Shown piece by piece: positions 1 through 33,432 of a stretch of DNA of 33,432 nt. The notes under the pieces were generated by a model, which did not search any database, was not told the DNA's origin, and was given only the letters and a program-made list of their open reading frames with translations. The stretch is from Deltaproteobacteria bacterium tcs-42 (GTDB lineage Bacteria; Desulfobacterota; Desulfuromonadia; Desulfuromonadales; Geopsychrobacteraceae): contig LLYT01000022.1 of assembly GCA_002049545.1 (NCBI GenBank), positions 1-33,432 of the forward strand, written 5' to 3'. Numbering within the stretch: the first letter of the stretch is position 1; each line of letters starts with the position of its first letter. The position numbers and the translations under genes were made by a program.

Positions 1-76
1 CGGATGCGGGAAAACCGCATGTCCGGTGGCAACGGAGGGCTTGGTCTTGGTGACAGGGCCATTCTATTCTCTGATT
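1..76 (+). mobile_element. 3' end of a group II intron (partial domain V plus domain VI)
   Basis: Bases 1-26 fold like group II domain V lacking its first few bases: lower stem CGGA/TCCG, a two-base TG bulge on the 3' side, upper stem TGCGG/CCGCA and a GAAAA loop. Bases 41-65 can form a domain VI-like helix with an unpaired A at 61, a candidate branch point. The intron 3' end is uncertain, either near 67 (CTAT) or near 76 (CTGAT). The second choice puts the 3' exon directly in the MITE end (TGTTCACCACC here, TATTCACCACC in the empty copy at 20196-20342). The rest of the intron and any reverse transcriptase lie outside the window. Confidence 0.65.
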
Positions 77-218
77 GTTCACCACCACTACTGATAGGGG
101 CTTGTGGTACCCATGGAAAGGGCGTCTGTCGCCACGGACGGCGACAGTCGAACGGCCATGGACGGCGCAAAGTGGCCCTTGGAATGGGTGCCTCAAGGCA
201 TTGCTGAACAGTTACGTT
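77..218 (+). repeat. MITE-like repeat, copy A
   Basis: This segment is nearly identical, with about two mismatches noted by eye, to the reverse complement of 20196-20342. Its right end, read inward, is AACGTAACTGTTCA. The complete copy has AACGTAACTATTCA at the opposite end, so the element appears to have 14-bp terminal inverted repeats. It has an internal hairpin, CTGTCGCC/GGCGACAG. Its left end here is interrupted where the intron sequence stops. A short open frame runs through it but has no recognisable protein family. Confidence 0.7.
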
Positions 219-235
219 ATGTGTTTGATTTATAA

Positions 236-2218
236 TTAATTTATCAATAAATAGATTGCTCCACCCGTCGCAGTGGCAGCTGCGAGAAACAGGGGGATGC
301 TGTAATAGAGATAGCGGGTTGTCAGGTGCTCTTCAGAGTGAGTTTCGGTAATGATCAGGGGGCGTCCCTTCTTTTTACCGATGACAATATGCTCTTCCTG
401 TTTTTTACGTTGTTGTTTATTTTGCAGTGATTCCCGCATAACCTTGTCTTCAACTGCAGCGCGGGCCACATCCCATTCATCAGTACTGATTCTGCCATCA
501 CCATCACGATCAAATTGTTGCAGATTTTGTGGATCGCTTTTCAGTTCGCGCAGTGCTGCAATTTTTTGCTCTGTCAAGTTGCCCTTTTTGGTGCGTTTGA
601 CCGATGCATAGCCGAGCACGTAGAGGAGGGTGCCATCAACTATAACTTCTTCAACCCATTTGTCATCGCTGTCGTCACCAAGGCGCATCAAGCCGACCTG
701 TCCCGGGACTCCTTCTTGCTTTGAACCGGCACTGACCCGGCATCCCGCCGGATCAATTTCAACCCGTCCGGTCTCGTCTTCGAGTAGAAACGGAACATTG
801 TCGCTGCTGCTGATACGACTGACCCGCCACTGATTGTTGCGATCCCGGCGGTACTTTGTGAGTCGATAGAAAACACAAGGGGTGTTTGACATGGGTGAAA
901 TCAGGGCATAACTACGAATAGCTTGCCCTTTCACCTCAACCATACCCATTGCGACCGAACGAACCTTGCTGGTTGGGGTATTTTCCATCTGCCGTTTCAT
1001 CCGCAGAAAATAGAACGCATACCAGAACATCAGCATGGCCATGGCCAAGGGGAGTGCCCCCGACGCAAAAGTGTGATATGCCAGCTTGCTTGAGTAGTCT
1101 CCACCATCTATTCCAGCGATACCGACAAAGAGGAGAAAAAGGACTGCCCCTGCTCCGCCGAACCAGAAACCAGGTTTAGACCAGCCCGATCCAGATTTCG
1201 CAGGAGGAGGAGAGGGGAGTCCTGTGTCGGCTGGCTGGGGGGACTGGCTTGGTATTTCATGTTCAACGTCTGTCGCTTTATCGATTTCGTCACCGATTTC
1301 TTTGACAACCGGGTGTATCTCATCCAGATGCCCTTCGGCAGCCAGAGTCGGATTCTGTGTCAGTATGGCTGAGCTGACGACACCGGCAAGGTCATTTTCG
1401 CTATTGGGTTGTGATGGTTTGACCGGTTGTGCTTTTATCAGGTCGGCCATCAGCCAACCGTAGCGAGCCAGACTGAGAAGGTTCTGTCGCTGTGTCTCCG
1501 GGTTTTCCAGATCATCGCGTCGAATCATACAGCCGGGTAGATTAACCAGACCGAAATCGGTTTGCAGATGAAACTCCCCCGCATATTCCTGGGCCAGGGT
1601 GAGAATTTTATCCAGATTTTGCTTACTGCTGACAGTCGCAAGTTCCCCCAGCCCCTTCGGATCAAATTTGCCGGGGAAAATACGCACTGCGTCTGCGACC
1701 TGGCGGTTGTCATCAAGAAGATAGAGGTCAAGAACCGGTTTTCCCTGCAGGATAATCTTGTGAACCTTGCTCTCTTCCAAGTGGCGAATATCGTCTTTGC
1801 CGCGATAAGCATGGCTGGAGAGGAGTTGTTTGACACTTTTATCTGCCAGCTCTCCGGTCGTTTCGGCAAAAATGGCGAGAATAGTTGCCCCCCTGGGAAA
1901 GATGACCTCTTTTTTCTGACAGCCAAAGGTGATTCGATCGGAACTGATCTGCAGATTGAAGATTCTCCGGGGGACGAAGCCGGACTTGGAGGGTTCAACC
2001 AGCCAGTGGCTAAAGCCTGTGTTTTGTAGAAAGTCTGAAATTTTTTCCAGTGTTTCACGCTTCCCTTTGGTCAGCAGGGATAATCCTTGACCAGTCAGTC
2101 GCTGACGACACTGGTAGATATCAAGCTGAAAATTTTGCGACAGCTCTTTGAGAATTTCAGGCAGATTTTCTGGGGGTTTTTGTTGTTGTTCAATGATCAG
2201 ATAGTTTATTTGAGACAT
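236..2218 (-). CDS. Membrane protein with GIDE-type domain and an EF-hand
   Basis: The 660-residue protein has an N-terminal ~260-residue part I cannot assign. A Pro/Ser-rich linker (about 320-345) follows, then membrane segments at about 351-370 and 385-405. Residues 415-545 resemble the GIDE domain (named for a eukaryotic mitochondrial E3 ligase): the charged VRSVAMGMVEVKG start, the TPCVFYR motif near 446-452 and the following DETG segment. Residues 570-581 are a textbook EF-hand loop with D570, D572, D574 and E581, and a final membrane segment lies at 637-658. It has no RING finger, so ubiquitin ligase activity should not be inferred. Calcium binding is an inference from the loop. The start ATG is at 2218; no operon partner is evident, as arfB upstream is about 114 bp away on the same strand. 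Function unknown. Confidence 0.8.
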   Translation of the reverse strand: MSQINYLIIEQQQKPPENLPEILKELSQNFQLDIYQCRQRLTGQGLSLLTKGKRETLEKISDFLQNTGFSHWLVEPSKSGFVPRRIFNLQISSDRITFGCQKKEVIFPRGATILAIFAETTGELADKSVKQLLSSHAYRGKDDIRHLEESKVHKIILQGKPVLDLYLLDDNRQVADAVRIFPGKFDPKGLGELATVSSKQNLDKILTLAQEYAGEFHLQTDFGLVNLPGCMIRRDDLENPETQRQNLLSLARYGWLMADLIKAQPVKPSQPNSENDLAGVVSSAILTQNPTLAAEGHLDEIHPVVKEIGDEIDKATDVEHEIPSQSPQPADTGLPSPPPAKSGSGWSKPGFWFGGAGAVLFLLFVGIAGIDGGDYSSKLAYHTFASGALPLAMAMLMFWYAFYFLRMKRQMENTPTSKVRSVAMGMVEVKGQAIRSYALISPMSNTPCVFYRLTKYRRDRNNQWRVSRISSSDNVPFLLEDETGRVEIDPAGCRVSAGSKQEGVPGQVGLMRLGDDSDDKWVEEVIVDGTLLYVLGYASVKRTKKGNLTEQKIAALRELKSDPQNLQQFDRDGDGRISTDEWDVARAAVEDKVMRESLQNKQQRKKQEEHIVIGKKKGRPLIITETHSEEHLTTRYLYYSIPLFLAAATATGGAIYLLIN

Positions 2219-2332
2219 TTTTACAACCTGGTCAGATTAATAGATTTGGTTAATTTATAACAACTAGGAAATTGTGGCAAGAAATATTAAAAAAATATTA
2301 AAAGTGGAGTTTTCAGACAGCGAAACAATCGT

Positions 2333-2752
2333 TCAATGGGGCACTTTTTGCCGCAACTCTTTGATTTTTCCACGGATCTTTTTCTGGTCGACTCGTTTTC
2401 TGATCGAAGTTTTACTCGGGCGGGTTCTTTTTCGCGGCTTTTGCGTGACCATGGCCGATTGAATCATGGTTTGCAACATCAGCAGTGCATTGGTTCGATT
2501 TTGTTCCTGACTGCGAGTTTGTTGTGATTTGATGATAATGACGCCATCTTTGTTGATTCGGTGATCGGAAGACTGTTGCAACCGGAATTTCAAGTATTCG
2601 GGCAGGGAGGAGTTTTGGCTGTCAAAACGGAGGTGAATTCCGGTGGAAACTTTATTGACGTTTTGTCCCCCGGCCCCTTGTGAACGGATAGCGGTTAATT
2701 CAATTTCTTGTCTGGGGATAAAAATATTGTCAGATATTTGTATGTCGCTCAT
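2333..2752 (-). CDS. arfB: Alternative ribosome-rescue factor / peptidyl-tRNA hydrolase ArfB
   Basis: This 139-residue protein hydrolyses peptidyl-tRNA on stalled ribosomes without a stop codon. The catalytic GGQ motif is at residues 28-30 in the context RSQGAGGQNVNK, as in RF-1-type hydrolases. The C-terminal 35 residues are strongly basic, matching the tail that ArfB/YaeJ threads into the empty mRNA channel. Its length matches the ~140-residue family and excludes a full release factor. A GTG five codons upstream (2767) keeps the frame open, but AAGGA is well spaced for the ATG at 2752, which also gives the usual family N-terminus. It appears to be a single-gene unit. Confidence 0.93.
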   Translation of the reverse strand: MSDIQISDNIFIPRQEIELTAIRSQGAGGQNVNKVSTGIHLRFDSQNSSLPEYLKFRLQQSSDHRINKDGVIIIKSQQTRSQEQNRTNALLMLQTMIQSAMVTQKPRKRTRPSKTSIRKRVDQKKIRGKIKELRQKVPH

Positions 2753-2807
2753 CCCGGTTCCTTTCACCTTTTCTTCAGTATGCCAGATTGTACTGCAGGC
2801 CGCCAGA

Positions 2808-3122
2808 TTACGGACCTCCTCGGCAGCAACTAAAAGGGTAATGAATAGTCCTCCTCAACTGGCCAGGGTTGATGTCAGGGGGGGGCGCATCGGCGGTGGC
2901 AAGAGAGTGGATAATTTCAAAGGCTCCGTACAATTCACCAGCTTTCCAGCCTTCCATGCGGGAACCGGTCGGGTCGCGCCCATTGGCATTGCCCCAATAC
3001 TCCTCATGCGCCAGGGGGATATGGGGGTGAACTGCCGGTTTGGGCTGAATGTCATTGCTAAGGGGTATGTACGCAATCAGATACGCTGGTGTTCTGTTAC
3101 TGGTATCGTATCTTTTTGCGTG
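2808..3122 (-). pseudogene. Unassigned open frame, possible decayed gene
   Basis: The interval 2753-3183 holds no confident gene. On the minus strand one frame stays open from after a TAG at 3123-3125 to a stop at 2808, about 104 codons, and its residue composition looks protein-like, with a WGNANGRDPTGSRMEGWKAG segment. It has no ATG before 2957 and no clear ribosome-binding site, and I do not recognise a family. A run of eight C residues near the 3' end could mark a frameshift. It may be a gene remnant or chance. Confidence 0.2.
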
Positions 3123-3183
3123 CTAACGTATATATTATGGTGATGGGGAATAGGTTGTGACTGATGCAAAGCAAGGCAGGGCG

Positions 3184-3450
3184 ATGAACTGGCAGGTCTA
3201 TATCATCCTTTGTTCGGATGATTCATTTTATACCGGTATAACCATTGATGCGCAACGGCGCTTTGCCCAGCACACCGCCGGGGCAGGGGCCAAATACTTT
3301 CGTGGTCGTCAGCCGCGATGTCTGGTTTATTTGGAGAACAACCATGACCGCAGTAGTGCCAGCCGTCGCGAGTTCCAGATCAAACAGCTGTGCCGCGATG
3401 ATAAACAACGCTTGATTGCATCGTCTTGCAATCAATTAGAGAAAAATTGA
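3184..3450 (+). CDS. GIY-YIG nuclease-fold protein
   Basis: This is an 88-residue single-domain GIY-YIG protein of the YhbQ/UvrC-N-like type, probably cytoplasmic. The variant core motifs VYI (5-7) and YTGIT (16-20) are followed by the usual basic stretch, with R25/R26 and H30, and by E63 in the SRREFQIK helix, the expected metal-binding glutamate. Most of its length is the domain, as in the UPF0213 family. A GTG at 3157 would extend it by nine residues, but GGCAGG just before the ATG at 3184 and the family start favour the shorter form. Biological role is not settled for this family; DNA nicking activity has been reported for some relatives. Confidence 0.85.
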   Translation: MNWQVYIILCSDDSFYTGITIDAQRRFAQHTAGAGAKYFRGRQPRCLVYLENNHDRSSASRREFQIKQLCRDDKQRLIASSCNQLEKN

Positions 3451-3475
3451 TAGACCCCCGTTATCAAGGTGAATT

Positions 3476-3718
3476 ATGTCTCAAGAGAAAACCGGCCATC
3501 ACGAAGAAGGGATCGAAGTTCCGTACGATCAGATCCCCCCGGATACCCTGCAGAGGATGATTCAGGAGTTTGTGACCAGAGATGGTGCGGATTGGGGCGA
3601 CGTTGGTTGCACGCTGGAAGATAAGGTTGAGCAAGTTCTTCAGCAACTGAGAAACAGGAAAGTCAAAGTTGTGTTCGACCTGACATCACAAACGGCTAAC
3701 TTGGTTGTCTGCCGCTGA
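3476..3718 (+). CDS. YheU family (UPF0270) protein
   Basis: This is an 80-residue soluble protein matching the small YheU/UPF0270 family: an N-terminal IEVPYDQIPPDTLQRMIQEFV segment, an acidic middle with RDGADWGDVGCTLEDKVEQV, and a C-terminal strand ending in NLVVCR. Relatives are about 70-75 residues, so this one has a short hydrophilic N-terminal addition (residues 1-12). No enzymatic motif is visible and the family function is unknown. It lies 25 bp after the GIY-YIG gene on the same strand, so the two may be co-transcribed. AAGGTG lies just upstream of the ATG. Confidence 0.85.
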   Translation: MSQEKTGHHEEGIEVPYDQIPPDTLQRMIQEFVTRDGADWGDVGCTLEDKVEQVLQQLRNRKVKVVFDLTSQTANLVVCR

Positions 3719-3755
3719 TAGCCAGCAGTTGTCACTTATTTTGTAGCGCTGATTC

Positions 3756-3784
3756 TTGACGATCAACAGGTTCTCCTGCAGAAT
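3756..3784 (+). promoter_or_regulatory. Candidate sigma-70 promoter for the AMP nucleosidase gene
   Basis: The -35 box is TTGACG at 3756-3761 and the -10 box is CAGAAT at 3779-3784, with a 17-bp spacer. It lies about 75 bp before the start codon in a 140-bp gap. The -10 box matches the consensus at only four positions, so support is moderate. Confidence 0.35.
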
Positions 3785-3858
3785 AACTTTTTTCGTCAAT
3801 AGAGCTCATGGCCTTTGTGTGATTCTCTATTTCATCTATCGATAATCGGGAGAGCATC

Positions 3859-4632
3859 ATGGTTGAGCGTCTGCAGATTACCAAGAACTGGTTGCCTCGG
3901 TACACCGGAATGGCACTTGATGCCTTTGGCGACTACATTTTGTTGACCAACTTCCGTCACTATGTCGACAAGTTTGCTGAAAAGTTTTCGTGTGATATTC
4001 AGGGTGAAAACAGGCCGATGCAGTCGGCAACCAACAGTGCTGGTCTGACCATCATCAATTTCGGCATCGGCTCAGCAAATGCTGCCACGATCATGGATTT
4101 GCTCAGTGCCATACAGCCAAAGGGGGTGCTGTTTCTGGGTAAATGTGGCGGGCTGAAGAAGTCGACCGAGATTGGCCACTTTATTCTGCCGAATGCCGCC
4201 ATTCGTGGCGAGGGGACCAGTAACGATTATTTCCCCGCTGCGGTCCCGGCGCTGCCATCGTTTAAGCTGCACAAGTTTGTTTCTGAAAAAATCCTTGAAC
4301 ATGGCCACGATTACCGTACCGGTGTTGTCTACACGACCAATCGACGCATCTGGGAACACGATCCGGCGTTTCTGGGGAAACTCAAAACAATGACCAGTAT
4401 TGGTATCGATATGGAGACCGCAACAATTTTCATTGTCGGTCACTACAATGTTATTGCTCGTGGTGCCCTTTTGCTGGTTTCAGATGTGCCACTGACTCCC
4501 GAGGGGGTGAAAACCGAGGAGTCGGATCAGCAGGTGACAGAAACATGGGCGAATAGCCATCTGCAGATCGGTATTGATGCAATGACTGAAATTGGGGAAA
4601 AGGGGGAGAAGATCAAACATTTTCTGTATTGA
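3859..4632 (+). CDS. amn: AMP nucleosidase, short form
   Basis: The predicted reaction is AMP + H2O to adenine + ribose 5-phosphate in the cytoplasm, adjusting the adenylate pool. The 257-residue protein is a nucleoside phosphorylase-fold enzyme: INFGIGSANA (66-75), the LFLGKCGG loop (91-98), the DMET motif (184-187) whose glutamate would contact the ribose, and the SDVPLTPEG segment with D209 as likely base-interacting acid. It lacks the ~200-residue N-terminal domain of E. coli Amn, matching the short family. A GGGAGA ribosome-binding site precedes the ATG. The DUF454 gene follows 34 bp later. Another nucleoside phosphorylase specificity is possible, but the overall sequence fits Amn best. 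Confidence 0.85.
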   Translation: MVERLQITKNWLPRYTGMALDAFGDYILLTNFRHYVDKFAEKFSCDIQGENRPMQSATNSAGLTIINFGIGSANAATIMDLLSAIQPKGVLFLGKCGGLKKSTEIGHFILPNAAIRGEGTSNDYFPAAVPALPSFKLHKFVSEKILEHGHDYRTGVVYTTNRRIWEHDPAFLGKLKTMTSIGIDMETATIFIVGHYNVIARGALLLVSDVPLTPEGVKTEESDQQVTETWANSHLQIGIDAMTEIGEKGEKIKHFLY

Positions 4633-4666
4633 TCGTTGGGTTATGCGTGACAGGACAACAACCGTG

Positions 4667-5086
4667 ATGGACTCTTCTTCCCGAAAAAATCCACAACAAT
4701 TCAACCCGGTCTTACGCTGGTGTTTGTTGTCAGCTGGATTCACTTCGATTGTTGTGGCGATTGTTGGCATTTTCTTGCCAGTGTTGCCAACTGTCCCTTT
4801 TCTGCTCCTTGCTTTAGGCTGTTTCGCCCGCAGCTCTGAGCGTCTTTACACCTGGTTGATTGATCATACCCATTTAGGCCCTCTGGTCCGCCCTTACCTG
4901 CAAGGGGGTGGCATCTCTCGTGGTGCCAAGGTGAAAGCGATTACTCTGATCTGGGTCGGTATCACAATCTCTGTCGTGTTTTTTCTCGAGATTATTTGGG
5001 TGCGACTAACTTTGCTCGCTATCGCTTTTGGCGTGACCTTCTATCTACTCTATCTTCCAACGCAAAGAACTGACGATCATGAATAA
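4667..5086 (+). CDS. DUF454 (YbaN-like) inner-membrane protein
   Basis: This is a 139-residue integral membrane protein. After about 18 polar residues come hydrophobic segments at about 18-45 and 100-130, separated by the family signature: GIFLPVLPTVPFLLLALGCF, then ARSSERLYTWLIDH and a basic loop. The FLPVLPTVPF and CFARSS elements are diagnostic for DUF454/YbaN. Molecular function is unknown. An in-frame ATG lies at 4643; the ATG at 4667 is preferred because AGGA lies about 11 bases upstream and the resulting N-terminus matches the family. It sits closely behind amn and is probably co-transcribed. Confidence 0.88.
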   Translation: MDSSSRKNPQQFNPVLRWCLLSAGFTSIVVAIVGIFLPVLPTVPFLLLALGCFARSSERLYTWLIDHTHLGPLVRPYLQGGGISRGAKVKAITLIWVGITISVVFFLEIIWVRLTLLAIAFGVTFYLLYLPTQRTDDHE

Positions 5087-5312
5087 GCAGAAGATTCTAT
5101 TTCAGTGTGCGGACAAATTTCTGTCGCAGGCAGATTTGCGAAGGCACGATATTGCTTGCAGCATAATCGGCCTTTCCGGGAAATTTATGGGTCGGTTCAT
5201 ATTTGAATGCAGGCAGTTCGCGGTTAAGACAGTCTTGACACTCCGTTCATGGGTGAATAGACTTCGGCTGACTTTTGCATTCGATTCCGTGAAGGAGAAT
5301 CCATATGAATAG
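5079..5312 (+). CDS. Doubtful 77-residue open frame
   Basis: This frame starts with an ATG overlapping the last 8 bases of the DUF454 gene and ends overlapping the first 8 bases of the YchJ gene, which fits translational coupling. The product is basic, with a Cys and several Phe, but shows no membrane segment, motif or family I recognise. It could simply be open sequence in a 218-bp intergenic gap. Confidence 0.2.
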
Positions 5313-5784
5313 CTGTCCCTGTGGTAGCGTCAACGATTACGCTGTCTGTTGTGAACCAATAATCACCGGAAAAGTCGTTGCTGAAACAGCTGAACAATTG
5401 ATGAGGGCGCGTTATTCAGCCCACGTCAAGGTTGATATCGATTTTATTTATAATAGTACCCATCCAGATTATCGTGAGGACTACGATCACAAAGGAACCA
5501 AAGCCTGGGCCGAGAAGTCTCAATGGCATGGCCTTGAGATTCTCGGGACGACTGCTGGAGGGGCGGAAGACGATCAAGGCGAGGTTGAGTTTATCGCCCG
5601 CTTTCGCGATAAGGATGGTGTCCGTAGCCACCATGAGCACGGTCAATTCAAGCGGAAGAGGAAAAAGTGGTTGTTTACCGAGGGGCGGATGGTCAAGTCG
5701 CAGCCGATCAGCGTCAGCAAAATCGGGCGCAATGATCCTTGTCCTTGTGGGAGCGGGAAAAAATATAAAAAGTGCTGTGGCTGA
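5305..5784 (+). CDS. YchJ family (UPF0225) protein with SEC-C motifs at both ends
   Basis: The 159-residue protein has one SEC-C zinc-binding motif at the N-terminus (C4, C6, C15, C16) and another at the very C-terminus ([18 protein letters not shown]). Between them is the NTF2-like YchJ core, including the [21 protein letters not shown] segment. SEC-C motifs bind zinc and, in SecA, contact SecB and the ribosome; the role of YchJ itself is unknown. Length and order match the family. The start ATG follows AAGGAG with good spacing. It is the last gene of the plus-strand cluster; the 247 bp that follow hold only weak hairpins and a short REP-like fragment near 5938-5964. Confidence 0.9.
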
Positions 5785-6031
5785 AAATTGGATGGCTATG
5801 TTTTTTTGCGAGGGCATCATAATTTCGAGGGGCTCGCTTTGGCAACCCCACTTCCTGCCTTATCTCAACTATCTCTGAACCCCTCCATTATTGCGGATAA
5901 CTTTCTCCGGCTAGTTTATCTCCGGAGATTTACAAGGGTTGGCACTGCCCACCAAATGGTTGACTGAATTTCGACAATTCCTGAAGAGGGGAAACCGATG
6001 ATGCCGAAACTCGATAAAATTATGCTGATGG

Positions 6032-6745
6032 TTATCCTCCCAGATAAGCCTCTTTGACCTTGGGGTCATCGAGCAGGTCTGAGGCCTTGCCTTCAAGAAC
6101 CAGATTGCCATTTTCCAGTACATAGCCACGCTGGGCAAACTTGAGTGCCAGTCGGGCATTCTGCTCGACCAGCAGGATTGTAGTGCCGTTACGGTTGATC
6201 TCTTTGAGGGCCTCAAACATGTCGAGCATCAGCAGTGGCGCCAGTCCCATTGATGGCTCATCAAGAATCATGATCTTTCTACCGCTCATATAGGCACGAC
6301 CGACCGCGAGCATCTGCTGTTCACCACCGCTCAGAGTATCGGCGAGTTGATCCATCCGTTCGTCGAGGCGGGGAAAGAGGTCAAAAACCCACTTCCGATC
6401 CCTTTCTACTTCGCTGGAATCCTTACGGGCAAACGCAGAGAGGGTCAGGTTTTCACTGACGGTCAGGTTGCCGAAGATCATCCTCCCTTCGGGGACGTGG
6501 GAAATCCCGAATTTGGAAACGACCTTATCGGTGGTGTACTTGAGTAGATCGTTATTTTCAAACTCAATCTTTGTGCCGGGTTCCGATGGTATCATCCGTG
6601 AAATTGCCCGGAGTGTGGTACTTTTCCCGGCACCGTTGGCTCCAATAATAGTGACAATCTCACCCTGCTTCACCGAGAAATTGATTCCGTGCAGCGCTTT
6701 GATTTTGCCGTATGAAACGGCAAGGTTTTCCACGACCAGTTGCAT
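6032..6745 (-). CDS. livF: Branched-chain amino-acid ABC transporter ATPase LivF
   Basis: This is one of the two cytoplasmic ATPases that power high-affinity import of leucine, isoleucine and valine. In the 237-residue protein the Walker A motif is GANGAGKS (35-42), the ABC signature LSGGEQ (138-143) and Walker B IMILDEP (158-164). The SMGLAPLL segment and the VEQNARLAL switch region are characteristic of LivF rather than LivG. Its ATG overlaps the livG stop by one base (TGATG), so translation is coupled. It is the last gene of the operon. Exact substrate cannot be set from the ATPase alone; relatives carry amides, urea or aromatic acids. Confidence 0.95.
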   Translation of the reverse strand: MQLVVENLAVSYGKIKALHGINFSVKQGEIVTIIGANGAGKSTTLRAISRMIPSEPGTKIEFENNDLLKYTTDKVVSKFGISHVPEGRMIFGNLTVSENLTLSAFARKDSSEVERDRKWVFDLFPRLDERMDQLADTLSGGEQQMLAVGRAYMSGRKIMILDEPSMGLAPLLMLDMFEALKEINRNGTTILLVEQNARLALKFAQRGYVLENGNLVLEGKASDLLDDPKVKEAYLGG

Positions 6746-7518
6746 CAGTGAATATCCTCCTTACCCAGATAGGCTTCAATAACCTTGGGGTTGTTCTGAA
6801 TTTCTGCCGGGGGACCTTCGGCGATCACCTCACCGAATACCAGCGTCTGTACCGATTCACACAGTTCCATGACAAACTTCATCCGGTGTTCGATCAGAAA
6901 AATAGCGACTCCAAAGTCACGGTGAACCTGGCGAATAATTTCAATCATCCGGTTCAATTCATCAGGGGTCATTCCCGCAGTCGGTTCATCAAGGAAGAGG
7001 ATTTTCGGGTTGGTCGCCATCGCTCGCGCCATTTCAACCCGCCGTTGGGCGCCGTAGGGCAGATTGCCGACCAGCTGGTCGGCGAAACGACCGACGTCGA
7101 AAAGATCAAGCAGCCGCCGAGAGTTTTCAATCACTTCCCGCTCACGTTTGTGACATTTAGGCGAGCCCAGAAAAGCTCCAAACAGGCTGTAATCAAGCCG
7201 TGAGTAATGTGCCATGCGGATGTGATCGAGGACGTTCATATGGCGCCACAGTGCCAGATTCTGGAATGTTCGACCCAGCCCCTTATCGGCTATCCGGTGG
7301 ACTTCCAGCCCCTTGATATCTTCCCCTTCAAGTTCAATGGTTCCTTCTGTCGGGGTGTGAACTCCGGTAATCAGATTGAAGGTTGTGGTTTTGCCGGCAC
7401 CGTTGGGCCCGATCAAGCCGTAAATCTGTCCCGCCTCGATTTCCAGATTGAAATTATCAACAGCGCGCAGGCCGCCGAAAAAATGAGTCATATTTTTTAC
7501 TTTGAGCAGTGGTGCCAT
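6745..7518 (-). CDS. livG: Branched-chain amino-acid ABC transporter ATPase LivG
   Basis: This 257-residue cytoplasmic ATPase partners LivF. Walker A is GPNGAGKT (37-44), the Q-loop lies in GRTFQNLALW (82-91) and Walker B is ILFLDEP (173-179). The signature is degenerate, LPYGAQ (153-158), where most LivG proteins have LSYGQQ. The insert between Q-loop and signature and the GMTPDELNRM segment are LivG hallmarks. The C-terminus ends in the usual NPKVIEAYLG. The start codon overlaps the livM stop by one base (TAATG). Confidence 0.95.
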   Translation of the reverse strand: MAPLLKVKNMTHFFGGLRAVDNFNLEIEAGQIYGLIGPNGAGKTTTFNLITGVHTPTEGTIELEGEDIKGLEVHRIADKGLGRTFQNLALWRHMNVLDHIRMAHYSRLDYSLFGAFLGSPKCHKREREVIENSRRLLDLFDVGRFADQLVGNLPYGAQRRVEMARAMATNPKILFLDEPTAGMTPDELNRMIEIIRQVHRDFGVAIFLIEHRMKFVMELCESVQTLVFGEVIAEGPPAEIQNNPKVIEAYLGKEDIH

Positions 7519-8795
7519 TATTCAGCTCCTCCTGACCGGGATCTGTTTTTCGGGCGCATCAGCCCCTTGACATTGATCTCGGTAAAGGAGATCAATCCGT
7601 AGGGGCGGAAAATCATTACCAGAATCAGAATCAGTGGGATGATAATCCACTTAAAGAGTTCGAGGGGGCGTAGTGCCTCGCCCAGGACGCTGATACTGAC
7701 GGCACCAACGATGGAGCCGTAGATGGAATTAAGCCCTCCAAAATAGACCATCGCCAGAATTTCTGCCAGCTTCTGAATTCCGAAGGTGCCGGGGTTGACG
7801 TAGCGGAGAACGTGGGCGAAGAGTCCACCAGCAACTCCGGCCCAGAAGGCGCCGAACATGAAAGCCGTCATTTTGGTTTTACGGGTATTGACGGTCATTG
7901 AGTTGGCTGCTGCCTCATTGTCGCGCACTGCATTGAGTGCCTTTCCCATGGTTGAGCTGATAAAGTTGTGAATAATCCAGATACAGAGCATCGTCCAGAT
8001 AAAGATAATCGGCAGAGTCGCGTAGTTGGGTTGACTGCTCATGCCGCGGGGGCCACCAAGAAACTCCATGTTTTCGATGGCGCTTTTGACAATAAACATG
8101 AACGCCAGTGAGATGATGGCAAGATAATCACCACGGGTTCGAAATGATGGGATCGCCACGACCAGCGAGCCGATTGCGGCAACGGCACCGCCAAAAATCA
8201 GAATCAGCGGAAACAGCCAGGGCCCCAGTGCTGGTGGGAGCAGAGCTGCTCCGAACATTTTGTCATCGGCAAAAAGCATCAATGTCAGGCTGGATGAAGC
8301 GTAAGCTCCGAGCGCCATGAAACCGGGGTGAGAGCAGGAAAATTCGCCCTGATAGCCGTTAATGATATTGAGGCTGACGGTCAGAATAATAGCGACCATC
8401 GTCAGTTTTACCACCAGCACGCGATAGTCGTTGATCCCCGCCCAGAGATGGAGGATGCCGTAAAATGCGGCCAGATGAACGACAGTGGCCAGCCACAGCG
8501 GCAGGGCTTCGAACCAGGTGGCAACCCGGTTGCTGAAAGCTGCCAGCAGTCGTCCCAGCAGCAGAACAGGCACAATGTAGATGATCAGGTCGTATGCCAG
8601 AACGCTGGGGATCAGTAGCGGTTCTTTGAGCATCGTGAGAGCTCCGAACAGTACAGGTATTTTCGGCAGATAGAGATAGTAGGAGATGGCATCGCCCAGG
8701 TAGTACTCCAGCAAGACCGCTACAAAACTGCCAATGAGCCAGCCAACCAATGGAACTACGGTGAATTGGCGGAGAAAATTTTTTATCATTTCCAT
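7518..8795 (-). CDS. livM: Branched-chain amino-acid ABC transporter permease LivM
   Basis: This 425-residue polytopic inner-membrane permease forms the translocation path with LivH. Residues ~20-140 contain extra hydrophobic segments preceding the conserved core, which begins at LNIINGYQGEFS and the PGFMALGAYAS segment. The RGDYLAIISLAF stretch and the ALNAVRDNEAAANSMTVN coupling loop contact the ATPases, and RPYGL ends the core. Usual LivM-type permeases range from about 300 to 430 residues, so this is a long form. TAAGGA precedes the ATG at 8795. It lies 68 bp after livH. Confidence 0.93.
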   Translation of the reverse strand: MEMIKNFLRQFTVVPLVGWLIGSFVAVLLEYYLGDAISYYLYLPKIPVLFGALTMLKEPLLIPSVLAYDLIIYIVPVLLLGRLLAAFSNRVATWFEALPLWLATVVHLAAFYGILHLWAGINDYRVLVVKLTMVAIILTVSLNIINGYQGEFSCSHPGFMALGAYASSSLTLMLFADDKMFGAALLPPALGPWLFPLILIFGGAVAAIGSLVVAIPSFRTRGDYLAIISLAFMFIVKSAIENMEFLGGPRGMSSQPNYATLPIIFIWTMLCIWIIHNFISSTMGKALNAVRDNEAAANSMTVNTRKTKMTAFMFGAFWAGVAGGLFAHVLRYVNPGTFGIQKLAEILAMVYFGGLNSIYGSIVGAVSISVLGEALRPLELFKWIIIPLILILVMIFRPYGLISFTEINVKGLMRPKNRSRSGGAE

Positions 8796-8863
8796 CTGAT
8801 ATTCCTTAGAACGTTGGTAATTACACTAAACCTGTACTCTTAATTCGCTGTTTGATATCCAGA

Positions 8864-9778
8864 TCAGAGTCTTAACTGGGTACTGTGAGCCATGCCGAAA
8901 AATCCCCGGGGTCGGAAGGTCAGAATAATGAGGATAATTGAGTAGGCGATCAGATCCCTGAAGGTTGATGGAAAAGCCATAGCGATGAAGATTTCGATAA
9001 ATCCCAGCATATAGCCGGCGAGTGCCGCCCCCATGATGGAACCGCGGCCACCGAGAATCGCAGCGACAAAGGCTTTCCAACCCAACAGAACTCCCATGTA
9101 GGGGTCAAGAACCGGATATGCCTGGCCGTAAAGGATACCCGCGACCGAGGCGAGGCCGGCCCCAATGGCAAAGGTCAACGGAGCAATGATATTAATTGAA
9201 ACTCCCATCAGCGGGACGGCCAGAAAATTGTAGGACATGGCACGCATCGCCATGCCCCATTTGCTCTTCTGAATAAAGGTGTGCAACGCCAACATCAATA
9301 TCAGCGATACGACAATGATCAGAACCTTTACATTGGTAAAGTAGACGCCACCGACATTGTAGGAGACCGATTTAATCAGCTCTGGAAAGCTGAAGCGCTG
9401 AGCACCGAGGATGATCAGGTTGCCGGTTTCAAAAATGATACCGATCATCAGTCCGGTAATTGCTGCCGATGCCCTGGGAGCGCCGCGCAGAGGCCGGTAG
9501 CCGACCAGCTCGATAAAGGCTCCGACGAACGCTGCCAGGAACATGGTGATGACTACCGTCAGAATAAAAATAAACCAGCCCGGCAGTACTGCGGAAAAGA
9601 GAGCCAGCAGCATGGTGGCGATGCCCAGACCGATATAGGTTCCGACCATGAAGATATCGCCATGGGCAAAGTTGAACAGCATTAGAACGCCATAGACCAT
9701 GGAGTAGCCTATTGAAATGACGGCATAAAAACTGCCCCACTGTAATGCGTTAATCAGGTTCTGAAGAAAATGGTCCAC
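8864..9778 (-). CDS. livH: Branched-chain amino-acid ABC transporter permease LivH
   Basis: This 304-residue inner-membrane permease shows family hallmarks: the N-terminal LINALQWGSFYAVISIGYSM, then GVLMLFNFAHGDIFMVGTYI, YRPLRGAPRASAAITGLMIG, and the C-terminal RPRGFFG just before the end. About eight hydrophobic segments are visible. The start is a GTG at 9778, placed seven bases after AGGAG; an ATG slightly upstream is out of frame. It is separated from livK by 340 bp that contain a terminator-like hairpin and REP-like sequence, so expression of livHMGF may be lower than that of livK, or may need its own promoter. Confidence 0.93.
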   Translation of the reverse strand: MDHFLQNLINALQWGSFYAVISIGYSMVYGVLMLFNFAHGDIFMVGTYIGLGIATMLLALFSAVLPGWFIFILTVVITMFLAAFVGAFIELVGYRPLRGAPRASAAITGLMIGIIFETGNLIILGAQRFSFPELIKSVSYNVGGVYFTNVKVLIIVVSLILMLALHTFIQKSKWGMAMRAMSYNFLAVPLMGVSINIIAPLTFAIGAGLASVAGILYGQAYPVLDPYMGVLLGWKAFVAAILGGRGSIMGAALAGYMLGFIEIFIAMAFPSTFRDLIAYSIILIILTFRPRGFFGMAHSTQLRL

Positions 9779-9931
9779 AACATGGCTCCTGTTTGATCAA
9801 TTGGTGCAGTGACTGACGGATCGCATTCGCATTGATACTGATTTTCCTGGTTCTCTCCATAAGCAGAACCGGTCATAATAACCAACAAAAAGTGTAACTA
9901 TTCAGCAAAGCGCGAACAACGGAGTGAACTC

Positions 9932-9964
9932 GGGACTGTCCCCTTCTTCACCGGGGGCTGTCCC
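9932..9964. repeat. REP-like imperfect palindrome in the livK-livH gap
   Basis: GGGACTGTCCCC and GGGGGCTGTCCC face each other, giving outer arms GGGAC/GTCCC and inner CCC/GGG. The GGGACTGTCCC core resembles REP-type repeats common in deltaproteobacterial intergenic DNA. The gap 9779-10118 otherwise holds the hairpin at 10052-10083 and no gene. Confidence 0.5.
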
Positions 9965-10051
9965 AGGTGTTCACGGGTCATGGAATCTCAGTGTTTCGCG
10001 CCACAAAAGCCTGGTGCCGCCCAGAGTCCCGGTTTTGCTGAAGAGTTTACG

Positions 10052-10083
10052 AAAAAGTCTGGTGCGCAGCTGCGCACCAGACT
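10052..10083 (-). terminator. Intrinsic terminator after livK (perfect 28-bp palindrome)
   Basis: Bases 10056-10083 form a perfect palindrome, AGTCTGGTGCGCAG and its complement, folding into a 12-bp stem with an AGCT loop. On the minus strand it is followed by a TTTTT run. It lies 36 bp after the livK stop. It shares the CTGGTGsGCAGyTGCsCACCA layout with the REP-like hairpin at 14480-14498, so it may be a REP element doing terminator work. Confidence 0.7.
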
Positions 10084-10118
10084 GTATACTACTGATTCAT
10101 TAGATTGCCAACAAATAT

Positions 10119-11300
10119 TTATTTGGGGCAGATCTGTTTGTAAAATTCGTACTCGCCTTTATCGCTGATCTTGACAATAACGGCACACTTTTTCGGATCG
10201 CCTTCTTCGGTAAAGGTCATGTTGCCGGTAATGCCTTGAAAATCCTCAACTTTAGCAAGGGCGTTCCGAACCGCTGCACGATCCTTCTTGATTTTTCCGG
10301 TCAGTTTCCCCGAGTTTTCAATTGCGGTCTGTGCCAGGCGAAGTGCATCCCAGGTGAGGGCCGCGACGTCATCCGGGGTGTAGCCGTATTTTTTGGTGTA
10401 GCGGTCGATAAACTCTTTGGTTGCACCCTTGGCTCCGGCAGCAGCATAGTGAGTACTGAAGAACTGACCGTAGCAAGCTTCGCCACAGAGCTCAACGGTC
10501 TCTGCTGAACCCCAGCTGTCACTACCGACAATCGGCCCTTTCCAGCCCAGGTCTTTTGCCTGCTGCACAATCAGGGCAACTTCGTTGTAGTATTGCGGGG
10601 TGAAGAGCACTTGAGCATCAGAGCGGATTATTTTAGTCAGCTGGGAGCTGAAATCGGTATCTTTTGTGGTAAAGCTCTCATAAGCAACCACTGATCCTGC
10701 TCCGTGATTCTCTTCCCAGGCAGCTTTGAAAAATTCTGCCAGTCCTTTAGGGTAGTCACTGGCAACATCATAGAGTACAGCAGCTTTGGTGAAACCAAAC
10801 TCACCGGTAATGAAATTGGCCAGAACCGGACCCTGGAAGGGGTCGAGGAAGCAGCCGCGAAAGACGTAAGGACGGTCAGCTGTTGTTGCCGGGTTGGTCG
10901 ACCATGGACTGATCATTGCGGTTTTATAGTTGTTGGCAACATCACCTGCCGGCACCGCCTGTTTGGAAGATTGCGGTCCAACAATGATCAGAACATCGTC
11001 CTGGGTGATCATTTTGGTATTTGCTTTAACCGCTGATTCCGCTTTTGACTCATTATCTTCAATGACGATCTCAACCGGATACTTTTTCCCGCCGACTTCA
11101 ATTCCACCAGCTTTTTCAACATCCGCCAGCCACATCTGGGCGGCATACTTGCTGCCTTCGCCAACCTTGGGAATGTCTCCGGTCATTGGTGCGTTGATGC
11201 CGACTTTGATAACGGTTTTTCTGCCGAAACTCCAGGCGTTTGCTGATAAGCAGAGTGCAACGGCACAGAGTGCCACGACCAGACAAGTAACTTTTCTCAT
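10119..11300 (-). CDS. livK: Branched-chain amino-acid ABC transporter substrate-binding protein
   Basis: The 393-residue periplasmic receptor delivers amino acid to LivHM. Residues 1-22 are a signal peptide (basic MRK, hydrophobic core, cleavage near ANA). The mature part is a type I periplasmic-binding fold: VIKVGINAPMTGDIPKVGEG starts lobe 1, VGPQSSKQAVPAGDVAN and MISPWSTNPATT line the ligand cleft, and DAQVLFTPQYYNEVALIVQQ lies in lobe 2. AAGGAGGC is well spaced from the ATG. It is the first gene of the unit, with its own promoter region. Ligand specificity cannot be fixed from sequence; related receptors bind aromatic acids or amides. Confidence 0.93.
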   Translation of the reverse strand: MRKVTCLVVALCAVALCLSANAWSFGRKTVIKVGINAPMTGDIPKVGEGSKYAAQMWLADVEKAGGIEVGGKKYPVEIVIEDNESKAESAVKANTKMITQDDVLIIVGPQSSKQAVPAGDVANNYKTAMISPWSTNPATTADRPYVFRGCFLDPFQGPVLANFITGEFGFTKAAVLYDVASDYPKGLAEFFKAAWEENHGAGSVVAYESFTTKDTDFSSQLTKIIRSDAQVLFTPQYYNEVALIVQQAKDLGWKGPIVGSDSWGSAETVELCGEACYGQFFSTHYAAAGAKGATKEFIDRYTKKYGYTPDDVAALTWDALRLAQTAIENSGKLTGKIKKDRAAVRNALAKVEDFQGITGNMTFTEEGDPKKCAVIVKISDKGEYEFYKQICPK

Positions 11301-11409
11301 GTTGATGCCTCCTTCTCAAGGGTTTATAGTGGGCTGGAACAGCCCCATTTACTTCAACCACTCCCTCGTAGCAATGTTTCAATCTGGAAGCCAGCGGGTG
11401 GATTCAAGG

Positions 11410-11440
11410 GTAAAACTGTGAAATTATAACATAGTTTTAC
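11410..11440 (-). promoter_or_regulatory. livK promoter -10 region within an inverted-repeat operator
   Basis: On the minus strand a perfect TATAAT (11423-11428) is preceded by TG one base away, an extended -10; the -35 is poor. The box sits inside an inverted repeat: GTAAAACTGTG (11410-11420) and CATAGTTTTAC (11430-11440), 11-bp arms with one mismatch around a 9-base centre. A dimeric regulator bound here would block polymerase. No regulator gene is adjacent. The remainder of the gap 11301-11707 holds the livK leader and AT-rich DNA with no other gene. Confidence 0.55.
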
Positions 11441-11707
11441 TTCTGGGGAACACTAATTTTTTGTTCATGTTCTGATTTTTCTTTTCTTGTCAAATTTGTC
11501 CTGTTGATTTGCTATATCTACACTTTTGTAACTTAAGTTTTTTTTCTACTGAACAATACTCTTGTGCATATACACAAAAAATTGTAGTTTGGTTCCACAG
11601 ACGAAATATCGTCAATTTTAGTAAGAGCTTGGTCCACCACGGAGTTGAGCTGGCAGAGGGATTTGATCGCCGCGATAGAAGAAACCCTTTAACTGGAAAA
11701 AATACTT

Positions 11708-11998
11708 ATGTCTCCCAGACCCAGAAAGCCGAGAAAATGTTGTCCAACACGACGACCGACGGATCATATGTTCAAGCCTGCTGGTACTCCCCTGTCGAAG
11801 TTACAGAGAATCGAACTGGATGCTGATGAATTAGAAGCGATCTCTCTTTGTGATCGAGATGCTATGACCCAGGCAGAAGCGGGTGAGCAGATGGGTATTT
11901 CTCGTGGGACAATACAGCGACTTGTGACCAGTGGGCGAAAAAAAATAGTAGAAGCCCTGTTATCGGGGCACGCTTTGGTGATCAAGCCACACGAATGA
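11708..11998 (+). CDS. UPF0251 (DUF134) putative DNA-binding protein
   Basis: The 96-residue protein matches the UPF0251 family from its start: MSPRPRKPRKCC, the ELDADELEAISLCDRDAMTQAEAGEQM segment, and the sigma-70 region-4-like helix-turn-helix MGISRGTIQRLVTSGRKKIVEAL at about 62-84, ending with the short LVIKPH strand. It is probably a small transcription regulator, target unknown. Relatives carry cysteines after the basic N-terminus; here there is a CC pair at 11-12. The ribosome-binding site is weak (GGAAAA). A longer out-of-phase frame over its 5' part is not coding. Confidence 0.85.
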   Translation: MSPRPRKPRKCCPTRRPTDHMFKPAGTPLSKLQRIELDADELEAISLCDRDAMTQAEAGEQMGISRGTIQRLVTSGRKKIVEALLSGHALVIKPHE

Positions 11999-12056
11999 TG
12001 GTGTCACAAATAGGGAGGCTGCTGTCCAATTGTTGCCGACAGGGGGGTGGATTGCC

Positions 12057-12134
12057 ATGAACGGACAGATTTTTGATCCGGAAAAATCACGGAAGAATGT
12101 TGAAATGAATCGGTTTGAAAATATTGAGAGTTAA
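12057..12134 (+). CDS. Possible 25-residue small protein
   Basis: This short frame starts with ATG behind a G-rich stretch (AGGGGGG) and encodes a charged peptide, MNGQIFDPEKSRKNVEMNRF and a short tail. Its stop overlaps the end of the convergent response-regulator gene. It lies 58 bp after the UPF0251 gene and could be co-transcribed. I recognise no family and the support is weak. Confidence 0.2.
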   Translation: MNGQIFDPEKSRKNVEMNRFENIES

Positions 12135-13096
12135 TGCCGCTTGCAGACAAGGAGGTTACTGCCCGGCTGTTTTTTTGCAGCTTTTTTCATTTCGGTACAG
12201 ATATCAACAGCTTCATGTGCAGTTGCCACTTTGTGTTGTGACAGATTAATCCCACCCATACTCAAACTAACCAGGGGATGGTGTTTCTCTTCCCCCTCGC
12301 GATTCATGGCAACAACATAGCCCCTTTCAGCGTCTTCTTGACTGTAAAACTCTAAAATTCCCGGGTTGATTCTGCGGATAATCTCCTCAGCGACGACGGA
12401 ATATTTTTCTTCCGGGACTACAATAACAAAATCATCCCCGCCAATATGGCCCAAAAATGAATCGGCGCAGCCCGAAATCTGCAAAGCAACCCTGATCACG
12501 TTTGCGGCAAAGATAATGACATCGTCCCCCCGGGTAAAACCGTAGGTGTCGTTATATATTTTGAAGTTATCCAGATCGGCATAAATAATACAGACCCCTT
12601 CTTTGTCTGCGATGACACGCTGAATTTCATTGAGGATGCTGTTGTTTCCCGGTAGCCCGGTATTGGGATTAGCGTCAAGGGCGAGTTGGTTGAGACGCTT
12701 CAGTTCTGCAATCGCGCTACTGAGTTTGAATTGGTTTTTGATTCGAACGGTGACTGTTGGTGCATTAAAAGGTTTGGCGATGTAATCAGCGGCACCGACC
12801 TCAAATCCTTTTTCTTCATCGGTAACAGAATTCTGGGAGGTGATAAAAATGACCGGAATTTCCTGAGTTTGTTGATCGACTTTAAGTCTTCGACAGACTT
12901 CAAAGCCATCCATGTCTGGAAATTTGGTGTCGAGAAGTATCATATCGATACGGTTTTTTTTCAGCTGTTTGAAAACCTCAACACCATTTTTAGCAACAAC
13001 GACATGGTAGTCATCTTTTAAAGTGCCGATCAGGGTTGCCAGATTGAGAATTCCAGCATCCGCAACAAGTATCCGTTTTTTTTCGGTCAACACCAC
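12131..13096 (-). CDS. Response regulator with GGDEF-type (GGDDF) output domain
   Basis: Residues 8-125 are a receiver domain with phospho-acceptor D56, T86 and K108. The usual acidic pair is reduced: the first strand reads VADAG, leaving a single D at 13. Residues 135-320 are a GGDEF-family diguanylate cyclase domain with NPNTGLPG (143-150), the metal-site YADLDNFK (172-179) and active-loop GGDDF (219-223) where most active enzymes have GGDEF or GGEEF. No RxxD inhibitory site precedes the loop. It would make, or bind, cyclic di-GMP in the cytoplasm; activity of the GGDDF form is uncertain. Start is GTG (13096 or the adjacent 13093) after AGAGGAG. No partner kinase is nearby. Confidence 0.85.
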   Translation of the reverse strand: MVLTEKKRILVADAGILNLATLIGTLKDDYHVVVAKNGVEVFKQLKKNRIDMILLDTKFPDMDGFEVCRRLKVDQQTQEIPVIFITSQNSVTDEEKGFEVGAADYIAKPFNAPTVTVRIKNQFKLSSAIAELKRLNQLALDANPNTGLPGNNSILNEIQRVIADKEGVCIIYADLDNFKIYNDTYGFTRGDDVIIFAANVIRVALQISGCADSFLGHIGGDDFVIVVPEEKYSVVAEEIIRRINPGILEFYSQEDAERGYVVAMNREGEEKHHPLVSLSMGGINLSQHKVATAHEAVDICTEMKKAAKKQPGSNLLVCKRH

Positions 13097-13280
13097 GGGC
13101 TCCTCTTTAATCAGAAAAGAGGTCAGGATCGGACTGCCGGAAGCTTGTCAAGTGACGCAGGCAGAAATAAATTCATCAATAACAATTGATATACTTCAAT
13201 CAGCTCAACCTGTCAAATTTGATATGATCGCAACAGGGTGCCGTCAATCTCTGTGGTCGAAGTGGAAACTATCTAAAAGG

Positions 13281-13290
13281 TTGCTATAAT
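13281..13290 (+). promoter_or_regulatory. Extended -10 promoter candidate for the TAXI receptor gene
   Basis: TTGCTATAAT contains a perfect TATAAT at 13285-13290 with the TGC extension in front. No good -35 box is seen. It lies about 75 bp before the gene in a 268-bp gap. Confidence 0.4.
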
Positions 13291-13364
13291 ATTTTTGTGT
13301 CTTTCAGTTATTGATTCGAAACCAATAGGTGTGGTTGAGGTGCAGGTCTCATAAGGAGGTCAAT

Positions 13365-14348
13365 ATGCGAATTATTAGGACAGGTTTCATCCCCAGACGA
13401 ATACGGGCTATCTTGTTATTTCTCTTTATTGGTCTATCGGTATCCCCCGGTTCGGTTCATGCCCTCGATATCCTTCTGGGTACGGAAGCGCCTGGCTCAT
13501 TCTCCTATTTTACCGGGCGGGTGCTCTGTCGGATGATTAATCACAAAGTCGATGATGTGAGTTGCCAACAGATAGCGACGCCTGATGATGTTTATAATCT
13601 GACCAATTTACAAGGTGGCTCCCTGGATATCAGTCTGGTAGATTCACGTTCGCTGTTTGAGGCTATTAACAAATCGGGTAATTTTGAATTTCTTGATATC
13701 GACTATGCAAATTTACGTCTTCTCGCCCCGCTGTATGATGTCCCCATTACCCTGGTTGTTCGTAATGATGCAGGAATTTCTTCTTTGGAAGATCTGAAGG
13801 GAAAACGGATTAATGCCGGCACCCCGGGGTCGCTTCAGTATCGTGCGGTGCATACAATCCTGAAAGCAAAAAAATGGTCAAGAAAAGATTTTAGCCTGAT
13901 GGGAGATCTTCCCCCGATTAAGTCACAGGATACCAAGGCTTTTTGCTATGGTACGATGCAGGCAATGGTCTATATCGGTATACATCCCGATTTTTCTTTG
14001 CGCAGCACTCTCAAAACCTGTCATGGTTCTTTGCTGAATATGAATGATAGTGACATTGAAAAACTGGTCAAAAATGATCCGGCACTCTGGAAAACGACTC
14101 TCCCGGCCGATACATATCCATCTTATCGGAAAAAAGTTGAGACGTTTGGTACTCGTACCATGCTGGTTGCTTCAGTTGGCCTCGACAAAGAAACCGTCTA
14201 TAAAATCGTCGCAGCAATTGACAACAATCGGGAATGTTTAACGGACGCACATTCAGCACTCTCTTTATTTTCTGTGGGTGTGGCGCAAAAGAGTGCCTCC
14301 GGGATCAACCTTCATCCGGGAGCGGCCCAATACTTTGCTGACCATTAA
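13365..14348 (+). CDS. TAXI-family TRAP-type solute-binding protein
   Basis: The 327-residue exported protein has a signal peptide (basic N-terminus to about residue 34, cleavage near VHA). The mature part fits the TAXI family: ILLGTEAPGSFSYFTGRVLCRMIN at the start, the repeat-counting segment LQGGSLDISLVDS, and ISSLEDLKGKRINAGTPGS (about residues 140-158). It would bind a small carboxylated solute in the periplasm, but no TRAP permease gene lies nearby, so it is an orphan receptor, perhaps paired with a distant permease or a sensor. AGGAGGT at 13354-13360 fixes the ATG at 13365; an upstream in-frame start at 13329 is rejected. Confidence 0.85.
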   Translation: MRIIRTGFIPRRIRAILLFLFIGLSVSPGSVHALDILLGTEAPGSFSYFTGRVLCRMINHKVDDVSCQQIATPDDVYNLTNLQGGSLDISLVDSRSLFEAINKSGNFEFLDIDYANLRLLAPLYDVPITLVVRNDAGISSLEDLKGKRINAGTPGSLQYRAVHTILKAKKWSRKDFSLMGDLPPIKSQDTKAFCYGTMQAMVYIGIHPDFSLRSTLKTCHGSLLNMNDSDIEKLVKNDPALWKTTLPADTYPSYRKKVETFGTRTMLVASVGLDKETVYKIVAAIDNNRECLTDAHSALSLFSVGVAQKSASGINLHPGAAQYFADH

Positions 14349-14406
14349 GGATTATCCGAGAGTGTGGTGGAATTCTCAAAGGTGGATTTAATCAATGTTG
14401 GGTTGA

Positions 14407-14537
14407 ATACCCCGCGGCTCGCCGCGTTAATCACAAGGGTGGGTGCCGCCCACCACCTGTGATTGGTGATGCAAAATCTGGTGGGCAGTTGCCCACCATT
14501 GTACAGAATTTCGATACCCCGTAGTTTGCTGCGGGGT
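14407..14537. repeat. Cluster of four REP-like hairpins
   Basis: The 336-bp gap 14349-14684 contains no gene. It holds CGCGGC/GCCGCG near 14412-14426, GGTGGG/CCCACC near 14438-14456, GGTGGGCA/TGCCCACC near 14480-14498, and ACCCCG/CGGGGT near 14516-14537. Outer units begin with a shared ATACCCCG. The third hairpin resembles the palindrome after livK. Spurious reading frames through such repeats are common in annotated genomes and are not called here. Confidence 0.65.
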
Positions 14538-14684
14538 CGTTCATTATCGTTGCTGAGTTCTGTTCCATTGACAATGATCTGGCCGCGCTGATGTTCTTCG
14601 AGTCTGTTAATGCAGCGAAAACCGCGCCTTGTTGACACGCAAAATCCCGGCGCAATTTTCCGCCATCTCAGGCATGACACGACA

Positions 14685-15929
14685 CTAGAACTTTGCCAGT
14701 TCGTCGAGGAGATGTTCTTCATTACGGACGGGCTTGGCGCCGTGTTGCTGTAGCCATTGAATTTTTTCCCATGCCCTGCCTTCAGTATAATCATGCTCTT
14801 GTTGTTGGGGGAGAAAGTATACAGGAATACTCTGCTGAATAGCTTTTTCTGCCATCTCGAGACAGGGGAGGTTGCCGGCACCCCACCACTGGGTTGTGAT
14901 GACGAGAACCGCCGTTTGTTCGATGAGCTTGTTGGCTGCTGTCAGGGTTTGTTCCGCAAATGGATTGAACGGGATTTCTTGTGCGATGGGGATATTGAGG
15001 ACTGTCGCAACGCTTTCGTCTGAATCTCCTTGATTCAGCGGTCCGGCAGTGACATCGGCTTGCGCCAGATGGAGTCGGCGCAGCAAGGTTTTTCCACTGC
15101 CCCCTCCGCAGATCAGGTGAACTTTGAGGCCGCTGAGTCGATGGGTTGAATTGTTGATCAACGGCACTATTTGCGGGGTACCTGTCAAGGGGTTGCTGTC
15201 AACTTTAACGTCAACCCGGAAAATCCGTTGTAGATTGGCAGTCGTCATGACCTCTTCAGGTGCTCCGATTGCGGCAATCTTGCCATGCTCGGTCAATAGA
15301 AGAATTCGATGAGAGATCGCGGCAGCCAGATCGAGATCGTGACTGATCTGGATAATTGTTGTTTGCTGTTCCCGGTTCAATCGTACTAATAGTTCGGTCA
15401 GTTCCAAGCGGTGGTCAATATCCAGATGGCTGGTTGCTTCATCAAGAAACAGCACCGAGCTATTTTGTGCCAACGCTCGCGCCAGCAGGACCCGCTGTAG
15501 CTCCCCACCACTTAATTGCGTAACGGCACGCTCTGCCAGGGGCAGGATATCGGCCATGACCAGGGCTTGTTCGATTATGTGCAGATCGGTTTTATCCTGA
15601 AAACTGAGTCGATTTTTCCGATGAGGATAGCGACCCATAGCAACCAGTTCCCGCACCTTGTAGGGAAAGGGAATGGTGGATGATTGCGGAACCACTGCGA
15701 CTTTACGAGCAATCTCGCGCACCGGAATCTGCGCTATTGGAGTTTTCTCCCAAAGAATCTCACCGGTTTTTGTTTTGAGACTGCCGCGTAGCAAGCGTAA
15801 TAAGGTTGACTTGCCACAACCATTCGGGCCGATGATCGATAGAATTTCTCCCCGATTGACGTTGAAATTGAGATCGTTAAAGATTTCTGTCGCGGCAAAA
15901 GAGAAGGAGAGGTGGTTGATTTGAATCAT
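14685..15929 (-). CDS. btuD: Corrinoid (vitamin B12-type) ABC transporter ATPase with an extra C-terminal domain
   Basis: Residues 1-250 are a FecE/BtuD-type ATPase: Walker A GPNGCGKS (34-41), Q-loop VVPQSS (79-84), signature LSGGEL (139-144), Walker B LFLDEA (160-165) and switch histidine H197. Residues 262-414 are an additional domain absent from E. coli BtuD (about 250 residues). It starts with LKVHLICGGGSGKTLLRRLH, a glycine-rich loop that resembles but does not match a strict P-loop, continues with AGPLNQGDSDESVATVLNIP, and ends in a Rossmann-like alternation. Its function is unknown; a nucleotide or corrinoid role is only inference. It overlaps btuC by 4 bases (ATGA). The riboswitch at 19800-19976 marks this as a corrinoid system; siderophore use is less likely. 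Confidence 0.88.
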   Translation of the reverse strand: MIQINHLSFSFAATEIFNDLNFNVNRGEILSIIGPNGCGKSTLLRLLRGSLKTKTGEILWEKTPIAQIPVREIARKVAVVPQSSTIPFPYKVRELVAMGRYPHRKNRLSFQDKTDLHIIEQALVMADILPLAERAVTQLSGGELQRVLLARALAQNSSVLFLDEATSHLDIDHRLELTELLVRLNREQQTTIIQISHDLDLAAAISHRILLLTEHGKIAAIGAPEEVMTTANLQRIFRVDVKVDSNPLTGTPQIVPLINNSTHRLSGLKVHLICGGGSGKTLLRRLHLAQADVTAGPLNQGDSDESVATVLNIPIAQEIPFNPFAEQTLTAANKLIEQTAVLVITTQWWGAGNLPCLEMAEKAIQQSIPVYFLPQQQEHDYTEGRAWEKIQWLQQHGAKPVRNEEHLLDELAKF

Positions 15930-16930
15930 GAGCCCCCTCCGTTACGCCGCAACAGATAAAGGAAAAATGGTGCTCCCAGTATCGCAGTCACCACGCCGAC
16001 CGGAATTTCAGCGGGCGCATAGAGACTACGGGCAATGGCATCGGCAATGATCAAAAAACTACTGCCCAGCAGTGCCGAATAGGGAAGTAACAGCCGATGA
16101 CCAGGGCCCCAGAGCAACCGGCAAATATGCGGGATCACTAATCCAACAAAGCCGATCAAACCGGCCAGGGCTACGGCACAGGCGGTTAAAGCTCCAGCCA
16201 GAGCAAACAGGCTCAGTCGACTTCTGCCAACATGCAGCCCCAAATCGGCAGCAGTTTCTTCTCCCTGAGTGAATAGATCGAGGTTGAGAGACTGTGACCA
16301 GAGCAGCACAAAGCCAATGACAACCCACAACCATCCCCACGAAAGCCAGTTGGGGTCAGCCAGGGAAAGGTTCCCCGCCAGCCAGAAGATCGCCTGCCGG
16401 GTTGCATCGGCGGGTGCTCGCCAGAGGAGGAACAACAGTAGAGCCGCCGCCAGACTGCCGACCATTACACCAGATAGAATCAGGGTGTGCGAGGAGCAGG
16501 TGTGGGCTTGGGCAACCAGGTAAACCAGCAGCAGTGCCGTAATGGCCCCGATAAAAGCGGCGAGGGGAATCACGATGGGAGATTGAATGCCGCAAGTCAA
16601 AGCGGCAACGGCTCCCAGCGCTGCACCACCAGAGACACCGAGTAAATATGGATCGGCAAGGGGATTGCGTAAGACCGCCTGAAAAGTGACGCCGGACAAA
16701 CTCAAGGCTGCTCCAACAAGACCCGCGAGAAGGGCCCGGGGAAACCGAATCTGCCAGATAATAACCTGTTCAACCTCAGATCCCGTTCCCTGGAATAAGA
16801 TAGCAAACAGCTTGCTCCATGAAAGGTCGAGGCTTCCCGCCGAAAGTGACATCAATATCGCCAGCAGGGGTGATAACAGCAGGAAAACTTGCCCCAGCCT
16901 TCTCAGGTTGATATTGCGCCTTTTATTCAT
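15926..16930 (-). CDS. btuC: Corrinoid ABC transporter permease BtuC-type (FecCD family)
   Basis: The 334-residue inner-membrane permease has about nine to ten hydrophobic segments and the FecCD family motifs: IRFPRALLAGLVGAALSLSG, FQAVLRNPLADPYLLGVSGGAALGA, and near the C-terminus the coupling loop GLIGFVGLVIPHICRLLWGPGHR. It would pass corrinoid from BtuF to the cytoplasm. The start at 16930 is chosen over an in-frame ATG at 16972: it gives a normal family N-terminus and an 8-base overlap with the btuF stop rather than a 50-base one. Confidence 0.9.
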   Translation of the reverse strand: MNKRRNINLRRLGQVFLLLSPLLAILMSLSAGSLDLSWSKLFAILFQGTGSEVEQVIIWQIRFPRALLAGLVGAALSLSGVTFQAVLRNPLADPYLLGVSGGAALGAVAALTCGIQSPIVIPLAAFIGAITALLLVYLVAQAHTCSSHTLILSGVMVGSLAAALLLFLLWRAPADATRQAIFWLAGNLSLADPNWLSWGWLWVVIGFVLLWSQSLNLDLFTQGEETAADLGLHVGRSRLSLFALAGALTACAVALAGLIGFVGLVIPHICRLLWGPGHRLLLPYSALLGSSFLIIADAIARSLYAPAEIPVGVVTAILGAPFFLYLLRRNGGGS

Positions 16931-17801
16931 CGATTGAAATGCTCGGGTGGAGAGCTTTAGCCAGCGCCTCAATGCCGAGAATCATCCTTGGTCCCGGGCG
17001 GTGAATCCAGTCAGCTTCGAGCTGGATAATTCGCTGATTTCGTACCGCTTGTAATTGTGGCCAACGATCAAAAAAATGTTTTGGGGCTGGCTGCCCCGGA
17101 TAAGTAGACACAATAATAGCTTCCGGATTGACGGTTAATAATGCTTCAGAATTCCAGGTCGGGTAGCGTGATGGCCCCTTCGGCACCACATTATGTCCCC
17201 CGGAGATCTCGATAATATCAGCGATAAAAGTATCCGGACCGGCAACGGTAAGTGGTTGTAGCATGACACATTCAAGAGTCGTCTGTGGTTTAAGTTTGGC
17301 AATCTGTCGTTGTATCTTTTGAATTCTCGTTTGGATTGAGCCAACTAAATGTCTAGCCTTTTGTTCTGTTCCGGTGATCCGACTGATGTTCAGGATTGTT
17401 TTCAGGGTTTCAGCAACCGTTTGCGGATAGATCACGTAAACAGGAATATGCATCAACTCTAATCGCCGGATCAGCGCCGGACGATTTATGTCAGCAGAGG
17501 CAATTATCAGGTCTGGTTTGTGGAGCAGAATGCTCTCCAGACTGGGGTCGGCATATCCTCCCACTTTTGGCAGTTTCAGTGCCGCCTCAGGGTAGTTACA
17601 AAAATCGGTCACAGCAACAATATTTTTTTCAAGCCCAAGTTCAAACAGGATTTCGGTGACGCTGGGAACCAGGGAGACGATTCGTTGCGGAGGGTGGGGA
17701 AGAGATATCTTGCGATTTACAGCGTCGGTGAAATCGGCAGCAAAAAGTTGTGTCGATAGGCACAGCAACAGCAACGTTAGTGTCAGGGCAGTTTTTTTCA
17801 T
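16923..17801 (-). CDS. btuF: Corrinoid ABC transporter periplasmic binding protein BtuF-type
   Basis: The 292-residue protein has a signal peptide (MKK, hydrophobic core, cleavage near LFA at 19-21). The mature part is a type III periplasmic-binding fold: PPQRIVSLVPSVTEILFELG and VVAVTDFCNYPEAALKLPKVGGYADPSLESILLHKPDLI are typical of BtuF. The single rigid helix linking two lobes is expected around residues 145-170 (ARHLVGSIQTRIQKIQRQIA). It receives corrinoid from BtuB and hands it to BtuC. It lies 62 bp after btuB across a strong hairpin, so read-through or an internal promoter is needed. Confidence 0.9.
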   Translation of the reverse strand: MKKTALTLTLLLLCLSTQLFAADFTDAVNRKISLPHPPQRIVSLVPSVTEILFELGLEKNIVAVTDFCNYPEAALKLPKVGGYADPSLESILLHKPDLIIASADINRPALIRRLELMHIPVYVIYPQTVAETLKTILNISRITGTEQKARHLVGSIQTRIQKIQRQIAKLKPQTTLECVMLQPLTVAGPDTFIADIIEISGGHNVVPKGPSRYPTWNSEALLTVNPEAIIVSTYPGQPAPKHFFDRWPQLQAVRNQRIIQLEADWIHRPGPRMILGIEALAKALHPSISIDE

Positions 17802-17818
17802 CTGGTGAGTTTAGGTTG

Positions 17819-17848
17819 AAAAGGGGAGGATTACAATCCTCCCCTTTT
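17819..17848 (-). terminator. Strong bidirectional terminator between btuB and btuF
   Basis: AAAAGGGGAGGAT, a TACA loop and ATCCTCCCCTTTT form a 13-bp perfect stem with A/T tracts on both sides. It would stop transcripts leaving btuB on the minus strand. Because btuF-btuC-btuD lie beyond it, it may set a stepped level of receptor versus ABC transporter. Confidence 0.75.
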
Positions 17849-17863
17849 CGATAACCAAAAAAA

Positions 17864-19672
17864 TTAAAAGAGAGCTGTCAAACTTACAAACAGGGCTCGT
17901 CCTGGCATCGGGTACCCTTCGTTGACTTCATACTCCCGGTCAAAAATATTTTTGATCCCGAGGCTCCCTTCCAGATCAAAATTGCTGGTCGCGAAAGAGC
18001 GTTTGAGGGTGGCGTCAAAGACGGCATACATATTGGTGTCTCGGTCCGGTTTTTCGTAATATTTCAGGTATTGACCTTGAAGCCTGAGAAACGTTTTTTC
18101 CCAGAGCCCTAGATCGATTGAACCGTGCAACTGATGACGTGGCTTTGTATTGACGAATTCATCGGTTGTTTTATTAACAGCGTGCAGATAGGTATAGTTT
18201 CCGGCCAGAGTGATAAAGTCGGTAGCCGCCCAGTTTCCTTTAATCTCGGCACCGTAGATTTGAGCATCGGTAACATTCGAAGGAGTCCATTTGCCGCCGG
18301 CATCTGGAGCCCAGTCGATCAGATCTTCAACCTCACGCAGGAACAGGGCAAAAGACAGGCTGTCACTGTTGTTGAAATTGTGATCAGCGCCGATTTCATA
18401 TTCAATCGCTGTCTCCGGGTCAAGGTACGGGTTGCCTGCTGTCCAACCTGTATCAGGCCAGTACAGATCGTTCAGAGAAGGAGCCCTGTAGGAGATGCCG
18501 ACAGTGGCCCGCAGTTTTGTCTTGTCGTTCAGGCGGTATAGTAATGCGGCTCTTGGACTAACCTGGCTGGAGTAATCAGAAGGTTTGTCGTAGCGCATAC
18601 CCAGAGCGGCCTTGATTTTTTCGGTCAGTTGGGCGTTGATCTCGCCGAACAGGGCAAAGTCATCCTGTTCATGTCTTCCGTTAGCCGTTGACTCCAGTTG
18701 GTAGTTTCTTGCTTCTCCGCCAATCAGGATGTCACTCCATCCAAGCGACAGAGTATCTTGAAGTTCCAGGGTCCTAGTTTTGATGAGGTGGGTATCGTCT
18801 TCCGAATTGTTGGGATTCACATAGTGCAGGTGGTTCCGCTGATATGTCCCCCGAGCCTGCAGTTCGGAGTTGCCGAGGGGTCCTTTCAATGTCAGATTAT
18901 AGAGGCTGTCTCTGACTTCCTGGTTAGCATATGGCGATGGCAAGCTTGTTTTCCCGGGGACTCCAGTCTCCTTATTTAGGTGAAAGGTGGAAAAATCCAA
19001 GCTGAATTTGTAGGGTAAAGCGATCTTGACAGCAGCATCAATGCTCTGTTGATCCAGCTCAGAATTCTCCCTATAACCATATGATTCGGCGTCGCTCAGC
19101 CCCAGTCGAAAGCTGACATTGCTGATTGTTTGTGCTGCAGTCAGTGACAGCTGACGCGTATCCCAGCGGCTTTGTTTCCAGCTGAGGGTTGTCAGCGGGC
19201 TGTCACTAGCTTTCTTGGTAATGATTTGCACCACGCCACCCAGCGCATTTGCTCCGTAGACGTTTGAAGCTGGTCCGCGAAGAATTTCAATACGCTCAAT
19301 TTGTTCCAGTACGATGGGCAGTTGGCTGAGATCGAATTGTCCGTTCTGGGCTGAATTCATCCGGATGCCATCAATCAGGAGCAACACTTGCGCAGCTTCA
19401 GAACCACGAATACTGAGTGAAGCAACGGAACCCAAAGATCCATTGTTAACAATCTGTACGCCAACTTCATGCTGAAGAACTTCGGCGAGGGTTGTACTGC
19501 CGCTGTTGACGATATCTTTCTGGGTAATAATCGTGATTGACGCGGGGACTTCAGAGATGGATTGGGCTGTCCGGCTGGCGGTAACCACAATCGGATCCAA
19601 TTTGACAACCTCTGCCAAGAGTGGTGCCGCTGTGACCAGCAGAGCACAAAGTACGATGATACTTTTCTTCAT
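17864..19672 (-). CDS. btuB: TonB-dependent outer-membrane corrinoid receptor BtuB
   Basis: The 602-residue receptor imports cobalamin or cobinamide across the outer membrane using TonB energy. Residues 1-19 are a signal peptide (MKKSIIVLCALLVTAAPLL). The TonB box is DPIVVTA at about 26-32, followed by a plug domain with SITIITQKDI, LAEVLQHEVGVQIV and RGPASNVYGANALGGVVQIITKK. The remainder is an aromatic-rich barrel ending in the terminal phenylalanine (ALFVSLTALF) expected for Bam-assembled barrels. GGAGGA eight bases before the ATG at 19672 fixes the start; an upstream frame extension runs into the riboswitch. Expression is controlled by that riboswitch. Confidence 0.93.
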   Translation of the reverse strand: MKKSIIVLCALLVTAAPLLAEVVKLDPIVVTASRTAQSISEVPASITIITQKDIVNSGSTTLAEVLQHEVGVQIVNNGSLGSVASLSIRGSEAAQVLLLIDGIRMNSAQNGQFDLSQLPIVLEQIERIEILRGPASNVYGANALGGVVQIITKKASDSPLTTLSWKQSRWDTRQLSLTAAQTISNVSFRLGLSDAESYGYRENSELDQQSIDAAVKIALPYKFSLDFSTFHLNKETGVPGKTSLPSPYANQEVRDSLYNLTLKGPLGNSELQARGTYQRNHLHYVNPNNSEDDTHLIKTRTLELQDTLSLGWSDILIGGEARNYQLESTANGRHEQDDFALFGEINAQLTEKIKAALGMRYDKPSDYSSQVSPRAALLYRLNDKTKLRATVGISYRAPSLNDLYWPDTGWTAGNPYLDPETAIEYEIGADHNFNNSDSLSFALFLREVEDLIDWAPDAGGKWTPSNVTDAQIYGAEIKGNWAATDFITLAGNYTYLHAVNKTTDEFVNTKPRHQLHGSIDLGLWEKTFLRLQGQYLKYYEKPDRDTNMYAVFDATLKRSFATSNFDLEGSLGIKNIFDREYEVNEGYPMPGRALFVSLTALF

Positions 19673-19716
19673 TTTTGTTCCTCCTGTTTTCCCGTGAGAG
19701 CCGACCAACACGCAAT

Positions 19717-19749
19717 AAAAAAACCCGACACCATGACAGGTGCGGGTTT
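19717..19749 (-). terminator. Riboswitch expression-platform terminator before btuB
   Basis: On the minus strand, AACCCG-CACC and GGTG-T-CGGGTT form a stem with one bulged T and a TGTCAT loop, followed by seven Ts. It lies between the aptamer and the btuB start, the position expected for a cobalamin-controlled transcription terminator. Confidence 0.75.
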
Positions 19750-19799
19750 CCGTATTATTATCCGCGCTTGACCACACTCCCTTTCCCGGGGAGATTAAA

Positions 19800-19976
19800 G
19801 TGGATGTTTCACGGCAGGTCTTCTGATTTACGAGTTTCGACATTGGTCGAAGTTTTAAACCGCCTTCCCGGTTTAGCTAACCAGTGGCATGTGGTTTAAA
19901 TCAGCTCGATCACAGCGGCGGGTCCATGGAGGAATTTCACCTCGCTTCCCTATTATGCTTTTACAGCACCGTAAAA
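19800..19976 (-). ncRNA. Cobalamin riboswitch controlling btuB-btuF-btuC-btuD
   Basis: On the minus strand the conserved aptamer elements occur in order: GGTGCTGTAAAAGCATAATAG, GGGAAGCGAGGTGAAATTCC, GGACCCGCCGCTGTGAT, the GCCACTGG segment, GGGAAGGCGG, and finally the CAGAAGACCTGCCGTGA box. This is the canonical long form with all core boxes. Bound cobalamin should favour the downstream terminator and repress uptake. The stretch 19673-20380 otherwise holds the leader, promoter, a MITE copy and no gene. Confidence 0.93.
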
Positions 19977-19995
19977 CGATTCAATTGTGGAGATG

Positions 19996-20025
19996 CTTAT
20001 AGGTGGTTTTAGCGCACGCTGTCAA
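19996..20025 (-). promoter_or_regulatory. Sigma-70 promoter for the btu operon
   Basis: A perfect -35 TTGACA (20020-20025) and a -10 TATAAG (19996-20001) are separated by 18 bp on the minus strand. Transcription would begin some 15 bases before the riboswitch aptamer. Confidence 0.7.
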
Positions 20026-20195
20026 GAAGACAATGCTTAGGTTTTGTTTATTATTTCATCACGTTGATAAAAATCGTGGACTTTAGTCCAAGACTTTCAG
20101 TTGCTACCCTTAAGGTTGCTTGCCTCTGTTGTTACCACGGAAGTTCCTGATTCGATGGGCACCTTGGCATCTTTGCGGAAGACATGGTTTTGATA

Positions 20196-20342
20196 TAACT
20201 GTTCAGCAATGCCTTGAGGCACCCATTCCAAGGGCCACTTTGCGCCATCCATGGCCGTTCGACTGTCGCCGTCCGTGGCGACAGACGCCCTTTCCATGGG
20301 TACCACAAGCCCCTATCAGTCGTGGTGGTGAATAGTTACGTT
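20196..20342 (-). repeat. MITE-like repeat, copy B (uninterrupted)
   Basis: This is the inverted partner of 77-218. Its ends are TAACTGTTCA at 20196 and TGAATAGTTACGTT at 20342, a 10- to 14-bp terminal inverted repeat. It contains the CTGTCGCC/GGCGACAG hairpin. It encodes no transposase and lies 38 bp beyond the cbiB stop and about 170 bp upstream of the btu promoter, between the two cobalamin units. A minus-strand open frame extends past its left end to 20097 without a recognisable family. Confidence 0.7.
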
Positions 20343-20380
20343 TTGATTTGTTCTCCAAGGGGTTTTCTGTTTCTAATGGT

Positions 20381-21316
20381 TTAAGCTGTTGATATTATGG
20401 CAAAAATTAAAGTGCAAAGCGAAGTCGCCACCATCAACCGGATGGTATCTACTATTTTAGCGGCAGTGATCGGCTCGTTTGGATCGCCCATTAAGGGGCG
20501 GGAGCCGGGTTGGCCACCGTAGCTGATTTCGCCGCCCAGTTGGATGTTGAGAGCTCCGGCAAATGCGGCTTCAATCTGACCGCCATTGGGACTGGGGTGG
20601 TTGTGGCGGTCGCGGCGAAACATTTGCCACGCTTGTTTGTGGTTTTGCCCGCAAAGCCAGGCGGCGATGGGGACCAGCAGGGCGGTGAGGCGGGCGGGAA
20701 TAAAGTTGGCCAGGTCATCAAGCTTGGCCGCGGCCCAACCAAACTGGAGATAGCGCTCATTTTTGTAGCCAAAGGTGGAATCGAGGGTGTTGATGGCTTT
20801 GTAGAAGATGATGCCGGGGGCGCCACCGAGGCCGGCAAATAACAGGGGGGCGGTTATGCCATCGACGGTGTTTTCGGCGACACTCTCAATGGTGGCGCGG
20901 GCGATGGCAGTTTCACACAGATTGTCGGTGTCCCGGCCAACCAGCATCGCGACTTGCTCCCTGGCTTGGGGGAGATCGTCGGTGACCAATGGGGTATGTA
21001 CTGCCAGAGCGTGCTGTTTTAGGCTTTGCATGGCAAAGCCGGTGGTCATAAAGGCGATGGCAACCAGATCGCCACACAGGGGATGGATAACGGCTGCTAA
21101 TTTGCAGAGGAACCAAGCCAGGACGGTGCTGCAGCCTACCACAATTACCACAGCGATAATCCCGGCCCGCCGGTCAAAGAAGCGGTTGCGCAGCGGGGTT
21201 TCAATGGCCAGTGCCAGTTTCCCTATGGCGCCGACCGGATGGGGGAGCCAGCGGGGATCGCCCAGTAAGCGGTCGAGGCACAGGGCGAGGATGATCTGCA
21301 CGGAGAGTGGGATCAT
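20381..21316 (-). CDS. cbiB: Adenosylcobinamide-phosphate synthase CbiB
   Basis: The 311-residue membrane protein joins (R)-1-amino-2-propanol phosphate, the CobD product, to adenosylcobyric acid. Family signatures include the N-terminal LALCLDRLLGDPRWLPHPVG, IARATIESVAENTVDGITAPL near the middle, the FYKAINTLDSTFGYKNERY segment, and RDRHNHPSPNGGQIEAAFAGAL, with hydrophobic segments between. It overlaps the preceding CobD/CobQ fusion gene by 4 bases (ATGA), and its substrates come directly from the two domains of that protein. It is the last gene of the riboswitch-controlled unit. Confidence 0.95.
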   Translation of the reverse strand: MIPLSVQIILALCLDRLLGDPRWLPHPVGAIGKLALAIETPLRNRFFDRRAGIIAVVIVVGCSTVLAWFLCKLAAVIHPLCGDLVAIAFMTTGFAMQSLKQHALAVHTPLVTDDLPQAREQVAMLVGRDTDNLCETAIARATIESVAENTVDGITAPLLFAGLGGAPGIIFYKAINTLDSTFGYKNERYLQFGWAAAKLDDLANFIPARLTALLVPIAAWLCGQNHKQAWQMFRRDRHNHPSPNGGQIEAAFAGALNIQLGGEISYGGQPGSRPLMGDPNEPITAAKIVDTIRLMVATSLCTLIFAIISTA

Positions 21317-23883
21317 AAATCCAGCACCTGATAGATTCTGTCCATGTCGATGGCAGCGCGAACATGGTCAGCCAACCGGTCAAGGGCGGGTTCCAGATCG
21401 TAGACCGCCTGCACAGTCTTCAGGGGATTAAGCTCTTTGCGTTGTCGGAGACGGTCGAGAAACCAGCGGCGGAACGGATCGGCGTCAAATACGCCATGGA
21501 GATAGGTGCCCCAAATCTGCCGGTGTGCTGGGTGGCAGCCGCCGATGGTTGCACTGTCCTGCCGCTCGATAAGCGGTTGCAGGTTGGTATCGTCGCTATT
21601 GCCGTGGTGGATTTCGTAGCCGCTCAGCTTACAGTTTGATGGCAGGTGGGTGGCGCGACAGTTGGTCATGGTTTTCTGTCGCTCCAGGGTTGTCTCCAGC
21701 GGCAACAGTCCCAGACCAGAGCAGGTTTTGCCGTGCGATTCAATGGCAAACGGGTCGGCGATGGTGTTCCCCAGCAGTTGGTAGCCGCCACAGATGCCGA
21801 CAATTTCAGTGGTTTTCGTGGCCAGATGTTTTATCGCTCCCCCCAGCTGCGAGCTGTCGAGATAGTTCAGGTCGGCCATGACATTTTTGCTGCCCGGTAA
21901 AATAACCGCATCGGGCTGACCCAAATCGTCCACATGGCAAACCCGGCGCAGATTGACATCGGGTTCAATTCGCAAGGCATCAAAATCGGTAAAGTTAGAG
22001 ATGTGGGGCAGGTCGATCAGGGCAATGTCAAGCTCGGCGTCAGGGTTGGTATCCCGGTCAAAAATCCCATCTTTGAAATCGACCGAATCCTCTTCCGGCA
22101 GTCCCAGATTCTGCAGGTAGGGGACAATGCCGAAAAAAGGTTTGCCGGTGTGGGTGCTGGTCAGGTCGAGGGCGTTGCCGAGAAGGTTAGCATCACCGCG
22201 AAAACGGTTGATGACGAAACCGCTTACCAGTTGCCGTTCCCATTCGTTAAGTAACTCCATGGTGCCGACAAAAGCGGCAAACACTCCGCCGCGGTCGATA
22301 TCACCAACCAATAACACTTTTGCCGCCGCGTAACGGGCCATGTTCATATTAACGATATCGCACTGTTTTAAATTTATCTCGGCGGGGCTGCCAGCCCCTT
22401 CGAGCACCATTACCTGATGTTCACTGGCAAGGCTGTCGTAGCACTGTTGCACCTGTCCAAAAATCTCCTGCCGCCGTTTGGCATAATCCATAAAGTGCAT
22501 GGTTTCGGTCACCTTGCCGTTGACAATGACCTGCGAACCGGTGGCACTACAGGGTTTTAATAGCACCGGATTCATCCGCACATCGGCATCCAGACGGCAC
22601 GCTTGGGCTTGCAGCACCTGCGCTCGACCCATCTCATCACCCTGAAAGGTGACACACGAATTGAGCGACATGTTCTGCGCTTTAAATGGTGCAACCGACA
22701 CCCCGTTTTGTTGGAGGATACGACACAACGCTGCAGTCAGGATACTTTTCCCCGCATTGGAACCGGTTCCCTGAAACATGATAGCCGGGGTCTTGCGACC
22801 CTTTTTTGTCCTTTTGGACTGCAGACAAGTACGCAGTCCATCGCATAATTGTTGCTGCTCTTCAACTGTTCGCACAGCAACCCGAAAATAACGATTGTCG
22901 AGTCCCTGAAAATTGTCACAGCAGCGAATAACAATCCCTTGAGTCAATAATTTGCGTGTCAGTGTAGCAGCATCCAGCGTAGGGTGATCAATCCGTACAA
23001 GGAGGAAATTGGCATCACCAGAAAGGGGAGACAGACCGTGTATTGACTTGAGTTGTGAAAATAGATCAAGGCGTTGCTGACGAACATAGTTGCGTGTCCG
23101 GATGAGGAACTCACAATCCTGGAGTGCACGAATCCCGACTGCCTGAGCAATGGTATTGACCGACCAATCGGGTCGCAAATGACGCATGGCAATAATCACG
23201 TTTTGATCTGCCAGGGCATATCCTAAACGTAAACCGGGAATTGCCCACGATTTGGTCATCGACTGCACAATAATAAGGTTGGCAGGCCGCTGCCGGTGTA
23301 GTGAATGCTCGGGGGAAGCAAAATCGATAAATGATTCGTCAACAACAAAATAATTTTGCGGATGTCCCAGAACTAATTCCCGTAACGCCTCGGCATCGCA
23401 CAATTTTCCAGTGGGGTTGTTGGGGTGACCAAGAATGACCAGATGATCATCCTGCAACATCGATGCAAGTTGACAGATGTCGAGTCGAAACTCATTTTTT
23501 GCGAGCAGTGGCAGCGTATCAATTGGCAAACCAGTGACCTTTGCCATGGAAATATAGTCGGTGTAACTGGGAACCGGCACCAGCAATCGCTTATGTTCCA
23601 AGACCTGCGGCAGTAGATACAGCAACTCACTTGCACCATTGCCAACGATGATCTGATCAGATTCAATCTGATGATGTGTGGCCAGTGCTTTGACCAGCTC
23701 TTTCGCTTCAGAGTCGGGGTAATGGCTCAGATTGCTGACTTGAGCGCTGACCAGTGGACGTAACCATGGAGGAAAACCCAGGGGATTAATACTGGCAGAA
23801 AAGTCGATCAGCCTGTCTTGCGGTATGCCGCTGGTTTGGCTGGCCTGACGCAGATTTCCGCCATGTTTTTCGGTCTTGCTCAT
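21313..23883 (-). CDS. Fusion of threonine-phosphate decarboxylase CobD and cobyric acid synthase CobQ
   Basis: The 856-residue protein joins two cobalamin enzymes. Residues 1-~355 are a PLP-dependent fold-type I decarboxylase making aminopropanol phosphate: ASINPLG (30-36), GNGASELLYL (81-90), HPNNPTGK (153-160) and the Schiff-base lysine K211 in SMTKSWAIPGLRLGY. A short basic linker (357-364, KRTKKGRK) leads to CobQ (residues 366-856). CobQ amidates four side chains of adenosylcobyrinic diamide: P-loop QGTGSNAGKS (371-380), KAQNMSLNS, VLEGAGSPAEINL, and a class I glutaminase domain with nucleophile C698 (GICGGYQLLG) and H796 (GTYLHGVFD). Each half is full length with its key residues present. 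It overlaps cobS by one base and cbiB by four. Confidence 0.93.
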   Translation of the reverse strand: MSKTEKHGGNLRQASQTSGIPQDRLIDFSASINPLGFPPWLRPLVSAQVSNLSHYPDSEAKELVKALATHHQIESDQIIVGNGASELLYLLPQVLEHKRLLVPVPSYTDYISMAKVTGLPIDTLPLLAKNEFRLDICQLASMLQDDHLVILGHPNNPTGKLCDAEALRELVLGHPQNYFVVDESFIDFASPEHSLHRQRPANLIIVQSMTKSWAIPGLRLGYALADQNVIIAMRHLRPDWSVNTIAQAVGIRALQDCEFLIRTRNYVRQQRLDLFSQLKSIHGLSPLSGDANFLLVRIDHPTLDAATLTRKLLTQGIVIRCCDNFQGLDNRYFRVAVRTVEEQQQLCDGLRTCLQSKRTKKGRKTPAIMFQGTGSNAGKSILTAALCRILQQNGVSVAPFKAQNMSLNSCVTFQGDEMGRAQVLQAQACRLDADVRMNPVLLKPCSATGSQVIVNGKVTETMHFMDYAKRRQEIFGQVQQCYDSLASEHQVMVLEGAGSPAEINLKQCDIVNMNMARYAAAKVLLVGDIDRGGVFAAFVGTMELLNEWERQLVSGFVINRFRGDANLLGNALDLTSTHTGKPFFGIVPYLQNLGLPEEDSVDFKDGIFDRDTNPDAELDIALIDLPHISNFTDFDALRIEPDVNLRRVCHVDDLGQPDAVILPGSKNVMADLNYLDSSQLGGAIKHLATKTTEIVGICGGYQLLGNTIADPFAIESHGKTCSGLGLLPLETTLERQKTMTNCRATHLPSNCKLSGYEIHHGNSDDTNLQPLIERQDSATIGGCHPAHRQIWGTYLHGVFDADPFRRWFLDRLRQRKELNPLKTVQAVYDLEPALDRLADHVRAAIDMDRIYQVLDL

Positions 23884-24641
23884 CAGATCATTCCTTGGTG
23901 AGCGAGGATGACAACACCGAGTGGTGGTAACAATTCGACAAGTTCACAGGTCGCACCCAGGGTGTCGCCAGTAAATCCACCAATTTTACGGTGACTGTAG
24001 TGACCCAATGCCCAGATTCCAACACAGACAACAACAGCGACAAGCCCCCCGGCTGACCTGCCCAGGAGGGCGAAAGAAGAGACCGTCAAAACGGCTAAAG
24101 GAATACCCAAACGGACCAAGCTGAATTGACTGTTGGTAAAAGCCGCCGTCCCGACAGATCGTGCGTAAGGGAGCCAGCGACTGATAACCGGCAGAGCACA
24201 GCGACCGGCAACAGGCATCAACAGGACAACCTGCCAGCGCCAGACTGGCGGCAATGCGAGAAGCAGTGTCAACTTGAACAGCAGAACAAGAATAATTGCT
24301 GTAACCCCCATGGGGCCGGAGCGACTGTCCTTCATAATTTCCAGCATCCGCACCGGACCGCGACTGCTGAAAAAAGCATCGGCACTGTCAGCTAAACCAT
24401 CCAGGTGCAATGCTCCCGAGATTGAGATCATTGCCAACACCAGCAACACGCTGGCAACCGACACCGGTAATAACCAGCATAGGAAAAAATCCAGTGCCAC
24501 CAACATCAGACCGATCAGTAACCCCACCAGGGGGTACCAGTCGGGGCTCTTGTTAAAATCGGTTTCATTGCCGCACCACGATTCTGGAACTGGCAGAATC
24601 GTGAGAAAGCGCAAGGCGGAAAAAAAAGGTTTCAGACTCAT
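23883..24641 (-). CDS. cobS: Adenosylcobinamide-GDP ribazoletransferase CobS (CobV)
   Basis: The 252-residue inner-membrane enzyme condenses adenosylcobinamide-GDP with alpha-ribazole (phosphate) in the last step of cobalamin assembly. The metal-binding motif DGLADSADAF lies at 81-90, followed by EIMKDSRSGPMG (101-112), the family's two most conserved stretches. About six hydrophobic segments and the C-terminal GGFTGDTLGATCELVE agree. It overlaps cobT by 4 bases (ATGA) and the fusion gene by one (TGATG), indicating tight coupling. Confidence 0.95.
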   Translation of the reverse strand: MSLKPFFSALRFLTILPVPESWCGNETDFNKSPDWYPLVGLLIGLMLVALDFFLCWLLPVSVASVLLVLAMISISGALHLDGLADSADAFFSSRGPVRMLEIMKDSRSGPMGVTAIILVLLFKLTLLLALPPVWRWQVVLLMPVAGRCALPVISRWLPYARSVGTAAFTNSQFSLVRLGIPLAVLTVSSFALLGRSAGGLVAVVVCVGIWALGHYSHRKIGGFTGDTLGATCELVELLPPLGVVILAHQGMI

Positions 24642-25717
24642 CTGTTGTCAGACTGTTCTTTTGCTTCGGAAACAGCGGCTTCACTGAATGTTGCCATCTC
24701 AGTCAATATCGCCACGGCACCTTCAACCAGATTCATGGCGACTGCAGCTCCCGTCCCTTCGCCCAAACGAAATTGCAGGTCAAGAAGAGGCTCTTTCCCC
24801 AGATCGGCAAGTGCAGCAACCTGCCCCTTCTCTACACTACGATGTGCCGCAATCATATATTCCCTGGATTCGGGTGCCAATCGGCCAGCAAGCAAGGCTC
24901 CAGCCGTTGAGATAAAACCATCAATGACAATTGGTTTTTTCAGTGACGCCGCACCCAGAATCAGACCTGCAATGCCAGCAATTTCAAATCCTCCCACTTT
25001 ACTCAGTACATCAATCGGATCAGCGGGGTCTGGAGTGTTGAGGCTTAACGCTTTTTCGAGAATCTCAATCTTATGTTCCAGTTGTGCATCATCCAGACCG
25101 GTACCACGGCCGACAACCTTGGTGACTGGCAACCGGCAGAGGGTCGCAACCAGAGCACTACTTGGAGAGGTGTTCCCAATCCCCATATCACCGGTACCAA
25201 ACAGATCGGTTGAATCGGCAAGCTCTTGTGCTACACCGATACCTGCTTCAAGGGCCAGGACAGCCTGTTCTCGACTCATGGCTGGACCTGTAGCAAAGTT
25301 GGCCGTTCCGGCTGCAATTTTCCGATCCATGATAGCGTTGCCACTCGAGAGAGTAGAAAGGTCACCGGCAACTCCCATATCGACAATTTTAACCTTGGCA
25401 CCCGCTTGTTTCGCCAGAACATTGATTCCGGCAACACCGTTAATAAAGCCTCGCACCATCTCTACGGTCACCTCTTTCGGGAAAAGGCTGACACCAGAAT
25501 CGGTTATCCCGTGATCTCCTGCCATAACAACAATGGTTTTACGCTCAACGCTGGGACGCATGGAGCCGCAGATGCCAGCCATGTCCAGTGCCAGATCCAT
25601 CATTCGACCTAACGCCCAGTGGGGCATGATTAACTGATCGAGGCGCTCTTTGGCCTGAATCCGAGTGGTTTTGTTTTGTCTTTCAATCGCGTTTATGGTT
25701 TTTTTCAGTAAATCCAT
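24638..25717 (-). CDS. cobT: Nicotinate-nucleotide-dimethylbenzimidazole phosphoribosyltransferase CobT
   Basis: The 359-residue cytoplasmic enzyme activates the lower ligand base: nicotinate mononucleotide plus dimethylbenzimidazole (or another base) gives alpha-ribazole phosphate. Family motifs are VMAGDHGITDSGVSLFPKEVT (64-84), GDMGIGNTSPSSAL (176-189), VGGFEIAGIAGLILGAA and the catalytic glutamate E320 in RLGEGTGAAVAMNL. The length is standard. It follows cobU by 8 bp. No bluB or bza genes for base synthesis are in the window, so the source of the base is not shown. Confidence 0.96.
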   Translation of the reverse strand: MDLLKKTINAIERQNKTTRIQAKERLDQLIMPHWALGRMMDLALDMAGICGSMRPSVERKTIVVMAGDHGITDSGVSLFPKEVTVEMVRGFINGVAGINVLAKQAGAKVKIVDMGVAGDLSTLSSGNAIMDRKIAAGTANFATGPAMSREQAVLALEAGIGVAQELADSTDLFGTGDMGIGNTSPSSALVATLCRLPVTKVVGRGTGLDDAQLEHKIEILEKALSLNTPDPADPIDVLSKVGGFEIAGIAGLILGAASLKKPIVIDGFISTAGALLAGRLAPESREYMIAAHRSVEKGQVAALADLGKEPLLDLQFRLGEGTGAAVAMNLVEGAVAILTEMATFSEAAVSEAKEQSDNR

Positions 25718-25725
25718 TGTGATAA

Positions 25726-26268
25726 TTAGACTCCTTTCAATGTGAGTGGAATACCGGAGACCATGAAAGTTGCCTCGTCCGCAAAACTTGCTATGGTCTG
25801 GTTACAACGTCCGAGGCAATCCCGGTAATGCCTGGACACCGAGTCGGCAGGGACCAGACCCATCCCCAGTTCATTCGTCACAAAAATAATAGTTTGTTTT
25901 CCTTTCCGGCAAACATTGACCAATTCCGTACATTGCTCACTGATCATCTGTTCGGTGAGAAGATTTCCTTGTTTTTCAGCCTCGTAGATGAGGTTGTTGA
26001 TCCACAGGGTCAGGCAATCGATAAGGAGAATATCACAATGACTTGCTTGTTCCACGGCGTCAGCCAGATCAAGCGGTGCTTCGATTGTCACCCACTCTCG
26101 ATCGGTTCGCTGCTGCTGGTGTAAGGAAATTCGTTGTTCCATCTCCCTGTCAATAGGTGGACAGGTTGCCAGGTAGGCCCTTTTCCCGGAGTGACTTTCA
26201 GCGAGCTTCTGTGCGTAGCTGCTTTTGCCGCTGCGGCAACCTCCACTGATGTAAATCAAATGACTCAT
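25726..26268 (-). CDS. cobU: Adenosylcobinamide kinase / guanylyltransferase CobU (CobP)
   Basis: The 180-residue bifunctional enzyme phosphorylates adenosylcobinamide and then forms adenosylcobinamide-GDP. The P-loop is GGCRSGKS (9-16); H50 in RISLHQQQR corresponds to the histidine that carries GMP; DILLIDCLTLWINNLI and TNELGMGLVPADSVSRHYRDCLGRCNQTIA are family hallmarks. It is the first gene after the riboswitch and terminator at 26283-26490. It allows use of scavenged cobinamide, consistent with the btu genes downstream. Confidence 0.96.
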   Translation of the reverse strand: MSHLIYISGGCRSGKSSYAQKLAESHSGKRAYLATCPPIDREMEQRISLHQQQRTDREWVTIEAPLDLADAVEQASHCDILLIDCLTLWINNLIYEAEKQGNLLTEQMISEQCTELVNVCRKGKQTIIFVTNELGMGLVPADSVSRHYRDCLGRCNQTIASFADEATFMVSGIPLTLKGV

Positions 26269-26282
26269 AGTTCATTTTCCCC

Positions 26283-26321
26283 AAAAAAATCCCGGAACCT
26301 GTCGTACAAGCTCCGGGATAC
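26283..26321 (-). terminator. Riboswitch expression-platform terminator before cobU
   Basis: On the minus strand, ATCCCGGA and TCCGGGAT form an 8-bp stem, with some further pairing in the 15-base intervening segment, followed by seven Ts. It lies 15 bp before the cobU start and after the cobalamin aptamer. Confidence 0.78.
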
Positions 26322-26339
26322 CGTTTTTTATCCTTGGAT

Positions 26340-26490
26340 ATATCTGCCCTCGTCCTCAGTCCACGAAGCATGGGCAGTCGTGTTCAAGAAAAAAAGTGTC
26401 TGGCTTTCGGAGCGGTCAGTCTTTCCGATTACAGTGGCGGGTCCGCGACGGATTTACACCGGCTTCCTTTTTTTCGTGTTGATGTTGAAG
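26340..26490 (-). ncRNA. Cobalamin riboswitch controlling the cobU-cobT-cobS-cobDQ-cbiB operon
   Basis: The minus strand carries the aptamer core GGAAGCCGGTGTAAATCC then GCGGACCCGCCACTGTAATCGG, followed by CTCCGAAAGCCAGAC. The late part differs from the btuB copy: there is no obvious GCCACTGG/GGGAAGG pair or full AGAAGACCTGCC box, so this may be a shorter or divergent subclass. Ligand-bound RNA should favour the terminator. The interval 26269-26660 holds this leader, its promoter and the DUF1015 upstream region, and no gene. Confidence 0.87.
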
Positions 26491-26492
26491 CG

Positions 26493-26521
26493 ATTAGAAT
26501 GGAAAACGTCTCTATCTGCAA
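26493..26521 (-). promoter_or_regulatory. Candidate sigma-70 promoter for the cob operon
   Basis: The -35 is TTGCAG (26516-26521) and the -10 is TCTAAT (26493-26498), with a 17-bp spacer, ending just upstream of the riboswitch. The -10 matches consensus at five of six positions; the -35 is weaker. Confidence 0.45.
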
Positions 26522-26660
26522 GAAAAATTTAAGCTAAAATTATTTTGCCGGTCAGTTGTTTCTCCATCGATCAGAAATATGCTACTTTGCATTTCTTGAC
26601 TGGAGGTGTGATTTGCAGCACAGATTCTGAATTCTGGTGAGAAATCGAAAGGGATACAAC

Positions 26661-27998
26661 ATGATATTCGAAAAAATAGGGGTACAGGTGCCGAAAATTC
26701 TGTTACCGAAAAAAGGGACCGATATGCAGAATTGGGCAGTGATTGCCTGTGATCAATATACGTCTGACCCCGATTATTGGCAGCGGTTGGAGAGGCAGAC
26801 GGCAGGTAATATCTCAACATTGAATCTGGTTTTCCCCGAAGTTTATCTCGATGATGCAGATACTAAGCAGCGGATTAAAGCCATTAATCGAGCCATGGAG
26901 GCTTATCTGGCCGACGGTAGCCTGGAAGAGCAGCCTCCCGGCTTTATTCTGGTTGATCGCAAAACGGCAGAGGTTGAATCTCGCAAAGGGCTGATTCTGG
27001 CTCTGGATCTGGAACATTACGATTATACCAAGGGGGCACAAAGCCTGATCCGGGCAACCGAAGGGACCATCCTCGACCGACTGCCACCACGGATTAAAGT
27101 GCGCCAGAATGCCCCGATCGAGCTGCCACATATCATGGTGCTGATTGATGATCCCGAGCAAACGGTCATAGAACCACTGTCCAATGAAAACCTCGAAACG
27201 GTCTACGATTTTGACCTGATGGAAAATGGTGGCCACCTCAAGGGGTATCGAGTCGATCAACCCGAATTGATCACTCAAATCACCACAGCACTGGAGCAAT
27301 TGGCCGATCCTGCAGCCTATCGATCAAAATATGCTGTTGATGGTGAGGTGATGCTTTATGCCATGGGGGATGGCAATCACTCCTTCGCGACTGCAAAAGC
27401 GATCTGGACCCAACTGAAGGAGGAGGTAAATGATCCAGCAGAAGTGATGAATCACCCGGCGCGCTTTGCTCTGGTCGAGTTGGTCAATGTGCATGATTCT
27501 GGCCTTGAATTTGAGGCAATCCACCGCGTACTGTTTAACGTGAACTGTGTCCATTTGCAGCAACAGATGGAGAAATTTTTCGCTGCGCGGAATACTACTC
27601 TGGATTTTGTTTTTTGTGCAGACCTTGCCGAGGCGGAATTGGTTGCAGCCGATAAAGGAGATGCTCACACCTTTCCGATTGTCCTCGGTGGGCGCTTTGG
27701 GGTCTGTACGGTTGAAAATCCCGAATATAATTTGACGGTTGCGACATTACAGGCGTTTCTCGATGATTATCTGCAGGAAAATCGGTCTGCGCGTATCGAT
27801 TATATTCACGGTGAAAAGGCGGTGACCGATCTTGGCAGTCAGACCGGTTGTGTCGGTTTTTACTTGCCAGCCATCTCCAAGCATGAGCTGTTTAAAACAA
27901 TTGTGCTGGATGGGGCGTTGCCGCGTAAGACTTTCTCGCTGGGTGAGGCGGATGAGAAGCGTTTTTACCTGGAGTGCCGGAAGATTCAGGGGGAATAA
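26661..27998 (+). CDS. DUF1015 family protein
   Basis: The 445-residue soluble protein belongs to DUF1015, a widespread bacterial and archaeal family of unknown biochemical function. Recognisable parts are NWAVIACDQYTSDPDYW (24-40), VFPEVYLDD (57-65), the conserved central GDGNHSFATAKA (236-247), which corresponds to the family's xDGxHR-like motif, and a C-terminal FYLPAISKHELFKTIVLDGA segment. An in-frame GTG at 26637 would add eight residues; AAAGGG seven bases before the ATG at 26661 supports the shorter form. It is divergent from the cob operon and stands alone. Confidence 0.85.
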   Translation: MIFEKIGVQVPKILLPKKGTDMQNWAVIACDQYTSDPDYWQRLERQTAGNISTLNLVFPEVYLDDADTKQRIKAINRAMEAYLADGSLEEQPPGFILVDRKTAEVESRKGLILALDLEHYDYTKGAQSLIRATEGTILDRLPPRIKVRQNAPIELPHIMVLIDDPEQTVIEPLSNENLETVYDFDLMENGGHLKGYRVDQPELITQITTALEQLADPAAYRSKYAVDGEVMLYAMGDGNHSFATAKAIWTQLKEEVNDPAEVMNHPARFALVELVNVHDSGLEFEAIHRVLFNVNCVHLQQQMEKFFAARNTTLDFVFCADLAEAELVAADKGDAHTFPIVLGGRFGVCTVENPEYNLTVATLQAFLDDYLQENRSARIDYIHGEKAVTDLGSQTGCVGFYLPAISKHELFKTIVLDGALPRKTFSLGEADEKRFYLECRKIQGE

Positions 27999-28007
27999 TC
28001 AGTTTTA

Positions 28008-28131
28008 ACGGAGAGGCGCAGAGAACGCTGAGAACGGAGAGAAAAACTTAAATGCTTTTTTTTGTTGCAATCATAAAAAGATTTTGTTTTTCCTCCGTCT
28101 CTCCGTCTCTCCGTCTCTCCGTCTCTCCGTT
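28008..28131. repeat. Tandem octamer repeat with inverted arms
   Basis: CTCCGTCT is repeated 4.75 times in tandem at 28093-28131. The array ends in CTCTCCGTT, the exact complement of AACGGAGAG at 28008-28016, so the 120-bp segment can fold back. It lies between convergent genes (DUF1015 and uraA). The number of units may vary between strains. Confidence 0.75.
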
Positions 28132-28187
28132 AAGGCTTTTGATTTTGACTTTCTTGGTGAACTTGGTGCCTTGGTGGCTGTTTTGCT

Positions 28188-29508
28188 TTAAGCATCATTC
28201 CCTTGAGGCAAAACCAGATTCAAGATAACTCCAACCACCCCCGCCAGACCAATCCCGCCCAGTTTCACGATGGCAAGATCAAAGGTCATACCGCCGATAC
28301 CAAAAACCAGGATGATGGCAACAATAGCGAGATTGCGTGGTTGCATCAGGTCGGTTCCGGCTTTAACCAGAGTATTGATGCCGATGACGGCAATGGCGCC
28401 GAATAGCAGCACCATAATTCCACCCATAACCGGAACAGGGATTGAGTTCAGGAACCCACCCAGTTTGCCGATGAAGGCGAGGAGGATTGCGGCAATGGCT
28501 GCCCAGGTCATGATGGCCGGATTAAAGGACTTGGTCAGGGCTACTGCACCGGAAACTTCAGAATAGGTGGTGTTGGGAGGTCCACCAAGAAGTGCCGCAA
28601 AGCTGGTTGCAACACCATCACCCAGCAGGGTGTTTTCGATACCTGGATCTTCAACGTAGTCTTTACCCGAAATGCCACCGATAGCGAGAATATCACCAAA
28701 ATGTTCAATCGCTGGAGCAATAGCGACGGGAACAATAAACAAGATAGCTTCGAGATTCCAGACCGGGAAGGTGAAATCGGGGATGGCAAACCATGGAGAC
28801 TCCACAACTTTTTGCATTGAAATCAGTGCCGGGCTGGTCCAGTTGGGGAGTGCACCCGGATCAAAAGCGGCCTGAGTCGAAGCGGTGAATCCAGTCAAAT
28901 CGAGAAGCAAAGAGGTGAAATAGCCGGCAACGATGCCACTTAGAATCGGGATCAATTTGAATAGCCCGCGACCGAGCAAGGAGACCAGAATAGTGACCGC
29001 CAGTGCGACTCCGGCAACGATATAGGCAGTGGTTTCCGGAACCAGCCAGGCCGAACCATCACCGGTGCGACCTGAAGCCATATGGATAGCGACAGGTGCC
29101 AGGACCAGGCCGATAACCATAATCACCGGACCGGTGACGATCGGGGGCAGGACTTTGTGCAGGATATCGGAACCGAAGATCCGGACAACAAAGCTCAGAA
29201 CCGCATAGAGCAGACCGGCGGCAACCAGGCCGCACATGGTTCCGGCAACCCCCCCATTGCCCGACACCGTAGATAATAGGAGCGATAAAAGCAAAACTTG
29301 AGGCCAGAAAGACCGGGACTCGACCACGAGTGATCAGTTGGAAAATCAGGGTTCCGATACCAGCAGTAAATAATGCAACATTGGCATTAAGTCCTGTCAG
29401 CAGGGGAACCAAAACCAGGGCGCCAAACGCAACGAACAGCATCTGGGCACCGAGCAAACAGTCCTTCGCTCGAAAATTGTAATCTGTGGGGGATGGGGTC
29501 TGCTTCAT
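28188..29508 (-). pseudogene. uraA: Uracil permease UraA (NCS2 family), frameshifted
   Basis: Two reading frames together make one complete uracil:proton symporter of about 440 residues. The N-terminal part starts at an ATG at 29508 with [20 protein letters not shown] and runs to [10 protein letters not shown]. The rest (28188 to about 29250) has PPIVTGPVIMVIGLVLAP, the conserved acidic PAIEHFGDILAIG helix and LLGDGVATSFAALLGGPPNTTYSEV. They are separated by a run of seven Gs (29247-29253 as Cs on the plus strand); removing one G restores WGVAGTMCGLVAAG. This may be a real mutation, slippage-based switching or a sequencing error. It follows upp by 36 bp, forming a salvage operon. Confidence 0.85.
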
Positions 29509-29544
29509 CTTTTGAATCCTTCTCCGCAAAAGGTTTGTAGGGGG

Positions 29545-30171
29545 CTATTTGGTGCCAAAAATTTTATCACCGGCATCACCGAGGCCGGGGAGGATATAGC
29601 CATTTTCATTCAATTTGTCATCAATCGACGCAACATAGATATCGACATCGGGATGCTCTTTTTCGAGCTGTGCGATGCCTTCCGGCACTGCGACCAGAAA
29701 GAGCCCGCGGATGCTGGTGCATCCGGCCTTCTTCAACATGTCGATACAGGCGACAAGAGAGCCTCCCGTTGCCAGCATCGGATCAATGATCAGGGCTGTG
29801 CGATTATCGATATTGCTGGTAAATTTTTCATAGTAGGTGACCGGCTCCAGAGTCTCCTCGTTACGGTAAAGTCCGACGACACTGACGCGGGCACTGGGGA
29901 TCAAATCGAGAACCCCATCCATCATTCCCAGTCCGGCACGCAGAATCGGGACAACGGTAATTTTCTTCCCTTTGAGCTTTTCAACCTCAACCGGGCCGTT
30001 CCAGCCGGTGATAGTTTCCGCTTCAGTTTCAAAATCCTTGGTGGCTTCATAGGTCAGCAAGCGGGCGATTTCAGAGGCAAGCTCGCGGAAATCTTTAGTG
30101 CTGATGTCGTGTTGGCGGATCAGGCCTAACTTGTGTTTGACCAGGGGGTGATTGACTTCAAAAACGGCCAT
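29545..30171 (-). CDS. upp: Uracil phosphoribosyltransferase
   Basis: The 208-residue cytoplasmic enzyme converts uracil and PRPP to UMP. The PRPP-binding loop is [11 protein letters not shown] (128-138); [37 protein letters not shown] (74-110) and the uracil-binding segment [17 protein letters not shown] at the C-terminus are diagnostic. Length is standard. AAGGAG precedes the ATG closely. It is promoter-proximal in the upp-uraA unit; with uraA frameshifted, uptake by this permease may be lost while internal uracil recycling remains. Confidence 0.97.
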
Positions 30172-30217
30172 GGTTTTCTCCTTGGAGGGGGGTGTTTTTT
30201 GATCGATTCAACAGCGC

Positions 30218-30246
30218 AGCATAAAATTATCGAATCGGTTGGTCAA
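30218..30246 (-). promoter_or_regulatory. Sigma-70 promoter for upp-uraA
   Basis: -35 TTGACC (30241-30246) and -10 TATGCT (30218-30223) are separated by exactly 17 bp on the minus strand, about 45 bp before the upp start. No clear attenuator is visible in the short leader. Confidence 0.6.
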
Positions 30247-30364
30247 GAGCTTAGCTGGTGGTATTATATTAGTCTTGAATAATGTCTCCTGGTTGTCCGG
30301 TTCACTCCAGTTGAGTTCGAAACTTCTATTGCCAGATGCGTTTGAACCCATCATCGGGTTTGAT

Positions 30365-30410
30365 TGACACCCTCCGGGCGCCAGAGCCCTTTCCATGGGA
30401 ACTACAGGTG
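30365..30410. repeat. Degenerate fragment related to the MITE-like repeat
   Basis: GCCCTTTCCATGGGAACTACAG aligns with the matching part of the complete element at 20196-20342 (GCCCTTTCCATGGGTACCACAAG), with a weaker match on the adjacent CTCCGGGCGCCAGAG side. The terminal repeats are missing. The gap 30172-30530 holds this, the upp promoter and the upstream region of the acyltransferase gene. Confidence 0.4.
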
Positions 30411-30478
30411 TGGCTACCGAAGAGTCCCTATCTGCAGCGAAAGCGAAAACAGACTTTCTTCTTGTGGTGAGGTTGCGC

Positions 30479-30484
30479 TATAGT
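30479..30484 (+). promoter_or_regulatory. Candidate extended -10 for the acyltransferase-prfC unit
   Basis: TATAGT preceded by TTGCGC gives a weak extended -10, with no good -35. If used, it would overlap an alternative GTG start at 30483, which supports the ATG at 30531 as the real start. Confidence 0.3.
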
Positions 30485-30530
30485 GTCCGGTCGATCAGTT
30501 CGGGATTTCTTTCAAGGGAGTTTGTGCCGA

Positions 30531-31445
30531 ATGGCAACCGTTTCTATTAAACATCGTGTTGAATATTTGGCTCTGCGGGTTGTTGCAGCTATTGTCAGGT
30601 TGTTGCCACGTAAAACTGCACTCAATTCAGGGCGTGGACTGGGGCGCTTATCCATCCGGTTTCTGCCGGGGCGCTATCGGCTGGCAAAAGAGAACCTGAG
30701 CAGAGCTCTCCCGGAGTTGAATGCGCAGGAGCTTGAAGATAACGTACGGAAAAATTTTGAGCATATCGGGATCAGTGGTGTGGAAATGCTACGGCTGGAT
30801 ATGCTCAAAGTTGGTGGTGATGATCTGCAGCGTTATTTTAATCTTGAAAATATACATTTTCTGCACGAAGCGTTAGAGCTGAACAAGGGAGTCCTCATTC
30901 TGACCGGGCACCTGGGTTTTTGGGAAGCAGGCCATTTTGTTATGGCCGAACTGGGTATCCCGTGTGCAGCTGTGGCAAAACCACTGAAAAATCCCTTGAC
31001 GGATCGGTATTTTACAGCAATTCGTACCTTTTTTGGGACCGAGATTCTCAATAGCCGTAAGGGGGCCCGAAGGATTCTGAAATCGCTACGGGAAAAACGT
31101 GCAGTTGTGGTTTTGCTTGATCAGAACATCTCTCCACCGGGATCGGTCGCCACCGATTTTTTTGGCCGCAAGGCTTATACAACGACGTCTATTGCCAATA
31201 TTGCAATGAAGTATCAGGTTCCGATTGTCCCCATATTTTTTCTGCGGCAATTGGATGGTCGCTACAAAACGTGGGCAGAACCAATGTTGATGTTGCCCGA
31301 TACAAGTGAAGAAAATGACATTGCAAAAAATACCCAACTGTTAACCGATATTATTGAAACAGCGATTCGTCGTGATGTGACCCAGTGGTTCTGGATGCAT
31401 AAGCGCTGGCGGGTGAAGCCTGATCAAGTAAAGGAAAAAGAATAA
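30531..31445 (+). CDS. LpxL/HtrB-type lysophospholipid acyltransferase
   Basis: The 304-residue inner-membrane enzyme belongs to the lipid A late-acyltransferase family. Residues 12-30 are a hydrophobic anchor region; [14 protein letters not shown] (50-63) is conserved; the catalytic HX4E motif is H127-LGFW-E132 in [33 protein letters not shown] and [10 protein letters not shown] near the C-terminus are family hallmarks. It likely transfers a secondary acyl chain to lipid A precursors or a related lipid. GGGAG lies about ten bases upstream of the ATG. Its TAA shares a base with the prfC ATG (TAATG). Confidence 0.88.
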
Positions 31446-33031
31446 TGAGCAAGGAACTACAGCAGGAAATAACCAAGCGGCGGACCTTTGGCATTATCAG
31501 CCATCCCGATGCCGGTAAAACCACCCTGACAGAAAAATTATTATTGTTTGGCGGGGCGATTCAGATGGCTGGAACAGTCAAGGCACGGAAATCGGATCGA
31601 CACGCGACCAGTGACTGGATGAGCATTGAAAAAGATCGGGGGATTTCGGTTTCTTCATCGGTGATGAAATTCAATTATCGTGATTTCGAAATCAATTTGC
31701 TCGATACCCCGGGGCACCAGGATTTCTCCGAGGATACTTATCGGGTCTTAACTGCCGTCGACAGTGCACTGATGGTCATCGATAGTGCTAAGGGGGTCGA
31801 GCCGCAGACCGAAAAATTGATGGAAGTTTGCCGGATGCGTAACACACCGGTGCTCACTTTTATCAACAAACTTGACCGTGAAGGGCTGAGTCCCCTTGAT
31901 GTTCTTGCTGATATTGAGGAAAAATTACAGATTGAATGTACGCCACTTTCCTGGCCAATCGGGATGGGAAAACGCTTCAAAGGGGTTTACAACCTTTACC
32001 GCAAGGAGTTGAACCTGTTTACCCCGGGTGACGACGTCCGCAGTACTGAAACAGTCAAATTAAACAGTCTTGACGATCCGCAACTGGATGAACTTCTTGG
32101 TAGCCAGGCAAATGAGTTGCGGGAGGATATCGAACTGCTGGAAGGGGCAGCCAACCCATTCAATCTGGAAGATTATCTTAACGCAAGTCAGAGTCCGGTC
32201 TTTTTTGGCAGTGCCATCAATAATTTCGGGGTGCAGGAGATGCTTGATGCTTTTGTCGAGTTAGCTCCGGCACCGGGCCCGCGTGCGACGGTTGAACGGG
32301 TGGTCGAACCGGATGAGGACGCTTTTTCCGGCTTTGTCTTCAAGATTCAGGCGAACATGGATCCAGCACATCGTGACCGGATCGCGTTCTTGCGTATCTG
32401 TAGTGGTAAATTCACCCGGGGAATGAAGGTCAGACACCACCGGATTGAAAAGGATGTCAGCCTTTCCAAGGCGACAATTTTTATGGCTCAGGATCGAGCT
32501 CACGTCGAAGAGGCATATCCCGGCGACATTATTGGATTGCACAACCACGGTACAATCAAGATTGGTGATACCTTTACCCCGAAGGAGCCCCTTAAGTTTA
32601 CCGGTATCCCCAGTTTTGCCCCGGAACATTTTCGCCGCGTGCGTCTGAAAGACCCACTGAAATCAAAACAATTACAAAAAGGTTTGATTCAGCTTGCCGA
32701 AGAAGGGGCGGTTCAGGTTTTCAAGCCGGTGACCGGAGCAGAGTTTGTCCTTGGCGCAGTCGGTGTATTGCAGTTCGACGTAACCATGGAGCGACTTAAA
32801 GCAGAATACAATGTCAATGCAATCTACGAGGGGGTTGATTACACAACTGCACGTTGGATCGAATGTGATGATCCGAAACTGTTGGAAAAATTTCAAAAAA
32901 AGGAACAGGGCCGTCTGGCACACGATGCTGAAGGCTTTTTGACCTATCTGGCGGCAAGTGAATGGCGCCTTGGCCATACTATGGAACAGTGGGAAGGGGT
33001 GCGGTTTCTCAAATCGCGTGAGCATCGTTGA
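31445..33031 (+). CDS. prfC: Peptide chain release factor 3
   Basis: The 528-residue translational GTPase removes RF1/RF2 from the ribosome after termination. G1 is SHPDAGKTT (19-27); the switch I region [11 protein letters not shown]3 DTPGHQDF and G4 NKLD are present. The sequence [20 protein letters not shown] identifies RF3 rather than EF-G. Domains II and III follow (about 295-528), with the C-terminal [30 protein letters not shown]. Length equals E. coli RF3 (about 529). It is translationally coupled to the acyltransferase gene and ends 33 bp before a strong terminator. Confidence 0.97.
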
Positions 33032-33064
33032 GCGTGGGTAAAATAGTAGAACCGGTTTAGAAGG

Positions 33065-33090
33065 AAGGGTCGCAGTGCGACCCTTTTTTT
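33065..33090 (+). terminator. Intrinsic terminator after prfC
   Basis: AAGGGTCG, a CAGTG loop and CGACCCTT form an 8-bp stem followed by a run of Ts. It closes the acyltransferase-prfC unit. The remaining gap to the window end holds AT-rich DNA and the intron 5' region, no gene. Confidence 0.85.
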
Positions 33091-33255
33091 GTTGTTTGCC
33101 CCGGCGCTTTCTGTTATATTTATTGTCACTAATTATTAATTCATTATTTTTCAGGGGTCGGTCGCGGACAGGATTGATATTTTTCCATTCGCCCCGCTCC
33201 GATGGTTCTGCAAGTGCCGAACTGGTGGCAAATCATAAGTAAACTTCTTTGTAAC

Positions 33256-33432
33256 GGGCGACTCGCAGCCCGTTTCCCTCAGTGACGGTGACAGTCCGTC
33301 CCTGTGTAACCGTGAGAGACATAGGAGGCCAACATCAGGATTATCACTCCGGGTAGCACCTCCCCGTCGCACCCATCGAACGGGGTTGCCGGAGGTAAGT
33401 AACTCGCTACGTCGTGAGGCGGGCGGGAGAAG
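33256..33432 (+). mobile_element. 5' part of a group II intron (domain I), truncated by the window end
   Basis: From about 33256 the sequence becomes highly structured and GC-rich, starting GGGCGACTCGCAGCCCG, close to the GTGCGAC start of many bacterial group II introns, though with G instead of T at position 2. Paired segments such as GACGGTGACAGTCCGTC, and the closing run CTACGTCGTGAGGCGGGCGGG, look like domain I. The five bases before it, GTAAC, equal those expected before the intron at the left window end (AACGTAAC in the empty MITE), consistent with a shared intron-binding site. The assignment rests on visual resemblance. Confidence 0.5.

Follow-up and report, generated by a model that had tools for sequence, protein, structure and literature searches.

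Why two enzymes of late cobamide synthesis, CobD and CobQ, are encoded here as a single protein next to cbiB, and whether this protein hands both of its products directly to CbiB, are the questions raised by the window, i.e., the whole stretch of 33,432 nucleotides that was analysed.

The fused gene, its domains and its neighbours

The gene is an uninterrupted frame with an ATG start at 21313-23883 of the minus strand, a strand that the earlier note, which had joined CobD and CobQ in one 856-residue protein, did not give. Its parts are the following:

21313..23883, minus strand: cobD-cobQ (cobD/cbiP) fusion gene, 856 aa (ORF, translation, NCBIfam, Pfam)
22834..23865, minus strand: CobD domain (L-threonine-O-3-phosphate decarboxylase), residues 7-350, presumed PLP lysine K211 (TIGR01140; 1lc5)
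22792..22815, minus strand: basic linker KRTKKGRK, residues 357-364 (sequence; survey of 64 fused proteins)
21322..22785, minus strand: CobQ domain (adenosylcobyric acid synthase), residues 367-854, P-loop 371-380, C698, H796 (PRK00784, TIGR00313)

Both halves are full length, as the earlier note had claimed, and each exceeds curated NCBIfam cut-offs. Specifically, TIGR01140 (CobD) matches residues 7-350 with 321.8 bits against a cut-off of 290.55 and scores above the histidinol-phosphate transaminase models, of which hisC reaches 212.8 bits, below its own cut-off of 276.55; the best solved relative of this half is 1lc5 (E 5.4e-58), and K211 aligns with its SLTK lysine, which we take to be the PLP-binding lysine of CobD. 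The CobQ half is matched by PRK00784 (residues 367-854, 608.1 bits, cut-off 273) and TIGR00313 (residues 368-849, 490.9 bits, cut-off 309.9), and its residues 371-380, QGTGSNAGKS, form the P-loop that includes K379; K379 presumably acts in the P-loop, and C698 and H796 as the glutaminase Cys and His. K211, the P-loop, C698 and H796 all lie at the positions first reported for them, and the halves are joined, again as reported, by an eight-residue basic linker. In the survey of linkers and residues, which covered 64 of 68 fused frames (L018, L063, L096 and L103 were omitted; L010 equals L083 in sequence), K211 is kept in 63 of the 64 proteins (63 distinct sequences), K379 and C698 in all 64, and H796 in 63, the remaining one (L085) having an X from undetermined bases. 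One surveyed protein, L060 of genome G119, shows decay: it carries K211R, and 10 conserved CobQ columns are altered in it. At the conserved family columns (about 36 in CobD and 111 in CobQ), defined on 61 of the 64 proteins after omission of L022, L085 and L093 as truncated or odd, the window protein has zero departures. A genuine, bifunctional CobD-CobQ protein is thus the supported prediction.

The fusion gene is embedded among further cobamide genes, all on the minus strand:

20381..21316, minus strand: cbiB, 4-base overlap with the fusion gene (TIGR00380, 248.2 bits, cut-off 165.9; PF03186)
23883..24641, minus strand: cobS, 1-base overlap with the fusion gene (TIGR00317, 141.3 bits, cut-off 110)
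24638..25717, minus strand: cobT (TIGR03160, 430.3 bits, cut-off 319.3)
25726..26268, minus strand: cobU (PRK05800, 188 bits, cut-off 161)
26374..26531, minus strand: cobalamin riboswitch, 105 nt upstream of the cobU ORF (RF00174, 46.5 bits, gathering 31.5)
19796..19988, minus strand: second cobalamin riboswitch, upstream of btuB (RF00174, 106.9 bits)
17864..19672, minus strand: TonB-dependent receptor, probably BtuB, likely start MKKSII at 19672 (TIGR01779, 248.9 bits, below the cut-off of 599.7)
14685..17801, minus strand: btuF-btuC-btuD-like corrinoid ABC importer (best NCBIfam matches are B12/corrinoid or related ABC transporter models; B12-specific cut-offs not reached)

Since the riboswitch at 26374..26531 sits directly ahead of cobU, it probably heads a cobU-cobT-cobS-cobDQ-cbiB operon. 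A comparison of 33 fused loci (31 of the order Desulfuromonadales and 2 others) gave a CobS match ahead of the fusion in 32 and a CbiB match behind it in 30.

Known fusions, distribution and origin

The earlier note regarded CobD and CobQ as usually separate proteins, and the rarity that this implies does not hold. The fusion was already published in 2012, as a 'CobD/CbiP fusion' of Geobacter lovleyi that has an ortholog in Pelobacter carbinolicus (PMC3403914), and it is frequent in the class. In terms of description, this matches what the earlier note had named as refuting its claim, a fusion already known from relatives. No enzymology of it was found in the literature, where the slash name 'cobD/cbiP' eludes queries with a hyphen or a space, so that biochemistry may exist. 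In Geobacter (Trichlorobacter) lovleyi SZ, Glov_3554 and the plasmid copy Glov_3679 are, like the window protein, single proteins with CobD followed by CobQ (PMC3403914); Glov_3679 aligns with the window protein in a single stretch (query 2-854) at 58.9% identity, with its domains in the same order. Unlike the window, G. lovleyi has two fusion copies, and the one on plasmid pSZ77 lies near cobT, without an adjoining cbiB, with ring genes on the plasmid too. Strain SZ, in which both copies are fused, kept growing through at least 40 transfers without B12 in the medium (PMC3403914), an indirect argument for functional fused enzymes.

In Leptospira interrogans, LB_151 bears the name 'histidinol-phosphate aminotransferase and cobyric acid synthase' in PMC4758666, and it is assumed to be the gene seen in strain FDAARGOS_203. 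The L. interrogans fusion resembles that of the window in its single frame, CobD then CobQ, and in having cobU before and cbiB after it (46.3% identity), but belongs to another phylum and to a cluster that also holds most ring genes, CbiA and an adenosylcobinamide amidohydrolase. In three fused plasmid-collection records, one of T. lovleyi and two of L. interrogans, the annotation reads no more than 'cobyric acid synthase'; therefore, a scan that trusts names could wrongly call CobD missing. Other members of the order (Desulfuromonadales) carry a CobJ-CobQ fusion in which CobQ is likewise the C-terminal half, followed by cbiB in the loci read, whereas the N-terminal partner is CobJ/CbiH and a gene of its own, following cbiB, encodes CobD. 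Of the 45 genomes of the order that have a CobQ match but not the CobD-CobQ fusion, 41 carry a CobJ/CbiH match in a frame of at least 640 aa, i.e., CobQ joined to an early ring methyltransferase, and this CobQ lineage is separate (19 rows in one clade of the CobQ tree, support 99). CobBC (NF053748) also fuses a CobD-type PLP enzyme to a cobyrinate-type amidotransferase, but in reversed order and with an a,c-diamide synthase as the amidotransferase; the window protein was rejected as CobBC, reaching 184 bits against a cut-off of 950, with the best stretch only in the aminotransferase half.

One open frame crosses the CobD-CobQ junction in 33 of 136 genomes of the order (3 are cut at a contig end, G010, G086 and G012; G009, whose CobD start lies at a contig end, was left out of the count), in 41 of 277 genomes of a class search that includes these 33, and in 25 of 395 genomes sampled across the phylum. 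The CobD-CobQ fusion is real, widespread and frequent in the class Desulfuromonadia, and its recurrence settles that it is no artefact. A match in Subdoligranulum variabile (H4) appeared fused by BLAST, but CobD and CobQ proved to lie in two frames there.

The trees do not yield a single origin of the fusion: the CobQ tree (95 rows) requires four changes of the label 'fused' and the CobD tree (81 rows) three, one of the latter being due to a contig-truncated fused gene of G012 counted as free CobD (L027_D). Both trees left out L018, L063, L096 and L103, together with repeat fetches of CobJ-CobQ and free-CobQ loci in the CobQ tree and with free CobD-like frames below 140 bits (Calditerrivibrio, Pseudomonas, Deinococcus) in the CobD tree. 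Read-through of an adjoining cobD-cobQ gene pair is the most likely origin of the fusion, favoured because free cobD-like and cobQ genes lie in the same order, head to tail, in Pseudomonas and Deinococcus, with overlaps of 8 bases, in Calditerrivibrio, with a gap of 7 bases and cbiB following, and in Lachnospira, with a gap of 23 bases. The fusion would then have spread through Desulfuromonadia and relatives, partly sideways.

A probable bifunctional enzyme and the supply of CbiB

The window protein is, very probably, a normal, inherited bifunctional enzyme of late cobamide synthesis that originated by read-through, keeps two ordinary activities and feeds a separate CbiB. As predicted from its domains, the N-terminal half would convert threonine-phosphate to aminopropanol phosphate and the C-terminal CobQ/CbiP half would amidate adenosylcobyrinate a,c-diamide to adenosylcobyric acid; the protein would be made from the probable operon under the B12 riboswitch, with each half most likely acting like its free counterpart at a fixed 1:1 dose.

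The earlier note went further and proposed channelling, in which the fused protein would bind CbiB at the membrane and pass both substrates on to it. This is unlikely, even if several observations are consistent with it: both products of the fusion are CbiB substrates; cbiB is indeed the next gene, as that note stated; and 30 of the 33 loci compared for their neighbours have a CbiB match behind the fusion. Weak support comes from P. denitrificans, in which the decarboxylase CobC and CobD (= CbiB) are said to share one complex (PMC6249242). Conversely, the two halves pass no product to each other and CbiB stays outside the fusion; the CobQ-CobJ/CbiH fusion is at least as frequent in the order, with a CobJ match in a frame of at least 640 aa in 41 of 136 genomes; and the neighbourhood is looser outside the order, where a CbiB match adjoins the fusion in 13 of 31 fused loci and none was found beside it in the other 18, in which a divergent CbiB could escape detection. 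The pSZ77 copy of G. lovleyi likewise lacks cbiB at its side, and engineered E. coli makes B12 with separate CobD, CbiP and CbiB (PMC6249242). An AlphaFold2 model from 6 sequences (pLDDT 53, pTM 0.40) is too poor to bear on the matter. The stronger proposal that the fused protein and membrane CbiB form one assembly, in which a single soluble polypeptide makes both substrates and transfers them straight to CbiB, is slightly less probable still; if true, it would account for the near-constant short linker kept over great divergence and for the cobDQ-cbiB neighbourhood retained within the order. The occurrence in one order of CobQ lineages with two different partners, CobD or CobJ, offers a natural comparison between channelling and the fixing of dosage only.

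State of the CobQ half and of the junction

Whether the fusion supplies both CbiB substrates, as the earlier note had it, is uncertain in the source organism, in whose draft genome no CobJ/CbiH, CbiD or CbiA (CbiA-like GATase_3 protein) was found. Therefore, either the organism salvages the CobQ substrate or its ring genes escaped the assembly, and the CobQ half may be without a home-made substrate. Their absence from the draft is not proof, because assembly gaps split the ring cluster in relatives (G004, G008). That the CobQ half is an idle relic of a vanished corrin ring pathway, with only CobD used, in salvage, is a distinctly improbable reading. It draws on these missing genes, on the presence of only 2 TP-methylase genes in the draft, and on a CobQ half somewhat more diverged relative to CobD in the window (mean ratio 0.76 vs 0.54-0.66 in 11 relatives); against it stand the split ring genes of G004 and G008, the retention of CbiE-CbiT, the intact conserved CobQ columns, and CobQ-half dN/dS values of 0.07 and 0.11 in two pairs with the window, at a dS near saturation. 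Decay of the window CobQ half was rejected, as the conserved columns give no sign of it. A general tie between fusion and loss of the ring pathway was also rejected: a CobJ match is present in 23 of the 33 fused genomes of the order and in none of the other 10.

It is very improbable that the gene also yields free CobD or CobQ, by a -1 frameshift at A AAA AAG in the linker or by internal initiation at M369. The heptamer is in frame within the window linker and is followed by GGGTC-GCAA-GACCC, and a -1 shift there would terminate after 41 codons, but the 15 other distinct linkers include a single one with a comparable heptamer in frame (L017), and its sequence differs (AAAAAAA), so that programmed frameshifting was rejected for lack of conservation. 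All 64 fused proteins have M369; yet a start there would leave almost nothing ahead of the P-loop, and seven free CobQ types (L095, L097, L098, L099, L126, L127, L128) carry this methionine without using it as a start, which marks it as structural and led to rejection of the internal start.

Lastly, a missed stop or other assembly or sequencing artefact has a negligible chance of explaining the fusion, even with a source draft of 121 contigs, because the same open frame recurs in many independent assemblies, including single-contig genomes and complete named records. The linker, too, speaks against a missed stop, since its length is nearly constant (15-18 residues between positions 352 and 366 of the window protein in 58 of 64 fused proteins); that stretch holds at least two K/R in 63 of 64.

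The fused gene and its relatives

The cobDQ gene encodes both enzymes within a single open frame, with the following features:

21313-23883, minus strand: cobDQ frame, with an ATG start and 856 residues encoded
Residues 7-350: CobD half, matching TIGR01140 above its curated cut-off
Residues about 367-854: CobQ half, matching two equivalog models, each above its own cut-off

The Pfam domains of the protein are an aminotransferase, a CbiA nucleotide-binding domain, and GATase_3, and the K211 of the CobD half and the P-loop (371-380), C698, and H796 of the CobQ half lie where the earlier note had placed them. The closest solved structure to the CobD half is 1lc5 (E 5.4e-58), the L-threonine-O-3-phosphate decarboxylase of Salmonella, in which the lysine of the SLTK motif aligns with K211; for all 38 listed PDB sequences with E up to 1e-10, the best-matching stretch falls within the CobD half. 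TIGR01140 matches nine places in the entire draft genome, an assembly of 121 contigs with a stated completeness of 100, and cobDQ alone among them exceeds the cut-off.

The claim that CobD and CobQ form one protein is borne out, since both domains score above their cut-offs and the open frame recurs across genomes. An uninterrupted frame spanning the junction is present in 33 of the 136 genomes from the order Desulfuromonadales (three of them cut at contig ends), in 41 of 277 in the class search, including the order's 33, and in 25 of 395 in the phylum sample; this last count includes two genomes already in the earlier counts (the window's own, G000, and G274) and two taken as fused (G637 and G594, the latter with an incomplete CobQ half). 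The linker span (window residue 352 to 366) measures 15-18 residues in 58 of 64 fused proteins, with 15 in the window protein and 16 the commonest, and 19, 20, 21, 23, 26, and 81 residues in the other six; it holds at least two K/R in 63 of the 64, and six in the window protein. K379 of the P-loop and C698 are kept in all 64, K211 in 63, and H796 in 63, the remaining protein having an X.

The fusion is an already known kind of protein rather than a new one. The earlier note would take prior characterisation in relatives as a refutation, and as far as description goes this applies: the relevant passages of a 2012 report place a CobD/CbiP fusion on both the chromosome and the plasmid of G. lovleyi, the plasmid copy aligning over its full length with a P. 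carbinolicus ortholog, and describe B12-free growth of G. lovleyi for at least 40 transfers (PMC3403914). Likewise, LB_151 of Leptospira interrogans is listed as "histidinol-phosphate aminotransferase and cobyric acid synthase" (PMC4758666, in the part concerned), and the record examined for this species contains a single 865-codon frame covering CobD and CobQ. In the open-licence literature, where slash-written names can escape a search, no enzymology of any fused CobD-CobQ was found.

Gene neighbourhood and the role of the fusion

The genes run in the order cobU-cobT-cobS-cobDQ-cbiB, on the minus strand throughout, with overlaps of 4 bases between cobT and cobS and 1 base between cobS and cobDQ; the ORF coordinates also confirm the 4-base cobDQ/cbiB overlap reported previously. 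A cobalamin riboswitch lies 105 nt upstream of cobU. Downstream of this probable operon are a TonB receptor resembling BtuB, with a second cobalamin riboswitch upstream of it, and a BtuF-BtuC-BtuD-like importer, which follows cbiB in the window, G001, and G005.

17864-19843, minus strand: longest btuB ORF, whose start falls inside the riboswitch

The likely btuB start is the MKKSII at 19672. Elsewhere in the window, a uracil permease-like gene beside upp (28188-29529, minus strand; names by eye) consists of two frames overlapping near 29060-29330, which suggests a frameshift or sequencing error.

A CobS match lies upstream of the fusion in 32 of 33 fused loci and a CbiB match downstream in 30; the order supplies 31 of these loci, and two are others. 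Of another 31 fused loci, all from outside the order, 13 have a CbiB match adjoining the fusion, a count from 1.5-kb flanks in which misses are possible. The late genes adjoin the ring genes cbiA, C, K/X, L, D, E, F, G, H, and J in G022, G088, G115, and G039, and the ring genes detected in G001 and G004 are on a different contig from the late genes.

On sequence grounds, the best reading is that two ordinary enzymes would share one chain, holding CobD and CobQ at a fixed dose and feeding a separate CbiB. The channelling of substrates to CbiB, as previously proposed, is possible but unsupported because sister lineages pair CobQ with a quite different partner (CobJ/CbiH), cbiB does not always adjoin the fusion, and the unfused enzymes are enough in E. 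coli, according to the relevant part of PMC6249242.

The other partner of CobQ and the origin of the fusion

Besides the fused genomes, 45 genomes of the order hold a CobQ match (E up to 1e-80) and, in 41 of these, a frame of at least 640 aa matches CobJ. Direct reading of this ORF (L028-L043 and other loci) places CobJ/CbiH N-terminal to CobQ within about 780 aa; the passages on cobQ in a Geobacter genome paper list the gene with no mention of a fusion to CobJ (PMC2700814). No genome in the order carries both long frames, and in the 23 fused genomes of the order with a CobJ match, the CobJ frames reach at most 391 aa, with two such matches in G103 and G092. In G092 (C43 and C54), a 526-aa frame gives a second CobQ match, 41% identical, alongside the fused CobD-CobQ.

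In a CobQ tree built by a quick method (95 rows, including 19 distinct CobJ-CobQ loci), the CobJ-CobQ proteins form a single clade with support 99, while the fused CobD-CobQ label needs four changes, with free CobQ proteins from families f99 and f64 interspersed. The CobD tree (81 rows) needs three, one of them due to a mislabelled truncated row (L027). These results fit an early fusion that was split a few times and transferred between families, a single origin not being proven and the placement of long branches (Leptospira, for one) being uncertain. Examples that fit transfer are the close proteins shared by f19 and f6, and the presence of both CobQ types inside each of f1, f6, and f12. In Pseudomonas and Deinococcus (8-base overlaps in both), Calditerrivibrio, and Lachnospira, a free cobD-like gene is directly followed by a free cobQ gene, the first gene being annotated as histidinol-phosphate transaminase in Deinococcus and Calditerrivibrio. 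Such a pair is likely to represent the starting state of the fusion.

Substrate supply and upkeep of the CobQ half

The draft genome yields no match to CobJ/CbiH, CbiD, or CbiZ, and its two detected TP-methylase genes encode, by eye, an RsmI-like protein and a CbiE-CbiT fusion whose neighbour is a gene for a CobC-like phosphatase (C34, about 55000-64000; L124). The CbiE-CbiT fusion, 39% and 21% identical to Leptospira proteins, is isolated, yet kept in a genome without detected CobJ or CbiD. The only GATase_3 matches are the CobQ of cobDQ and a 208-aa protein, HisH-like by eye, adjoining hisB and hisA. The detected set (CobQ, CbiB, CobU, CobS, CobC-like, CobT, CobD, a CobA/CobO-type adenosyltransferase, and the Btu-like importer) fits the "cobyrinate diamide auxotrophy and salvage" class of a scheme for gut bacteria, as outlined in part of PMC8123684. 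Either salvage or ring genes on missing contigs may supply the CobQ substrate, because most ring genes of G. lovleyi SZ are plasmid-borne (PMC3403914, in the passages concerned) and assembly gaps break the ring cluster in the window's genus, where G008 has a CbiD match without CobJ and G004 a CobJ match without CbiD.

Whichever holds, the CobQ half is not visibly decaying: in an alignment of 61 rows, about 36 columns of CobD and 111 of CobQ are conserved, and the window protein departs at none of them. As a counter-result, its CobQ/CobD relative divergence is 0.76 versus 0.54-0.66 in 11 relatives. L020 and L022 form a close pair, neither having a CobJ match, with dN/dS of 0.13 for CobD and 0.11 for CobQ. 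Two other fused proteins are possibly decaying. L060 (G119) carries K211R and differs at 10 conserved CobQ columns, and CbiB, CobS, and CobJ matches are all absent from the surrounding 18 kb; L086 (G417) differs at 11 conserved CobD columns and at one conserved CobQ column.
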